Shown: one piece after another, positions 1 to 64,000 of the stretch
Layout: each line of letters starts with the position of its first letter
Position numbering within the stretch: position 1 is the first letter of the stretch
Source of the DNA: Guyparkeria hydrothermalis
GTDB lineage: Bacteria > Pseudomonadota > Gammaproteobacteria > Halothiobacillales > Halothiobacillaceae
NCBI RefSeq assembly: GCF_023555385.1
Contig: NZ_JAJSED010000001.1
Location: 1,054,001 to 1,118,000, forward strand
DNA length: 64,000 nt
Direction of reading: 5' to 3'
The notes under the pieces: model-generated
Database searches by the model: none
The model's input: only the letters and a program-made list of their open reading frames with translations
Told to the model about the DNA's origin: nothing
Translations under genes and position numbers: made by a program

Positions 1-28
1 GTCACGAAATCGAATGGGGGAACGAACA

Positions 29-178
29 GTGATCAAGGGCTTGTTGCTAGGCTTTGGCTTCCTCGTCGTGGCAATCCTGATTGCAATAGTATTGGTTCGT
101 TACGCCAATAGGCTGGGCAGAGCTGAGCGCCACGCGCCCAACGGCTCCGACGATACCCCGGGACACGATGGGCATTGA
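29..178 (+). CDS. small single-pass membrane protein, unknown function
   Basis: A 49-codon frame opens with GTG after a GGGGGAA Shine-Dalgarno-like stretch; an in-frame ATG at 14 is an alternative start. Residues 3-23 are almost wholly hydrophobic (LLLGFGFLVVAILIAIVLV), followed by a basic stretch and a polar His/Asp-rich tail, which is the pattern of a one-helix membrane protein with its tail in the cytoplasm. It stops 37 bp before the SRAP gene on the same strand and could share its transcript. The frame is open to the left edge, so an upstream extension cannot be excluded. No family is recognised. Confidence 0.45.
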   Translation: MIKGLLLGFGFLVVAILIAIVLVRYANRLGRAERHAPNGSDDTPGHDGH

Positions 179-215
179 TTCGAGAACGTCGACCACTTTG
201 CCGAGGGTCTGAGCC

Positions 216-881
216 ATGTGCGGTCGCTATGCCCTTCACACAAACCCGATGCGGGTCGCACAACACCTCGGGCTATCGATTGAGTTGGACTGGGATCCGA
301 CATACAACATCGCGCCGGGCCGAGTGGTCCCGGTAATTGCCCCCAATCCAGCCTCCGGCGAACCAATCGGTACCGAGGCACACTGGGGCTTCCACCCCCA
401 CTGGGCCGGGCAGGACGCCCCCACGCCGATCAATGCCCGAGCCGAAAGCCTGCGTAAAAGCCGCTACTTCCTCGACAGCTTCCGTAATCACCGCTGCCTC
501 GTGCCCGCCGACGGCTGGTACGAGTGGATGGAAGAGCACGGCAAAAAGCTGCCTTGGTACTTCGCGCGCAACGATGGCCACCCGATCGTGTTCGCCGGCC
601 TGATGGCCCGGGGAAAAGACGACAGCCAAACCATGGCCATCATCACCGAGCCAGCCCGCGGCATGGCCAAGACGATCCATGACCGAATGCCGCTGGTGCT
701 TACTCCGGAGAGCATCACCTCCTGGCTGTCACCCGGGCTGACCGATCCCGACGAGCTCCGCGAGCAGGTTCACCACGAACCGATCGAAGACTTCCGCGCA
801 TTCCGGGTCAGCCCCGTGGTCAATCGAGCGGACGCCGAAGGCGCCGAACTGATCACACCGACCAATCCCGACCGCTCTTGA
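216..881 (+). CDS. SRAP-family protein (SOS response-associated peptidase, YedK/HMCES type)
   Basis: This 221-residue protein has the full SRAP signature. Cys2 directly follows the start Met and becomes the catalytic N-terminal residue. Next come YNIAPG, WGFHPHW, INARAES, CLVPADGWYEW and HDRMPLVL. In the YedK/HMCES family Cys2 forms a covalent thiazolidine link to abasic sites in single-stranded DNA and shields them from nucleases. The length matches the family (about 220 residues). GAGGG lies upstream of the ATG. Homologues are often chromosomal but are also carried by mobile elements; here the gene begins an accessory segment. The family call is very safe. Any link to the genes downstream is only positional. 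Confidence 0.95.
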   Translation: MCGRYALHTNPMRVAQHLGLSIELDWDPTYNIAPGRVVPVIAPNPASGEPIGTEAHWGFHPHWAGQDAPTPINARAESLRKSRYFLDSFRNHRCLVPADGWYEWMEEHGKKLPWYFARNDGHPIVFAGLMARGKDDSQTMAIITEPARGMAKTIHDRMPLVLTPESITSWLSPGLTDPDELREQVHHEPIEDFRAFRVSPVVNRADAEGAELITPTNPDRS

Positions 882-1003
882 TCCCCCGCCAGAACGCCTT
901 TTCATGGCGACTCCCAAATTAATTAGCTGATCCGAAATCCCGAGCTAGGTTGGAGACATCACCGACGACTCGGTGAGTTCACCCAAACCAGGAGGGATGC
1001 TCC

Positions 1004-1279
1004 ATGAAGACCACCGACGTTCACGACCACGACCGAGAGCGAAACCTGACCTTTGCGAAAAGACTGCGCGAGGGGTCATACATCATCCTCGGCTTCGCGC
1101 TTTACGCCGCCCTGATGCTCATGAACCACGACGGGGTCATATCGCTTCCCGCCTGGCTGGTCTGGGAGGTGCCCGCGCCCGAGATCAAGCCGATCATGTA
1201 CCTCGCGGGGTTCGCTGCCCTGCAGGCCAAGGCCAAGAACATCGAGTTGGATGCCGGGCACGATCATCGCGGGTTCTGA
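1004..1279 (+). CDS. small two-helix membrane protein, paralogue of the next gene
   Basis: The 91-residue product starts after a strong AGGAGG site. A polar, charged N-terminus (residues 1-25) precedes one hydrophobic helix (about 28-42) and a second weaker one (about 65-78). It aligns without gaps to the following gene over 57 residues with about 18 identities, including the shared SY..L..AL start and AP.E.K.I.Y...F.A core. This points to tandem duplication. No known family is recognised. The run of four + strand genes from here to 4542 is closely spaced and may be one operon. Function unknown. Confidence 0.6.
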   Translation: MKTTDVHDHDRERNLTFAKRLREGSYIILGFALYAALMLMNHDGVISLPAWLVWEVPAPEIKPIMYLAGFAALQAKAKNIELDAGHDHRGF

Positions 1280-1315
1280 CCGACGAACGTCAAGAAACAA
1301 AGGGGTAGAAACACC

Positions 1316-1588
1316 ATGTCGAAGCAAGCTCAAAACAAACCGATGATGAACATGACTAGGCGGGAAATGATGCAGGTTGCCTCCCATGTGAGCTATTTCT
1401 CTCTCGTCTGCGCCCTCTGGATGGCCGCCTCACTGCTGGAGCGGGATAGCGGCACCGAGTGGTCGTCTCTGCTGATCGGCTCGGCCCCGGCCTTAGAACT
1501 CAAGGCCATCTTCTACATACTGCTTTTCGTGGCAATCCGATCGGTACTGAATTATCTCGAGGAGACGGACAGCCCGAGCAAACAATGA
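1316..1588 (+). CDS. small two-helix membrane protein, paralogue of the previous gene
   Basis: The 90-residue product begins after AAAGGGG and a short spacer. It has a Met-rich polar N-terminus, a hydrophobic helix around residues 25-40 and another around 62-75, and ends in an acidic tail. It is the tandem paralogue of the gene at 1004 (same spacing of SY, AL, AP.LELK and Y..LF.AI elements). Its TGA overlaps the ATG of the next gene as ATGA, so the two are translationally coupled. No family is recognised. The coupling suggests the membrane proteins act with the HhH protein that follows. Confidence 0.6.
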   Translation: MSKQAQNKPMMNMTRREMMQVASHVSYFSLVCALWMAASLLERDSGTEWSSLLIGSAPALELKAIFYILLFVAIRSVLNYLEETDSPSKQ

Positions 1589-2787
1589 GCTTCTTCAACA
1601 TCGGCAAGAAGGACGCCGACGGTCGGCAAGTCCGCATCGAGCATCGTGGGCGCTATTTGCGGGCCAGCCGAACGGGTGAGGTGTCCCTACGTGCCCAGAC
1701 GAAAGCAGCCGGCGTCAATTTCACCGGCAACACGGCACAAGGCATTCGCGTCTCGGCCACGCCGGTCAAGGACACCCAGATCGCGCTACAAAACGGCCGG
1801 TTCATTCTTCGCGGTCGCTACGGACGCGGACCGACCAAGCTGAATCTGTCGAAAACGGGCGTGACGGTTTCAACGCGCAACCGGCTAGGGACGTTCAACT
1901 GGATCAAGCCCAACCGCTCTTCAGCCAAGATCGCCGGCGTCCAGGTCCGAGGCCGAAATGCCGTCGTACTCCAGTCGATCTACTTCGCCTTCTCGGCTAT
2001 CGGGCTGCTGTCGCAAATGGTGGTCTCGGCTCTGCGATTACTGGTACAGGTCGTCGCCAGTTTGGCTCGCGGCACGGCCTGGCTGATTAAAGCTACGCCG
2101 CCCGCCATGCAAACCCTAAGACGCCGCCTGCGCAACTGGCGACTCGAGCGTCTCCAGCGGCAATTCGACGTCGAGGTTCTGGACACACTCGGCCGGATGA
2201 CGGATGCCGAACTGCGAGCAGCGACCCACCTGGCTTTCGCGTGTTGGGGACGGGGAGAGCCAGCGTCATCGGAAATGATCGACGCCGAGGAAGTAGAGCG
2301 TGCGGTGCCGATGCTGTCCTACATCGAGCGAAATGCACCGGAAGGCGACTGGCACCTGGCAGTGCTCGGGCGAGTTGCCGAGATCCTGTCGAGACGGCTA
2401 GCGGTGTCGGACATGGGCGAACTGCTGCTCATCGCGGACGAAGCGGCGCTCGCCCAAGGACCTAGAACCGTACTGCAAGAGCGGATGCTGGAGGTGTTCG
2501 CCGATTTCGCCGGGTTGGAACTTGAACCGGTCGACCAATCGGAGCAAGCCACCAAAACGACCCCGCCACCAGGGAAACGGTCCGCCAGCAGGCCCGCGAG
2601 CAGCCATTCCATCAATCTGAACACGGCCTCACTCGAAGATCTCCAGTCCCTGCCCCACATCGGCCCGGAACGCGCGGAGGACCTCGTCGGCATGCGGCCG
2701 ATCGAGCGCATCGAGCAACTCCGCGCGATCGATGGCATCGGTCCCGCGCGTCTGGAGCAAATCAAGGCGCATGGTGTGACCGTCTGA
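1585..2787 (+). CDS. membrane-anchored protein with DUF4236-like N-terminus and C-terminal helix-hairpin-helix repeats
   Basis: A 400-residue protein starting at the ATG inside the preceding stop (ATGA). Residues 1-125 are beta-rich and basic and contain KLNLSKTGVTVST, resembling the N-terminal motif of DUF4236 proteins. A hydrophobic span follows at about 128-165. Residues 190-320 look helical and acidic. A Pro/Ser/Lys linker leads to a ComEA-type pair of helix-hairpin-helix motifs: INLNTASLEDL..LPHIGPERA and then IDGIGPARLEQI. Such HhH pairs bind DNA backbone non-specifically in known families. The arrangement suggests a membrane-tethered DNA-binding protein. The role is unknown; the HhH call is firm, the DUF4236 call tentative. 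Confidence 0.7.
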   Translation: MSFFNIGKKDADGRQVRIEHRGRYLRASRTGEVSLRAQTKAAGVNFTGNTAQGIRVSATPVKDTQIALQNGRFILRGRYGRGPTKLNLSKTGVTVSTRNRLGTFNWIKPNRSSAKIAGVQVRGRNAVVLQSIYFAFSAIGLLSQMVVSALRLLVQVVASLARGTAWLIKATPPAMQTLRRRLRNWRLERLQRQFDVEVLDTLGRMTDAELRAATHLAFACWGRGEPASSEMIDAEEVERAVPMLSYIERNAPEGDWHLAVLGRVAEILSRRLAVSDMGELLLIADEAALAQGPRTVLQERMLEVFADFAGLELEPVDQSEQATKTTPPPGKRSASRPASSHSINLNTASLEDLQSLPHIGPERAEDLVGMRPIERIEQLRAIDGIGPARLEQIKAHGVTV

Positions 2788-2859
2788 CGATCGCCACCTG
2801 ATACAGTCCTCAAGCTGTCTCGGAACGGCCGTCAATCACGTCTCCAGCGCATTGGCCCA

Positions 2860-4542
2860 ATGACTATCAAGGCATACAACCAAAAGGCCTCGACATTCTT
2901 CGCCCAGTATCAATCCGTGAGCTTTGAACGCGTCCATGGCGACTGGTCGCCGCTTCTACCTGACCAGGCCGGCCTTGCCCTCGATGTCGGGGCAGCAAGC
3001 GGGCGCGACGCGCTTGCCTTGGCCGAGCGAGGATGGGATGTCATCGCGGTCGAACCTGCCGCCGAGCTACGGCGCCTCGGCGAACAGGAAACAGGAAAAG
3101 CCAGCGTGCAGTGGTTGGATGATCAACTTCCGGATCTCGCCCAAGTCCGAAAACTCACCTACCGCTTTGACCTGATTCTCGTCTCGGCAGTCTGGATGCA
3201 CGTTGCCCCGACCCAACGAGAGCGAGCGTTCAGGATCCTGACGGAGCTGCTGGCGCCGTCGGGAATGCTGGTCATCACGCTCCGTCACGGCCCCGGTGAT
3301 GGGGAGCGGGTCTTCCACGAGGTAAGCAAGGCAGAACTCGACGCGCTGGCGCGTCACCGTGCGGTCATGCCAGTGCCACTTAGCAGCGCACCGCACGCCG
3401 ATCAACTCCAACGGCCGGAGGTCTGGTGGGAAACGGCTGTTTATCGGCTACCAGACGATGGGACGGGAGCGCTCCCAACCTTGCGTCACGTCATCGTCAA
3501 CGACAACAAGTCGTCCACATACAAGCTTGGCCTACTCCGCACGTTGGTACGAATCGCCGACAGCGCTCCCGGCCTTGTCCTTGAACACACCGATGAATAC
3601 GTGGAGTTGCCTCTCGGCGCCCTGGGGCTCTTCTGGGTGATGCTCTATCACCCGCTGGTACTCCGACACGGCCTACGGCAATCACCAGGCAAGCGTGGGC
3701 TTGGGTTCGCCACGAATCACTTCAACGCCCTCAAGACCCTCTCCGTTTTGGACCTTCGTCCCGGCCAATCACTCTCGGCGGACATCGCCCCGACCGTGCT
3801 CCACGCAATCCGTGATGCCTCGGCAAACATTTTGAAGAATCCGGCGCGGTTCACGACTTGGCCGGGCACGAACCGGCCGATATTCGACGGTGGCCCGAAA
3901 CGCCTGGTCATCAAGCCGCAGGCGGTGAGATTGGATCGCGAGACCCTCGCCCGCTTTGGACGCTTCCGCGTCCCAGCAAGTCTCTGGGACACGTTCAGCC
4001 GATATGCGTGCTGGGTTGAGCCCGCAATCGTGAACGAATGGGTCAATCTGATGCAGGACTGGGACATCAGCCACTCAGCGGACGAGTGCCGCCACGCGTT
4101 GAGCTGGTCGGAGGGCCGTCGTGACACAAGCCTGACCCGCCGCATGATCGAGAGCCAACTGAAATCGGGCAAGGTCGAATGCGTCTGGACGGGCAGTGAC
4201 CTGCGGCGAAAACGTCACGACATCGACCACTGTTTCCCTTGGTCACGTTGGAGTAACAACGACCTCTGGAACCTGATGCCGTCATCGGCGACTGCCAACG
4301 CGAAAAAAGCGGAGAAATTACCGGCCGATTCGCTGCTCAAGGAATCGCGGGGACGGATTCTTGATTGGTGGGATGCCGCCATCATCGGCACCGAACGGGA
4401 AGATCAGTTCTATGCCGAAGCTGAATCATCGCTGCCATTACTCAACCGCGGCGCGAGTATCGAGAGCGTTTTCGAAGCGATGCTTCGGCAGCGGCTTCGC
4501 CTCAAGACCAACCTCCAGTTGGCTGAGTGGATGGGCCTGTGA
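2860..4542 (+). CDS. fusion protein: class I SAM-dependent methyltransferase plus HNH endonuclease
   Basis: A 560-residue fusion. Residues 1-190 are a class I methyltransferase: motif I is LDVGAASGRD (41-50), with the acidic ribose-binding position at E65 in VIAVEP. Residues about 200-440 are a helical region I cannot name, starting near SSTYKLGLLRTLVRIAD. The C-terminal HNH nuclease has DIDH at 454-457, LWNL with N471, and N480 followed by KK, the standard His-Asn-Asn zinc/metal finger spacing. HNH domains of this kind nick or cut DNA. No NPPY-type motif is seen, so DNA-base N-methylation is not supported; the methyltransferase may act on another substrate or regulate the nuclease. Its position on an accessory segment fits a defence or mobile-element role, which is inference. 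Confidence 0.85.
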   Translation: MTIKAYNQKASTFFAQYQSVSFERVHGDWSPLLPDQAGLALDVGAASGRDALALAERGWDVIAVEPAAELRRLGEQETGKASVQWLDDQLPDLAQVRKLTYRFDLILVSAVWMHVAPTQRERAFRILTELLAPSGMLVITLRHGPGDGERVFHEVSKAELDALARHRAVMPVPLSSAPHADQLQRPEVWWETAVYRLPDDGTGALPTLRHVIVNDNKSSTYKLGLLRTLVRIADSAPGLVLEHTDEYVELPLGALGLFWVMLYHPLVLRHGLRQSPGKRGLGFATNHFNALKTLSVLDLRPGQSLSADIAPTVLHAIRDASANILKNPARFTTWPGTNRPIFDGGPKRLVIKPQAVRLDRETLARFGRFRVPASLWDTFSRYACWVEPAIVNEWVNLMQDWDISHSADECRHALSWSEGRRDTSLTRRMIESQLKSGKVECVWTGSDLRRKRHDIDHCFPWSRWSNNDLWNLMPSSATANAKKAEKLPADSLLKESRGRILDWWDAAIIGTEREDQFYAEAESSLPLLNRGASIESVFEAMLRQRLRLKTNLQLAEWMGL

Positions 4543-4687
4543 ATCGGCATCGTAAACGCCTATAAGGAAACCATCGAAAGCGAGAAACAACTGCGCCGCG
4601 CTGAACGGATCAGCAGTGAAACTCTTGAGGTGTCTAGTGAAGTCGGAGCGATTCAATCCATATCTTCGCCTTGATGCCCCCCGTCTC

Positions 4688-5155
4688 CTACCGCTCGCGA
4701 TATTTCCTCATCACGTTTGCCTTCGACTTCCGCATACTTCCAATCAACCTGATCATGTCGTTGACCTTTTCAAGTTGATTCATGGTTTCAAGGATTAGCG
4801 CCTTTTCCTCGGCGCCGGCTTTCCCGAACTGGCGAATTGAATACTTGCCTGTTTTCGTCCGGCGTAGAAACTTGGATCGCATTTGCCATTGCTTCTGGCC
4901 TGCCCCTGATGCGGCCGGTATCCAAATCAATTCAGCCCAGTCGATCCGCAGCGTGTAGCTACCTGTTGTTTTCTCTTCGCCTCGAACAAAGACGGTGTAC
5001 TTGAACCAATCCTTGGGCCGGCTCTGCCTGCGGATCTCTAGCGACCTCTCCCAAAACGGTTCACAAATCCTTTGGGCCTCATACTCTGCGGATCGGATCA
5101 CCGCATCCATGACCTCGCCCAGGTTGTCCAGGGCGTCGTCGATCTCGTCTCTCAT
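4688..5155 (-). CDS. MobI-like conjugative transfer protein (tentative)
   Basis: The 155-residue product starts after a strong AAGGAGG site. It has an N-terminal helix (about 1-45), a central beta region with GSYTLRIDWAELIW and QKQWQMRSKFLRR, a short KYSIRQFGKAG segment, and a long C-terminal helix rich in Lys/Arg. This order recalls MobI proteins of SXT/R391-type integrative elements, which are about 150 residues and act with the origin of transfer located upstream of mobI. Here a cluster of palindromes sits directly upstream of the start. The resemblance is by layout from memory, not alignment, so confidence is moderate. It is the last of three - strand genes. Confidence 0.4.
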   Translation of the reverse strand: MRDEIDDALDNLGEVMDAVIRSAEYEAQRICEPFWERSLEIRRQSRPKDWFKYTVFVRGEEKTTGSYTLRIDWAELIWIPAASGAGQKQWQMRSKFLRRTKTGKYSIRQFGKAGAEEKALILETMNQLEKVNDMIRLIGSMRKSKANVMRKYRER

Positions 5156-5222
5156 GCACCCAGGCCTCCTTCGCCTATTTCTGGGTCTACCACGTCTCTC
5201 TAAACGGGATCACAACATCACT

Positions 5223-5437
5223 CCATGATGCAGCCATCTTAATTATACTGAACATGGTTCCATGTTGCAGAAAATTAAGGCGGCGTGCGGGGACGGCAGC
5301 GCCGCGCCGCCCTATCACCCTATGCAAATCAGATACTTAGGTGGGGAAACCAAATCCATGATGCCGTAAATTAGTTACGGCATCATGGGGTCATGATGGA
5401 TAGAGCAGCTTTTTTCGAGCGAACGCCATGATGGCGT
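5223..5437. repeat. palindrome/iteron-like cluster built on CCATGATG (candidate oriT or operator region)
   Basis: This patch lies in the 317-bp gene-free gap between the 266-residue protein and the MobI-like gene, and is AT-richer than its surroundings. CCATGATG occurs exactly at 5223 (+), 5356 (+), 5381 (-) and 5426 (+), with a 7/8 match at 5391. Perfect inverted repeats are at 5251-5266 (7-bp arms, 2-bp loop), 5356-5388 (14-bp arms, 5-bp loop ATTAG), 5381-5398 (7-bp arms) and 5423-5437 (7-bp arms). Such density suggests protein binding sites; oriT, a partition site or operators are all possible. No U-run follows the 14-bp stem on the - strand, so a simple terminator is unlikely. Confidence 0.65.
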
Positions 5438-5472
5438 GAATAATTTACTGCGACATGGAATTGGTTTCGTAG

Positions 5473-6273
5473 TTATCGGCCATTCTGGCTTGCGGCCTTT
5501 CGTGCCACCATCGGGCCCAATGAGACCATCAGATCGACCGGCGATACGCCCGGGTGATTCTTCGCCAGCTGGGCGAGCACGAGGTTGGAAACCTCGAAGG
5601 CATCTTCAGGCGAGATCGGTATCGCCTTGACCCCTTCCGGGCTGAACAAGCGGCCGAACATGTTGCCCCCCTGATCCTGGAAGGAAAATCCCTTGTTGTT
5701 TCGTGGGCCGTGATTCTTGTATTCGATCTGCGAGATCAGCCCGAGAAACACGGCGGCAACCATGGGTAATTCCTGCCTGGTTACCTGGATCCGGGCCTTG
5801 TGGCTCCAATCGTATTCACGGTTTGGGCCTTGCTTGGCAGGTGCAGCCTCGATAGCAACCGTGTGATACCCGGCCCGCGTCTGGTCAGGCTCAAAGCAAA
5901 AGGCAGCTTTCGAGCCATAAACCTTTACCTGATCGGCAGTTCGACCCACGCTCCGTTTTTTGGGAACCATCTCACTTGGCTGCGTTGTGAGCTTCGGTCC
6001 TTGGTCGCCGGCATCACGACCGCGATCTTTCACGCTCGGGCGCTGCCGAAGATCCGATTCAGGCTCCGATGACGATTCAGCACCGTGTTCCCGAACTAGA
6101 TTGCGAAGAAAGACATCGACACCTTTCCGCTTCTCCCTCAGGTCCTGGACGGCTCGCATTACCTGCCCTGGACCACGGGTCTTGATTGCCGACTCAAACC
6201 CCTGCCGCGTAAAGCGCGGCAGTCTCGACTCGGCCAGCAGTCGATTCACGGTTTCCAGTTGCATCGTTTGCAT
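5473..6273 (-). CDS. accessory-element protein of unknown function, N-terminal domain shared with the upstream gene
   Basis: A 266-residue protein starting at ATG 6273 after GGAGGG with 8-nt spacing (a GTG at 6276 is also in frame). Residues 1-60 are a helical domain (VNRLL..SRLPRFT..GFESA, ending VDVFLRNLVRE) that aligns to the neighbouring 174-residue protein at about 28% identity. Residues 65-115 are polar, Lys/Arg/Ser-rich and probably a linker. The C-terminal half (about 120-266) is a compact domain containing SHKARIQVTRQELPMVAAVFLG, FSFQDQGGNMFGRLFS and an AIPISPEDAFEVSNLVL helix. I do not recognise the family. Its place between the paralogue and the MobI-like gene suggests a mobile-element function. 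Confidence 0.6.
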   Translation of the reverse strand: MQTMQLETVNRLLAESRLPRFTRQGFESAIKTRGPGQVMRAVQDLREKRKGVDVFLRNLVREHGAESSSEPESDLRQRPSVKDRGRDAGDQGPKLTTQPSEMVPKKRSVGRTADQVKVYGSKAAFCFEPDQTRAGYHTVAIEAAPAKQGPNREYDWSHKARIQVTRQELPMVAAVFLGLISQIEYKNHGPRNNKGFSFQDQGGNMFGRLFSPEGVKAIPISPEDAFEVSNLVLAQLAKNHPGVSPVDLMVSLGPMVARKAASQNGR

Positions 6274-6331
6274 CACCTACACCCTCCAAAATGCGGCTGT
6301 TCGACAACTCCCGGGTATGTCCGCGAAGCCC

Positions 6332-6856
6332 TCAACTCGCAACTCGAAGCAAGCCCTCCATTACCAACGCCTCGGGCTCCTTGTTCGCACAGGAAACGGG
6401 GACGCCGTTTACCAACATGGGGCGCAGTTCCATACGGCAAGCGAATACCACGTCGCGAGAATGTTGGCCGCCGCCGTGGATAGGCGACACTGTCCTACCG
6501 TGATGCCTGACCACGGGGTTAACACCGTTGGACACGGCCTCGATCGCTTTGGCCCGCCGGCAAGCTGTCTCACGATCTCGACTCGTCCGGGCACCACTCT
6601 CCATTACGCCTTCCCGGTTAGATCCCGAGCCGGCTCGCGCGGCTATTCCCACGCAGTCGCGAATCAGGCTGTACCAAAAGAAGTGCACAGCTCTCGCATT
6701 TCGCTCGAGATCGAAAAGACCGTCTCGGATCGCTCTCGCCCCGACCCGCGCAAGTGCCACATCAAAACTTCCCGGCGTGAAGGTGGGCAGAGCGTGGTTC
6801 CGGAGCACGGTGTTCACGTCATCGACGGTCAGGGTGTTCAGCTCTTCATTCATCAT
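6332..6856 (-). CDS. accessory protein of unknown function, paralogous N-terminal domain
   Basis: A 174-residue protein; the ATG at 6856 is preferred because AAGGAG lies 9 nt upstream, while a longer in-frame extension to 6949 lacks a site. Residues about 5-65 (VDDVNTVLRNHALPTFTPGSF to VHFFWYSLIRD) match the N-terminal domain of the next gene, sharing VN, LP.FT, F..A, G, DL, V.F and L.R positions. The rest is Arg-rich with no recognised domain and may be partly degenerate. It is first in the three-gene - strand run, 58 bp before the 266-residue gene. Function unknown. Confidence 0.5.
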   Translation of the reverse strand: MMNEELNTLTVDDVNTVLRNHALPTFTPGSFDVALARVGARAIRDGLFDLERNARAVHFFWYSLIRDCVGIAARAGSGSNREGVMESGARTSRDRETACRRAKAIEAVSNGVNPVVRHHGRTVSPIHGGGQHSRDVVFACRMELRPMLVNGVPVSCANKEPEALVMEGLLRVAS

Positions 6857-7173
6857 CGGAGACATCTCCTTTCTGGTTGACACAAGACCAGACTCACACG
6901 AGGAGATGGATCCGCTATTTTTTGGACCACGCTTTAACGCACCCTTCACGTCTCAGCCCGGCATCGACCAACCAACAAGGCAACGCTGCCACCCAGGAGG
7001 CCCACAGAGCCTTCCTCCGGGGATGTGTAGTAGAGAGGTAGAGGCGCAAGGGCACGAGCAGGAGGCTGCCGCCTGTCAGGGACGATGCAGCGGGGCGATC
7101 ACAGGAAGTTCAGGGTTGGGCGGGGGAAACGACCAGGTTGACCAGCGGAGCAGAACGATGAATCCTTGCACAC
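6857..7173. other. gene-free stretch between accessory operon and tRNA terminators
   Basis: No convincing reading frame, RNA gene or repeat is seen here. It should carry the promoter of the - strand accessory operon, but no good -35/-10 pair stands out. If an island boundary exists at the tRNA-Ala 3' end, the attachment site would lie just right of this stretch; no copy of the tRNA 3' end is found elsewhere in the window. Confidence 0.4.
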
Positions 7174-7207
7174 GAAAAAGGCCGCACCCAGTCTGGATGC
7201 GGCCTTT
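7174..7207 (-). terminator. intrinsic terminator downstream of tRNA-Ala
   Basis: A 10-bp stem (AAAGGCCGCA with TGCGGCCTTT) and an 11-nt loop that can pair further is followed on the - strand by a run of five T. It lies about 95 bp past the tRNA 3' end and reads in the tRNA direction. Confidence 0.65.
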
Positions 7208-7216
7208 CCGGGCCCG

Positions 7217-7249
7217 AAAAGCCTACCGTTTTAGGATTGGTAGGTTTTT
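7217..7249 (-). terminator. possible first hairpin terminator after tRNA-Ala
   Basis: CCTACC and GGTAGG form a stem extended by A/T pairs, with an 11-nt loop and a CTTTTC tail on the - strand. It is weaker than the next hairpin and could instead be part of an integration junction. Confidence 0.4.
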
Positions 7250-7300
7250 GGGTAGTTTTATCGGGAAACCAGCTCTAAGTGACTGATTTCCCTTTCTGTG

Positions 7301-7376
7301 TGGTGGAGCCAGGCGGGATCGAACCGCCGACCTCCTGCATGCCATGCAGGCGCTCTCCCAGCTGAGCTATGGCCCC
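7301..7376 (-). tRNA. tRNA-Ala (anticodon GGC)
   Basis: Read on the - strand this 76-nt gene starts GGGGCCATAGCTCAGC and ends with an encoded CCA. The anticodon stem CCTGC/GCAGG encloses the loop ATGGCAT, so the anticodon is GGC (alanine, reads GCC and GCU). The T arm carries GGTTCGATCCC. The acceptor stem pairs GGGGCCA with TGGCTCC (one G-T wobble). Accessory genes lie on its 3' side, the side commonly used by tyrosine-recombinase islands. Confidence 0.97.
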
Positions 7377-7396
7377 TCGTCTCGAGGAATGCGCGC

Positions 7397-7424
7397 ATTG
7401 TACCGGCACGGCGGAGGCTGTCAA
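7397..7424 (-). promoter_or_regulatory. sigma-70 promoter of tRNA-Ala
   Basis: On the - strand a perfect -35 TTGACA (7419-7424) is separated by 16 bp from TACAAT (7397-7402), followed by a GC-rich GCGCGC discriminator. A GC-rich discriminator is typical of stringently controlled stable-RNA promoters. The tRNA 5' end lies about 20 bp further on. Confidence 0.8.
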
Positions 7425-7610
7425 CACCCTGTCACGGGGATTTTCGTCGATCACGACAAGCCCCTGATTCCTCGTCGTCATACCGCTCGGTCCCGCCTGC
7501 AATCCCGACCAATCCGAGCAACCTTCCGGGATTTTGGTTACATTACCGCCAACCGTTCGGTCGGCCTTCCCGGCTGGCCACCCCATCCTTCGCAAACGAC
7601 GAGGTATCAC

Positions 7611-8102
7611 ATGACGCAACCGAATGCCCCGAGCGTCCTGTTCGTCTGCATGGGCAACATCTGCCGTTCGCCCACTGCCCATGCCGTGTTCGAACGTCTG
7701 GTCGAACAGGCCCAGCTGGCCGACCGCATCCGGATCGACTCGGCTGGCACCCACGCCTATCACGTCGGCAACCCGCCCGACGAGCGCGCCATGCGTGCGG
7801 CCATGTCCCGCCAGTACCACATGGACCACCTCACGGCCCGGCAGGTCCGTGCCGAGGACATCGCCGAGTACGACTACGTGCTCGCCATGGATCTCGCAAA
7901 CCTGGAGATCCTGCGGTCACTGGCGGACGAGGCCCTGCGCGACAAGCCGCATCTGTTCATGAGCTACGCGCCGGACTACGGGCTCGAGGAAGTGCCGGAT
8001 CCGTACTACGGCGGCACCAACGGCTTCGAGCAGGTGCTCGACATGATCGAAGCGGCTGCCGGCAACCTGCTCGAGGACATCCGGCGCCGACACCTAAGCT
8101 GA
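7611..8102 (+). CDS. low-molecular-weight protein-tyrosine phosphatase
   Basis: The 163-residue protein carries the phosphate-binding loop CMGNICRSP, with nucleophile Cys13 and Arg19, near the N-terminus, and the general-acid motif DPYYGG near residue 125. These define the low-molecular-weight phosphotyrosine phosphatase family (Wzb/Etp/YfkJ-like), which hydrolyses phosphotyrosine and related phosphoesters in the cytoplasm. The ATG at 7611 is chosen because the P-loop then falls at the family's usual distance from the start. No tyrosine kinase or capsule genes flank it, so its substrate cannot be inferred. It is monocistronic, ending in a shared hairpin opposite rne. Confidence 0.93.
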   Translation: MTQPNAPSVLFVCMGNICRSPTAHAVFERLVEQAQLADRIRIDSAGTHAYHVGNPPDERAMRAAMSRQYHMDHLTARQVRAEDIAEYDYVLAMDLANLEILRSLADEALRDKPHLFMSYAPDYGLEEVPDPYYGGTNGFEQVLDMIEAAAGNLLEDIRRRHLS

Positions 8103-8124
8103 ACCTCTCGACCCACGCGTCATA

Positions 8125-8155
8125 AAAAAATGCCCCGCTCGATGCGGGGCGTTTT
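8125..8155. terminator. bidirectional terminator between phosphatase gene and rne
   Basis: A GCCCCGC/GCGGGGC stem (8132-8138 with 8144-8150) has a TCGAT loop. It is flanked by A7 on the left and GTTTT on the right, so it can end transcripts from both convergent genes. Confidence 0.85.
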
Positions 8156-8207
8156 GCGTTGGGACAGGGCGTGCCCAAGGGGCATTGCCCCGGACACGTC
8201 ATTCGGA

Positions 8208-10940
8208 TCAGCGCTCGCGCTTGTCCTCGTCACCCTGTTCGTTGCCGACTTCCTCACTCGTGGTTTCCGTTACCGCAGCCGGTTCGCTCGGCGCCGCACC
8301 GGATTCCGCGGCCGACTCTTGCGTCGATTCGGCCTGAGCGGGCTCGGGCTTCTTCTCGACCGGGGGCTCGACTGCAGCAGCGGGCTCGCCCTGAGTCTTC
8401 GAACCCGACTCGGCCGGCGCCACGTTCTGCTCGGCACCGGACTCGGCCTTGGCGTCGACCGGCTTCTCCCCGCGGGCGGTTGGTTCGGCAGCGGCCTCGG
8501 TCCGGGCCGGCTGCGCCGGCTCACGGTTTTCGGCCTTGTCCTCTGACGTGGCGGCAGCGGCACTCGGCTCGGTCTTGGGCGCCGCGGCCTTCTTCGCCGT
8601 CTTGGCGTCGGCGGCCTTTACCAAGCGATCACTGCTCTCGAGGCGCACCGAGGCATTCGGCGGCAGGTCTTCGGCAACGCCCTTCTTCTTGGACATGTCC
8701 AGCGGCAGGCTCGGGCCGTCACTGACCGGAGCAGCGAGCTGCTGCTCGACCATCTTGCGCTCGCGCTCGCCCAGCGGGGGTGGAGTGCGCGGCTCGCTCT
8801 TGGGACCGCGATCGCCACGACCGCGCCCCTTGCCGCCGGAACCACCCTGGCCGCCCTTGCCGGACGGACCTTCACCCTCGCCGCCGGCCTTGCGACCACC
8901 GGATTCGGGCTTGGGCTTGCCCTCTGCCTTGCCGGACTCGGGCTGCTCGACCTTCTGCTCGGGCTTCTGACCGGCGCCCTGCTGGCCACCGCCACGACGG
9001 CCGCGACCACGGCGACGACGGCCACCGGACTTGCCTTTGCCCTTGCCCTTGCCCTGGCCGGCGTCCTTGTCCTGCTGGTCGCCACGGGCGGTTTCCTTGC
9101 TCTCGCCGCCCTTTCGGCCCTTGCCCTTGACCTTCTCGGCTTCCTGCTTGGTCGACTTGCCCTTGCCGCCAGCGGCCTTCTCGGCCTCTTCCTCGGCCGG
9201 GGCGCCGAACAGCTGGGTCACCACGCGACGCAGCAGGGACATGGCGCCATTGGCCGCCGGCTTGGTCGGTGCCTGCTCGGGGGCCGCTGCCGCCTTCTTC
9301 TCGGGCGCCGCCGGCTGAGCCGGCTTCTCCGGTGCCGGCTGAGCCGGGCGCGGGATGGTCTGCACCGCCGCCTTCTCGGTCTTGCGATGACGCGGCTCTG
9401 GCGTCGGCGTCTCGACACTGAGCGGCTCGATCAGCTGCTGGACGTCGCGACCCTTCGCCTCGGTGTCGTCGGCGCGGACGCGTTCGATCTCGTAGTGCGG
9501 GGTCTCGAGATTGATGTTCGGGATCAGCAGCAGATCGACGTTGTTCGCCTGCTCGATTTCGTTGATCTGGTCACGCTTCTCGTTGAGGAGATAGGTAGCG
9601 ACATCGATCGGCACCTGGGCAACGACCCGCCCGGTGTTGTCCTTCATCGCCTCGTCGACGAGCAGGCGCAGGATCGCGAGCGACAGCGACTCGACCGAGC
9701 GGATCACGCCCTGGCCGTTGCAGCGCGGGCACATGTGCTGGCTGGATTCCTCCAGCGAGGCCCGCAGGCGCTGACGCGACATCTCCAGCAGGCCGAAGCG
9801 CGAGATGCGGCTGGTCTGCACGCGGGCGCGGTCGTACTTGAGCGAATCGCGCAGGCGGTTCTCGACGTCACGCTGGTGCTTGGACGAGTTCATGTCGATG
9901 AAATCGATCACGATCAGCCCGCCCAGGTCGCGCAGGCGCAGCTGGCGCGCGATCTCCTCGGCCGCCTCCAGGTTGGTGTTGAACGCGGTGTCCTCGATGT
10001 CCTGGCCCTTGGTGTTGCGCCCGGAGTTGATGTCGACCGCGGTCATCGCCTCGGCGACGTCGAACACCAGTTCGCCGCCCGAGGGCAGCGTGACGTTGCG
10101 CTGGTAGGCCGACTCGATCTGCGCCTCGATCTGGTAGCGGGAGAACAGCGGGGTCGGGTCGTCGTAGAGCTTGATCTTCTCGGCGACCTTGGGCGTGACC
10201 ATCTGGACGAAATCCATCGCCTGCTGGTAGATGCCCGGCTCGTCGATGAGGATCTCGCCGATGTCGTTGCGCATGTAGTCGCGCAGCGCCCGGATGATGA
10301 GGTTGCTTTCCTGGTAGATCAGGAACGGTGCCTGGCGGCTCTCGGCCGCCTCGCGGATGGCGGTCCATACCTGCACCAGGTAGTCCAGGTCCCACTGCAG
10401 TTCCTCGACGTCACGACCGACACCGGCGGTGCGCACGATCAGGCCCATGCCCGCCGGCACGTTCAGCTGTGCCAGCGCCGCCTTGATCTCGGCGCGGTCG
10501 TCGCCCTCGATGCGACGCGATACGCCGCCGGCCTTGGGGTTGTTGGGCATGACCACCAGGTAGCGACCAGCCAGGCTGATCAGCGTGGTCAGGGCGGCAC
10601 CCTTGTTGCCACGCTCTTCCTTCTCGACCTGGACGATCAGCTCCTGACCTTCCTTGAGCGCGTCCTTGATGATCGGACGCCCCTTGTCATCGACCGCCTT
10701 GGGGTCGAAGTACTCGGGCGAGATCTCCTTGAAGGGCAGGAACCCGTGGCGATTAGCACCGTAGTTGACGAAGACGGCCTCGAGGCTCGGCTCGATGCGC
10801 GTGATGGTGGCCTTGTAGACGTTGGCCTTCTTTTGCTCCCGGGACGGGGTCTCTATGTCGATGTCATAGAGGCGTTGCCCGTCTACTAGCGCAACGCGGA
10901 TCTCCTCGGAGTGCGTTGCGTTGATCAGCATTCGTTTCAT
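8208..10940 (-). CDS. rne: ribonuclease E
   Basis: A 910-residue RNase E, the endonuclease for mRNA decay and rRNA/tRNA maturation. It starts MKRMLINAT, has an S1 domain (about 35-125), the DNase I-like catalytic region with VDINSGRNT and [13 protein letters not shown] (the two metal-binding Asp sites), and the zinc-link CPRC at 404-407, the same positions as in E. coli. After about residue 520 the sequence becomes disordered: Ala/Pro/Glu-rich with an Arg/Gly/Lys-rich RNA-binding block near 610-700. It is shorter than the E. coli enzyme (1061). A long 5' leader, known to mediate autoregulation in E. coli, may exist in the upstream gap. Confidence 0.98.
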
Positions 10941-11485
10941 GGAAAAATTCTCGACGTTTCTGCACCGATCGCGTCAGGCAACGGGCCATGCGCGACAGGT
11001 GACTTGACTTCAGGGGAACGTCCTGACGCGCGCTGCCCGGCACCGTGCACCGCATGGTCGACTGTGACCGCGGGCACGACAGCTCCTGCCCGGCCGCCAT
11101 CAGGCGGCACAGGACGGGAAGCGGCAGGGAAAGAAACCAGGCTAGGCGCATGAATTCAGGACGTGATAACCAATGATCGTTTCTTGCAACTGTGAGCAAG
11201 CGGCAGCCCGAGGCTGGTCATGCCGATCGAGCCCCGTGCCGGGTTGGCCGGCCGGGTCACTCGGGGCAAACGGGAAGGTCTGGCGCGCAACGCCGACGGT
11301 CGAAATACCCGGGCACTCGCTGGCTGCCGTGGGTAGTGGGCACCTGCCGCACTACCTGACTTTTGCCACAGTGCGCTGATACTATCACATCCCCACCGGC
11401 CCACCGCCGCCAATCGACCCGTCGCCCACCGGCCGCCGGGCGTTGTCTCGACGGCACCCCATCACCGCCGCCAGCTAGCCATCAG
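10941..11485. other. divergent intergenic region between rne and rluC
   Basis: This 545-bp gap separates the divergent rne and rluC genes, a conserved arrangement. No convincing coding frame is present. It should hold both promoters and a long rne leader. A TACTAT element near 11380 (+) and TTGCAA/TATCAC near 11170-11195 (-) are weak promoter candidates with poor spacing, so no site is called firmly. Confidence 0.5.
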
Positions 11486-12577
11486 ATGACTGTCGACAAA
11501 CACCACGTCTCCCAGCATTCCCCTCAGGAACAATCGCCCGGCGACCGCCCCGCGGACCGCCCCCGGGTGCGGCTGGAAACGGTCGACGCCCGCAGCGACG
11601 GCCAACGTCTCGACAACTTCCTGCTGCGCGAGCTGGGTGCCCAGCACGACAAGCAACCGCGCGCCCTCGTCTACCGCCTGATCCGCAAGGGCCAGGTGCG
11701 AGTGAACAAGAAGCGCGCCAAGCCGATGCAGCGATTGCGCAACGGCGACGTGGTCCGCATTCCGCCAGTGCGTGATCTGCGCGGCGACCCGAAGGCCGAC
11801 CGCCGCGATGCCCGCATTCCCGCCGGCTGGCTCGAGCGCGCCGAGAGCCTGATCCGTCACGAGGACGAGGCCCTGCTGGTGGTCGACAAGCCCGCCGGAC
11901 TGGCCGCGCACGCCGGCAGCGGCTACGACTTCGGCCTGATCGAATTGCTGCGTGCCGCCCGCCCTGATGCGGCCATGCTCGAGCTGGTCCACCGTATCGA
12001 CCGCGAGACCAGCGGCCTGATCGTGGTCGCCAAGTCGCGCGAGACGCTGCTCGAACTCCAGCAACAGTTCCGCCCGGAAGGCGCGGCGAAAAAGCGCTAC
12101 CTGGTGCTCTGCCACGGCCACTGGCGCGACACGCGCCAGAGCATCACCGCGCCGTTGCGCAAGGAGCAGGGCGAGGGTCGCGCCCACCAGGTCGTAGTGG
12201 ACCCGCGTCACGGCAAGGCCGCCCGCACGGACTTCGAGCGTCTGGGCAGCAGCCATCGCGGTCCGGCCGTCAGCCTGATGGCCGCAACACTGCACACCGG
12301 GCGCACCCACCAGATCCGCGTGCACTGTCGCCATGCTGGCCACCCCATCGTCGGCGACGCGAAGTACGGCGACCGTGGCCTCGATCGACCGCTGGCCCGG
12401 CGGCGCCCGGGCCTGATGCTGCATGCCTACCGGCTCACACTCCCGCACCCGACGCATGGCGGGCGATTGACGATCACCAGCATGCCACCCGAGAGCTGGC
12501 AGCCCCTGCTCGACCAGGCCGGCCTAACCGTAAAGGCCGCCGGCAAGACCTTGAAAACCGGCCACCCGCCCCGATAA
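11486..12577 (+). CDS. rluC: 23S rRNA pseudouridine synthase RluC
   Basis: Starting at ATG 11486 gives 363 residues, close to RluC of other species. An S4 RNA-binding domain (about 35-95, with RLDNFLLREL-type sequence and RKGQVRVNKKR) precedes the RluA-family catalytic domain, which has HRIDRETSGLIVVAK with the catalytic Asp, and TGRTHQIRVH further on. RluC converts uridines 955, 2504 and 2580 of 23S rRNA in E. coli. The divergent position beside rne supports RluC over RluD. The HAD gene follows after 8 bp and is probably co-transcribed. In-frame codons upstream of 11486 are Pro/Ser-rich and look non-coding. Confidence 0.93.
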   Translation: MTVDKHHVSQHSPQEQSPGDRPADRPRVRLETVDARSDGQRLDNFLLRELGAQHDKQPRALVYRLIRKGQVRVNKKRAKPMQRLRNGDVVRIPPVRDLRGDPKADRRDARIPAGWLERAESLIRHEDEALLVVDKPAGLAAHAGSGYDFGLIELLRAARPDAAMLELVHRIDRETSGLIVVAKSRETLLELQQQFRPEGAAKKRYLVLCHGHWRDTRQSITAPLRKEQGEGRAHQVVVDPRHGKAARTDFERLGSSHRGPAVSLMAATLHTGRTHQIRVHCRHAGHPIVGDAKYGDRGLDRPLARRRPGLMLHAYRLTLPHPTHGGRLTITSMPPESWQPLLDQAGLTVKAAGKTLKTGHPPR

Positions 12578-12585
12578 CCGCGTTC

Positions 12586-13305
12586 ATGACTGATTTCAGC
12601 GACCTTCTCATCCGCCCTAACCATCTGCGCACCATTCCCCGTCTGGTGGTGTTCGACTGGGACGGCACCCTGGCCGACTCCACCGGCCGCATCGTGACCG
12701 CTTTTCAGCAGGCGCTCGCCTCGGTCGATCATCCGCCACTGCCGGACGAGTCGATCCGCGGCATCATCGGCCTGTCGCTGGCCAATGCCATCGCCGAGCT
12801 GTTCCCCGACGAGAAGGACGACTTCCGCGAGGCCCTCGCCCAGGCCTACCACCGCTGCTACTTCGCCAACGAGGAGCCGGTCGCGCTGTACCCCGAAGCC
12901 GAGACCCTGCTCAAGGCACTGGGCGAGACCGGCTGCATGCTGGCCGTGGCGACCGGCAAGTCGCGCCGCGGACTGGACCGCGCCCTTGCGCAGACCGGGA
13001 CGGCCGACTACTTTCATCACACGCTCACCGCCGAGGAAACGCGCTCCAAGCCGCATCCGGCGATGCTCGAGGGTATCCTCGACTACACCGGCAGTCTCCC
13101 GAACGAGACCTGGATGGTGGGCGACACCGACTTTGACCTGTTGATGGGACGCAACGCTGGGACGCACGCGATCGGCATCACGCATGGGGCCCACCCGCGC
13201 GAACGACTGGCCGCCGCTCGACCGGACTGGCTGATCGAACGACTCGCTCAGCTGCATGACGGCGAGTGGCGCCCTGCGGAACCAAGCAAGCGCCCAGCCG
13301 TCTGA
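12586..13305 (+). CDS. HAD-family hydrolase (phosphoglycolate phosphatase-like)
   Basis: A 239-residue haloacid-dehalogenase phosphatase. Motif I is FDWDGTLADS near residues 24-33, motif II falls near VATGKS, the Lys of motif III lies near RSKPHP, and motif IV is VGDTDFDLLMGRNAG. The helical cap lies after motif I (type C1), the Gph/YjjG-like subgroup. Such enzymes dephosphorylate small phosphometabolites in the cytoplasm; the substrate cannot be read from sequence. It lies 8 bp after rluC and 58 bp before the S49 peptidase gene, the rluC-HAD-sppA order seen in related gammaproteobacteria. Confidence 0.9.
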   Translation: MTDFSDLLIRPNHLRTIPRLVVFDWDGTLADSTGRIVTAFQQALASVDHPPLPDESIRGIIGLSLANAIAELFPDEKDDFREALAQAYHRCYFANEEPVALYPEAETLLKALGETGCMLAVATGKSRRGLDRALAQTGTADYFHHTLTAEETRSKPHPAMLEGILDYTGSLPNETWMVGDTDFDLLMGRNAGTHAIGITHGAHPRERLAAARPDWLIERLAQLHDGEWRPAEPSKRPAV

Positions 13306-13363
13306 CAGCCCGTTCCCTGAACGTGACGCGGCACCCGGAGACCCAACACGGACCGAGACCACC

Positions 13364-14422
13364 ATGAGCCAAAACACCCCGCCCGACGACGTCCGCATCG
13401 AACCGCCCCACGAGCCGGGCCACGGCCCGCGTGAACCGTCCGTGGACGATCGCTCGCGCCGTGAGGAGGCCGAGCCGGGCTGGGCGCGAGATGCCCTGCT
13501 GGACATGGCACGGTACGGGCTGATCGAACAGCGTCGCGCCCGTCGCTGGAAGGTGTTCTTCCGCCTGGTGACGGTGGCGCTGGTCGTGTGGTCTCTGACG
13601 CTGTTCACCCTGCTGTTCACGGCCGGTGACCGCAACGCGCCGGGGCTGGGCAAGCCGGCGGCCGCCGTGATCGACATCACCGGCCTGATCGCCACCGGCG
13701 AGCCCACCGAGGCCCGGCGCGTGATCCCGCAACTGGAGAAGGCCTTCGAGCAGGAGAACATCAAGGGCATCGTGCTGCGAATGAACACGCCGGGTGGCAG
13801 CCCGGTGCAATCGAGCGCCATCTTCAACGCGATCCTCGACCTGAAGGACGAATATCCGGACAAGCCGGTCTACGCCGTGGCCGAAGACATGGCGGCCTCC
13901 GGTGGCTACTTCATTGCCGCCGCGGCAGACGAGATCTACGCCAATCCCTCCTCGATCGTCGGCTCGATCGGCGTGCGGATGGACAGCTTCGGTTTCGTCG
14001 ACGCGATGGAGAAACTCGGCATCGAGCGCCGCCTCCTCACCGCCGGCGAGAACAAGGCCATCGCCGATCCCTTCAGCCCGGTCGACCCGGAAGAGACCGC
14101 CTATCTCGAAGGCGTGCTGGCGGAGATCCATGCCCAGTTCATCGAGGCGGTGAAGACCGGCCGAGGCAACCGGCTCGCCGATGACGAGGCGATCTTCTCC
14201 GGCCTGTTCTATACCGGCGAGACGGCGGTTGAAAAGGGTCTGGTCGACGGCATGGACAGCGTTCGCGGCGTGGTCCGCGACCGAATCGGGGTCGAGGAAC
14301 AGGTCGACTTCACGCCGCGTCGCAGTCGCCTCGAGCAGTTGCTGACCACCACCGCCAACGAGTTCGGCAACTCGCTGACCGGCGTGACCCGCGAGCCGTC
14401 GACGCCCATGATGCTCCCCTGA
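13364..14422 (+). CDS. sppA: S49-family signal peptide peptidase (SppA type)
   Basis: The 352-residue protein has a polar N-terminus, one membrane helix at about residues 65-85 (LVTVALVVWSLTLFTLLF), and an S49 protease domain. Ser179 in MAASGGYF is the nucleophile and Lys231 in AGENKAI the base, forming the Ser-Lys dyad of short-form SppA/SohB enzymes. These membrane-bound oligomers degrade cleaved signal peptides. At about 350 residues it is the single-domain form rather than the 618-residue E. coli SppA. The ATG at 13364 is chosen because the longer frame overlaps the HAD gene and lacks family sequence. Confidence 0.92.
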   Translation: MSQNTPPDDVRIEPPHEPGHGPREPSVDDRSRREEAEPGWARDALLDMARYGLIEQRRARRWKVFFRLVTVALVVWSLTLFTLLFTAGDRNAPGLGKPAAAVIDITGLIATGEPTEARRVIPQLEKAFEQENIKGIVLRMNTPGGSPVQSSAIFNAILDLKDEYPDKPVYAVAEDMAASGGYFIAAAADEIYANPSSIVGSIGVRMDSFGFVDAMEKLGIERRLLTAGENKAIADPFSPVDPEETAYLEGVLAEIHAQFIEAVKTGRGNRLADDEAIFSGLFYTGETAVEKGLVDGMDSVRGVVRDRIGVEEQVDFTPRRSRLEQLLTTTANEFGNSLTGVTREPSTPMMLP

Positions 14423-14454
14423 GCGACCGACCCACATCGGGTTAGACTGTGGGC

Positions 14455-14823
14455 ATGATCGAGACACACGAAACCCGTCACGTGCCCGGCGGGTGCATCA
14501 CTGCCGGGCCGCACACCACGCATCGGCCGCTCGAGACCGAGGAAGTCTCGGAACAGGCGATCAGCGACGAGCCCCCGATGTACCGGGTGCTCTTGTTGAA
14601 CGACGATTTCACCCCCATGGATTTCGTTGTACAGGTCCTGATGCAGCTGTTCGGCATGACCTTCGACCAGGCCAATGTCGTCATGCTGGAAGTACACCAC
14701 CAGGGACGCGGCGTCTGCGGCGAATTCACCCGCGAAATCGCCGAGACCCGCGTCAGCCAGGTCAATCAGATCGCTCGGGAACACGAGTACCCGCTGATGT
14801 GCGTGATGGAACGCGCCGAATAG
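14455..14823 (+). CDS. clpS: ClpS adaptor of the ClpAP protease
   Basis: A 122-residue ClpS. The core runs [24 protein letters not shown] then [22 protein letters not shown], with the N-degron pocket residues N, D and D of LNDDFTPMD and the pocket His in VHHQG. ClpS delivers N-end-rule substrates to ClpA. The flexible N-terminal extension here is longer than in E. coli (106 residues). ATG 14455 is used; a GTG lies two codons upstream. clpA follows on the same strand, the conserved pairing. Confidence 0.96.
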
Positions 14824-14839
14824 AAAATTCCTCGCCCCG

Positions 14840-14867
14840 TTGGCAACGCCGCAATCCGGCGTATCAT
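14840..14867 (+). promoter_or_regulatory. probable sigma-70 promoter of clpA
   Basis: TTGGCA (14840-14845) and TATCAT (14862-14867) are spaced 16 bp apart in the clpS-clpA gap, about 70 bp before the clpA start. This would let clpA be transcribed apart from clpS. Confidence 0.5.
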
Positions 14868-14937
14868 CGGGAGACAGGCAACGGCTCGGCAGCCAGCCGG
14901 GACCGGGCCAACGCAGACTGACCGGAGGAGAGGATCG

Positions 14938-17226
<2,289 letters not shown>

Positions 17227-17250
17227 TAGCCAGGCGACGGACCGCGATGC

Positions 17251-17278
17251 AAAAACGGCGCCCGAGGGCGCCGTTTTT
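17251..17278. terminator. intrinsic terminator after clpA
   Basis: A 13-bp perfect inverted repeat (AAAAACGGCGCCC with its complement, 2-nt loop) ends in T5 on the + strand and A5 on the other side, so it is symmetrical and could also serve infA on the - strand. Confidence 0.9.
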
Positions 17279-17409
17279 CATGGGATCAACGGGCGGAATC
17301 TACCGGGCCGAAAACACGCCTGCCCGGCTCACGCAGGGCGTGGCCGGGTGGGGTCATCCGTCGGTAACGCTGTGATAGCCGGACGGGCAGTCGGCCATCC
17401 GGGCCGGGA

Positions 17410-17628
17410 TCAGCGGGAGCGGAAGGAGATGCGACCCTTGGTCAGGTCGTACGGGGTCAGCTGCACCGTGACCTTGTCGCCGGTCAGGATGCGGATGTAG
17501 TTCTTGCGCATGCGCCCGGAAATGTGGGCGGTCACCACGTGGCCGTTTTCCAGCTCGACCCGGAACATGGTGTTCGGCAGGGTGTCGATCACCACGCCCT
17601 GCATCTCGATGTAATCTTCTTTTGCCAT
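17410..17628 (-). CDS. infA: translation initiation factor IF-1
   Basis: A 72-residue single OB-fold protein starting [13 protein letters not shown], with the typical [20 protein letters not shown] centre and the C-terminal Y.L.KGRISFR motif. IF-1 binds the ribosomal A site during initiation. The frame is open for 14 more codons upstream, but MAKED is the family start and AGAGG lies just upstream. infA beside clpA is a common proteobacterial neighbourhood. Confidence 0.98.
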
Positions 17629-17785
17629 AAATCCTCTAGCGGGTTGAAATGGTGCGTGATTATCGACCAAAACCGCGCTTGCGCCAAGGAAAGCGGCCGA
17701 TTCCGTTCATCGGGCGGCCAACCGCGGCGACCATGGCGCGATTTCGGTCGAAAACCGCCTGACCCAGAGATATGAACGCAAGCCG

Positions 17786-18367
17786 ATGAATCAAGCCCCC
17801 GAACTGCTGGACGCCCTGATCGACCGCCACTCCACCCCGGCCACCTGTCTGGTCGAACCGGCACCCGACGACGACACCCTGCAACGCATTCTGCAGGCCG
17901 CCGAGAGTGCGCCGGATCACGGTGGCCTGCATCCCTGGCGGTTCCTCGTCATCGACGGCGAGGCCCTGGAACGGCTCGGCGAGCTGTTCGTCGAGGCCAT
18001 GCGGACCAAGGACCCCGAGGCCAGCGAGGCGACTCTCGAACGCGAGCGCGTCCGTGCCCACCGGGCGCCGATGATCGTCGCCGCGATCGCCCGCGAGGAG
18101 TCGGGACACGCCAAGATCCCCGAGGTCGAGCAACTGCTCGCCGCAGGCAGCGCCGCGAGCCAACTGCTGCTGGCAGCGCGGGCGGCCGGTTTCGGTGCGA
18201 TCTGGCTGACCGGCATGCGCGTCTACGATCCCAATGTCATGCGGGGGCTCGGGCTGGCCGAGAACGAGCGGCTGATCGGCCTGATCAATATCGGCACGAT
18301 CAAGGACGGCGCCCCCACCCGGGGCAAGCGGCGCCGGCGAGCCGAGATCGAGCGCTGGACCGGCTGA
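17786..18367 (+). CDS. nitroreductase-family protein (YdjA-like)
   Basis: A 193-residue FMN-dependent nitroreductase-fold protein. It has DRHSTPATCLVEPAP, the AAESAPDHGGLHPWRFLVI segment that binds FMN, a central RAHRAPMIVAAIARE helix, QLLLAARAAGFGAIWLTG, and a C-terminal INIGT..D.AP motif. YdjA-type members are small and bind FMN at the dimer interface; physiological substrates are unknown. Its own promoter probably lies in the gap shared with infA. glnS follows on the same strand after about 100 bp. Confidence 0.9.
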   Translation: MNQAPELLDALIDRHSTPATCLVEPAPDDDTLQRILQAAESAPDHGGLHPWRFLVIDGEALERLGELFVEAMRTKDPEASEATLERERVRAHRAPMIVAAIAREESGHAKIPEVEQLLAAGSAASQLLLAARAAGFGAIWLTGMRVYDPNVMRGLGLAENERLIGLINIGTIKDGAPTRGKRRRRAEIERWTG

Positions 18368-18469
18368 ACGGCGGCTATTCCGCGCGGAAGCACGGCGGGC
18401 GCACCGATTTTTCGTACAATGCCCGCCTCAACACTCATCCACCGAGCCAATCGAGGCCAATCGAGCAAG

Positions 18470-20185
18470 ATGTCCGAATCCAACGAGCCGATCAGCCACT
18501 TCATCCGCAACCGCATCGACGCCGACCAGGAGAAGGGCACCTACGGCGGCAAGGTGACCACGCGCTTCCCGCCGGAGCCCAACGGCTTCCTGCACTTCGG
18601 GCATGCCAAGAGCATCTTCCTCAACTTCGGCCTGGCACAGGATTACAACGGCATCTGCCACCTGCGCTTCGACGACACTAACCCGGTCAAGGAAGAGCAG
18701 GCCTACGTCGATGCGATCCGCGAGGACATCGAATGGCTGGGCTTCCGTGACCCGGCGCACGAGCACTTCGCCTCCGACTACTTCGAGACGCTCTACCAGG
18801 GGGCGCTGGCACTGGTAAAGGCGGGGCTCGCCTACGTCGATTCGCAGTCGGCCGAGGAAATGCGCGCCAACCGCGGCACGCTGACCGAACCGGGCAAGGA
18901 CAGCCCCTACCGCGACCGCAGTGCCGAGGAGAATCTCGACCTGTTCACTCGCATGCGCCACGGCGAGTTCGAGGACGGCTCCCACATCCTGCGGGCGAAG
19001 ATCGACATGGCCTCGCCTAACCTCAACATGCGCGACCCGGCCATCTACCGAATCCGCCACGCGCATCACCACCGCACCGGTGACAGCTGGCCGATCTACC
19101 CGATGTACGACTACGCCCATTGCGTGTCGGACGCGATCGAGGGGGTCACCCACTCGCTGTGCACGCTCGAGTTCGAGGACCACCGCCCGCTGTACGACTG
19201 GTTCGTCGACAAGCTGGCCGAGCAGGGCTTCTTCGAACGGCCGCTGCCGCAGCAGATCGAGTTCTCGCGGCTCAATCTCACCTACATGCCGCTGTCCAAG
19301 CGGAAATTGATCCAGTTGGTCGACGGCGGCCACGTCGACGGCTGGGACGACCCGCGCATGCCGACGCTCAAGGGCGCGCGCCGGCGCGGCTTCACCCCGG
19401 CGGGCTTCAAGCTGTTCACCGACCGCATCGGGGTGTCCAAGTCCGACAGCCTGATCGACTTCGGCGTGCTCGAGGACTGCATGCGCGAGACGCTCAACGA
19501 GTCGGCCGAGCGTCGCATCTGCGTGCTCGACCCGCTCAAGCTCGTGCTGGTCAACTTCCCCGACGATCACGAGGAGATCTGCTACGCGCCCAACCACCCG
19601 CAGAAGCCGGACTGGGGCAAGCGCGAGGTCACGCTGACGCGCGAGCTGTGGATCGAGCGCGGCGACTTCGCCCTCGACCCGCCCAAGAAGTACTTCCGCC
19701 TCAAGCCCGACGGTGAGGTTCGCCTGCGCTACGGCTTCATCATCAAGCACGTGGGCCACGACCTTGACGAGGACGGCAACGTCACCTGCGTCTACGCCGA
19801 ATACGACCCGGACACCAAGTCCGGCACGCCGGGCGCGGATGCTCGCAAGGTCAAGGGCAACCTCCACTGGCTGTCGGCACGCGACGCGGTCGAGACCACC
19901 GTTCGCCAGTACGACCGACTGTTCAAGGAGCCGGCGCCGGGCGCACGCCGCGAGGGAGACGAGCCAGAGGTCGAACGCGACTTCCTCGACGATCTCAATC
20001 CGGACTCGATCCACACCCTGACGGCCTACCTCGAACCGGGGGCCGCCAACGCCGAGCCGGAATCGATCTACCAGTTCGAACGCCACGGCTACTTCGTCGC
20101 CGACCAGAAAGACCACACCCCGGGCGGCAGACCGGTGTTCAACCGCGCCGTGACCCTGCGCGACTCCTGGGGCAAGGCAAAGTAA
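18470..20185 (+). CDS. glnS: glutaminyl-tRNA synthetase
   Basis: A 571-residue class Ic synthetase that charges tRNA-Gln. The HIGH motif appears as PPEPNGFLHFGHAKS near residue 35 and the KMSKS motif as GVSKSDSLID in the mid-protein, followed by the two beta-barrel anticodon-binding domains. FDDTNPVKEEQ and WPIYPMYDYAHCVSDAIEGVTHSLC match GlnRS rather than GluRS. The ATG at 18470 is chosen (MSESNEPISHFIRN), as upstream in-frame codons lie over promoter-like sequence (TACAAT near 18413). It carries its own terminator. Confidence 0.98.
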   Translation: MSESNEPISHFIRNRIDADQEKGTYGGKVTTRFPPEPNGFLHFGHAKSIFLNFGLAQDYNGICHLRFDDTNPVKEEQAYVDAIREDIEWLGFRDPAHEHFASDYFETLYQGALALVKAGLAYVDSQSAEEMRANRGTLTEPGKDSPYRDRSAEENLDLFTRMRHGEFEDGSHILRAKIDMASPNLNMRDPAIYRIRHAHHHRTGDSWPIYPMYDYAHCVSDAIEGVTHSLCTLEFEDHRPLYDWFVDKLAEQGFFERPLPQQIEFSRLNLTYMPLSKRKLIQLVDGGHVDGWDDPRMPTLKGARRRGFTPAGFKLFTDRIGVSKSDSLIDFGVLEDCMRETLNESAERRICVLDPLKLVLVNFPDDHEEICYAPNHPQKPDWGKREVTLTRELWIERGDFALDPPKKYFRLKPDGEVRLRYGFIIKHVGHDLDEDGNVTCVYAEYDPDTKSGTPGADARKVKGNLHWLSARDAVETTVRQYDRLFKEPAPGARREGDEPEVERDFLDDLNPDSIHTLTAYLEPGAANAEPESIYQFERHGYFVADQKDHTPGGRPVFNRAVTLRDSWGKAK

Positions 20186-20210
20186 GCGGCACCCGCAATG
20201 CTCGCGACAC

Positions 20211-20252
20211 AAAAAAGCCGGCCCGGGGCACATCACCCCGGGCCGGCTTTTT
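20211..20252 (+). terminator. intrinsic terminator after glnS
   Basis: A 17-bp perfect stem (AAAAAGCCGGCCCGGGG paired with CCCCGGGCCGGCTTTTT) and a 7-nt loop CACATCA ends in T5. The left A-run makes it usable by the convergent HiPIP gene too. Confidence 0.92.
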
Positions 20253-20291
20253 ACGTTGAGGCGGTCGGGTCGGGGACCCGTGCCGCCGTGC

Positions 20292-20624
20292 TCACCCCTT
20301 CACGTAGGAACTGCACCAGCCGGCGCCCTTGACCGCCTTGCCGCGGAAGATCGCACAGCCACCCCAGCCATCGCCTGCCTGGTCGGGCTTGTAGAGCGCG
20401 CAATTCGCGCAGGTCTGGCCCGACTTGTACGAGGCATGCTGCACCTCGCTCGCGTCATGGCGATAGTCGAGCGACTTGGCCATCGGATCGTCCTCCGACA
20501 GTTCCGCCAACCCCTCGGCCCGCGCCGGGGCGATTGCCATCAGCGGGATGACTGCCGAGGCCAGCGCGCCACCGACAAAGCGACGACGGGCGTGGTCTGT
20601 ATGGCGAGATTGCTTGTCCTTCAT
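20292..20624 (-). CDS. high-potential iron-sulfur protein (HiPIP), Tat-exported
   Basis: A 110-residue protein with a Tat signal (RRRFVGGALASAVIPL, cleavage near APARA) and a mature domain with four cluster cysteines: CANC, then GGCAIF and GWCSSY. Placement of Y and the C..C...C...C order match HiPIP, which carries one [4Fe-4S] cluster at high redox potential in the periplasm. It shuttles electrons to reaction centres or terminal oxidases in purple bacteria and several sulfur or iron oxidisers. Transcribed alone. This is the best physiological marker in the window. Confidence 0.93.
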   Translation of the reverse strand: MKDKQSRHTDHARRRFVGGALASAVIPLMAIAPARAEGLAELSEDDPMAKSLDYRHDASEVQHASYKSGQTCANCALYKPDQAGDGWGGCAIFRGKAVKGAGWCSSYVKG

Positions 20625-20756
20625 GTATTCCTCTCCCTGAGGTGGTGACTGCCACTCGACTCTAGCGCGCTTTATTCGCGAAGGGAAACAGGTTAGAAAA
20701 CGCTAACTTGTTCATTTAGCAACGGTTCTCATTCGCCAGACGGTTCGCGTTTTCCC

Positions 20757-21089
20757 TCAGAGCACGCCCCAGCTCAGCAGGAACAGCAGCAAGGCCACGA
20801 CAAGCAGCCAGCCGGCAAGTCGGCCGGCCGCGCCCCCATCACCCTCGACGTCCGGCTCGTCATGCGCCGGCTCGGGTTCGCGCGCCTCGTAGCTCGCAAT
20901 GACCTGCTCGGCACGCGCCGTGTCACGCTCGTCGACCAGCATCACCCGGGCGAAGTCCTGCGGTGCCAGCTCGCCCACCGCGCCCTGCTGGTAGAAACCG
21001 GCAACCTCAGCCTCGATGCCCTCGGCATTCAGCATGCCGGCAACGATGTGCGCCTCGAGGATGTCGGTCGCCCGGTAGATGGTCTTCAT
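20757..21089 (-). CDS. DUF2007-domain protein with C-terminal membrane helix
   Basis: A 110-residue protein. Residues 1-65 form the DUF2007 domain: IYRATDILEAHIVAGMLNAEGIEAEV, then a LAPQDFARVMLVDERD..RAEQVIASYE segment, similar to the ferredoxin-like PII-related fold of putative signal-transducing proteins. A Glu/Asp/Pro linker leads to one hydrophobic helix at 88-108 that should anchor it in the inner membrane. Function is not known for the family. It is divergent from purM across about 110 bp. Confidence 0.85.
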   Translation of the reverse strand: MKTIYRATDILEAHIVAGMLNAEGIEAEVAGFYQQGAVGELAPQDFARVMLVDERDTARAEQVIASYEAREPEPAHDEPDVEGDGGAAGRLAGWLLVVALLLFLLSWGVL

Positions 21090-21202
21090 GTCGGCTCCAG
21101 TCGTTGGTCTTCGCGCATTCCCGGCACCGGTCGAGGGGGCGCCGGAGGCCGAGATTGATGTAGACTACGCGCCATTCCATTCCAAGCATTCAGCCTACCG
21201 CC

Positions 21203-22240
21203 ATGACCCAGGAAAACACCCCCCTGACCTACCGCGACGCGGGCGTCGACATCGATGCCGGCAACAGCCTCGTCGACCGCATCAAGCCCGCGGTCAAGCG
21301 CACCCAACGCCCCGAGGTCATGGGCGGCCTGGGCGGTTTCGGCGGCCTGTTCGCGCTGGACACCAGCAAATTCAAGCAGCCGGTCCTGGTCTCGGGCACC
21401 GACGGCGTCGGCACCAAGCTGCGCCTGGCGATCGACCTGAACAAGCATGACCAGATCGGCATCGATCTGGTCGCGATGTGCGTCAACGACATCCTGGTCA
21501 CCGGCGCCGAACCGCTGTTTTTCCTCGACTACTACGCCACCGGAAAGCTCGACGTCGAGGTCGCCGCCCAAGTGGTCGAAGGCATTGCCGAAGGCTGCTC
21601 GCAGGCCGGCTGCGCACTGATCGGCGGCGAGACCGCCGAGATGCCGTCGATGTACGAGCACGGCGACTACGACCTGGCCGGCTTCGCCGTCGGCGCGGTC
21701 GAGAAGGACCAGCTGATCGACGGCTCGAAGGTGGCCGCCGGCGACAAGCTGGTCGCCCTGCCCGCCTCCGGCCCGCACGCCAACGGGTACTCGCTGATCC
21801 GCAAGATCATCGAGCGCGCCCAGCCGGACTGGAACAGCGCCGAGGGCAAGCAACTGCTGGAACAGCTGCTCGCCCCGACCCGCATCTATGCCAAGGCGGT
21901 GGCCGCGCTGGCCGAACAGGTCAACATCCACGCCATGAGCCACATCACCGGCGGCGGGCTGACCGAGAACCTGCCGCGCGTCTTCCCCGACGAGCTGGCC
22001 GCGGCGATCGACTGGTCGAGCTGGGAGCGCCCGACGGTATTCGACTGGCTGGCCGAACAGGGCAACGTCGAAGACGCCGAGATGCGCCGCACCTTCAACA
22101 ACGGCGTGGGCATGGTGGTGATCGTTGCCGCCGATCAGGCCGACAAGGCAGTCAGTGCCATGCAGGCGGCCGGCGAAGCGGCCTGGGTGATCGGCGAGAT
22201 CGTCGAGCGGGGTAACGGCGAGCCCGTGATCTACCGCTGA
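21203..22240 (+). CDS. purM: phosphoribosylformylglycinamidine cyclo-ligase (AIR synthetase)
   Basis: The 345-residue length equals E. coli PurM. Signature segments are [27 protein letters not shown] (ATP/phosphate loop), [26 protein letters not shown] and [13 protein letters not shown]. It converts FGAM to AIR in de novo purine synthesis. Its TGA overlaps the purN ATG by one base, so the two are coupled. A TAGACT element about 40 bp upstream may be part of its promoter. Confidence 0.98.
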
Positions 22241-22917
22241 TGGCGGCGGGAGACAAAGCCGGAAAGAAGGCGAGGCTGGTGGTCCTGGCCTCCGGCAACG
22301 GCTCGAACTTCCAGGCGATCATCGACGCCTGCGAGAGCGGCCGACTGGACGCGGAGATCGCGCTGCTGGTGGTCAATCGCCCGGGTGCCTATGCGCTCGA
22401 GCGGGCCGAGAAGCACGGCATCCCCGGACGCCTCATCGACCACAAGGCCTATGCCGACCGCGAGGCCTTCGACGCGGCCCTGGCCGATGCCGTCGACGAG
22501 GCACGGCCGGACTGGATCATCATGGCCGGCTTCATGCGCATTCTCACCGACGGGTTCGTCGAGCACTTCCGTGGCCAGCTGATCAACATCCATCCCTCGC
22601 TGCTGCCGAAGTACCCGGGCATGAATACCCACGCCCGGGCGCTGGAGGCCGGCGACATCCAGCACGGCGCGACCGTGCACTTCGTCACCCCGACCGTCGA
22701 TGCCGGCCCGCCGATCGTGCAGGGGCGCCTCGAGATCTTCGACAACGACGACGTCGAATCGCTCAAGCAGCGCATTCACGGCATCGAACACCGCATCTAT
22801 CCGCTGGCCATCGACTGGCTGGTGCAGGGCAAGATCGATTTCGAGCAGGCCGAGAAGCAGACCAGCCCGGCGGTGGTCGACGCCTCCGGCGCCCTGATCG
22901 CCCCGCCCAGCCCCTGA
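22240..22917 (+). CDS. purN: phosphoribosylglycinamide formyltransferase
   Basis: A 225-residue GAR transformylase. It shows the nucleotide loop ASGNGSNFQAIID, the folate and catalytic stretch INIHPSLLPKYPG with the Asn and His of the N-H-D catalytic set, and VDAGPPIVQ with the Asp nearby. It transfers a formyl group from 10-formyl-THF to GAR, the step before FGAM formation. Start overlaps the purM stop. Slightly longer than E. coli PurN (212). Confidence 0.97.
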   Translation: MAAGDKAGKKARLVVLASGNGSNFQAIIDACESGRLDAEIALLVVNRPGAYALERAEKHGIPGRLIDHKAYADREAFDAALADAVDEARPDWIIMAGFMRILTDGFVEHFRGQLINIHPSLLPKYPGMNTHARALEAGDIQHGATVHFVTPTVDAGPPIVQGRLEIFDNDDVESLKQRIHGIEHRIYPLAIDWLVQGKIDFEQAEKQTSPAVVDASGALIAPPSP

Positions 22918-22926
22918 CCGGGACGG

Positions 22927-23325
22927 CTACCGCCGCCCTGCCCGACCCAGCAGCCACGGCATGGCCGCCATCAGCAGCAGGCTGACGGCGTAGGCCGTGG
23001 CGGCAACGGGGTCGCGACTCGCAAGGTATTCCGCCAGGCTGATCCCGCGCAGGCCGAGCACCAGCGTCACCTCCGCGAGCAGCAGCCAGCCCACGGCCAA
23101 CATCCCCGCGCCGAGGCGAACGCCGAGGCGATCGGGCAATGCGAAATGGCCGACGGCCCAGCGGGCGGCCAGCACGATCACCAGCAGCATCACCGGCATC
23201 TCGACCAACTCGGCGGCGCGCGTACCCAGCCATGGGGCCAGCCACAGTTCTCTGAGCACCCCCAAGGCGAAGCCCGCGCCAAACACCCAGAGGAAATAGG
23301 CCGTACCGGCCTTCAGCATGGTCAT
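22927..23325 (-). CDS. integral membrane protein with four predicted helices, unknown function
   Basis: A 132-residue protein dominated by hydrophobic segments at about 8-25, 40-60, 68-92 and 105-126, with charged ends (RRELW-like loop and GRAGRR tail). No catalytic motif or named family is recognised. It converges with purN (9 bp apart) and ends without a visible terminator on that side. The ATG at 23325 is preceded by GGAGG-like sequence. Confidence 0.7.
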   Translation of the reverse strand: MTMLKAGTAYFLWVFGAGFALGVLRELWLAPWLGTRAAELVEMPVMLLVIVLAARWAVGHFALPDRLGVRLGAGMLAVGWLLLAEVTLVLGLRGISLAEYLASRDPVAATAYAVSLLLMAAMPWLLGRAGRR

Positions 23326-23359
23326 GACGCGCCTCCGTCAGTGGCGGCTCCGAAAAGAA

Positions 23360-23388
23360 AAGGGCCCACCTGAATCAGGCGGGCCCTT
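23360..23388. terminator. terminator between YdcH-family gene and membrane protein gene
   Basis: AAGGGCCCACCTGA pairs with TCAGGCGGGCCCTT (one mismatch, short loop). Flanking A-runs on the left give T-rich RNA on the - strand, so it most likely ends the DUF465 transcript. Confidence 0.7.
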
Positions 23389-23411
23389 CGTGCTTCCATC
23401 GATTCGGCCGA

Positions 23412-23648
23412 TCAGCCCTTGAGCATCGCGTAGAGCTCATCCTTCAGCGCCAGGCGCTGCTTCTTGAGCTCTTCCATGTGCTCGTCGGTGACCGGCTCGT
23501 CCTGTTTCTCGAGCACCTCGATTTCCTTGGTCAGTTCGTCGTAACGCTCGAACTGCTTGTGGAAATGGGCATCCTCGGTCTTGAGCTGGTGAATGCGCTC
23601 CTTGAACTCCGGGAATTCGTGCGCCAGATCGTGATGGTCTACCTGCAT
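23412..23648 (-). CDS. YdcH-family (DUF465) small coiled-coil protein
   Basis: A 78-residue highly charged, helical protein starting MQVDHHDLAHEFPEFKERIHQLK and ending in a second helix rich in Lys/Glu/Leu. The HDL..EFPE and H.L....F..L motifs define the DUF465/YdcH family. Members are small cytosolic coiled-coil proteins of unknown role. It stands alone between a FadL-type porin gene and a terminator. Confidence 0.9.
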   Translation of the reverse strand: MQVDHHDLAHEFPEFKERIHQLKTEDAHFHKQFERYDELTKEIEVLEKQDEPVTDEHMEELKKQRLALKDELYAMLKG

Positions 23649-23773
23649 CGGTTACCTCGTTTGCGGATGGAAGACTGGCCGGAACATCCAGCCGGTACCA
23701 GCCTAGATCATAGCGCCGAAACCGACAGGCGTCCCCCGAGAGAATCGCTCGGGAATTGGCTTGCCGGACGGGA

Positions 23774-25066
23774 TCAGAAGTGCGCGTTCAGCTGCACGCC
23801 GATAATGTCGACCTTGCCCTGGTACTGGCCACGCAGGTTGTTGGGAAGGAGCGACTCGGTGGTGTTGTCGACGGAGTTGTCGTTGAACCAGATGTGGGTA
23901 TAGCCGACGTCCACCGACCACTGCTTGCTGATCTCGTAACCGAGACCCAGCGAGGCCCACGTACGGTCGGAGTCCGGCAGACGCGCGGTACGGAACTCGT
24001 TGTTCGGCACCGGCGTCGGGTCGTAGGCCGCACCGGCCCGTAGCGTCCAGCGCGGGGCGAACTCCCACTCGCCGCCGACGGCGACACGCAGGGTGTCGTC
24101 CCAATTCTCGGTGGTGACCGATTCACGACCGTAACTCTGCTCGACCCGCAACTCGTCGAAGCTCGACCAGCCGGTCCACAACAGGCCGAAGGAGCCGGTC
24201 AGCGTGTCGCTGAAATCGTGCGTCAGGCTTGCCGCCGCGGTAGCCGGCAGGTCAAGGCCGGCCTCGGCCCAGCTGTCGGCGAAAAGCGGCGAGGCATTGA
24301 GCGGCGCCGGCATGGTGTAGTCGGCATCACCGGTCAGATCGTGCTCGACCCCCGAGTGGTAGGCCAGGCCCAGGCGGGTGTCCTCGGTCGCCTGCCACAG
24401 CACGCCGAGGCTGTAACCGACCGACCAGTCGTCACCCTCGACCTCCACGCTGCCATCCGGCAGCGGGGCGCCGCCAGCAGCCGCGCTGGAGTTGATCGCC
24501 GAGGACAGTCGCGCTTCGGCACGCTGCACGTTGAACGACGCACCCACGGTCCACTCGGGCGTGATGTCGAGGCTGAACGACGGGCTGATGTCGATCACCT
24601 CGATATGACTCTCCTGGGCGTGGTAACGCCCCAGCCAGCCATCGTCGTAGTCGGTGGCCAGACCGAAGGGCACGGTCAGGGCCACGCCGACGCGGGTCTT
24701 CTCGTCGAGCTGATGGACGATCGATGCGTTCGGAATCGCTGCCGACTCACCGGCATCACCGCCGAGACCGCCGGAAACGGGGCCGGCAACGCCCGTGGAG
24801 GTCGCTCCCGGCTGCAACTCGAACGACGGGATGATGTAGTTCACGCCACCCGAGACGGCGGTGCCGTCGATCTGGGTCATCGCCGCCGGGTTGCCGACCA
24901 GGCCGCTGGACTCGCCATTGCCGGTGGCAAGGTTGGCGAAGGCCTGGCCGAGGCCGGTGGCATCCTTCTCCATCAGCGCGAAGCCGGCCGCATGGGCCTG
25001 ACCGGCGAGCATGGCCGTCGACAGCGACGTGGCCGCCGCGAGAGTGGTCTTGCTGAAGCGTTTCAC
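23774..25066 (-). CDS. FadL/OmpP1-family outer membrane porin for hydrophobic compounds
   Basis: A 430-residue protein with a Sec signal peptide (cleavage near AGQAHA) and the family N-terminus GFALMEKDATGLGQAFANLATG, which forms the hatch domain. The rest is alternating beta-barrel sequence, and it ends in an aromatic residue (AHF), as expected for outer membrane barrels. FadL proteins take up long-chain fatty acids or other hydrophobic molecules. The acyl-CoA ligase gene immediately downstream on the same strand would activate imported fatty acids, supporting that role. Confidence 0.9.
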   Translation of the reverse strand: MKRFSKTTLAAATSLSTAMLAGQAHAAGFALMEKDATGLGQAFANLATGNGESSGLVGNPAAMTQIDGTAVSGGVNYIIPSFELQPGATSTGVAGPVSGGLGGDAGESAAIPNASIVHQLDEKTRVGVALTVPFGLATDYDDGWLGRYHAQESHIEVIDISPSFSLDITPEWTVGASFNVQRAEARLSSAINSSAAAGGAPLPDGSVEVEGDDWSVGYSLGVLWQATEDTRLGLAYHSGVEHDLTGDADYTMPAPLNASPLFADSWAEAGLDLPATAAASLTHDFSDTLTGSFGLLWTGWSSFDELRVEQSYGRESVTTENWDDTLRVAVGGEWEFAPRWTLRAGAAYDPTPVPNNEFRTARLPDSDRTWASLGLGYEISKQWSVDVGYTHIWFNDNSVDNTTESLLPNNLRGQYQGKVDIIGVQLNAHF

Positions 25067-25172
25067 GGTTAGGGCTCCTCTTTTGTTGTGTTTTTTCTTC
25101 GATTTCGTGCGCGGGTCAGCCGACGCCGGTCGAGCGACCGGCGTCCGAAGTCTGTCGTGAGCGAGTGATGGG

Positions 25173-27011
25173 CTAGCGCCCGTTGAACAGCTCGGCGATG
25201 TCCTCGGCGTGCGCCTTCTCGATCAGCGGACGCTTGAGTTTCTGCGTCGGTGTCATCAGGCCGTCCTCGATGGTCCACGGCTCGGTGAGGATCTTCACCC
25301 GACGGATCTGTGCGTAGCCGGGGAAGTCCGCCAGCTGGCCGTTGATGCGCTTGAGAACCAGCTTCTCGACGAAGCGGTCGGCCACCGTCTCCGGGTCCTC
25401 CGGGTCCAGGTCGAACTCGCGCATCAGGGCGGCAAACGTCTCCGGCTCGACCACCACCAGTGCCGCCAGCTGCGACTGGCCCTCGCCGAGCACCAGCACC
25501 TGGTCGACCAGCGGGTCGAGACCGATCGCCGACTCCATCGCCGCCGGCGGTACCTTCTCGCCGTTGGCCATGACGATGATGTCCTTGATCCGGCCGGTGA
25601 TGCGGATATGTCCGTCCTCGTCGATCGCCGCCTGGTCGCCGGTATGCAGCCAGCCGTGCTCGTCGATCGCCGCGGCGGTCGCCTCGTCGTTCTTCCAGTA
25701 GCCCTGCATCACCCCGGCGCTCTTGACCATCAGCTCGTTCTGCTCGCCGAGGCGCACCTGCACGCCCTCGAGCGTCGTGCCAATGGTCTCGGGGCGGTTG
25801 TCGCCCGGGCGATTCACGGAGACCACCGGGCTCGCCTCGGTCAGGCCGTAGCCCTGCAGGACCGGCACGCCGATACCGGTGAACACCCGCGCCAGTTCCG
25901 GCGACAGTGGCGCGCCGCCGCAGATGGCGTAGCGGAGCCGACCGCCGAGCCGCTCGCGCAGCTTACCCGCCACCAGCCGGTCCATCAGCGGCCAGAACGC
26001 AGCCTTCGCCGCACTGCCGCCACGGCCCTGCCGGCGTTCGAAACGCGCACTGCCCACGTCCACCGTCAGGCGGAACAGCTTCTGGGCAAGCGCGCCCTTT
26101 TTCTTGAGTGCCGAGCCGATGCGATCGTAGACCCGCTCGTAGACGCGCGGCACCGAGATCAGCAGGGTCGGCTTGATGATGCCGAGGTCCTCGCCCAGCT
26201 GCTGCGCCGAGCGGGCAAAGGCGACGGTCGAGCCGCAAATCATGGGCAGGTAGTAACCGCCGGTGCGCTCGAGGGTGTGCGACAGCGGCAGGAAGGACAG
26301 GAACAGGTCGTCGGCGGTAATTGAGGCGACCTTCGAGCAGGCGAACGCATTCTCCAGCATGTTGCTGTGCGTGAGCATCACGCCCTTGGCCCGCCCTGCC
26401 GTGCCCGAGGTGTAGACGATGGAGGCCAGCGTCTGGCCGTCGGACTCCAGGCGTACCGGCTCGCCGCGCGCACCGAAGGTCCAGTCGGCGAAGGATTCCA
26501 GGTGCTTGTCCTTGGCGCCGTCCTCCACGTCGATCGGCGCGAGGGTGATGATGTGCTTGAGGGTCTCGAAGCCGTCGGAGACTGCCTCCAGCCCGCGCCA
26601 CTGGCGCCGGCCGTCGACCACCAGCAGCTTCGCCTCTGTCTCCTTGATGATGTTCGCCACGTTCTGCGGCCGGTCGTCCGTGTACAGCGGCACCGTCACC
26701 AGCCCCAGCCCCAGCGCGGCCTGATCGAACAGCACCCATTCGCGGGCGTTCTTGAGCATCATCGCGACGCGGTCGCCGGGTTCCAGCCCGTCCCGCTTCA
26801 TCGCCGCCTGGATGCGCCCCACCTCGTAGGCCATGTCGCCCCAGGTGGTGTCGATCCAGTCCTGGCAACCGGGATCGTACTGCCGGTAGGCGATCGCCTC
26901 CGGCGTGCGCGCGACACGTTCGAAAAAAAGCCCGCTCAGGTTGACGGCCTGGGCAGGCGTGACGCGGTGATCCGCCGAATTACCGGCGTGGGTCGGGTTG
27001 GGCGAGGACAT
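25173..27011 (-). CDS. AMP-dependent long-chain acyl-CoA synthetase/ligase
   Basis: A 612-residue ANL-superfamily enzyme, long-chain (FadD15/ACSL-like) type. P-loop SIVYTSGTAGRAKGV, the YGLTEASPVVSVN motif, LHTGDQAAIDEDG and ITGRIKDIIVMANGEKVPP are all intact. The start is supported by GGAGGAAAT directly before ATG. It activates fatty acids to acyl-CoA through an acyl-adenylate, probably at the inner membrane face. The fadL-type gene lies about 105 bp downstream on the same strand. A TACACT element lies near 27040 on the - strand. Confidence 0.93.
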   Translation of the reverse strand: MSSPNPTHAGNSADHRVTPAQAVNLSGLFFERVARTPEAIAYRQYDPGCQDWIDTTWGDMAYEVGRIQAAMKRDGLEPGDRVAMMLKNAREWVLFDQAALGLGLVTVPLYTDDRPQNVANIIKETEAKLLVVDGRRQWRGLEAVSDGFETLKHIITLAPIDVEDGAKDKHLESFADWTFGARGEPVRLESDGQTLASIVYTSGTAGRAKGVMLTHSNMLENAFACSKVASITADDLFLSFLPLSHTLERTGGYYLPMICGSTVAFARSAQQLGEDLGIIKPTLLISVPRVYERVYDRIGSALKKKGALAQKLFRLTVDVGSARFERRQGRGGSAAKAAFWPLMDRLVAGKLRERLGGRLRYAICGGAPLSPELARVFTGIGVPVLQGYGLTEASPVVSVNRPGDNRPETIGTTLEGVQVRLGEQNELMVKSAGVMQGYWKNDEATAAAIDEHGWLHTGDQAAIDEDGHIRITGRIKDIIVMANGEKVPPAAMESAIGLDPLVDQVLVLGEGQSQLAALVVVEPETFAALMREFDLDPEDPETVADRFVEKLVLKRINGQLADFPGYAQIRRVKILTEPWTIEDGLMTPTQKLKRPLIEKAHAEDIAELFNGR

Positions 27012-27230
27012 CGATTTCCTCCGGGTGACATTCCTGTGACTTGCCGGAGTGTATCAGCGGCGCTACATCAGGTAACGGCATAGAGTTTTATGGGCCATCA
27101 ACCGCCAAAAGCCTGTTGCAAGGCCATTTATCACCAAGACCAAGGACTCTCGGACATGGTGGTGATGTGGCGCGGGGGAGGTTTCGCACGCCGGTTGCGT
27201 AATGCGGCACAGCCCCACCCGCCGTGCGCG

Positions 27231-27785
27231 GCGCGCGAGGGTATTTTCTTGCTTGTCCAAGAAAACACCCGAAAAGAAGGACACCCCACGGCTTGGCCCT
27301 TCGGGCCTTCTAGGCCGGACTTCCGTGCGACCTAGAAGCCTCACGACCGACGGCCGGCTTCGGGGTCGGCTCGACGCGACATCGTGTCGCGGCGAGTCTC
27401 GGAGCGACGTCCGTGTCGCTCCGACCCCGGCCAGCCGCCGGCCGTGAGGCAACCCGAAAGGGAAGCAAACCTTCGTTTACCGCTGTGCCAGCCACCATTC
27501 CACCGAAATCACAAGGCGCGTGCCCGACCTAAATCAGGAAACATCGTCGGATCGAAGGACGAGTCCCCTTACGCCTTGCCTCGCGAGCGGGGAATCGCAG
27601 GGTCGGGCTTGCATGGACGCAAGCCCGAGGTTCGCCGCGATACGACGTCGCGTCGAACCGACCCGTCCGCGCTTCCCCGTTCGCGAGGCTGATCGCGGCA
27701 GCGATCAGGCCCGCAGGGCCAAGGCGTCGGGGTGTCCTTCTTTTCGCCTCTTTTCTTGGACAAGCAAGAAAAGAGCCTCGCGCGC
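27231..27785. repeat. large imperfect inverted repeat: two facing copies of an intergenic repeat unit
   Basis: The outer arms 27231-27287 and 27729-27785 match in inverted orientation over 57 bp with 5 mismatches. Each arm contains its own hairpin (TTTTCTTG, 6-nt loop, CAAGAAAA). Inner parts also match in inverted order: around 27365-27450 and 27565-27665 share the GTCGAACCGAC-like and CGCGGCGA segments at lower identity. This indicates two diverged copies of a roughly 220-bp unit facing each other across about 110 bp of centre. Short frames in each copy give similar peptides but look non-genuine. The 881-bp gap from 27012 to 27892 contains nothing else I can call. Confidence 0.8.
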
Positions 27786-27892
27786 TGGGCACCGTGATAA
27801 AGGACGCCCCCTTCACTCAACCGGCGCGTGAAATTTTTTCACCAGCAACCTACACAATTAGGCTCTGAGCCACCTAAAAGCCTCGTGGGAAC

Positions 27893-28627
27893 TCACACTC
27901 GGCCAAAGGGATCATAAGAACTACGGCCCAACTCCGAATCTTTTAATCCCCAAAAAGGTGACAGGTGGGCCATATGCGCCTTAGCCTCTGAGCCGATTCG
28001 CCCTATCGTGTACAGCCTAGCCAACGACCGAGCAAACCTTTCTCCGATGACGACCATCTCTGAGTTAAGTTCGCGATAAATATTCCGAGAAGCTGGATTC
28101 TCATCCATCTCTTGAACTAGATCATCCCTAGATAAAAATATGCTTGTTTCGATTGCCTCCCATTCCCTCTCTGGTGGCAAAGAGTCAGGATCTTTTCCCA
28201 ACACAACGTCCACATGGTAGTACCTGGCCGACTTCCCAAAACGAGTAAGCGCTTCAAGAAACGAGAGAAATCTATCACTCTCAAGGTAATCCCAATCTTC
28301 CTTGGCAACAGGGATGTGCCCCACATAACCTGGGAGGAAGCATTTCTTTTTTACGAGCTCCAAAAGAAAGGTTAGATCATGACCGTTACGACCCACTGGA
28401 ATTTCTTTTATTCCTGGAAACCTTCCCTCAGTCTCTAAAAACCGAAAGCTCAAAGTAACCTTCATCAACCGCTCGAAACCTGAAGCCAACGTCAACAAAG
28501 GAAGATGGTAAAAATCATTTCCACCATGCAAAGACTGGACTTGACCAAGCCCTGCCTTAATCAGCCTCGCTGAAGTTATCAGCTCCTGATTAACAGATAG
28601 TTTCTGCTGGATCGTAACTCGCGCCAT
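27893..28627 (-). CDS. AT-richer accessory gene, unknown function (possible HEPN-like fold)
   Basis: A 244-residue protein whose base composition and codon use are clearly more AT-rich than the flanking genes, a sign of recent transfer. It is mostly helical. A segment with FERLMKVTLSFRF and then NGHDLTFLLELVKKK resembles the helix pair and HDL element of HEPN-type proteins, but the RNase motif R-x4-6-H is not seen, so this is a weak suggestion. No signal peptide or membrane helix. It sits alone between the inverted repeat and dnaE. Confidence 0.6.
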   Translation of the reverse strand: MARVTIQQKLSVNQELITSARLIKAGLGQVQSLHGGNDFYHLPLLTLASGFERLMKVTLSFRFLETEGRFPGIKEIPVGRNGHDLTFLLELVKKKCFLPGYVGHIPVAKEDWDYLESDRFLSFLEALTRFGKSARYYHVDVVLGKDPDSLPPEREWEAIETSIFLSRDDLVQEMDENPASRNIYRELNSEMVVIGERFARSLARLYTIGRIGSEAKAHMAHLSPFWGLKDSELGRSSYDPFGRV

Positions 28628-28734
28628 GAAAGAAACTCACCCCAAAGGATACTTCACGAGAGCAATGTCATGCCTCATATACCCCCTGAGGCGAGACGAC
28701 TTACTCGATACAGTTAAGGTGACTAGCGGGTTAT

Positions 28735-31700
28735 TTACGAGCCGTTTCGTCCGGGATAGTAAGCCGCTGCCCTGGTAACGGTATCCAACTCCTCCAACCG
28801 CTCCATCAACGTAGCCTCCGGCGCCACCCGCCACTCGTCGGATAACCGGAACGCCCCCCGCCCCAATTCACTCTGCACCTCGACAATCACCGGCAACCCC
28901 TCCACCTCGCGGAACGGCTCGATAATATCCAGCATCCGCTCGGTCGCCTCGATGCCGCAGTCGGGGGTGAGCGCGATCGTGACGCACTGTGCGAAGCGCG
29001 CCCGCGCCTCGCCGAGGGTATAGAGCCGCTTGTGACGGATGCGCAGGTTGCCATTGAAGGAATCGAAGGAGACGTCGCCTTCGACGATCACCAGCTGGTC
29101 ACGGGCGACCCGGTCGGCCAGCACCTCGATGTCGTCGCCCACCAGCCGCATCTCGCCGCGGCCGCGACCATCGTCGAGGGTGATGAACAGCTGCTTGTCA
29201 CCGCTCTGGGTGCGCATGGTGCGCTCGGCGACGCACAGCCCGGCCACCACCGCCGGCGTGCCGCGGACGAAGCCGCCACCGGCTGCCGCCGCGGCGGACT
29301 CGGCCTTGTCGGTGAGGGTATCGAGACGGCCGGTGATGAAGCGGGTCAGTTCGTCGAGGTACTGGTTGATCGGGTGGCCGGTCAGGTACAGCCCGAGCAT
29401 GTTCTTCTCGAGGCGCAGGCGCTCGTCGTCGGACCATTCGGGCAGCGGCTTGATCGGGCTGGCGACCGCCGTCTCCGGCTCGTCCATGCCACCGAACAGG
29501 TCGCTCATGCCAGCCTCGGCGGCGGTGGCGACCTGGCTGGCCGCCTTCATCGCCTCGGGGATGTGGGCGTGCAATGCCGCGCGTGACGGGCCCAGCTCGT
29601 CCAGGGCCCCGGCGCAGACCATCGCTTCGAGCACGCGCTTGTTGAGCGTGCCGGCACCGACGCGCTGGCAGAACTCGTTCATGTCGGCGAACGGGCCGTT
29701 CTCGGCGCGCTCCTCGACGATGCGCTGGATGACGCCCTCGCCCACCCCGCGGATCGCGCCGAGGCCGTAGACGATCTCGCGCTCGCCGCCGGCGGTGAAG
29801 CGGTAGGCGCAGCGCTGCACCGACGGCGGCACCACGTCGAGCTCCATGCGCCGGCACTCCTCGATCAGACCGACCACCTTGTCGGTGTTGTCCATGTCCG
29901 CGGACAGGACGGCGGCCATGAAGTACGCCGGGTAGTGGGCCTTGAGCCAGGCCGTCTGGTAGGCGACCAGCGCGTAGGCGGCCGAGTGCGACTTGTTGAA
30001 GCCGTAGCCGGCGAACTTCTCCACCAAGTCGAAGATGTAGCCCGCCTCGTCGACGTCCACCCCCTTCTCCTTGGCGCCGTCGAGGAAGATCTGGCGCTGC
30101 TTGGCCATCTCCTCGACCTTCTTCTTGCCCATCGCCCGGCGCAGCAGGTCCGCGCCGCCCAGGGTGTAGCCGGCCAGGATCTGCGCGATCTGCATGACCT
30201 GCTCCTGGTAGACGATCACCCCGTAGGTGGGTTTCAACACCTCCTCGAGCCACGGGTGGAGGTACTCGACCTGCTGCTCGCCCTTCTTGCGCAGGATGAA
30301 GTCGTCGACCATGCCCGAGTCGAGCGGACCCGGGCGGAACAGGGCCACCAGGGCGATGATTTCCTCGAAGTTGTCCGGCTGGAGCTTCTTGATCAGGCCT
30401 TTCATGCCCTTGGATTCGAGCTGGAACACCGCGGTGGTCTCGCAGCGTTTCAGGAGCTCGAAACTCTTGGGGTCGTCCATCGGGATGGCCGAGATGTCGA
30501 TCGGCTCCTCGCCCGCCTTCTCGCGCGTGGCGTTGATGGCCTTGAGCGCCCAGTCGATGATGGTGAGGTTCCGGAGGCCCAGGAAGTCGAACTTGACCAG
30601 CCCCACGGCCTCGACGTCGTCCTTGTCGAGCTGCGAGGCCGGCGAGGCGTGGTTCGCCTCGCAGAACATCGGCGTGAAGTCGGTAAGCTTGGAGGGCGCG
30701 ATCAGGACACCACCGGCGTGCTTGCCCACCGAGCGCGGCAGGCCCTGCAGGGCACGGCCCATGTCGATGATGGCCTGAACTTCCTCGTCGCGGTCGTAGA
30801 AGTCCTTGAGATCGGCCGAGTAGCGCTCCGGCTCCTTCTGACTCTTCTCGGTGCGCCCGAGGGCATCGTCGAGCGAGACGTCCATGCCCGGCTTGAACGG
30901 GATCAGCTTGGCGATGCGGTCGACGAAGCCGTAGGGGTAGCCCAGCACCCGGCCGACATCGCGCACCACCGCCTTGGCGGCCATGGTGCCGTGGGTGGCG
31001 ATCTGCGAGACGGCGTCGCGGCCGTACTGCTCGGCGACGTAGTCGATCACCCGGTCGCGGCCTTCCATGCAGAAGTCGATATCGAAGTCGGGCATCGAGA
31101 CCCGTTCGGGGTTGAGGAACCGCTCGAACAGCAGGTCGTAGGCCATCGGGTCGATGTCGGTGATCAGCAATGCCCATGCGACGATCGAGCCGGCGCCCGA
31201 GCCCCGCCCCGGCCCGACCGGGATGTCCTGACGCTTGGCCCACTGGATGAAGTCCGCGACGATCAGGAAGTAGCCGGGGAAGCCCATCTGGATGATGACG
31301 TCCAGCTCGCGCTCGAGGCGTTCGCGGTAGGTCTGATGATCGGTTTCCGGCACCCGCTCGAGACGCCCTTCCAGCCCCTGCTTGGAGAGCTCACGCAGGT
31401 AGTCGGATTCCGACTGCCCTGCGGGGGTCGGGAAGTTGGGCAGGAAGTTCTCGCCCAGCTTCAGCGTGACGTTGCAGCGCTCGGCGATGGCGAGGCTGTT
31501 GTCGATCGCCTCGGGGATGTCGGCGAACAACTCGCGCATCTCGTTCGCCGTTCGCAGGTACTGGCGATCGGAGTAGTCGCGCGGGCGGCGCGGGTCCTCG
31601 AGCGTGCGGCCCTGGTTGATGCAGACGCGCACCTCGTGGGCGTCGAAGTCCGTCTGGTCGAGAAAGCGCACGTCGTTGCTGGCAACGACCGGCAGATCCT

Positions 31701-32262
31701 TCGCGATGGCCAGATCCACCGCCGACTCGATGAACGCGCCCTCGTTGACGCGGTTGGTGCGCGTGAGCTCGAGATACAGCCGGTCGGGGAAGCGCTGCGT
31801 CCAGAATGCGAGCGCCTCGTCGACCACGTGATCGAGCCCGTGGACCAGCCCGCGGCCGAGATCGCTGTCCACGCCGATCAGCGCGATCAGCCCGTCGGTC
31901 TTCTCGGGCGTGAGCCAGTCGCGGTTCAGGCAGGGCTTGTCGTCGTGCTGGCCCTCGCAGTAGGCCTGCGAGAGCAGTTCGGTGAGATGCAGGAAGCCGG
32001 CGTCGTTCTGCGCGAGCAGCACCACGCGCAACGGCGGGGTCTGGGCGTTCTCGTAGACGAAGCAGTCGGCGCCGAAGATCGGCTTGATGCCGGCACCAAG
32101 GGCGGCCTTGTAGAACTTCACCATCGCGAACAGGTTGCCCTGGTCGGTCAGGGCGATGGCGGGCATGCCGCGTTCCTTGGCCTGCTTGACGGCGTCCTTG
32201 ACGCGCAGGGTGCCGTCGATCAGCGAGTACTCGCTGTGCACGTGGAGGTGGACGAAGCTCAT
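28735..32262 (-). CDS. dnaE: DNA polymerase III alpha subunit
   Basis: A 1175-residue DnaE1-type replicative polymerase. The N-terminal PHP domain begins FVHLHVHSEYSLIDGTLRVKD; the palm has PDFDIDFC with catalytic Asp residues; then come the thumb, fingers (AMGKKKVEEMAKQR), HhH and OB domains near the C-terminus (VVAGLCVAERTMRTQSG). E. coli DnaE is 1160 residues. Its ATG overlaps the stop of the upstream DUF455 gene (ATGA), so it is the third gene of an overlapping chain, an unusual setting for dnaE compared with the lpxB-rnhB-dnaE-accA cluster of enterics. Confidence 0.98.
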   Translation of the reverse strand: MSFVHLHVHSEYSLIDGTLRVKDAVKQAKERGMPAIALTDQGNLFAMVKFYKAALGAGIKPIFGADCFVYENAQTPPLRVVLLAQNDAGFLHLTELLSQAYCEGQHDDKPCLNRDWLTPEKTDGLIALIGVDSDLGRGLVHGLDHVVDEALAFWTQRFPDRLYLELTRTNRVNEGAFIESAVDLAIAKDLPVVASNDVRFLDQTDFDAHEVRVCINQGRTLEDPRRPRDYSDRQYLRTANEMRELFADIPEAIDNSLAIAERCNVTLKLGENFLPNFPTPAGQSESDYLRELSKQGLEGRLERVPETDHQTYRERLERELDVIIQMGFPGYFLIVADFIQWAKRQDIPVGPGRGSGAGSIVAWALLITDIDPMAYDLLFERFLNPERVSMPDFDIDFCMEGRDRVIDYVAEQYGRDAVSQIATHGTMAAKAVVRDVGRVLGYPYGFVDRIAKLIPFKPGMDVSLDDALGRTEKSQKEPERYSADLKDFYDRDEEVQAIIDMGRALQGLPRSVGKHAGGVLIAPSKLTDFTPMFCEANHASPASQLDKDDVEAVGLVKFDFLGLRNLTIIDWALKAINATREKAGEEPIDISAIPMDDPKSFELLKRCETTAVFQLESKGMKGLIKKLQPDNFEEIIALVALFRPGPLDSGMVDDFILRKKGEQQVEYLHPWLEEVLKPTYGVIVYQEQVMQIAQILAGYTLGGADLLRRAMGKKKVEEMAKQRQIFLDGAKEKGVDVDEAGYIFDLVEKFAGYGFNKSHSAAYALVAYQTAWLKAHYPAYFMAAVLSADMDNTDKVVGLIEECRRMELDVVPPSVQRCAYRFTAGGEREIVYGLGAIRGVGEGVIQRIVEERAENGPFADMNEFCQRVGAGTLNKRVLEAMVCAGALDELGPSRAALHAHIPEAMKAASQVATAAEAGMSDLFGGMDEPETAVASPIKPLPEWSDDERLRLEKNMLGLYLTGHPINQYLDELTRFITGRLDTLTDKAESAAAAAGGGFVRGTPAVVAGLCVAERTMRTQSGDKQLFITLDDGRGRGEMRLVGDDIEVLADRVARDQLVIVEGDVSFDSFNGNLRIRHKRLYTLGEARARFAQCVTIALTPDCGIEATERMLDIIEPFREVEGLPVIVEVQSELGRGAFRLSDEWRVAPEATLMERLEELDTVTRAAAYYPGRNGS

Positions 32263-33095
32263 TTGCCCTCCAGCATGGCGAGTGTCTCGGCTTCCATGTC
32301 CTTGAGATCCTGCATCTCGCCGTCGGTGAAGCCGGCGGCCTTGCGGCCGACCTCGTCGTAGGGGCCGCGGATACGCCCGCTCATGTACTGCTGCAACAGC
32401 TCGCGGAAGGTCGCGCGCGGGTCGACGCCGCGCTGCTCGCAGGCATAGCGGAACCAGCGCGTGCCGATGTGGACGTGCTCGATTTCCTCGGTGTAGATGA
32501 CATCGAGGATCTCGATCAGCGGCTCGTCGTCGTACTGGGCGAGCTTGCGCTGGATGCCGGGGGTGACGTCCAGCCCGCGGGCCTCGAGCACGCGCGGGAT
32601 CAGCGCCATGCGCACCAGCACGTCATGCTCGGTGCCGTGCACAGTCTCCCACAGGCTCGCGTGCGCCGGGAACGCGCCGTACTGGTAGCCGCGCTCACGC
32701 AGGTAGGCGTCCAGCAACTCGAAGTGCTTGGCCTCGTCGCGCGCCACCGACAGCCAGTCGCGGTAGAAATCCGCCGGCATGGCATCGAAGCGGTAGCAGG
32801 CATCCAGGCCGATGTTCATGGCGTTGAACTCGATGTGCGCGAAGGAATGCGCCATCGATGCCCGGCCCTCGGGCGTGGCCGGGCCGCGCTTGGGCACGTC
32901 GCGCGGGGCGACCAGCTCGGGGCGCGACGGGCGGCCCGGATCGGGTATTGGTTCGACCGAGGACGGCGGCAGTGGCACCTGATCATCCGGCATGGCCATC
33001 GACTCGTCGTACAGGGCGCGCACGGCATCGGCCTTGGTGGCCGGGTCGTTGTCGCGCAGGGCCCGGCCGGCGCGCTCGCGAAGCGTGTCGGTCAT
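32259..33095 (-). CDS. DUF455 ferritin-like protein
   Basis: A 278-residue protein of the DUF455 family, which adopts a ferritin-like four-helix fold. Candidate di-iron ligands are in SMAHSFAHIEFNAMNIGLDA, ARDEAKHFELL and YTEEIEHVHIGTRWF, giving the E..ExxH pairs of di-iron carboxylate proteins. The biochemical role is unknown; similarity to MiaE-type hydroxylases has been noted for the fold. Both ends overlap neighbours: its ATG overlaps the ModE-like stop, and its stop overlaps the dnaE start. Confidence 0.9.
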   Translation of the reverse strand: MTDTLRERAGRALRDNDPATKADAVRALYDESMAMPDDQVPLPPSSVEPIPDPGRPSRPELVAPRDVPKRGPATPEGRASMAHSFAHIEFNAMNIGLDACYRFDAMPADFYRDWLSVARDEAKHFELLDAYLRERGYQYGAFPAHASLWETVHGTEHDVLVRMALIPRVLEARGLDVTPGIQRKLAQYDDEPLIEILDVIYTEEIEHVHIGTRWFRYACEQRGVDPRATFRELLQQYMSGRIRGPYDEVGRKAAGFTDGEMQDLKDMEAETLAMLEGK

Positions 33096-33478
33096 GCCTG
33101 CCCTCCCCGCTTGGCGGCCCGCTGGGCAAGGAATGCGCGCAGGTCATCCTCGAGTTCGCGGTAGCGGGCGATCGCCGCGCGGCCGGTCTCGGTGACCGTG
33201 GCGTGCCCGCCGCCCGCACCGCCGACCTCCTTGGCCACGTAGGGCTCGTCCTCGAGCTGGTTGACCTCCTGGATCAGCGACCAGGCGCGCTTGTAGCTCA
33301 TGCCGAGGGTGCGGGCGGCGTGGCTGATCGAACCGAGTTCGTCGATCGCCTCCATCAGGCGCACCTTGCCCACGCCGAGATAGTGCTCGCCGGCCTCGTC
33401 GATCAGCCACAGCCGGGCGTGAATCCCCGGTGCGTAGGCCTGGCCGGGAAGTCGATTCTGGCGGGATTTCTTGGGCAT
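33092..33478 (-). CDS. ModE-like winged-helix transcriptional regulator lacking the molybdate-binding domain
   Basis: A 128-residue protein matching the N-terminal DNA-binding domain of ModE: ARLWLIDEAGEHYLGVGKVRLMEAIDELGSISHAARTLGMSYKRAWSLIQEVN, followed by a GGAGGGHATVTETG wing. In full-length ModE two Mop domains follow and sense molybdate; here the protein ends soon after, so it must respond to another signal or act constitutively. It starts the chain ModE-like, DUF455, dnaE. No molybdate transport genes are nearby. Confidence 0.9.
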   Translation of the reverse strand: MPKKSRQNRLPGQAYAPGIHARLWLIDEAGEHYLGVGKVRLMEAIDELGSISHAARTLGMSYKRAWSLIQEVNQLEDEPYVAKEVGGAGGGHATVTETGRAAIARYRELEDDLRAFLAQRAAKRGGQA

Positions 33479-33587
33479 GCGCGATCGATCCGTGACGGGG
33501 CGTATGGGGGACTATCTCTGCGCGACATGATACCCGAGCGAGTCGCCCGGGTGGCAACCGGAACCGGAGGGGTTCAGGGCGGCTGCC

Positions 33588-34661
33588 TCAGCCGCGCCGG
33601 GTGTCGAGTGCGTCGCGGGTGGCCTCGCCGACGAAGATCAGGAGCACCAGCGTGCCGACCAGGACGAAGAAGGTCGAGACCGACAGCCACCAGGCATCGA
33701 TGTTCGCCTTGCCCTGCGAGAGCAGTTCGCCCAGCGACGGGGTGCTCGGCGGCACGCCCAGACCCAGAAAGTCGAGACTGGTCAACGCCAGCACCGCCCC
33801 GGAAATGCGAAACGGCAGGAAGGTGATCACCGGCGTCATCGCATTGGGCATCAAGTGGCGGAACATCAGCCGCGGGCCGGAGACCCCCAGCGCACGGGCG
33901 GCCCGGACGTAGTCGAGGTTGCGGCCCTTGAGGAACTCGGCGCGGACGTAGTCCGACAGCCCCATCCAGCCGAACAGGGCCAGCAGCGCGAGCAACAGCC
34001 CGATCGACGGCTCGAAGATCGAGGCGAAGATGATCAGCAGATACAACTCCGGCAACGCCGACCAGACCTCGATGAAGCGCTGGAACACCAAGTCGGTCTT
34101 GCCGCCGAGATAGCCCTGCACCGCGCCTGCCAGCACGCCGATGGCCGTGCCGATCACCGTCAGGGCGAGCGCGAACAGCACCGAGATGCGGAAGCCGTAG
34201 ATCAGCCGGGCGGCGACGTCGCGGCCGCGGTCGTCGGTACCCAGCAGGTGGCGGCTGTTGGGCGCGGCCGGATTGGGCGCCTCGTTGTAGTAGTCGATGG
34301 TATCGAAGGAGAACGGGATCGGCGCGCGCAGGGCCCAGCCGTTGCGGTCGATCAGTTCGATCACGTGCGGGTCGGTGTAATCCGCCGAGGTGGCGAAGTC
34401 GCCGCCGAAACGCGTCTCGGGGTAGTCGTTCCACAGCGGAAAGAGCAGCTCGCCCTGGTACTGGACCAGCAGCGGGCGGTCGTTGGCGATCAGCTCGGCA
34501 CCTAGGCTGAGGACGAACAGCGCCAGGAACACCCACAGGCTGATCCAGCCGCGGCGGTGGCGGCGAAAGCGCTTCCAGGCACGCGAGGCCGTCGAGATCT
34601 GCGTCTCGGCACCACTGCCCTTGGCGACCGCGGATTCGGCTCCGGCATCGACAATACTCAC
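33588..34661 (-). CDS. yejE: ABC transporter permease, microcin C/oligopeptide type (YejE)
   Basis: A 357-residue inner-membrane permease with an N-terminal helix (about 42-60), a long periplasmic loop (FGGDFATSADYTDP, HLLGTDDRGRDV) and five further helices. The EAA-type loop ARALGVSGPRLMFRHLMPN would dock an ATPase. These features match YejE, partner of YejB. Start is uncertain: GTG 34661 has GAGG five bases upstream, while GTG 34667 would overlap it. The start region lies inside an inverted repeat with sequence just after yejB. No ATPase gene (yejF) follows. Confidence 0.92.
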   Translation of the reverse strand: MSIVDAGAESAVAKGSGAETQISTASRAWKRFRRHRRGWISLWVFLALFVLSLGAELIANDRPLLVQYQGELLFPLWNDYPETRFGGDFATSADYTDPHVIELIDRNGWALRAPIPFSFDTIDYYNEAPNPAAPNSRHLLGTDDRGRDVAARLIYGFRISVLFALALTVIGTAIGVLAGAVQGYLGGKTDLVFQRFIEVWSALPELYLLIIFASIFEPSIGLLLALLALFGWMGLSDYVRAEFLKGRNLDYVRAARALGVSGPRLMFRHLMPNAMTPVITFLPFRISGAVLALTSLDFLGLGVPPSTPSLGELLSQGKANIDAWWLSVSTFFVLVGTLVLLIFVGEATRDALDTRRG

Positions 34662-34662
34662 A

Positions 34663-34802
34663 GGCACCTCGCAAAAACGTCACGAGCCGCCCGAGTGCAA
34701 GGAGCCGCACAGCGAGCGACGAGACATATCGAACGGATAGGCGAGGAGCAAGCGAGCACGCGACGCCGCAATCGGGTGGCGCAGTAGTTTTTGCGTGGTG
34801 CC
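34663..34802. repeat. 16-bp inverted repeat flanking the yejB-yejE gap
   Basis: GGCACCTCGCAAAAAC (34663-34678) and GTTTTTGCGTGGTGCC (34787-34802) are complementary with one mismatch and enclose 108 bp. In the transcript the yejE-proximal arm contains the GAGG site just upstream of the yejE start. The element may be a small MITE-like repeat or a translation-control stem; neither is proven. Confidence 0.6.
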
Positions 34803-34806
34803 GTCA

Positions 34807-35865
34807 TTAGCGCACCGCCTCGAAGTGTATGCGTGGATCAACCCAGACGTAGACCAGGTCGGAGAGCAGCTTGCCGAACAGGCCGATCAGGCTGAAGACG
34901 TACAGCGTGCCGAGCACAACCGGGTAGTCGCGCTGCAGCACGGCGTTGTAGGACAACAGCCCCAGCCCGTCGAGCGAGAAGATGGTCTCGATCAGCAGGC
35001 TGCCGGTGAAGAACGCGCCGATGAACGCCGCCGGAAAGCCGGTGATGATCGGGATCAGCGCGTTGCGGAAGACATGGCGGTAGAGCACCGTGCGCTCGGC
35101 CAGCCCCTTGGCGCGGGCGGTCAGCACGTACTGCTTTCGTATCTCCTCGAGGAAGCTGTTCTTGGTCAGCATGGTCATCACGGCGAAGTTGCCCACCACC
35201 ATCGCGGTGATCGGCAGTGCCAGGTGCCAGAAATAGTCGACGATCTTCCCCATCAACGAGAGCTGTTCGAAGTTGTCCGAGGTCAGCCCGCGCAGCGGGA
35301 ACCACTGCACGAAGCTGCCGCCGCCGAACAGCACCAGCAATACGAGACCCAGCACGAAACCGGGAATCGCGTAGCCGACCAGGATCACGGTCGAGGTGAT
35401 CGAGTCGAACTTGGTGCCATCACGCACCGCCTTGGCCACCCCGAGCGGGATGGAGACAAGATAGGTGAGTAGGAAGGTCCACACCCCGAGACTGATCGAC
35501 ACCGGCAGCTTCTCGACGATCAGCTCGCCTACCGAGCGCTGGTAGAAGTACGACTCGCCGAGATCAAAGGTGAGGTAGTTACCGAGCATGTCGCCGAAGC
35601 GCTTCCAGGCCGGCTGGTCGAAGCCGTAGAACTCGCGGAACTGCTCGATCTGCTCCTCGCCCAGGCCCTGTTCGCCGCGGTAGAGCCCGCCGGTGAACTG
35701 GCCGCCCGATTCGGCCGCCGCGCCCTGCGTGCCCCCTTTCAGCTGCATCATCAGCTGTTCGACCGGCCCGCCGGGAACGAACTGGATCACGGCGAACGAG
35801 ATCAGGAGGATGCCGAACAGCGTCGGTATCATCAGCGCCAGGCGCTTGGCGATATAGGCGCCCAT
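34807..35865 (-). CDS. yejB: ABC transporter permease, microcin C/oligopeptide type (YejB)
   Basis: A 352-residue permease starting MGAYIAKRLALMIPTLFGILLISFAV, the typical first helix of DppB/YejB proteins. Six membrane helices are expected, with the ATPase-contact loop LTARAKGLAERTVLYRHVFRNALIP. The insert RGEQGLGEEQIEQFREFYGFD between helices 1 and 2 is characteristic of YejB. Its ATG directly abuts the lipoprotein gene's TAG, giving tight translational coupling. Confidence 0.94.
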   Translation of the reverse strand: MGAYIAKRLALMIPTLFGILLISFAVIQFVPGGPVEQLMMQLKGGTQGAAAESGGQFTGGLYRGEQGLGEEQIEQFREFYGFDQPAWKRFGDMLGNYLTFDLGESYFYQRSVGELIVEKLPVSISLGVWTFLLTYLVSIPLGVAKAVRDGTKFDSITSTVILVGYAIPGFVLGLVLLVLFGGGSFVQWFPLRGLTSDNFEQLSLMGKIVDYFWHLALPITAMVVGNFAVMTMLTKNSFLEEIRKQYVLTARAKGLAERTVLYRHVFRNALIPIITGFPAAFIGAFFTGSLLIETIFSLDGLGLLSYNAVLQRDYPVVLGTLYVFSLIGLFGKLLSDLVYVWVDPRIHFEAVR

Positions 35866-36495
35866 CTAGTCGCCGCCTCCCGGCGTCTCGGCGGGCTTCT
35901 CCGGCGGGCGCGATTCCTGCGCCTCGCCCTCGCAATTCTCGACGCAGACCACCCGGCGCTCGACCTGCCCGCCGCAACCGACGTAGCACTGGTCGAATGT
36001 GTCCTGGCAGCCGCAGTCGGCGTTGCATTCCTCGTTGATGATCTGTTCGCGGATGCCGGCACGCCCAGGTGCCACCGGCGGCACAGGCGGATCTTCGAAG
36101 TACGGGTGGTCTATGTACCAGAACGGATCGGGGTAGCTACGGAAGAACGGCGCGCGGTGAGCGCTGAAACTCAACCGGCGGTCGAGCTGGTAGAACTTGC
36201 GTTCGCGCATGTAGACCTGGCGCTCGGACTCGTACTGCCGCAGGGCCTGGTCGAAAGCGGCATCCACCGTCGGCTGGATGTTCGCGATGCACGACTCGCG
36301 CTGCGACTGGCAGTCGGCCTGACAGGCTTTCTGCTCGGTCTGGCAGCCCTGTATGCAGCTCTTGCCTTCCTCGCCGGTCGGCGGCACGTAGCGCACCTCG
36401 GTGGCATAACGCGGGCCTGCACAGCCGGCCAGCAGAACGGCCGCTGCAAGCATGAAGGCCGAGCCGGCCGTGATCGATCGGATCGGGATTCTCAT
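35866..36495 (-). CDS. cysteine-rich lipoprotein embedded in the yej operon
   Basis: A 209-residue protein with a lipoprotein signal and lipobox LLAGC (Cys25). The mature part has 12 further cysteines in two clusters: CIQGCQ..ACQADC..C near residues 45-70, and C.ADCGC..C..GC..VCVENC near 155-190. A Pro/Tyr/Phe-rich segment separates them. Such spacing suggests disulfide-knotted or metal-binding knobs in the periplasm. ATG 36495 (GGAGGG 8 nt upstream) overlaps the yejA stop; GTG 36498 is an alternative. It is not part of the standard yejABEF set. No family is recognised. Confidence 0.75.
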   Translation of the reverse strand: MRIPIRSITAGSAFMLAAAVLLAGCAGPRYATEVRYVPPTGEEGKSCIQGCQTEQKACQADCQSQRESCIANIQPTVDAAFDQALRQYESERQVYMRERKFYQLDRRLSFSAHRAPFFRSYPDPFWYIDHPYFEDPPVPPVAPGRAGIREQIINEECNADCGCQDTFDQCYVGCGGQVERRVVCVENCEGEAQESRPPEKPAETPGGGD

Positions 36496-38453
36496 CACGC
36501 CTTCCCTCCGTCAAGGCTGCTCACATCGTTGATTACCGGGCCGGGCTGTGCCTCGGCATGGGTCTCCCACCAGCTCTGCATGACCCACTCGGCGGCGCTG
36601 AAATAGCGCGGCAACGGCTCGTCGTGGTAGCCGAAGCGATTCCACCACGCCATCCGGTGGGCACCGATGTACCAGTTGGGCACCAGGTACTCGTTCCACA
36701 TCAGGACACGATCGAGCGCACGGCAGGCGATCACCAGCGCCTCGCGATCCTTGGCGTAGATCACCTCGTCGATCATCGCGTCGACGGCCGGGTGCTCGAT
36801 GCCGCAGTAATTGCGCGAGCCGTCGCGGCTAGCCGCGGCGCTGTCGAAGAACTCGCGCAGCTCGTTGCCCGGCGACTGCGACTGACCGTAGGCAACCACC
36901 GTCATGTCGAACTGGAAGCGGTTCATGCGCCGCTGGTACAGCGCCACGTCGATGGTGCGGTAGGAGACGTCGATCCCCAACCGGCGCAGATTGTAGGCGA
37001 AGGGAGCGACGATACGCTCGAAGCCGCGCTGGGCCAGCATGATCTCGAAGCGAAACGGCTCACCGCGCTCGTTGCGCAGCCAGCCGTCGACCACCTCCCA
37101 GCCGGCCTCGGCCAGCAAGGTCTGCGCCGCGACCAGGTTGCCACGCTGCACATCGGGGTCGGCAGCAAACGGCACCACGTGAGGCTCGTCGAACAGATCG
37201 GCCGGCAACTGGTCACGAAACGGTTCGAGCAGCTCTCGCTCTCGCCCTTCCGGGATCCCGGTGGCCGCCATCTCGCTGTTGGAGAAGTAGCTCTCGCAGC
37301 GGCTGTACTGGCCGTAGAACAGGTGCACGTTCGACCAGTGGAAATCGAAGGCCAGGTTAAGCGCCCGACGCACGCGCCGGTCCGCGAACAGCGGCCGGCG
37401 CGTGTTCATGGCGAAGCCCTGCATGCCGGCATTGTTGTGATGCGGGATCTCGCGGCGGCGGATGCGCCCCTCGGCGAAGGGCTTGCCCTCGTAGGCGCGC
37501 GCCCAGCGCTTGGAATTGGTTTCGTGGAAGACGTCGAACTCGCCGGCCTTGAACGCCTCGAGCGCAACGGTCTCGTCCTTGTAGTACTTGAAACCCAGGG
37601 TACGGAAGTTGTGCATGCCCTGGTTCACGCCGAGGTCGCGCGCCCAGTAGTCGTCGCGGCGGCGATAGCGAATATCGCGGCCGAAATTGATCGCCTCGAT
37701 CATGTACGGCCCGCTGCCCGGCAGCGGCGTCCGCGAGTACTCGGCGAAATCCACCTCGGCCAGCGCATCGCGCGAGAACACCGGCAGCTCGCCGATGATC
37801 ATGTGCAGCTCGGGATTGACGCGGCGGAAATCGAAGCGGACATGCAGGGAATCGACCGCCTCGGCGCTGGCAACGTCGGCCCAGTAGTAGCGATAGCGGG
37901 GGTGGGCCGATTCGCCCACCAGGGTCTCGAAGCTGAACACCACGTCATGCGCGGTGACTGGTCGGCCGTCGACGAAGCGGGCATCGGCGTTGACGCGGAA
38001 GGTGGCCGAGAGCCCATCCTCGGCCAGCTCCAGCCGGTCGGCCAGCAGGCCATAGACCGAGAACGGTTCGTCCCAGGAACGCACCACCAGCGTGTCGAAC
38101 AGCAGGCTGTTGGTGCCGGTGGCGGACAGCCCCTTCAGGACGAAGGGATTGAGCGAATCGAAGGTGCCGAATACCGACAGGGTCAGCGACCCCTCGCGCG
38201 GCGCGTCGGCGTTGACGTACTCGAAATGCGGCATATCCGCCGGGTAGCCCGGGTCGTACCCCAGGCCCTCGGCGAAGCCGGCCGCCTGAGCCAGCCCCGG
38301 CCATGCGCCGGTTGCGGCCATTCCGCCGATGCCGGCCATGCGGCGCAGGAACAGGCGCCGATCCGGCGAGAGGAGGTTCTGCCCTGCCCCGACGGAGTTC
38401 GACTCGGGACCGGACGGCGGGCAATGCCCGGTTTTGGGATGCTTGTTGCTCAT
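36495..38453 (-). CDS. yejA: periplasmic substrate-binding protein, microcin C/oligopeptide type (YejA)
   Basis: A 652-residue family-5 extracellular solute-binding protein. A Tat-like signal [13 protein letters not shown] lies near residue 35, and the mature start [28 protein letters not shown] is typical of YejA. It delivers peptides or microcin C-like cargo to YejBE. The ATG at 38453 is selected since the signal then lies near the N-terminus; the longer frame overlaps the fabI promoter region. First gene of yejA-lipoprotein-yejB-yejE. Divergent from fabI. Confidence 0.94.
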
Positions 38454-38563
38454 CAGGCGAATACAATACGGTGAAAATCGGACACAGACCAAGCATCGTC
38501 CGGTGGTTTTCACCGCCGGAAAAGATGCGGCCGTCGCCATCTTTTGGAACACAGGAGAGACCC

Positions 38564-39355
38564 ATGGGATTCCTATCCGGCAAGCGTGCCCTGATCACCG
38601 GCATCGCCAACAACCGCTCGATCGCCTACGGCATCGCCGAGGCCATGCACCGCGAAGGCGCCGAACTCGCCTTCACCTACCTCAACGAGCGCTTCAAGCC
38701 GAAGGTCGAGAAGGCCACCAAGGATCTGGGTTCGAACATCTACCTGCCGTTCGACGCTACCGATGACGAGCAGGTCGACAACCTGTTCCCGGCGCTGGCC
38801 GAGCACTGGCCGGAAGGCGTCGACATCGTCATCCATGCCATGGCGTTCGCCCCGCGCGAAGCGCTCGACGGCGATTTCCTCGACGGCATGTCCCGCGAGG
38901 CCTTCGCTCAGGCGCACGACGTCTCGGCCTACTCGCTCGCCGCGCTGGCCAAGGCCGGCGAGAAACACATCCGCGACGAGGGCGCGCTGCTAACCCTGAG
39001 CTACCTCGGCGCCGAGCGCGTGATGAAAAACTACAACGTCATGGGCGTCGCCAAGGCCTCGCTGGAAGCGACCGTCCGCTACCTCGCCGGCTCGCGCCTG
39101 GGCGAGCGCGGCATCCGGGTCAACGCGATCTCCGCCGGCCCAATCAAGACGCTGGCCGCCTCCGGCATCGGTGACTTCAAGGGCTTCCTCGACTACGTCG
39201 CCACCAACGCGCCGCTGCGTCGCAACGTGACCATCGAGCAGGTCGGCAACACCGCCGCCTTCCTCTGCTCGGATCTGGCCTCGGGCGTGACCGGCGAGAA
39301 CGTGCATGTCGACTCGGGCTACTTCATCACCGGCATGGGCCGCTGCGAGGACTGA
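38564..39355 (+). CDS. fabI: enoyl-[acyl-carrier-protein] reductase (NADH)
   Basis: A 263-residue FabI (E. coli 262). It opens [27 protein letters not shown] (nucleotide-binding), and has the catalytic Tyr-x6-Lys in YNVMGVAK. The C-terminal [15 protein letters not shown] is family-typical. It reduces trans-2-enoyl-ACP in fatty acid elongation and is the triclosan target. AGGAGAG precedes the ATG at the right distance. The gene has its own terminator. Confidence 0.98.
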
Positions 39356-39385
39356 CCTTCGCCCCCCAACCGACGAGAGTCACGC

Positions 39386-39412
39386 AGGGCGCCTTCGGGC
39401 GCCCTTTTTTTG
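39386..39412 (+). terminator. intrinsic terminator after fabI
   Basis: An 8-bp stem AGGGCGCC/GGCGCCCT with a TTCG tetraloop is followed by T8, a strong Rho-independent terminator. Confidence 0.93.
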
Positions 39413-39550
39413 GTGCATCGACAACGCACCGATTGATAAAGCGTGAATACCGCGGCGAGAAAAGTTTAATTGGTATTACACCGAACGCAGCGCCACCATC
39501 CGGGTCAATGGATGCATCAGCTTTTCAGAACATTCTGGAGGAGATCGGAA

Positions 39551-40237
39551 ATGGATACCGGCCTGCGCAAGATCTTTCACTTCGGCGAGCGCGTTGACGA
39601 GTACCCCGTTCGGGTAATCAACGAACGTGAGGCGCGGGCAGCAGCCGGCCTGCTCGCCCTGTTTGCAGGCTTCGCCTTCGCCCAAGGCTTCCTCACGGGC
39701 AACTTCATGTGGGAACGGCTGCTGATCCTCGCCTTCACGGTGGAGTTCGGCCTTCGGGTGCTGGTCAACCCGCAGTTCGCACCGTTCATGATCATGGGCC
39801 GCCTGATCACGCGGAACCAGGAAGTGGAATACGTGGGCGCCCCGCAGAAGCGCGTCGCCTGGGGGATCGGCCTGCTGATCGCGGCCTTCATGATCTGGGT
39901 GGTCTTCATCGAGGCGAACACGGGGCTGATGAACCTGATCGGCTGCTCGGCCTGTCTGTTCTTCCTCGCCTTCGAGGCCGCCTTCGGCATCTGCCTGGGT
40001 TGCGTGACCTACAACCTCCTGACCGGCCAGAAGGCCCAGCTCTGCCCGGGCGGCGCCTGCAAGATCAAGCAGCTCGAACCGATCCAGCGGGTCAAGTGGT
40101 GGCAGGTGCTGCTGGTAGTCGGCTTCCTCGCGCTGCTGTGGGCCATTCCCGAGTACAACCTCTGGAACATCCAGGACAACGTCGAGGTGACCGACCGGAA
40201 CTTCGACGAGATCGACCTCGACAGCCTCTCCTACTGA
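39551..40237 (+). CDS. DUF4395-domain integral membrane protein
   Basis: A 228-residue membrane protein starting after GGAGGAGATC. Hydrophobic helices lie around residues 30-55, 58-75, 100-120, 125-155 and 178-195. Cysteines occur as GCSACLFF, GICLGCVTY and CPGGACK, grouped around the fourth helix and a following loop. The domain order matches DUF4395, often found near thiol-redox or sulfurtransferase genes in sulfur-oxidising bacteria. A redox or sulfur-trafficking role is inference. The C-terminal 35 residues are acidic. It has its own terminator, so it is monocistronic. Confidence 0.82.
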   Translation: MDTGLRKIFHFGERVDEYPVRVINEREARAAAGLLALFAGFAFAQGFLTGNFMWERLLILAFTVEFGLRVLVNPQFAPFMIMGRLITRNQEVEYVGAPQKRVAWGIGLLIAAFMIWVVFIEANTGLMNLIGCSACLFFLAFEAAFGICLGCVTYNLLTGQKAQLCPGGACKIKQLEPIQRVKWWQVLLVVGFLALLWAIPEYNLWNIQDNVEVTDRNFDEIDLDSLSY

Positions 40238-40256
40238 CGACGAGACCGTCGGAAAA

Positions 40257-40289
40257 CAAAAAAGCCCGCCGTCTGGCGGGCTTTTTTTA
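40257..40289. terminator. terminator between DUF4395 gene and symporter gene
   Basis: AAAGCCCGCC pairs with GGCGGGCTTT around a GTCT loop. T7 follows on the + strand and an A-run precedes it, so it can serve both convergent genes. Confidence 0.92.
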
Positions 40290-40315
40290 CGCTGTGCGGT
40301 GCGCGCTCGGAACGG

Positions 40316-41620
40316 TCAACTCCGCTCGCCGGCGGTGTCCTCTGCAGCCTCGGCTTCGTCCGGGCGGGTATCCATCAGCACGCGCTCCTCGCCGCGCAGC
40401 CGGGCCACGACCACCGCACCGGTGGCATCACTGTAGACGTTCACCGAGGTGCGCAGCATGTCGAGCAGTCGGTCGACCACCAGCAGCAGCCCCATCGCCT
40501 CCAGCGGCAGACCGAGTACGCCTAGGATCAGGGCGATGGCCACCAGGCTCGCCGAGGGCACGGCGGCCACCCCGATGGAGGTGACCAGCGCCAGCACCAC
40601 GATCAGCACCTGCATCGAAAGCGACAGGTCGACGCCGTACGCCTGGGCGATGAACAGGACCGCTGCGCATTCGTACAGCGCCGTACCGTCCATGTTGATG
40701 GTGGCCCCCAAGGGCAGGACGAACGAGGAGGTCTCGCGGGACACACGGGCCCGCTGCGTCAGGGCATTGAGGGTGACCGGCAGCGTGCCTGCCGAGGAAC
40801 TGGTGGAGAAAGCCACCAGCAACGCCGGCCAGATCGCCTGGACGAATCGGATCGGCGAGCGGCGCGCCACCAGCCAGATCACCAGCGGCAGGACCACCAC
40901 CGCGTGGATCGCCAGACCGATCACCACCGCCATGAAGAAGTCCAGCATCGGCAACAGCACCGACAGGCCGCTCTCGGCAATCACGCCGGCCACCAGGGCA
41001 AAGACACCGATCGGCGCGACCCGCATCACCCAGTGCGTGATCTGGATCATCACGTCCTGCACGCCGGCCCAGAAGTCCTTGACCACCTGCTGCTTGGGCG
41101 AGGTCACGCGCGTAAGCGCGATGCCGAACAGGATGGCGAAGAAGATCAGACCGAGCATCTGCGCCTCGGCACCGGCCGCGACGATATTCGCCGGCACCAT
41201 GTCACGCAGGATGTTGAAGAACTCGGACAGCTCCTTGCCCTCCAGCCGGCCGCTCACCTCGTCGCCGATCGGCGGCAGGGCCACCGTCTCGGACAGCGGC
41301 TGGCCGTCGGACACACCCGGCAACAGGGTATTCATCACCAGCAACGCCGTGGTCACGGCCAGGGTCGTGGAGAACAGGTAGTAGATCGCGGTGCGTCCGG
41401 CCAGCGCGCCGACGCCGCCGGCGCTCCCGATACTGGCCACCCCGGAAATGATCGACGCGACGATTAGCGGCACGATCAGCATCTTGAGCGCGTCGAGGAA
41501 CAGTCCCCCGACGAACGCGTAGATGCTGCCCAGGGGAATCCCGGCCGCCTCGGTGCCGAACAGTGCGCCCATGATGAAGGCGGCGATCAGGGCGGTGACG
41601 ATCTGCCAGTGCAAGGCCAT
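40316..41620 (-). CDS. dicarboxylate/amino acid:cation symporter (DAACS family)
   Basis: A 434-residue transporter of the GltP/DctA/GltPh family. It has about eight membrane helices, the hairpin motif FSTSSSAGTLPVTL and the cation/substrate motif LPLGATINMDGTALYE. These proteins cotransport glutamate, aspartate or C4-dicarboxylates with H+ or Na+ in the inner membrane. GAVVVARLRGEE in the C-terminal helix carries an Arg at the position that in the family helps choose dicarboxylate-type substrates, but specificity cannot be fixed here. Monocistronic. Confidence 0.94.
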   Translation of the reverse strand: MALHWQIVTALIAAFIMGALFGTEAAGIPLGSIYAFVGGLFLDALKMLIVPLIVASIISGVASIGSAGGVGALAGRTAIYYLFSTTLAVTTALLVMNTLLPGVSDGQPLSETVALPPIGDEVSGRLEGKELSEFFNILRDMVPANIVAAGAEAQMLGLIFFAILFGIALTRVTSPKQQVVKDFWAGVQDVMIQITHWVMRVAPIGVFALVAGVIAESGLSVLLPMLDFFMAVVIGLAIHAVVVLPLVIWLVARRSPIRFVQAIWPALLVAFSTSSSAGTLPVTLNALTQRARVSRETSSFVLPLGATINMDGTALYECAAVLFIAQAYGVDLSLSMQVLIVVLALVTSIGVAAVPSASLVAIALILGVLGLPLEAMGLLLVVDRLLDMLRTSVNVYSDATGAVVVARLRGEERVLMDTRPDEAEAAEDTAGERS

Positions 41621-41672
41621 GACTCAACTCCGTCTTGTCCGCCACCGAAGTGGCGGGTCGGGTCGGCGGTCG

Positions 41673-43604
41673 TCAGTCGTCGAGAGCGTCTTCGCGGATC
41701 TCAACCTCGGACTCGGCGCGCAGCGAGCGCATGAACGCCTCGATCAGGCGGTTGGCCTGGTTGTTCTGCAGCTGGCGCGCCAGCTGTGACCGCGTTTCGG
41801 CGTCGAGCTCGGCCGGCTGGCCGGCCTTGACTCCCATCAGGGCCACCACGGCCTTGTCGCCGCCCTTGAGGGTGGTGGACGCCGTGGCGATTTCACCCTC
41901 GCCCGGCGGCGTCAGGGCGAAGCCGGCGGTCAGGGCAGCGGCGGGCATGTCCTCACCGGCGTCGCGGCGCTCGTACCAGGCGGGAGCCAGCCAGGATGCA
42001 GCGGCCGACTCCTCGGCCAGGGCAGCCGGATCGGAGCCCTTGGCCAATGCCTCCTGGAGGGCGTCGGCCCGCTCGGCCAGCGTGGTCTCCAGCGTCTCGG
42101 CACGCCACTGAGCGGCGACTTCGTCGCGCACGGCCTCGAACGGTCGGGCCTCGGCGTCCCGATGCGCTTCGACACGCACCACCACGGCGTGGCTGTTGTC
42201 CAGTTCGATCAGCTCGCTGTTGAAGCGCTCGCCGACCACCGCCTCGTCGAAAGCAGCGGCACGCACCGCCGGGTACTGGCCGATGCCCTTGCCTTTTTCA
42301 CGACTGATCCAGTCACTGGTCTCGACGGACAGGGAGAGGGCCTCGGCGGCCGGGACGAGGCTGTCGGGTTGCTCGTAGCTGGTGCTTGCCAGGGTCTCGG
42401 CCGCGTCGTAGTAGGCGCTTTCCGCCTGATCGCGACGCAGGTCGGCGAGCAGGTCATCGCGCACGGCCTCGAGCGGTGCTACCTCGGCCTCACCGACCTC
42501 GTACACCTGAATCAGGTGCCAGCCGAACCGGGTGCGAACGGGCTCGCTTACGGCGCCCTCCTCGAGATCCGCGACGGCCTGGTAGAACGATTCAGAGATA
42601 TCGCCCTCCTCGACGCGACCCAGGTCGCCACCGCGGTCGCTGGTGCTCGCATCGTCGGACAGCTCGGCGGCCTTGTCCTCGAAGCTCGCCTCACCATCGG
42701 CGATTGCCTGACGGGCATTCTCGAGGCGCTCGCGGGCCGACTCGATCGTCTCGGCATCGGCGTCGCCCGGCACCTGGATCAGGATATGACGCGCCTTGCG
42801 CACAGCCTCGCCCGCCTCGCGGGCTTTGAAGTCCTCATAGGCGGACTGCAGTGCCGCCTCGCTGATCTCCTGCTCGGCTGCCAGCGTCTCGGGGGTGATC
42901 TCGACGTAGGACAGGCGCACCTGTTCCGGGCGCTGGAAATCCGCCTCGTGCTCCTCGTAGTAGGCACGCAGGGTGGCCTCGTCGGCCGGGTCGATCGCAT
43001 CGGCCACCGCATCGCGGTCGATACGCATCAGGCCGAGACGGCGCGACTGGTCGCGCAGTGCCACCAGCTGCTGCACTTCGGGGTCGGTGACGAAGGCGCT
43101 GCCGACCAGCGCGTTGTCGAGGGTGTTGAACAGCAGATCACGACGGACGTCGCTCTCGAACTGATCGACCGTCATGCCCTGCTGGGCCAGACGGCGCTGG
43201 TAGACCTCGCGATCGAACTGCCCGTTGGTCTGGAACGCGGAGATGTCGCGGATCGTCGCGGCCACCAGCTGATCGGGGACGACGTAGCCCTGCTCGCGAA
43301 CGAAGGTCACCAGCAGCCGCTCGTTGATCATCTGGTCGAGCACCTGGCGCTTGAGCCCCATCTGCTCGATCATCTCGGCAGTGATCTGACGGTTGCTCTG
43401 CGCGATCAGCTGCTGGCGGCGATCGCTGAAGGCCTGGTCCAGTTCACGAGCGGTAATCTCGTTGCCGTCGACCACGGCGACCGGCTGCTCCTTGCCGCCA
43501 CCGAGGTATTCGCCCACGCCCCACAGCGCGAACGGAATGCTGATCAAACCAACGATTACATAAGCCAGCCAGCCGCGAATCTTCTCGCGGATATCCATCA
43601 ACAT
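41673..43604 (-). CDS. ppiD: periplasmic folding chaperone PpiD (SurA_N/parvulin domain)
   Basis: A 643-residue inner-membrane-anchored protein starting MLMDIREKIRGWLAYVIVGLISIPFALWG (single N-terminal helix). A SurA-like N-terminal chaperone region follows (DGNEITARELDQAF), then a parvulin domain near residues 250-345 (ARHILIQVPGD to GWHLIQVYEV). PpiD assists proteins leaving the Sec translocon; its parvulin domain is largely inactive in E. coli. It lies downstream of hupB, as in most gammaproteobacteria. Confidence 0.96.
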   Translation of the reverse strand: MLMDIREKIRGWLAYVIVGLISIPFALWGVGEYLGGGKEQPVAVVDGNEITARELDQAFSDRRQQLIAQSNRQITAEMIEQMGLKRQVLDQMINERLLVTFVREQGYVVPDQLVAATIRDISAFQTNGQFDREVYQRRLAQQGMTVDQFESDVRRDLLFNTLDNALVGSAFVTDPEVQQLVALRDQSRRLGLMRIDRDAVADAIDPADEATLRAYYEEHEADFQRPEQVRLSYVEITPETLAAEQEISEAALQSAYEDFKAREAGEAVRKARHILIQVPGDADAETIESARERLENARQAIADGEASFEDKAAELSDDASTSDRGGDLGRVEEGDISESFYQAVADLEEGAVSEPVRTRFGWHLIQVYEVGEAEVAPLEAVRDDLLADLRRDQAESAYYDAAETLASTSYEQPDSLVPAAEALSLSVETSDWISREKGKGIGQYPAVRAAAFDEAVVGERFNSELIELDNSHAVVVRVEAHRDAEARPFEAVRDEVAAQWRAETLETTLAERADALQEALAKGSDPAALAEESAAASWLAPAWYERRDAGEDMPAAALTAGFALTPPGEGEIATASTTLKGGDKAVVALMGVKAGQPAELDAETRSQLARQLQNNQANRLIEAFMRSLRAESEVEIREDALDD

Positions 43605-43756
43605 GTCTGCGTCACTCCCGTCTCGGGTCTGTTCTGTGTGGGGCGTTGCCCGCGGTCGGCCCATCGGCACCGCGAATCGTGGGGCATGATAGCAGGGCCG
43701 AGCTCAGGGCCCATGCGCGCCCTGCCCTCCTAGCCGACAACAGGCAAAAGAGAGGG

Positions 43757-43787
43757 GCAAAAAGAAAGGGGCGTCTCCGCCCCTTCT
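43757..43787 (-). terminator. intrinsic terminator after hupB
   Basis: AAGGGGCG (43766-43773) pairs with CGCCCCTT around TCTC. On the - strand the stem is followed by TTTCTTTTTG. It lies 60 bp past the hupB stop, separating it from ppiD. Confidence 0.7.
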
Positions 43788-43845
43788 CGTTGGATGCGCG
43801 GCCGGCGAACCGGCCTGCACCCGCAATTTCTCTGTGACTGGTCGT

Positions 43846-44118
43846 TTAGTTGACCGCGTCCTTGAGGCCCTTGCCCGCCTTGAAGGACGGCAACTTGGAT
43901 GCCTTGATGTTGATCGTCTCACCGGTGCGCGGGTTGCGGCCAGTGCGGGCCTCGCGCTCGCGGACCAGGAACGTGCCAAAGCCAACCAGCGTGACTTGGT
44001 CACCCTTCTTCAGCGCACCACCAACAGCATCGATGAAACCATCCAGGGCACTCGCGGCCGCCGACTTGGAAATACCAGCGTTCTCGGCCATCGCATCGAT
44101 CAGTTCAGATTTGTTCAT
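43846..44118 (-). CDS. hupB: DNA-binding protein HU-beta
   Basis: A 90-residue HU protein: [18 protein letters not shown], the [26 protein letters not shown] arm with the DNA-intercalating Pro, and [14 protein letters not shown] at the end. HU compacts and bends DNA. It sits between lon and ppiD as in E. coli, with its own good promoter and terminator. Confidence 0.98.
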
Positions 44119-44224
44119 ACCTTGTCATCCCTTGGTGAAAAAAGTGTCTGTTCGGGTCCCGGCTCAACGCGCGTCCCCGCCAGGGCGCCGCGCAGCTGGC
44201 CACCGCACGGAAACAGCGAAAACA

Positions 44225-44254
44225 GTTATACAAGTGCGACCTTCGGCGTGTCAA
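44225..44254 (-). promoter_or_regulatory. sigma-70 promoter of hupB
   Basis: On the - strand TTGACA (44249-44254) and TATAAC (44225-44230) are separated by 18 bp, about 105 bp upstream of the hupB start. This is one of the two closest consensus matches I found in the window. Confidence 0.8.
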
Positions 44255-44323
44255 CACGCAAATCGCCCGCGCAAAGCGCTTTCTGGCGGGGACGGTTGGC
44301 ATAACCAACAATTTTCGCCCCGA

Positions 44324-46759
<2,436 letters not shown>

Positions 46760-46854
46760 ATGTCGGTATACCTGTAGCGCCTTCGTGGCGAGTATGCGGT
46801 GTGTCGGCGGCCGCTGAATCGCGGTGGCCGGAAGATCGGGGTTTCCCCTGACGT

Positions 46855-46878
46855 ATGTCCTGAGAATAGCTTTTCAAC
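46855..46878 (-). promoter_or_regulatory. possible promoter upstream of lon
   Basis: GTTGAAA (46872-46878, - strand) resembles the heat-shock sigma-32 -35 element, and CAT near 46856 could belong to a -10, but the CCCC part is missing. Read as sigma-70, TTGAAA/TACGTC spaced 16 bp is also weak. The site lies about 100 bp before the lon start. Confidence 0.25.
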
Positions 46879-46914
46879 CACCCCCTGTCAGGCACGCCGC
46901 GACGATCGGAAGAC

Positions 46915-46944
46915 AAAAAAACACCCCGGCCGGGGCCGGGGTGT
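46915..46944 (-). terminator. intrinsic terminator after clpX
   Basis: An 11-bp stem (ACACCCCGGCC with GGCCGGGGTGT, 2-nt loop) is followed on the - strand by a long T-run. It separates clpX from lon. Confidence 0.9.
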
Positions 46945-46976
46945 CCGATCGTCGGAGTTGGCGCGACAGTCGCGGT

Positions 46977-48302
46977 TCAGCGATCCGACGACGCCTTGTC
47001 GTGTGTGCTGTCTTCCTTCCCCTCGTCCGCCGTGGCCGCGGCGTCACGGCCATTGCCGTAGACGATGTACGGCTCGGACTCGTCGCGGACCACCGCGCCG
47101 TCGACGACGACCTTGTCGACGTTGTTGAGCGACGGCACCTCGTACATGGTGTCGAGCAGGATGTGCTCCATGATCGTCCGCAGACCACGCGCGCCGGTGC
47201 GGCGGCGGATGGCCTTCTTGGCGATCTCGCGCAGCGCATCCTCGCGGAATTCGATCTCGACATCCTCCATGTCGAACAGCCGCTCGTACTGCTTGGTCAG
47301 CGCGTTCTTCGGCTCGGTCAGGATGCGAATCAGGGCATCCTCGTCAAGCTCGGTCAGCGTCGCGATGACCGGCAGACGGCCGATGAACTCGGGGATCAGG
47401 CCGAAGCGGGTGAGATCCTCGGACTCGATCTGCGCCATCAGCTCGTCAGTGGCCTTCCGGTCGAGCTCCGACTTCACCTCGGCGGCAAAGCCGATACCGC
47501 CTTTCTCGACCCGCTGACGGATGATGCTCTCCAGCCCCGCGAACGCACCACCACAGATGAACAGCATGTTGCTAGTATCGATCTGGACGAATTCCTGCTG
47601 CGGGTGCTTGCGCCCGCCCTGAGGCGGGACCGAGGCGGTAGTGCCCTCGATCATCTTCAGCAGCGCCTGCTGCACGCCCTCGCCGGAGACATCGCGCGTG
47701 ATCGACGGGTTCTCCGACTTGCGGGTGATCTTGTCGATCTCGTCGATGTAGATGATGCCGTGCTGAGCCTTCTCGACGTCGTAGTCGCAGCGCTGCAGCA
47801 GCTTCTGCAGGATGTTCTCGACGTCCTCGCCAACGTAGCCCGCCTCGGTAAGCGTGGTGGCATCCGCGATGGTGAACGGCACATCCAGCACCCGCGCGAG
47901 CGTCTGCGCCAGCAGGGTCTTGCCCGAACCGGTCGGACCGATCAGCAGGATGTTGGACTTCGACAGCTCGACGTCGTCCTCTTCCGCTTCGCGACGACGC
48001 TCGCCGAACAGGTTCAGGCGCTTGTAGTGGTTGTAGACCGCCACGGCGAGCGCGCGCTTGGCCTGCATCTGACCGATGACGTACTCGTCGAGCGCCTCGA
48101 CCAGCTCCTGCGGCGTCGGCAGGCGCTCCGGACCACCTTCAGCCTCGCTCTCCACCTCTTCACGCAGAATGTCGTTGCAGAGCTCGACGCACTCATCGCA
48201 AATGTAGATGTTCGGACCGGCGATAAGCTTCTTCACCTCGTCCTGGCTCTTGCCACAGAACGAGCAGATCAGATCCTGCGTATCTTTCGTGTTCTCAGCC
48301 AT
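46977..48302 (-). CDS. clpX: ATP-dependent Clp protease ATP-binding subunit ClpX
   Basis: A 441-residue ClpX. The N-terminal zinc-binding domain has CSFCGK and CDECVELC; Walker A is [15 protein letters not shown]; Walker B is [10 protein letters not shown]; a sensor-2 RRRTGARGL is present. The ClpP-contact loop falls in the GFAAEVK region. ClpX unfolds tagged substrates for ClpP, encoded about 110 bp upstream on the same strand. Confidence 0.98.
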
Positions 48303-48412
48303 AGCTGTGTTTCGTCGAACCTCTTGGGTCGGGCCTCGCCGCTGTTGCGGGCGTGGCCGTTCGGCCGAATGGCGTCACCGACCACCAAGGCGCGGCCGGT
48401 GTGCGCAGGCAG

Positions 48413-49060
48413 TTAGTCCGCCTTGCCGGCCTTCTGGCGGCTGGTGAGCACCTTGTCAACCAGATTGTAGTCACAAGCCTCGTCGGCCGTCATGAAGTTG
48501 TCACGATCGGTATCGCGCTCGAGCTGCTCGAGGCTCTGACCGGTGTGATGCGACAGGATGCCGTTGAGGCGCTCGCGCAGCTTGATGATCTCCTCGGCGT
48601 GGATCTTGATGTCCGAGGCCTGACCCTGGAAGCCGCCCAGCGGCTGGTGGATCATGATGCGCGAGTTCGGCAGGGCGTAGCGCTTGCCTTCCGCCCCGCC
48701 GGCCAGCAGGAACGAGCCCATGCTGGCCGCCTGGCCGATGCACAGGGTCGACACGTCCGGCTTGATGAACTGCATGGTGTCGTAGATCGCCATGCCGGCG
48801 GTCACCACGCCACCCGGCGAGTTGATGTAGAGGTGAATGTCCTTGTCCGGATTCTCGGACTCGAGGAACAGCATCTGGGCCACGATCAGGTTCGCCATGT
48901 GGTCCTCGATCGGGCCGATGACGAAGATCACCCGCTCCTTGAGCAGACGCGAGTAGATGTCGTAGGCACGCTCGCCGCGGGAGCTCTGTTCGACGACCAT
49001 CGGCACGAGCGCGTTCATCTCCGCCTGGCCGCCGTTGTGGCTTTCAAACGCCTCTTTCAT
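48413..49060 (-). CDS. clpP: ATP-dependent Clp protease proteolytic subunit ClpP
   Basis: A 215-residue serine protease. Ser113 in [12 protein letters not shown] and His138 in MIHQPLGG are the catalytic pair, with Asp further on in the RDNFM region. The propeptide of about 13-15 residues is normal. ClpP forms the 14-mer chamber used by both ClpX and ClpA in this window. It is flanked by tig and clpX in the standard order. Confidence 0.98.
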
Positions 49061-49084
49061 TCGTCACCTCGGTATATACGGTTC

Positions 49085-49103
49085 GGCCGCCTCGAGGGCG
49101 GCC
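49085..49103 (-). other. stem-loop in the tig-clpP gap
   Basis: GGCCGCC and GGCGGCC form a 7-bp GC stem with a TCGAG loop. No T-run follows on the - strand, so it may attenuate or protect RNA ends rather than terminate. Confidence 0.35.
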
Positions 49104-49138
49104 TTGATCCTGACGGGTTGGTCGCGAGCCGCGGGCGA

Positions 49139-50431
49139 TCAGCCCTGCGGGTTCATCAGTTCCTTGAACGGAACCTTCTTCTCGCTGACCTTGGCCTTGC
49201 CAAGAATATGCTCGACCGCCTGTTCTTCAAGGACGACGGTACGGGCATTGCTCATCATCTGATGATCGCCCTTGTAGTGGGCAACGACCTGATCCGGCTC
49301 GTCGTAGGCCGAGGCGACTTCGTTGATGAAGTCGTCAACGCGCTTGTCGTCCGGCTTGAGGTCGGCGTCCTTGACGACTTCCATGATAACCAGACCCATG
49401 CGGACGCGCTTCTCCGCCTGCTCGTTGAACAGGGACGGGTCAAGCTTGCTGGCGTCAGCCTGCGGCATCTGGTTGCGGACGAACTGGTCGCGCATTGACT
49501 TGGCCTCTTCCTCGACCAGCGATGCCGGCACGTCGAACTCCAGCGACTCGGTCAGCGCCTCGATGGTGCGGTCCTTGTTGCGGCGACGCGAGGTCTGCTT
49601 GAGCTCGCGCTCCATGTTCTCGCGCACGTCCTCGCGCAGCTTGTCGGCCGAATCGGCACCGAACTGCTTGGCGAACTCGTCGTCGACTTCCGGCAGCACC
49701 TGCTCCTCGACTTTGGTCGCCTCGATTTCGAACTCGGCGGTCTTGCCGGCGAGATGCTCGGCCTGGTAGTCCTCCGGGAAGTTCACCTCGATGGTGACCG
49801 GCTTGCCCGGCTTGATACCCTTCAGGCCCTTCTCGAACTCCGGCAGCATCTGGCCTTCGCCGATGATGACCTCGACGTCCTCGGCCGAACCGCCCTCGAA
49901 CGCCTCGCCGTCGATCTTGCCGACGAAGTTGATGGTGACCTTCTCGCCCTTGCGCGCCATGTGACGCACGGTCTTCCAGGACGCGTGCTGCTTGCGCAGG
50001 GTGTCGATCATCTCGTCGACGTCCTCGTCACCCACTTCGCTGGTCAGGGTCTCGACCTTGAGCTTGGACATGTCGCCCAGCTCGATCTCCGGGTAGACCT
50101 CGACCGCGGCGGTGAACTTGAGGTCCTCGCCTTGCTTGTTGTTCTCGATCGACTCGATGCTCGGCTGGCCGGCGACGCGCAGGTCGTTCTCTTCGACCGC
50201 CTTCTGGAAGCTCTGGCCCATGATGTCGCCGATGACGTCATCACGAACGCGGGCGGCGTACTGCATCCGGATGACCGACAGCGGCGCCTTGCCCGGACGG
50301 AAACCGTCGATGCGCACGCGACCACGCATGTCCTTCAGGCGCTTCTCGACCTGCTCGTCGATCTCGTTGGCGGGAACTTCGATCGCCAGGCGGCGGGTCA
50401 GGCCGTCGGCCGGCTGCAATTCAACCTGCAT
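49139..50431 (-). CDS. tig: trigger factor
   Basis: A 430-residue ribosome-bound chaperone and peptidyl-prolyl isomerase. The N-terminal domain carries the ribosome-docking motif GFRPGKAPLSVIRMQYA; the FKBP domain (about 155-240) has GEKVTINFVGKIDGEAFEGG; the helical C-terminal arms follow. Length equals the usual 430-435. First gene of tig-clpP-clpX-lon-hupB-ppiD. Confidence 0.98.
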   Translation of the reverse strand: MQVELQPADGLTRRLAIEVPANEIDEQVEKRLKDMRGRVRIDGFRPGKAPLSVIRMQYAARVRDDVIGDIMGQSFQKAVEENDLRVAGQPSIESIENNKQGEDLKFTAAVEVYPEIELGDMSKLKVETLTSEVGDEDVDEMIDTLRKQHASWKTVRHMARKGEKVTINFVGKIDGEAFEGGSAEDVEVIIGEGQMLPEFEKGLKGIKPGKPVTIEVNFPEDYQAEHLAGKTAEFEIEATKVEEQVLPEVDDEFAKQFGADSADKLREDVRENMERELKQTSRRRNKDRTIEALTESLEFDVPASLVEEEAKSMRDQFVRNQMPQADASKLDPSLFNEQAEKRVRMGLVIMEVVKDADLKPDDKRVDDFINEVASAYDEPDQVVAHYKGDHQMMSNARTVVLEEQAVEHILGKAKVSEKKVPFKELMNPQG

Positions 50432-50473
50432 GGATGCGATACCTCAAAAAAACGAATGTCTGTGGTGTTGCTG

Positions 50474-50497
50474 GCCCTGCCGGCACGCCGGCAGGGC
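50474..50497 (-). terminator. hairpin between tRNA-Leu and tig
   Basis: GCCCTGCCGG pairs with CCGGCAGGGC around CACG. It lies just past the tRNA 3' end on the - strand. Without a T-run it is at best a weak terminator or a processing block. Confidence 0.4.
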
Positions 50498-50511
50498 TCA
50501 TGTTCGGGATC

Positions 50512-50596
50512 TGGTGCGAGAGGAGAGACTCGAACTCTCACGCCGTCAGGCGCTGGCACCTAAAGCCAGTGCGTCTACCAATTCCGCCACTCTCGC
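50512..50596 (-). tRNA. tRNA-Leu (anticodon TAG)
   Basis: On the - strand this 85-nt class II tRNA starts GCGAGAGTGGCGGAATTGG and ends TCTCGCACCA. The anticodon stem CTGGC/GCCAG holds the loop TTTAGGT, so the anticodon is TAG. A long variable arm (GCGCCTGACGGCGT) confirms a leucine-type tRNA, and CCA is encoded. Located upstream of tig. Confidence 0.97.
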
Positions 50597-50649
50597 TGGC
50601 TAGGGAAGCTGGGCACGAAGGCGCACTTCCCTGACGGTCAAAGCCGGGC

Positions 50650-50677
50650 AGTATACCGGAGCCGAGGGCGCGCCCAA
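50650..50677 (-). promoter_or_regulatory. probable promoter of tRNA-Leu
   Basis: On the - strand TTGGGC (50672-50677) and TATACT (50650-50655) lie 16 bp apart, about 55 bp before the tRNA 5' end. It may also drive tig by read-through. Confidence 0.65.
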
Positions 50678-50717
50678 AGCAGGCCACCCAAACGCGCACC
50701 GGACGGGCCCGGCCAAT

Positions 50718-52073
50718 TCAGAACGGCATGCCGGGCATGCGCCCCTTCATGGCGCGCATCATCTTCTTCATGCCGCCGCCGGAAAGCTTCTTCATCATGT
50801 CGCGCATGTCGCGGTACTGCTTGAGCAGGCGGTTGACGTCCTGCACCTGCATGCCCGAGCCGTTCGCGATGCGACGCTTGCGCGAGCCCTTGATGATGTC
50901 CGGGCGCTGACGCTCGCCGGGGGTCATCGAGTCGATGATGGCGATCATGCGCTTGATGTCCTTGTCGTCGATGTGCTTCTGCGCATCGGCGCCCAGCTTG
51001 CCCATGCCGGGCAGCTTGTCCATCAGTCCGCCCATGCCGCCCATCTTCAGCATCTGGCTGAACTGGTCGCGCATGTCCTCGAGCGTGAAGCCCTTGCCGG
51101 AACGAACCTTGTCCGCCAGCGCCTTGGCTTTGTCGGCGTCGACCGTCTCCTGGGCCTGCTCGACCAGCGAGACCACGTCGCCCATGCCGAGGATGCGCGA
51201 GGCGATCCGATCCGGGTGAAATGGCTCAAGGGCGTCGAGCTTCTCGCCGACACCGAGGAACTTGATCGGCTTGCCGGTGACCTGCCGGACCGACAGTGCG
51301 GCACCGCCGCGGGCATCGCCGTCGGCCTTGGTCAGGATCACGCCGGTCAGCGGCAGCTGCTCGTGGAAGGCCTGGGCGGTGTTGGCCGCATCCTGACCGG
51401 TCATCGAGTCGACGACGAACAAGGTCTCGATCGGATCGACCGCACCGTGGATACGGGCGACCTCGCCCATCATCTCCTCGTCGACGTGCAGGCGACCGGC
51501 GGTATCGACGATCAACACGTCGTAGAACTTGAGCTCCGCCTCGGCGCGGGCGGCCTTGGCGATCTCGACCGGATCCTGATCGCTCGACGAAGGGAAGAAG
51601 TCGACGCCGACCTGCTTGGCCACCGTCTCGAGCTGGTCGATCGCCGCCGGACGATAGACGTCCGAGGAAACCACCAGCACCTTCTTTTTCTGATTCTTCT
51701 TCAGCCAGCGACCGAGCTTGCCCGCCGTGGTCGTCTTGCCCGCGCCCTGCAGGCCGGCCATCAGGATGACCGCCGGCGGACGGGCGGCGAGATCGAGCTC
51801 GGCGTTCTCCGAGCCCATCAGGCGGGTCAGCTCGTCGTTGACGATCTTGACGAACACCTGGCCCGGCTGGAGGCTCTTGGCCACCTCGGCGCCAACCGCC
51901 CGCTCGCGCACGTCCTTGATGAACTCGCGCACCACCGGCAGGGCCACGTCGGCCTCCAGCAGTGCCATGCGCACCTCGCGCAGGGCATCCTTGATGTTGT
52001 CCTCGGTCAGTCGCCCCTGGCCCTTGAGGCCGTCGAGCAATCCGCCGAGTCGCTTGGAAAGATTGTCAAACAT
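50718..52073 (-). CDS. ffh: signal recognition particle protein Ffh
   Basis: A 451-residue SRP54 protein. The N and G domains contain GLQGAGKTTTAGKLG, VDTAGRLHVDEEM and TKADGDARGGAA; the Met-rich M domain (about 300-451) ends in MKKLSGGGMKKMMRAMKGRMPGMPF and binds 4.5S RNA and signal sequences. It targets inner-membrane proteins co-translationally. A 51-bp gap separates it from typA upstream. Confidence 0.98.
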   Translation of the reverse strand: MFDNLSKRLGGLLDGLKGQGRLTEDNIKDALREVRMALLEADVALPVVREFIKDVRERAVGAEVAKSLQPGQVFVKIVNDELTRLMGSENAELDLAARPPAVILMAGLQGAGKTTTAGKLGRWLKKNQKKKVLVVSSDVYRPAAIDQLETVAKQVGVDFFPSSSDQDPVEIAKAARAEAELKFYDVLIVDTAGRLHVDEEMMGEVARIHGAVDPIETLFVVDSMTGQDAANTAQAFHEQLPLTGVILTKADGDARGGAALSVRQVTGKPIKFLGVGEKLDALEPFHPDRIASRILGMGDVVSLVEQAQETVDADKAKALADKVRSGKGFTLEDMRDQFSQMLKMGGMGGLMDKLPGMGKLGADAQKHIDDKDIKRMIAIIDSMTPGERQRPDIIKGSRKRRIANGSGMQVQDVNRLLKQYRDMRDMMKKLSGGGMKKMMRAMKGRMPGMPF

Positions 52074-52124
52074 CGCTTGCCACTCTCATCCCGATGCGCC
52101 ACCGGTCTTCCGACCGGCTGCCCC

Positions 52125-53957
52125 TTAGGAGGCGGCGCGGCTGGCGCGCTTGCGCTCGTTCTCGGTCAGGTGCTTCTTGCGAATCCGGATGGATTCCGGG
52201 GTGACCTCGACCAGCTCGTCATCATCGATGAACTCCAGCGCCTGCTCAAGCGTGTAGCGCTCCGGCGGGGTCAGGGTCAGCGCCTCGTCGGTACCGGCGG
52301 CACGGACGTTGGTCAGCTTCTTGCCCTTGAGCACGTTGACGGTCAGGTCGTTGTCGCGGGCGTGGATACCGACCACCTGGCCCTCATAGACCTCATCGCC
52401 GTGGCCGATCATCAGGCGACCGCGGTCCTGCAGGTTGAACAGGGCGTAGGCGAGCGCCTTGCCGGTCTCGGAGGCGATCAGTACGCCGTTGATGCGCTGG
52501 CCGACCATGCCCGGCTGGTACTTGCCGTAGTGGTCGAACACCGAGAACATCAGGCCGGTGCCCTGGGTCGCGGTCAGGAACTCGGTGCGGAAGCCGATCA
52601 GGCCACGCGACGGGATGATGAACTCGAGGCGCACGCGGCCCTGGCCGTCCGGCTCCATGTTGCGCATCTCGCCGCGACGCAGGCCGAGCTTCTCCATCAC
52701 CGCGCCCTGGTGCTGCTCCTCGATGTCGACGACCAGCTGCTCGTAGGGCTCCTGCTTCTCGCCGTCGACCTCGCGGACGATGACCTCCGGTCGGGAGACG
52801 CCCAGCTCGTAGCCCTCGCGGCGCATGTTCTCGATCAGCACCGACAGGTGCAGCTCGCCGCGGCCGGAGACGCGGAACTTGTCCGGGTCGTCGAGCTGCT
52901 CGACGCGCAGGGCCACGTTGTGGACCAGCTCGCGGTCGAGGCGCTCGCGGATCTGACGACTGGTGAGGAACTTGCCCTCGCGACCGGCGAACGGCGAGGT
53001 GTTGACTTGGAAGGTCATCGAGACGGTCGGCTCGTCGACGGTCAGTGCCGGCAGCGCCTCGACGGCCTCCGGGTCACAGAGCGTGTCGGAGATGTAGAGC
53101 GGATCGATACCCGAGAAGGCGATGATGTCGCCGGCCTGGGCGGAATCGACCTCGACGCGGTCCAGACCGTGGAAGCCCATGATCTGCAGGACGCGGCCGT
53201 TGCGTACCTCGCCGTCGCGACCGACGACCTTCACCGACGTGTTGGTCGAGACCTTGCCGCGCTTGATCCGGCCGACGCCGATGACGCCGACATAGGAGTT
53301 GTAATCGAGGCTCGAGACCTGCAGCTGGAACGGGCCGTCCGGATCGACGTCCGGGGCCGGAACGCGCTCGGCGATCGCCTCGAACAGCGGAGTCATGTCG
53401 CCCTCGCGGACGTTCTCGTCCAGGCTGGCGTAGCCGTTCAGGGCCGAGGCGTAGACGATCGGGAAGTCGAGCTGGTCGTCGGTCGCGCCCAGGCGGTCGA
53501 ACAGGTCGAACACCTCATTGATGACCCAGTCCGGACGCGCGCCCGGACGATCGATCTTGTTGATGACCACGATCGGCTTGAGGCCGTGCTCGAAGGCCTT
53601 CTGCGTGACGAAGCGCGTCTGCGGCATCGGGCCGTCGACCGCGTCGACCAGCAGCAGCACGGAGTCGACCATCGACATGACCCGCTCGACCTCGCCGCCG
53701 AAGTCGGCGTGGCCCGGGGTGTCGACGATGTTGATGCGCCAGTCCTGTCCCTCGGGGGAGTGCCACTTGATCGCCGTGTTCTTGGCCAGGATCGTGATGC
53801 CCCGTTCCTTCTCGATCTGGTTGGAATCCATCACCCGGTCGCCGTGGTCGGCACGGGCATCGAGGGTGCCGGACTGCTGCAGGAGGCGGTCGACCAGCGT
53901 GGTCTTGCCGTGGTCAACGTGGGCGATGATGGCGATATTACGGAGATTGGCGATCAC
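52125..53957 (-). CDS. typA: ribosome-associated GTPase TypA/BipA
   Basis: A 610-residue translational GTPase. GTG 53957 is chosen because it gives [21 protein letters not shown], matching the E. coli BipA start; the longer frame runs over the promoter. G motifs are [22 protein letters not shown] and NKIDRPGA. Domains III and V and the unique C-terminal domain follow. BipA assists 50S assembly and stress adaptation. A TATACT element at 53993-53998 (- strand) is a plausible -10. Confidence 0.97.
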
Positions 53958-54134
53958 GAAAAACGGTCCAAGGGATTGAAATAAGGGCGCGCAGTATAAA
54001 CACAATTGCCCTTCGGACCGAGGTGAATCTGGAAATCCATCGCCGAATCGGCTCTTCGTCGATGGTCCGTCGGTGGCGTCGGCCGGATGATAAAATGACC
54101 GTTACATTCATTCGACATGGCAAGAGGCGCTCCG

Positions 54135-55019
54135 ATGGCCGACCGGCTGGCTTTCACCAAGATGCAGGGACTGGGCAACGACTTCATGGTCATCGATGCC
54201 GTGAGTCAGAAGTTCCCGGTCGCGAAATGGCTGACCCCGGAGCGCATCCGTCGTTGGGCAGACCGCCATTTCGGCATCGGCTTCGACCAGCTGTTGCTGA
54301 TTGAACCGCCGGCCCGACGCCAGTCCGACTTTCGCTACCGCATCTTCAACGGTGACGGCAGCGAAGTGGAACAGTGCGGCAACGGCGCGCGCTGCTTCGC
54401 CCGGTTCGTCGCCGAACGCGGGCTGACCGATCGCCGCGAGATCCGGGTGCAGACCGCCGGCGGCCCGATCGTGCTGCACCTGACCGACGACGGCCAGGTC
54501 TGTGTCGACATGGGTCGACCGCGCTTCACCCCCGAGGAAATCCCGTTCAAGCCGCCGGTAACCGCGACCGGTTCGCCCTACACGCTGATGCTCAGTGGCC
54601 GGCCCGGCGGGCTCGACAAGGTCACCCTCGAGGCGGTCTCCATGGGCAACCCTCACGCGGTAATCCAGGTCGACGACGTGGACGCCTTCCCGGTGGAAGC
54701 GGTCGGCCCGGTGGTCGAATCCCATCCGGCCTTCCCGCGGCGGGTGAATGTCGGTTTTGTCGAACAGCAGGCCGACGACCACATCCGGCTGCGGGTTTAC
54801 GAGCGCGGCGCGGGCGAAACGCTGGCCTGCGGCACCGGAGCCTGCGCGGCAGTCGCTGCCGGCATCCGAGCCGATCGACTGCAGACCCCCTGCCGGGTGG
54901 ATCTGCCCGGCGGCACGCTGGTCATCGACTGGTCCGGCCGTGAGAGCGACACCTTGTTCATGACCGGTCCGGCCGAATTCGTCTTCGACGGCGAGGTGGT
55001 CGTCGAGTCAACTGACTGA
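54135..55019 (+). CDS. dapF: diaminopimelate epimerase
   Basis: A 294-residue DapF. The two catalytic cysteines are Cys81 in [13 protein letters not shown] and Cys232 in [24 protein letters not shown] at the start is diagnostic. It interconverts LL- and meso-diaminopimelate for lysine and peptidoglycan. ATG 54135 is preferred (AGAGG 7 nt upstream) over the in-frame ATG 54117, which has no site. First gene of the + strand cluster; GATAAAAT near 54090 may be its -10. Confidence 0.97.
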
Positions 55020-55144
55020 CCCATGAGCAAGGATTGCCGCCGCGCCGGGGGGCGAGTAAGGTGGAACAAACGCCCGAAGAGGCGCTTGCCAACCGGACAC
55101 AGAACCCGGAACCAAACACCACGAACATCGCCAAGGGAAATCGC

Positions 55145-55846
55145 ATGAACGAGAACGCGGCCCTCGAACTTGCCGACACGGATGCCACCGCCGAATCTGG
55201 CGGGGAGAAACCTACCGCCGAAGCGGTGCTCGACTACCTCCGGGCCCACCCGGAGCTGTTCCTCGACCACCCGGAGATCCTCGACGCCGTCGAACTGCCT
55301 GGACCGCCGCAGCCGATCGTTTCGCTGCATCACTGGCAGCTGCGCCGCTGGCGCCATCGCGCCATGAGCCAGAAAAGCGCCCTCGACCAGCTCCACCAGG
55401 TGGCAGCCGACAATGCCGAGGCCGACCGCCTCCTGCACCGTTTCTGCCAGACGCTGCTCGGGGCGACCGACCGCTCCACCGCTACGCTGGAACGGCTGAT
55501 CGGTGAAACCTTCGAGGTCGACGCCTGCCGGGTGGCCCCGCTGAGCGAACTGGACGGTGAGACCCGTGGACAACTGGCCGGCTGGCTGGAGAACCCGGTG
55601 CCGCACTGCGGCCGGCTCCACGACACGGTCCGCGAGACACTCTTCGGCGACGCCCTGCCCCAGACCGGATCGGCGGCCCTGATCTCGGTCACAACCGACG
55701 GCGACGCCAGCGCGCGCTATATCGTCGCGCTTGGCCGCCGCCTGCCAGACGGCTTCAACCCGGCGCAGGGCACGCATTTCCTCGAGCAGATCGGTGAGCT
55801 TGCGGCAGCCTTCCTCAGCCCGTCGGCGGCAAAGGACAACGCCTGA
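55145..55846 (+). CDS. DUF484 family protein
   Basis: A 233-residue protein of the DUF484 (YigA) family. Its conserved start AEAVLDYLRAHPELFLDHPEILDAVELP, then SLHHWQLRRWR, precedes a coiled coil and a GAF-like C-terminal domain. It always lies between dapF and xerC in gammaproteobacteria, as here, yet its role is unknown. Met at 55145 (MNENAALEL) is chosen; upstream in-frame codons are low-complexity. Confidence 0.9.
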   Translation: MNENAALELADTDATAESGGEKPTAEAVLDYLRAHPELFLDHPEILDAVELPGPPQPIVSLHHWQLRRWRHRAMSQKSALDQLHQVAADNAEADRLLHRFCQTLLGATDRSTATLERLIGETFEVDACRVAPLSELDGETRGQLAGWLENPVPHCGRLHDTVRETLFGDALPQTGSAALISVTTDGDASARYIVALGRRLPDGFNPAQGTHFLEQIGELAAAFLSPSAAKDNA

Positions 55847-55853
55847 CCCACCC

Positions 55854-56837
55854 ATGGGCACCGCCCCGCTGACCACGGCCTTCGACCAGGCCGGCGAGGC
55901 GCTCGCCGCCGACCATCGCCTCAACCCGCTCACCCGTAAGGCCTATCAGGCCTCGTGGGCGCGGTTCCGGCGTTATCTCGACGAAAGGGACGTTTCCTCC
56001 ACCGAGGCGATCGACGACCGCTGCCTGCGCCGTTTTCTCGCCCAACTGTCCCGTGACGACCAGTCGCCCCGCTCCATCGCCCGCCATGTCAGCGCACTCA
56101 AGCGTCTGCTGCGATTCTGGCAACGGCTCGATATTCCCTTCACGGCCGATCCCTTGCTGCTCAAGGCCCCGCGCGCCCCGAAGCGCCTGCCGGACGCTCC
56201 GGACATCGAGACGGTGACGCGACTGCTCGACAGCGATCCGACCGAGAACAGCAACAACAAATCCTCACCCGCCGCCAGGCGTGCCGACGAGATCCGCCGC
56301 AGCCGGGACCACTGCCTGTTCGAGTGGCTCTACGGCAGTGGCCTGCGACTGGCCGAACTCGTGTCGCTCGACCTGACCGATATCGATCTGGCCGCCGGGC
56401 AGGCACGCGTTACCGGCAAGCGCGACAAGACCCGCATCGTGCCGGTAGGACGGGCAGCGGCTCGCGCCATGCGCGACTGGCTGTCACAACGGCGGCAATG
56501 GGACCGGCAGGGTTCTCCGGCCGTTTTCATCAGCGATCGCGGCCGGCGACTGTCGGCGCGCTCGGTGCAACTGCGCCTGAACCGCGCGAGTCGCCAGGCG
56601 GGCCTCGATGCCCCGCTGCATCCACACCAACTGCGCCACGCCTTCGCCACCCACGTGCTCGAGTCCTCAGGCGACCTGCGCGCCGTGCAGGAAATGCTCG
56701 GCCACGAAAGCCTGACGACCACGCAGATCTACACCCACCTCGACTTCCAGCATCTGATGAATGTCTACGAGCGCGCCCACCCACGAGCCGCCCGTCGAGA
56801 CAGCCAGTCCGAGCCGCCCGCCGACGATCAGGGTTGA
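55854..56837 (+). CDS. xerC: tyrosine recombinase XerC
   Basis: A 327-residue site-specific recombinase. Catalytic residues are Arg165 (YGSGLRLAEL), the HxxR pair His258 and Arg261 (HPHQLRHAFATH), His284 (GHESLTTTQ) and nucleophile Tyr293 (IYTHL). The N-terminal SAM-like core-binding domain covers 1-105. With XerD it resolves chromosome dimers at dif. The context dapF-DUF484-xerC identifies housekeeping XerC, not an island integrase. Slightly longer than E. coli XerC (298) owing to a loop with NSNNKSSPAARR. Confidence 0.96.
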   Translation: MGTAPLTTAFDQAGEALAADHRLNPLTRKAYQASWARFRRYLDERDVSSTEAIDDRCLRRFLAQLSRDDQSPRSIARHVSALKRLLRFWQRLDIPFTADPLLLKAPRAPKRLPDAPDIETVTRLLDSDPTENSNNKSSPAARRADEIRRSRDHCLFEWLYGSGLRLAELVSLDLTDIDLAAGQARVTGKRDKTRIVPVGRAAARAMRDWLSQRRQWDRQGSPAVFISDRGRRLSARSVQLRLNRASRQAGLDAPLHPHQLRHAFATHVLESSGDLRAVQEMLGHESLTTTQIYTHLDFQHLMNVYERAHPRAARRDSQSEPPADDQG

Positions 56838-56958
56838 AAACCCGACCGGTCGCCTACACTGTCCCCGGTTCAGGCGCTCCGGCCCACACCACCTGTTGGA
56901 CCGGCACGACGCCCATCATCGACTCGCCTAACAATCAATCGGACCGACCCATAACTCC

Positions 56959-57507
56959 ATGGCTCATCACGACGAAACCCTTTACGGCACCACCATCCTC
57001 TGCCTGCGCAAGAACGGTCAGACCGTCATCGGCGGCGACGGCCAGGTCACGCTCGGCCATACCGTGGTCAAAGGCAACGCGCGCAAGGTGCGCACGCTCT
57101 ACAACGGGCAGGTGCTCGCCGGTTTCGCCGGCGCGACCGCGGATGCCTTCACCCTGTTCGAACGCTTCGAGGCCAAGCTGGAAAAATACAGCGGCAACCT
57201 GCTGCGCTCGGCCGTGGAGCTGGCCAAGGACTGGCGCACCGACCGGATGATGCGCCGGCTCGAGGCGATGCTGGTGGTGGCCGACCGTGACGCCATGCTC
57301 ACCATCAGCGGCAACGGCGACGTGATCGAGCCGGAGGATTCGCTGATTGCGATCGGCTCCGGCGGCGCCTACGCCCAGTCGGCAGCCACCGCCCTGATGC
57401 GCCACTCGGAACTCCCCGCGCGGGAGACCGTCGAGACGGCACTGCACATTGCCGGCGATATCTGCATCTACACCAATCACAAGCTCACCATCGAAGAACT
57501 CGACTGA
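56959..57507 (+). CDS. hslV: ATP-dependent protease subunit HslV
   Basis: A 182-residue proteasome-like peptidase. The mature N-terminal Thr is in [10 protein letters not shown], preceded by a nine- or ten-residue propeptide that is trimmed off. [21 protein letters not shown] is family-typical. It forms a double hexamer with HslU. Its TGA overlaps the hslU ATG by one base. A 121-bp gap from xerC holds no clear heat-shock promoter. Confidence 0.97.
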
Positions 57508-58838
57508 TGAACCTGACACCGACCCAGATCGTCTCGGAACTCGACAAGCACATCGTCGGCCAGAACGCCGCCAAGAAGGCGGTGGCCATCGCCCTGCGGA
57601 ACCGCTGGCGCCGCCAGCAGGTCGACGAGCCGCTCAAGAGCGAGATCACGCCCAAGAACATCCTCATGATCGGCCCGACCGGCGTGGGCAAGACCGAGAT
57701 TGCCCGCCGTCTGGCCAAGCTCGCCAACGCGCCGTTCCTGAAGATCGAGGCGACCAAGTTCACCGAGGTGGGCTACGTCGGCCGTGACGTCGAATCGATG
57801 ATCCGCGACCTGGCCGAGTACGCACTGAAGATGGTGCGCCAGGAGGCCATGGCCGAGGTCAAGGATCGGGCCAAGGTGGCCGCCGAGGATCGCGTGCTCG
57901 ACGCCCTGCTGCCTGCTCCGCGGGATCCGTGGCAAAGCGACGACAGCCACGGCGAGGAGGCCTACCGCAGCACCCGCGAGAAATTCCGCGACAAGATCCG
58001 CCGCGGCGAGCTCGACGAGCGCGAGGTGGAGATCGAACTGCGCCAGGCACCGGCCGGCATCGACGTGATGACCCCGCCGGGCATGGAGGAAATGGCCAGC
58101 CAGCTGCGCTCGGTCTTCCAGAACATGGGGCAGGACAAGACTCAGACCCGACGCATGACGGTCGCCGAGGCCCTCGCCGCGCTGACCGAGGAAGAGGCGG
58201 CCAACCTCATCAACGAAGAGGAGATCCGCGCCGAGGCGGCCGAGCGCGTCGAGCAGAACGGCATTGTCTTCATCGACGAGATCGACAAGGTCGCCAAGCG
58301 CGCCGAGCACGGCGGTGGCGAGGTCTCCCGCGAGGGCGTGCAGCGCGACATGCTGCCGCTTATCGAGGGCTCGACCGTCAACACCAAGGTGGGCATGGTG
58401 CGCACCGACCACATCCTGTTCATCGCTTCGGGCGCCTTCCACGTCGCCAGCCCCTCGGACCTGATTCCGGAACTGCAGGGCCGGCTGCCGATTCGCGTCG
58501 AACTGCAGGCGCTGTCCAGCGACGACTTCGTGCGCATCCTGACCGAGCCCGATGCCGCGCTCACACGCCAACACACCGCCCTGCTGTCCGCCGATGGCCT
58601 CTCGATCGACTTCACCGACGATGCCATCCGACGGATCGCCGAGATCGCCTTCGAGGTGAACCACCGCACCGAGAACATCGGGGCCCGGCGCCTGCACACG
58701 GTCATGGAGCACCTGCTCGAGGATCTGAGCTTCGAGGCCGACGGCGAGTCCAAGACCCTGACGCTGGACGCGGACTTCGTCGAGGAGCGCCTGGGCGAGC
58801 TGGCGCGCGACGAAGACCTGAGCCGCTACATCCTGTAA
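57507..58838 (+). CDS. hslU: ATP-dependent protease ATPase subunit HslU
   Basis: A 443-residue AAA+ unfoldase, the same length as E. coli HslU. Walker A is [15 protein letters not shown]; Walker B is IVFIDEIDK; the inserted I domain spans about 110-240; sensor-2 [12 protein letters not shown] and the C-terminal [13 protein letters not shown], which docks on HslV, are intact. Confidence 0.98.
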
Positions 58839-58851
58839 GTCGAGGCACGCC

Positions 58852-59280
58852 ATGGCAGACAACCACCCCGCCCCGCGCCAGATCCGTCTGGGCAAGGACC
58901 GCCGCTCGCTGAGCCTCGTCTTCCCCGACGGGGCCGCCTTCGATCTCTCCGCCGAGTACCTGCGTGTATTCAGCCCATCGGCGGAGGTGCGCGGTCACGG
59001 CGGCGGCGAGATGATGCTGGTGCTCGGCAAGGAGCAGGTGAAGATTCTCGATGTGCAACCGGTGGGCCGGTACGCAGTCAAACTCGTGTTCGACGACGGC
59101 CACGACAGCGGTCTGTACGACTGGGGGCTGCTGCGCGAGCTGGGCGATCGGCGCGAGGGGAACTGGACCTATTACCTCGACCGACTGGCATCCGCCGGCA
59201 TCGAGCGCAACCCGGATCGTGAGGAACCGGCCGGGCCGTACGATGTATTATCGTCATCGAAACCGGCCAAGCCGGACTGA
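58852..59280 (+). CDS. DUF971 (gamma-butyrobetaine hydroxylase-like N-terminal) protein
   Basis: A 142-residue protein with the DUF971 core: [29 protein letters not shown], then [27 protein letters not shown]. This small domain matches the N-terminal domain of gamma-butyrobetaine dioxygenase and, as a stand-alone protein, is linked by location to Fe-S or ubiquinone genes. Function unproven. Lies 13 bp after hslU and 35 bp before ubiE. Confidence 0.9.
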
Positions 59281-59315
59281 ATCGAGACCCCGTTTCCCTG
59301 ACGAGAGAGCCGACC

Positions 59316-60059
59316 ATGACCGAGAAGACGCACTTTGGCTACCGGGAAGTCCCCCGTGAGGAAAAGTCCCGGCTGGTGGGGTCGGTCTTCGATTCGGTCG
59401 CCGGCCGCTATGACCTGATGAACGATGCCATGTCGTTCGGCATCCACCGACTGTGGAAACGGGTGGCGCTCGAATACACCGGCCTCAAGCGTGGCGGCCA
59501 GGCGCTCGACCTCGCCTCCGGCACCGGCGACCTCGCCGCGCGCATGGCACGCATCGTCGGCGACACCGGGCTGGTGGTGCTCTCGGACATCAATGCCAGC
59601 ATGCTCTCGATCGGCCGCGAAAAGCTCGACGAGCAAGGCATCTTCAACAACGTCGAGTACGGGCTGGCCAACGCCGAGGCCCTGCCCTTCGAGAGCAACC
59701 GCTTCGACTGCGTCACCATCGGCTTCGGCCTGCGCAACGTCACCGACAAGGCCCGAGCGCTTGCCGAGATGGCCCGCGTGGTCAAACCCGGTGGCCGGGT
59801 GGTGATCCTCGAGTTCTCCAAGCCGACCAGCCCGCTGGTCGAGCGCGTCTACGATGCCTACTCCTTCTCCGCGCTGCCGGTCATGGGCAAGCTACTGGCG
59901 AACGATGCCGACAGCTACCGCTACCTGGCCGAGTCGATCCGCATGCACCCGGACCAGGAGAACCTCGAGCAGATGATGCTCGACAACGGCTTCGACCACG
60001 TCGACGTCCACAACCTCACCTTCGGCGTGGTGGCCATCCACGTGGGCTTCAAGTTTTGA
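59316..60059 (+). CDS. ubiE: ubiquinone/menaquinone biosynthesis C-methyltransferase UbiE
   Basis: A 247-residue class I SAM methyltransferase. [42 protein letters not shown] opens it; motif I is [35 protein letters not shown] is the family's hallmark. It methylates demethylmenaquinol and the ubiquinone precursor. Typical length (251 in E. coli). Confidence 0.97.
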
Positions 60060-61525
60060 AGCAGCCCCGGCGGAAACGCGGGATCGGCCGCTGGCTGATC
60101 CCGCTCGTCGGCGTGGGCGCGTTGTTCGCCGCCCCGCTCGCCTGGTGGATCCACACCTGGACGCCGGGCGAGCAGCCGACCCGTCTGGCTGCCATCGACG
60201 TCGCCGACAGCTTCAAGCGCACGCCGCAACTCACCCAGGTGAGCGATCGTGGCGTATTGCGGGTCGCCACCATGATCGAACCCACCCTGTACATTCCGGA
60301 TAGTTATCGTCCGCAGGGGCTGGAGTACGACCTCACCGGGCGATTCGCCGACCGGCTCGGCGTCGACGTCGAATACCTGGTGGTCCCGAACATCGATGCG
60401 GCGTACGAGGCGGTGGCCGAGAACCGCGCCGATCTGGCGGCCGCCGGGCTGGCAATCGACCCGGCACGCCAGGAGCGCTTCGCCTTCAGCCCGCCCTACC
60501 TCACCGTGAGCCGCAAGCTGATTCACGCCGTCGATCAGCCGATTCCCTCGGGATTGACCGAGCTCGCCGGTCTGACGGTGGCGGTGCCGGCCGGCTCGGC
60601 GAATCGACACTGGCTCGAGCGCATCAGCCGTCAGCCGGGCGCGGTACCGCTGACCATCGAGGAACGGCAGGACAAGCTGGCGATTCTCGAAGGCATTCGC
60701 CATGGCGATATCGAATACGCCCTGACCCTGTCCCACACGGCCCTGCTCGCCCACAAGCTCTCCGACGACGTCGCCATCGGCCCGATCGTCGGCCCGCCGG
60801 TTTCGCTGGCATGGGCCTTCTCGCGCGAGGCCGACGACTCGCTGCTCAAGGCGGCACGTCGCTTCTTCGCCGAGATCCGCAGTGATCAGCAGCTCCGCGG
60901 ATTGGTCGATCGTCATTACGCCCAGTTCGAACGGCTCGACGAGTCGCTCTCGCGTCGTTTCCTGCAGGATCTGGAGACCCGCGCCCGCCCCTACCTGCGC
61001 ACCTTCCGCCGCGCGGGTGAACGCTACGAGATCGACTGGCGGCTGCTCGCCTCGGTGGGCTACCAGGAATCAAAGTGGCAACCGGACGCGGTCTCCCACC
61101 AGGGCGCCTACGGGCTCATGCAGATCATCCTGCCCACGGCCCGCGGGCTCGGCCTGACCGACCCCAGCAACCCCACGGCGAACATCATGGCCGGGGCGAA
61201 GTACATTGCTCAATTGCGTGAACTGGTGCCGGAGGAAGCCACCGAACCGGATCGCACCTACCTGGCCCTGGCTGCCTACAACGTCGGCATCGGCCACCTG
61301 AGTGACGCCCTGGTGCTCACCCGCCGCCAGGGCGGCGACCCCACCCAGTGGGCTGCCGTCCGCGAACGGCTGCCGCAGCTCTCCGACCCGGCCATCTACC
61401 GTGACATGCGTTACGGCTACGCGCGCGGCAGCGAGACGGTGAACTACGTCGAGAACATCCGCGCCTTCCACGATCTGATGATCTGGATGGCGACCCGCGA
61501 GAACCTCCTCGCCGCGCGACAGTAA
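60056..61525 (+). CDS. mltF: membrane-bound lytic murein transglycosylase F
   Basis: A 489-residue two-domain protein if TTG 60056, overlapping the ubiE stop, is the start; no ATG lies before the mature sequence. A signal helix ([22 protein letters not shown]) is followed by an SBP_bac_3-like module (about 75-295) and an SLT lysozyme-like domain. In the latter [13 protein letters not shown] holds the catalytic Glu, with GAYGLMQI and [12 protein letters not shown] after. MltF cleaves peptidoglycan at the outer membrane. The usual family length is about 490-520. GTG 60113 is an alternative start but would cut the signal helix. Confidence 0.88.
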
Positions 61526-61544
61526 GTCGGGCGGGATCAATGCA

Positions 61545-61587
61545 AAAAGAAAGGCCCGCACCGCCATGCGGTCACGGGCCTTTCTTG
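61545..61587. terminator. bidirectional terminator between mltF and pyrF
   Basis: AGAAAGGCCCG pairs with CGGGCCTTTCT, and the loop contains a secondary CCGC/GCGG pairing. A-rich and T-rich flanks let it serve both convergent genes. Confidence 0.88.
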
Positions 61588-61618
61588 TGGGCGGGTTCCA
61601 AGCGGCACCCTCTCCACG

Positions 61619-62323
61619 TCACAACTCGGCGACAATGGCCTCCAGGGCCTTGCCCGGATCGGAAGCGCCGGTAATCGGTCGGCCGATGACGAGGCTGGTC
61701 GCGCCCGCCGAGAGCGCCTCTGCCGGCGTCACCACACGACGCTGATCGTCAGCGGCACTCCCCGCCGGGCGCACGCCCGGTGTCACGACCAGCCCGGTCT
61801 CGCCCGGGAATACCGCCCGCATGGCCGACGCCTCACGCGCCGAACACACGACCCCGTCAAGTCCGCAGTCAGCCGTGAGACGCGCCAGCCGCTCCACCTG
61901 TGCCTCGGCAGTGCCACCGACCCCGATCTCGGCCAGGTCGGCATCCTCCATCGAGGTCAGCACGGTCACCGCAATCAGCCCCGGCGACTCCTCGCCGGCT
62001 GGCAGGGCCTCGCGTGCCGCCTCAAGCATCCGGCGCCCACCGCTGGCATGAACGTTCACCAGGGCGACATCCAGATCACGAGCGGCACGACAGGCCTGAG
62101 CGACCGTGTTGGGGATGTCGTGGAACTTGAGGTCGAGGAAGACCGGGAAGCCTCGCTCCCGCGCCCAACCCACGACCTGCGGGCCGAAGGCCGTGAATGC
62201 CTCCTTGCCGATCTTGATCCCGCACAGCGCCGGATCGAGCGCCTCCATGAGGAAACGGATCCGTGTCTTATCGGCCGCATCCAGCGCCACGTAGATGCGC
62301 GGCTGGGGACGATGCGTCGCCAT
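61619..62323 (-). CDS. pyrF: orotidine 5'-phosphate decarboxylase
   Basis: A 234-residue OMP decarboxylase making [15 protein letters not shown], the catalytic [26 protein letters not shown], and the phosphate-binding [10 protein letters not shown]...GRPIT are all present. ATG 62323 gives a normal start; GTG 62332 would overlap the ihfB stop. It follows ihfB as in many gammaproteobacteria. Confidence 0.97.
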
Positions 62324-62324
62324 C

Positions 62325-62621
62325 TCAGTCACCCAGCTTCACGGCAGCGTTGACCCGCTCGCGCAGTTCCTTGCCCGGCTTGAAGTGCGGCACATACTTG
62401 GCCCCAAGCGACACGGTCTCGCCGGTCTTGGGGTTGCGCCCCAGGCGCGGGCGACGATAGTTCAGCGAGAAGCTGCCGAAGCCGCGGATCTCGATCCGCT
62501 CGCCGGCGCTCAGGGCATCCATCATCTCGTCGAGCATCAGACGCACCGAGGTCTCGATGTCGCGCATGGGCAGGTACTGCTGGCGATCCGCCAGCCGTTC
62601 GATCAGTTCCGACTTGGTCAT
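62325..62621 (-). CDS. ihfB: integration host factor beta subunit
   Basis: A 98-residue IHF-beta: [38 protein letters not shown] with the DNA-wedging Pro in the arm, and [19 protein letters not shown] bends DNA at specific sites and also aids integrases and oriT. Encoded between rpsA and pyrF; the rpsA-ihfB pair is classic. Confidence 0.98.
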
Positions 62622-62700
62622 CGGTCAAAACTCCCTTCGGCGCCCCACGATGGGCACGCTTCTGAAATCGGCGGTGGCCGGCCCGAACCGGCCACCCACA

Positions 62701-62729
62701 AAAAACGCCATCACATAGGATGGCGTTTT
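62701..62729 (-). terminator. intrinsic terminator after rpsA
   Basis: AAAACGCCATC pairs with GATGGCGTTTT around ACATAG, followed by Ts on the - strand. It lies 22 bp past the rpsA stop, so ihfB needs its own promoter or partial read-through. Confidence 0.88.
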
Positions 62730-62750
62730 CCCAGACTCAAACGAACCGGA

Positions 62751-64000
62751 TTACTCCGACTTGCCGAGCTGTTCCTTGAGCAGGTCGCCCAGAGTCGGCG
62801 AGGAGGTGGACGGCTGCTTGTTGAGCTCGTCCATCGCCTCGGCTTCCTCGGCGTGATCCTTGGCGCGGATCGACAGGCTGATCATGCGGTTCTTGCGATC
62901 GATACCCATGAACTTGGCCTCGACTTCCTCACCTTCCTTCAGGACGGTTCGGGCGTCGTCGATGCGCTCGCGAGCGATGTCGGAGGCACGGATGTAGCCG
63001 TCGATGCCTTCGGCCAGCTCGACCACGCCGCCACGGGCGTCGACTTCACGCAGCGTGCCCTTGACGATGCTGCCCTTCGGGTTCTCGGCCGCCCAGTTGG
63101 ACAGCGGATCGTCCTCGAGCTGCTTGAGGCCCAGCGAGATGCGCTCGCGCTCCGGATCGATGGCGATGACGACCGCCTCGAGTTCCTCGCCCTTCTTGAA
63201 CTGGCGAACGGCGTCTTCGCCCGGCTCGCTCCAGGACAGGTCGGAGAGGTGAACCAGACCGTCGATGCCGCCTTCCAGGCCGATGAAGATGCCGAAGTCG
63301 GTGATCGACTTGATCTGACCGACGACCTTGTCGCCCTTGGTGTGCGACGCGGCGAAGGCGTCCCACGGGTTCGGCTGGCACTGCTTCATGCCCAGCGAGA
63401 TGCGGCGGCGATCCTCGTCGATGTCCAGGATCATCACCTCGACCTCGTCGCCGACGTTGACCAGCTTGCCCGGGTTCACGTTCTTGTTGGTCCAGTCCAT
63501 CTCGGAGACGTGTACCAGACCTTCGACGCCATCCTCGATTTCGACGAAGCAGCCGTAATCGGTGATGTTGGTGACCTTGCCGAACAGACGGGTGCTGGTC
63601 GGGTAACGACGGGAGATGTCGTTCCACGGATCCTCGCCCAGCTGCTTGAGGCCCAGCGAAACGCGGTTGCGCTCGCGGTCGAACTTCAGCACCTTGACGT
63701 CGATCTCGTCGCCGATGTTGACCATCTCGGACGGATGCTTGACGCGCTTCCACGCCATGTCGGTGATGTGCAGCAGGCCGTCGATGCCGCCGAGGTCCAG
63801 GAACGCACCGTAGTCGGTGAGGTTCTTGACGATACCGCGGAGGACCATGCCTTCCTGCAGCTGCTCGAGCAGCGCTTCGCGCTCGGCGCTGTACTCTTCC
63901 TCGACAACCGCGCGACGGGATACGACCACGTTGTTGCGGCGCTGGTCGAGCTTGATGATCTTGAACTCGATGTCCTTGCCTTCGAGATACGTGGTATCCC
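62751..64000 (-). CDS. rpsA: 30S ribosomal protein S1, C-terminal part (cut by window end)
   Basis: About 416 codons are visible; the frame runs off the right edge without a start. The GTG-initiated stretch from 63929 is not a true start: upstream codons still read [23 protein letters not shown], normal S1 sequence. Four S1 RNA-binding repeats follow, each with a G.V..I.D.G.FV-like core (for example [24 protein letters not shown] and [25 protein letters not shown]). Full-length S1 is about 557 residues, so about 140 are missing. S1 binds mRNA on the 30S subunit. Confidence 0.97.

Follow-up and report, generated by a model that had tools for sequence, protein, structure and literature searches.

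What does a protein do that joins a methyltransferase to a nuclease in one chain, and what does the methyltransferase contribute to it? The question is raised by an open reading frame at positions 2860-4542 (+) of the window, the whole stretch of 64,000 nucleotides of Guyparkeria hydrothermalis DNA analysed here. Its stop-free translation of 560 amino acids consists of a methyltransferase (MTase), a central domain with a conserved YK motif and an HNH nuclease domain, an architecture supported by Pfam, by at least 80 fused loci and by AlphaFold (mean pLDDT 92, pTM 0.81; residues 203-560 modelled alone, pLDDT 93.5, pTM 0.90). The N-terminal part (approximately residues 1-200, positions 2860-3459 (+)) is a class I SAM-dependent MTase domain of small-molecule type by Pfam and Foldseek. 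Only general SAM-MTase families were seen in it: Methyltransf_11 (residues 41-139, E 5.9e-9) and Methyltransf_25 (E 1.3e-8), both above curated cut-offs, together with Methyltransf_23 and Methyltransf_12. SAM-binding motif I (ALDVGAASGRD, residues 40-50, positions 2977-3009 (+)) is strongly conserved among 59 aligned fused homologues of approximately 41-72% identity (G44, G48, R49 and D50 100%, D42 98%). The HNH domain (residues 447-488, positions 4198-4323 (+)) belongs to the Cas9-type family HNH_4 (E 1.9e-8, above the Pfam curated cut-off) and carries DIDH at residues 454-457; in the same homologues D456, N471, N480 and K483 are conserved at 100% and H457 at 98%. Motif I and the HNH residues, which the original prediction had read in a single frame, are thus both present, and both are conserved. 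Cas9 HNH domains were the best Foldseek matches of this part (VIA-align Z 6-7 over 94-110 residues); the likeness extends to the HNH_4 family and the conserved D/H/N residues, whereas the window protein has no RuvC, PAM-interacting or guide-binding part. The fold and the invariant catalytic residues indicate that the C-terminal half is probably a DNA nuclease.

The central helical part (approximately residues 203-440, positions 3466-4179 (+)) is defined by conservation and by hhalign, residues 200-440 having no Pfam family match. Its motif KSSTYKLGLLR (residues 217-227, positions 3508-3540 (+)) includes K217, Y221, K222, L225 and L226, all invariant in the aligned fused homologues. Using hhalign, the YK part of the fused protein was found to be related to the N-termini of lone HNH proteins from Hymenobacter and Leptolyngbya (93%, E 3.7e-7) and to those of the HNH proteins found at loci L229 and L220 (60%, E 8.8e-5), the latter being related in turn to the L219 type (75%). 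It has been described that sulfur is held in the sulfur-binding domain (SBD) by H116-R/K117 and P165 (PMC6224610), and several hhalign alignments place the YK motif opposite the HK of the SBD, none of them significantly. Despite the shared register, identification of the central domain as an SBD was not supported (hhalign E 0.15). No solved structure was matched, the Foldseek and VIA-align lists being filled by the HNH domain so that they barely test the central part; an alignment of the Wadjet-II JetABC chain 9qe0_D over residues 8-213 (Z 6.1) lies within noise. Pfam recognised no target-recognition domain in residues 203-440, a part that could itself serve as one. That the YK domain reads the DNA backbone is only an idea.

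More than 500 candidate relatives were identified in GTDB species genomes. The best 80 loci were fetched (40-72% identity) and nearly all of them span the whole fused protein, the MTase being fused in all full-length members. These 80 loci come from Gamma-, Beta- and Alphaproteobacteria, with single contigs, many of them MAGs, from Acidobacteriota, Nitrospirota, Cyanobacteria, Latescibacterota and Verrucomicrobiota. Such numbers in independent genomes exclude a chance fusion, and the proposed search for the same domain order has therefore turned up a real and widespread protein, found in about 16 of 398 Pseudomonadota genomes. The gene also proved to be accessory, as had been predicted: in 10 further genomes of the genus nothing beyond short patches corresponds to positions 2300-7300, and matching resumes in the tRNA-Ala region at 7301, which makes the gene cargo of an accessory island beside tRNA-Ala. 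A further 15 kb upstream gave no match in a closed congener, in a negative search that had no positive control, and no att repeat of the tRNA-Ala of 14 bases or more was found on the left side. The island encodes a MobI-family protein (4688-5155 (-); PF19456, E 4.8e-13) and may thus be mobilisable by an ICE. A pattern scan found no viral copies of the fused protein. Two adjacent ORFs at 5473-6276 (-) and 6332-6949 (-) gave no family matches, and their N-terminal segments look related by eye. At the edge of the window a gene for an SRAP (HMCES/YedK-like) protein (216-881 (+)) lies in a region unmatched in congener G269.

The surroundings of the relatives are rich in defence genes, those of random genes are not. 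Among 132 genes flanking 22 dereplicated fused loci, 81 PADLOC families were matched (E 1e-15), a count of families rather than proteins that corresponds to at least about a dozen distinct flanking proteins; these matches include Type IV and Type I enzymes, SspA/C/D, DrmMII, HNH and WYL. The control, 135 genes at 20 arbitrary places in related genomes, gave two families (mad2 and mad3). The homologues therefore sit in defence-rich and not in conserved housekeeping surroundings. With regard to the suggestion that the fusion forms an undescribed defence system together with the membrane and HhH genes directly upstream (1004-2787), these surroundings support its first half only: no homologue of the upstream genes was found beside any of approximately 88 other fused genes. 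No neighbour recurs in most of 90 loci. The recurrent upstream partner, where there is any, is a PLD-helicase-DUF3427 nuclease, whose gene overlaps that of the fused MTase-HNH by four bases in L053, L054, L055 and L060 or precedes it by a gap of 4-8 bases in L126 and L074. The PADLOC mad2 profile also matches the MTase region of the window protein itself. Membership of the MADS system was rejected, as this match is generic: the mad2 and mad3 models match random control genes as well and are promiscuous, and of the mad1-mad8 set nothing besides mad2 was matched by PADLOC in the tested neighbouring ORFs (1004-6949).

An enzyme of this composition invites comparison with restriction-modification (R-M). 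Type IIG enzymes have an MTase and a nuclease fused in a single chain. The window protein shares this arrangement with the Type IIG/IIC fusions and differs from them in lacking an NPPY or PCQ motif and any recognised target-recognition domain, in its small-molecule MTase fold and in the position of HNH at its C-terminus. Neither the (D/N/S)PP(Y/F/W) motif nor the PC of C5-MTases is present; the subfamily has SAVWMH instead, the segment after strand 4 of the window protein reading LILVSAVWMHV. Classical Type II or IIG R-M was accordingly rejected, in agreement with the original prediction, which had seen no DNA N-methylase motif. The best Foldseek matches of the MTase part are toxoflavin N-MT, TPMT, TehB, UbiG and halide and bacillithiol MTs. 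The TPMT/TehB-type enzymes share its fold and SAM motif, whereas the subfamily is set apart by fusion or adjacency to nucleases and by the signature WxxDxLPxL, SAVWMH and DxLxRxxVxW. On the grounds of motif, fold and lack of a recognised target-recognition domain, ordinary base methylation is unlikely. An R-M-like enzyme of non-canonical chemistry, in which the MTase would mark host DNA on a base, the backbone or a phosphorothioate (PT) sulfur and the HNH would cut unmarked DNA, has the grammar of R-M in its favour, with a single MTase family accompanying HNH, PLD and helicase-linked nucleases in the same chain or as a neighbour. It is nevertheless an unlikely explanation, given the motif and fold just described, a membrane-protein partner that does not fit and YK-HNH nucleases that occur without an MTase; SauUSI-type enzymes, too, act alone.

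Type IV and PT-dependent enzymes (ScoMcrA and SBD-HNH; SauUSI-like PLD-helicase-DUF3427) are likewise single-chain DNA nucleases of defence islands, and the window protein has a restriction-type nuclease domain, HNH_4, with conserved catalytic residues. They are enzymes without an MTase, whereas the window protein has one fused to it, and no SRA, SBD or EVE domain was recognised in it by Pfam or, for SBD, by hhalign. Members of both kinds, SBD-HNH and SauUSI-like, lie directly beside the MTase subfamily or are fused to it.

This became apparent in a survey of partners that used the MTase part alone as query (alignment A3), with partner classes assigned partly by eye and genes outside annotated records called by a simple longest-ORF script. 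Here METHYLTRANSFERASE is constant and its partners are exchanged: the subfamily is found beside or fused to at least five other effector types and a membrane protein. The partners are a split HNH_4 nuclease (L047, L051); HNH proteins that begin with a comparable YK part (L219, L229, L244 and, with an additional S24 domain, L220); an SBD-HNH_2 restriction enzyme (L231, L232), which in L231 has an N-terminus matching SBDHga1, a sulfur-binding domain of known structure (8h0l, E 1.2e-29), and there also matches NF045808, "phosphorothioated DNA-binding restriction endonuclease"; a SauUSI-like PLD-helicase-S24-DUF3427 protein, labelled Type IV methyl-directed by PADLOC (L044, L045, L046, L221, L228; fused in L223); a helicase whose N-terminus looks Vsr/DUF559-like by eye (L222, L226); and a small membrane protein (phages, L177, L181; fused in L179, L233, L234). 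The tree of the MTases requires 18 changes of partner class against a minimum of 8, and well-supported branches force several origins of the PLD-helicase and HNH_4-split partners. The fused protein of L223 (6744-10604) is a chain of 1286 amino acids comprising MTase, PLD nuclease, SF2 helicase, S24 (LexA-like) peptidase and DUF3427. S24 peptidase-like domains were also observed in the partner nucleases of L220, L222 and P0002 (L045, 4160-7450), hinting at SOS-like or autoproteolytic control of these nucleases.

The explanation we favour, held at a little less than even confidence, is a stand-alone, horizontally moving restriction-type defence enzyme with the MTase as its control half and the C-terminus as its DNA-cutting effector. 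The N-terminal SAM-dependent MTase is the element common to a family of two-part modules. Using SAM, it would read or methylate a target beyond the reach of the sequence-specific base methylation known from ordinary R-M (candidates are the backbone or sulfur of DNA, a nucleotide and the effector protein) and would thereby decide when the effector is active; the YK domain and the Cas9-type HNH would then nick or cut invading DNA. Anti-phage function and DNA cleavage are both presumed, and control by the MTase, the suggestion of the original prediction, is read from gene association: partner swapping is compatible with it. Control or licensing is favoured over a simple protector role since the same MTase accompanies nucleases and a membrane protein, while related nucleases live without it; YK-HNH clades with no adjacent MTase (L037, L188) imply that the MTase is not an obligatory protector. 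The swap between nuclease and membrane protein fits a control-plus-effector logic better than that of R-M, although the membrane proteins might serve to anchor the MTase instead of acting as effectors. Against control by the MTase counts an "alone" clade (13 rows) with no adjacent effector, in which R185 is mostly lost; the residue is invariant in the effector-linked clades.

A clade of stand-alone MTases (L235-L242, L036, L180), with R185 largely lost, was seen in proteobacteria of the alpha and other classes, in some cases next to clpB or metabolic genes, and probably has a different, non-defence role. Together with the metabolic type of the fold, stand-alone MTases would suit a chain of two unrelated activities, or the chance gain of a nuclease by a metabolic MTase. 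This is extremely improbable in view of the several nuclease classes to which the MTase is repeatedly fused or adjacent, the defence genes around it and its occurrence in several phyla. The MTase could also be a guard, sensing the loss of SAM or phage proteins that compete for it (SAM lyases, anti-restriction proteins) and unleashing the effector. Such a sensor could be combined with effectors of every kind, nucleases as well as membrane proteins, which is what is observed, and the residues of the SAM site are invariant, with G44, R49 and D50 kept in the membrane-protein-linked and clade B MTases also. The residues R142, R150, D181, R185 and W190, conserved beyond SAM binding, point to a specific substrate instead, and a guard function is very unlikely.

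The MTase subfamily also has a link to phosphorothioation. All six bacterial loci at which a membrane protein partners the MTase (L177, L179, L181, L182, L233, L234) are part of Ssp or Dnd clusters. Split forms L047 and L225 are found in dnd clusters, L225 carrying TIGR04096, "DNA phosphorothioation-associated putative methyltransferase". Of the fused genes, L070 has SspA, SspC and SspD next to it and L108 has SspD; PT genes were seen at none of 20 random loci. Across the 398 genomes, DndC (over cut-off) was detected in 12 and SspD in 10, and the MTase lies within approximately 10 kb of a PT writer in three of 22 writer genomes (G585, G609, G626) against an expectation of about 0.01, our own rough estimate from gene counts and genome sizes. 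These data, the sulfur-binding domain of the L231 partner and the thiol MTases among the nearest folds speak for an MTase acting on DNA sulfur (e.g. S-methylation of PT linkages) with a nuclease that cuts PT-marked DNA, the fused form being a free-standing weapon against PT-DNA. For the window protein this account is quite unlikely. Near the fused genes, PT genes occur at only two of the best 80 loci of the more than 500 candidates, and the similarity of the YK domain to SBD is not significant. Neither DndC over the cut-off nor SspD was matched in any of the 16 fused-form genomes of the 398-genome sample, the window's genome included, by searches that found both in other genomes; DndE was not matched in the host, nor in its control. 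The fused form therefore does its work with no need of PT in the host that carries it, and dependence on phosphorothioation there was rejected. Dnd/Ssp systems with accessory nucleases (PMC10853773, PMC11662687) resemble the family in that split and membrane-protein-linked MTases and split HNH_4 sit in such clusters; the difference lies in the fused form, whose sampled genomes gave neither DndC over the cut-off nor SspD. As far as its accessible part goes, PMC10853773 describes HNH with wHTH and SRA, not the MTase subfamily.

A PT- or sulfur-linked MTase substrate remains attractive, given the gene clusters and the thiol-MTase-like fold, and is unproven. A broader proposal, which we put forward tentatively and with some doubt, is a family of defence modules in which a shared MTase of small-molecule type acts on DNA sulfur or backbone or on the effector rather than on bases, and has control over effectors that can be exchanged for one another (HNH, PLD-helicase, Vsr-type helicase, SBD-HNH, membrane protein); in this family the window gene would be a one-piece version that left PT loci. 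The MTase appears to be a component, so far undescribed, that several bacterial defence modules have in common. Nucleases usually filed as lone Type IV enzymes (SauUSI-like, SBD-HNH, HNH) are thereby linked to one non-canonical SAM MTase, the same that is tied to PT gene clusters, and should this MTase prove to be a control module, many restriction-type systems would share a common part that has gone unnoticed. What the MTase methylates, and whether its loss switches the effector on or off, become testable questions, for which the single-gene form is handy. No description of an MTase-HNH or MTase-membrane protein pair was found in the open-access literature; prior discovery of a related system is possible, as an MTase system is mentioned in a figure of the DefensePredictor study (PMC13092281).

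The membrane protein and MTase also occur together in phage phi458, in IMG/VR loci, in 29 of 5,426 E. coli genomes and on plasmids. In temperate phages and these E. coli genomes (L038, 2282-3519; L245, 6055-7238; L163, L166, L168 and L172) the pair is convergent with a gene of the PAPS-reductase family in the early region. The phage-borne pair is a candidate two-gene defence or exclusion module. A family of approximately 180-200 amino acids was also observed in two dnd clusters, L225 (7257-7868 (-)) and L234 (3387-3929 (+)), its members matching each other with E 5e-29; both clusters also carry an HNH_4 nuclease and a TIGR04096-type protein.
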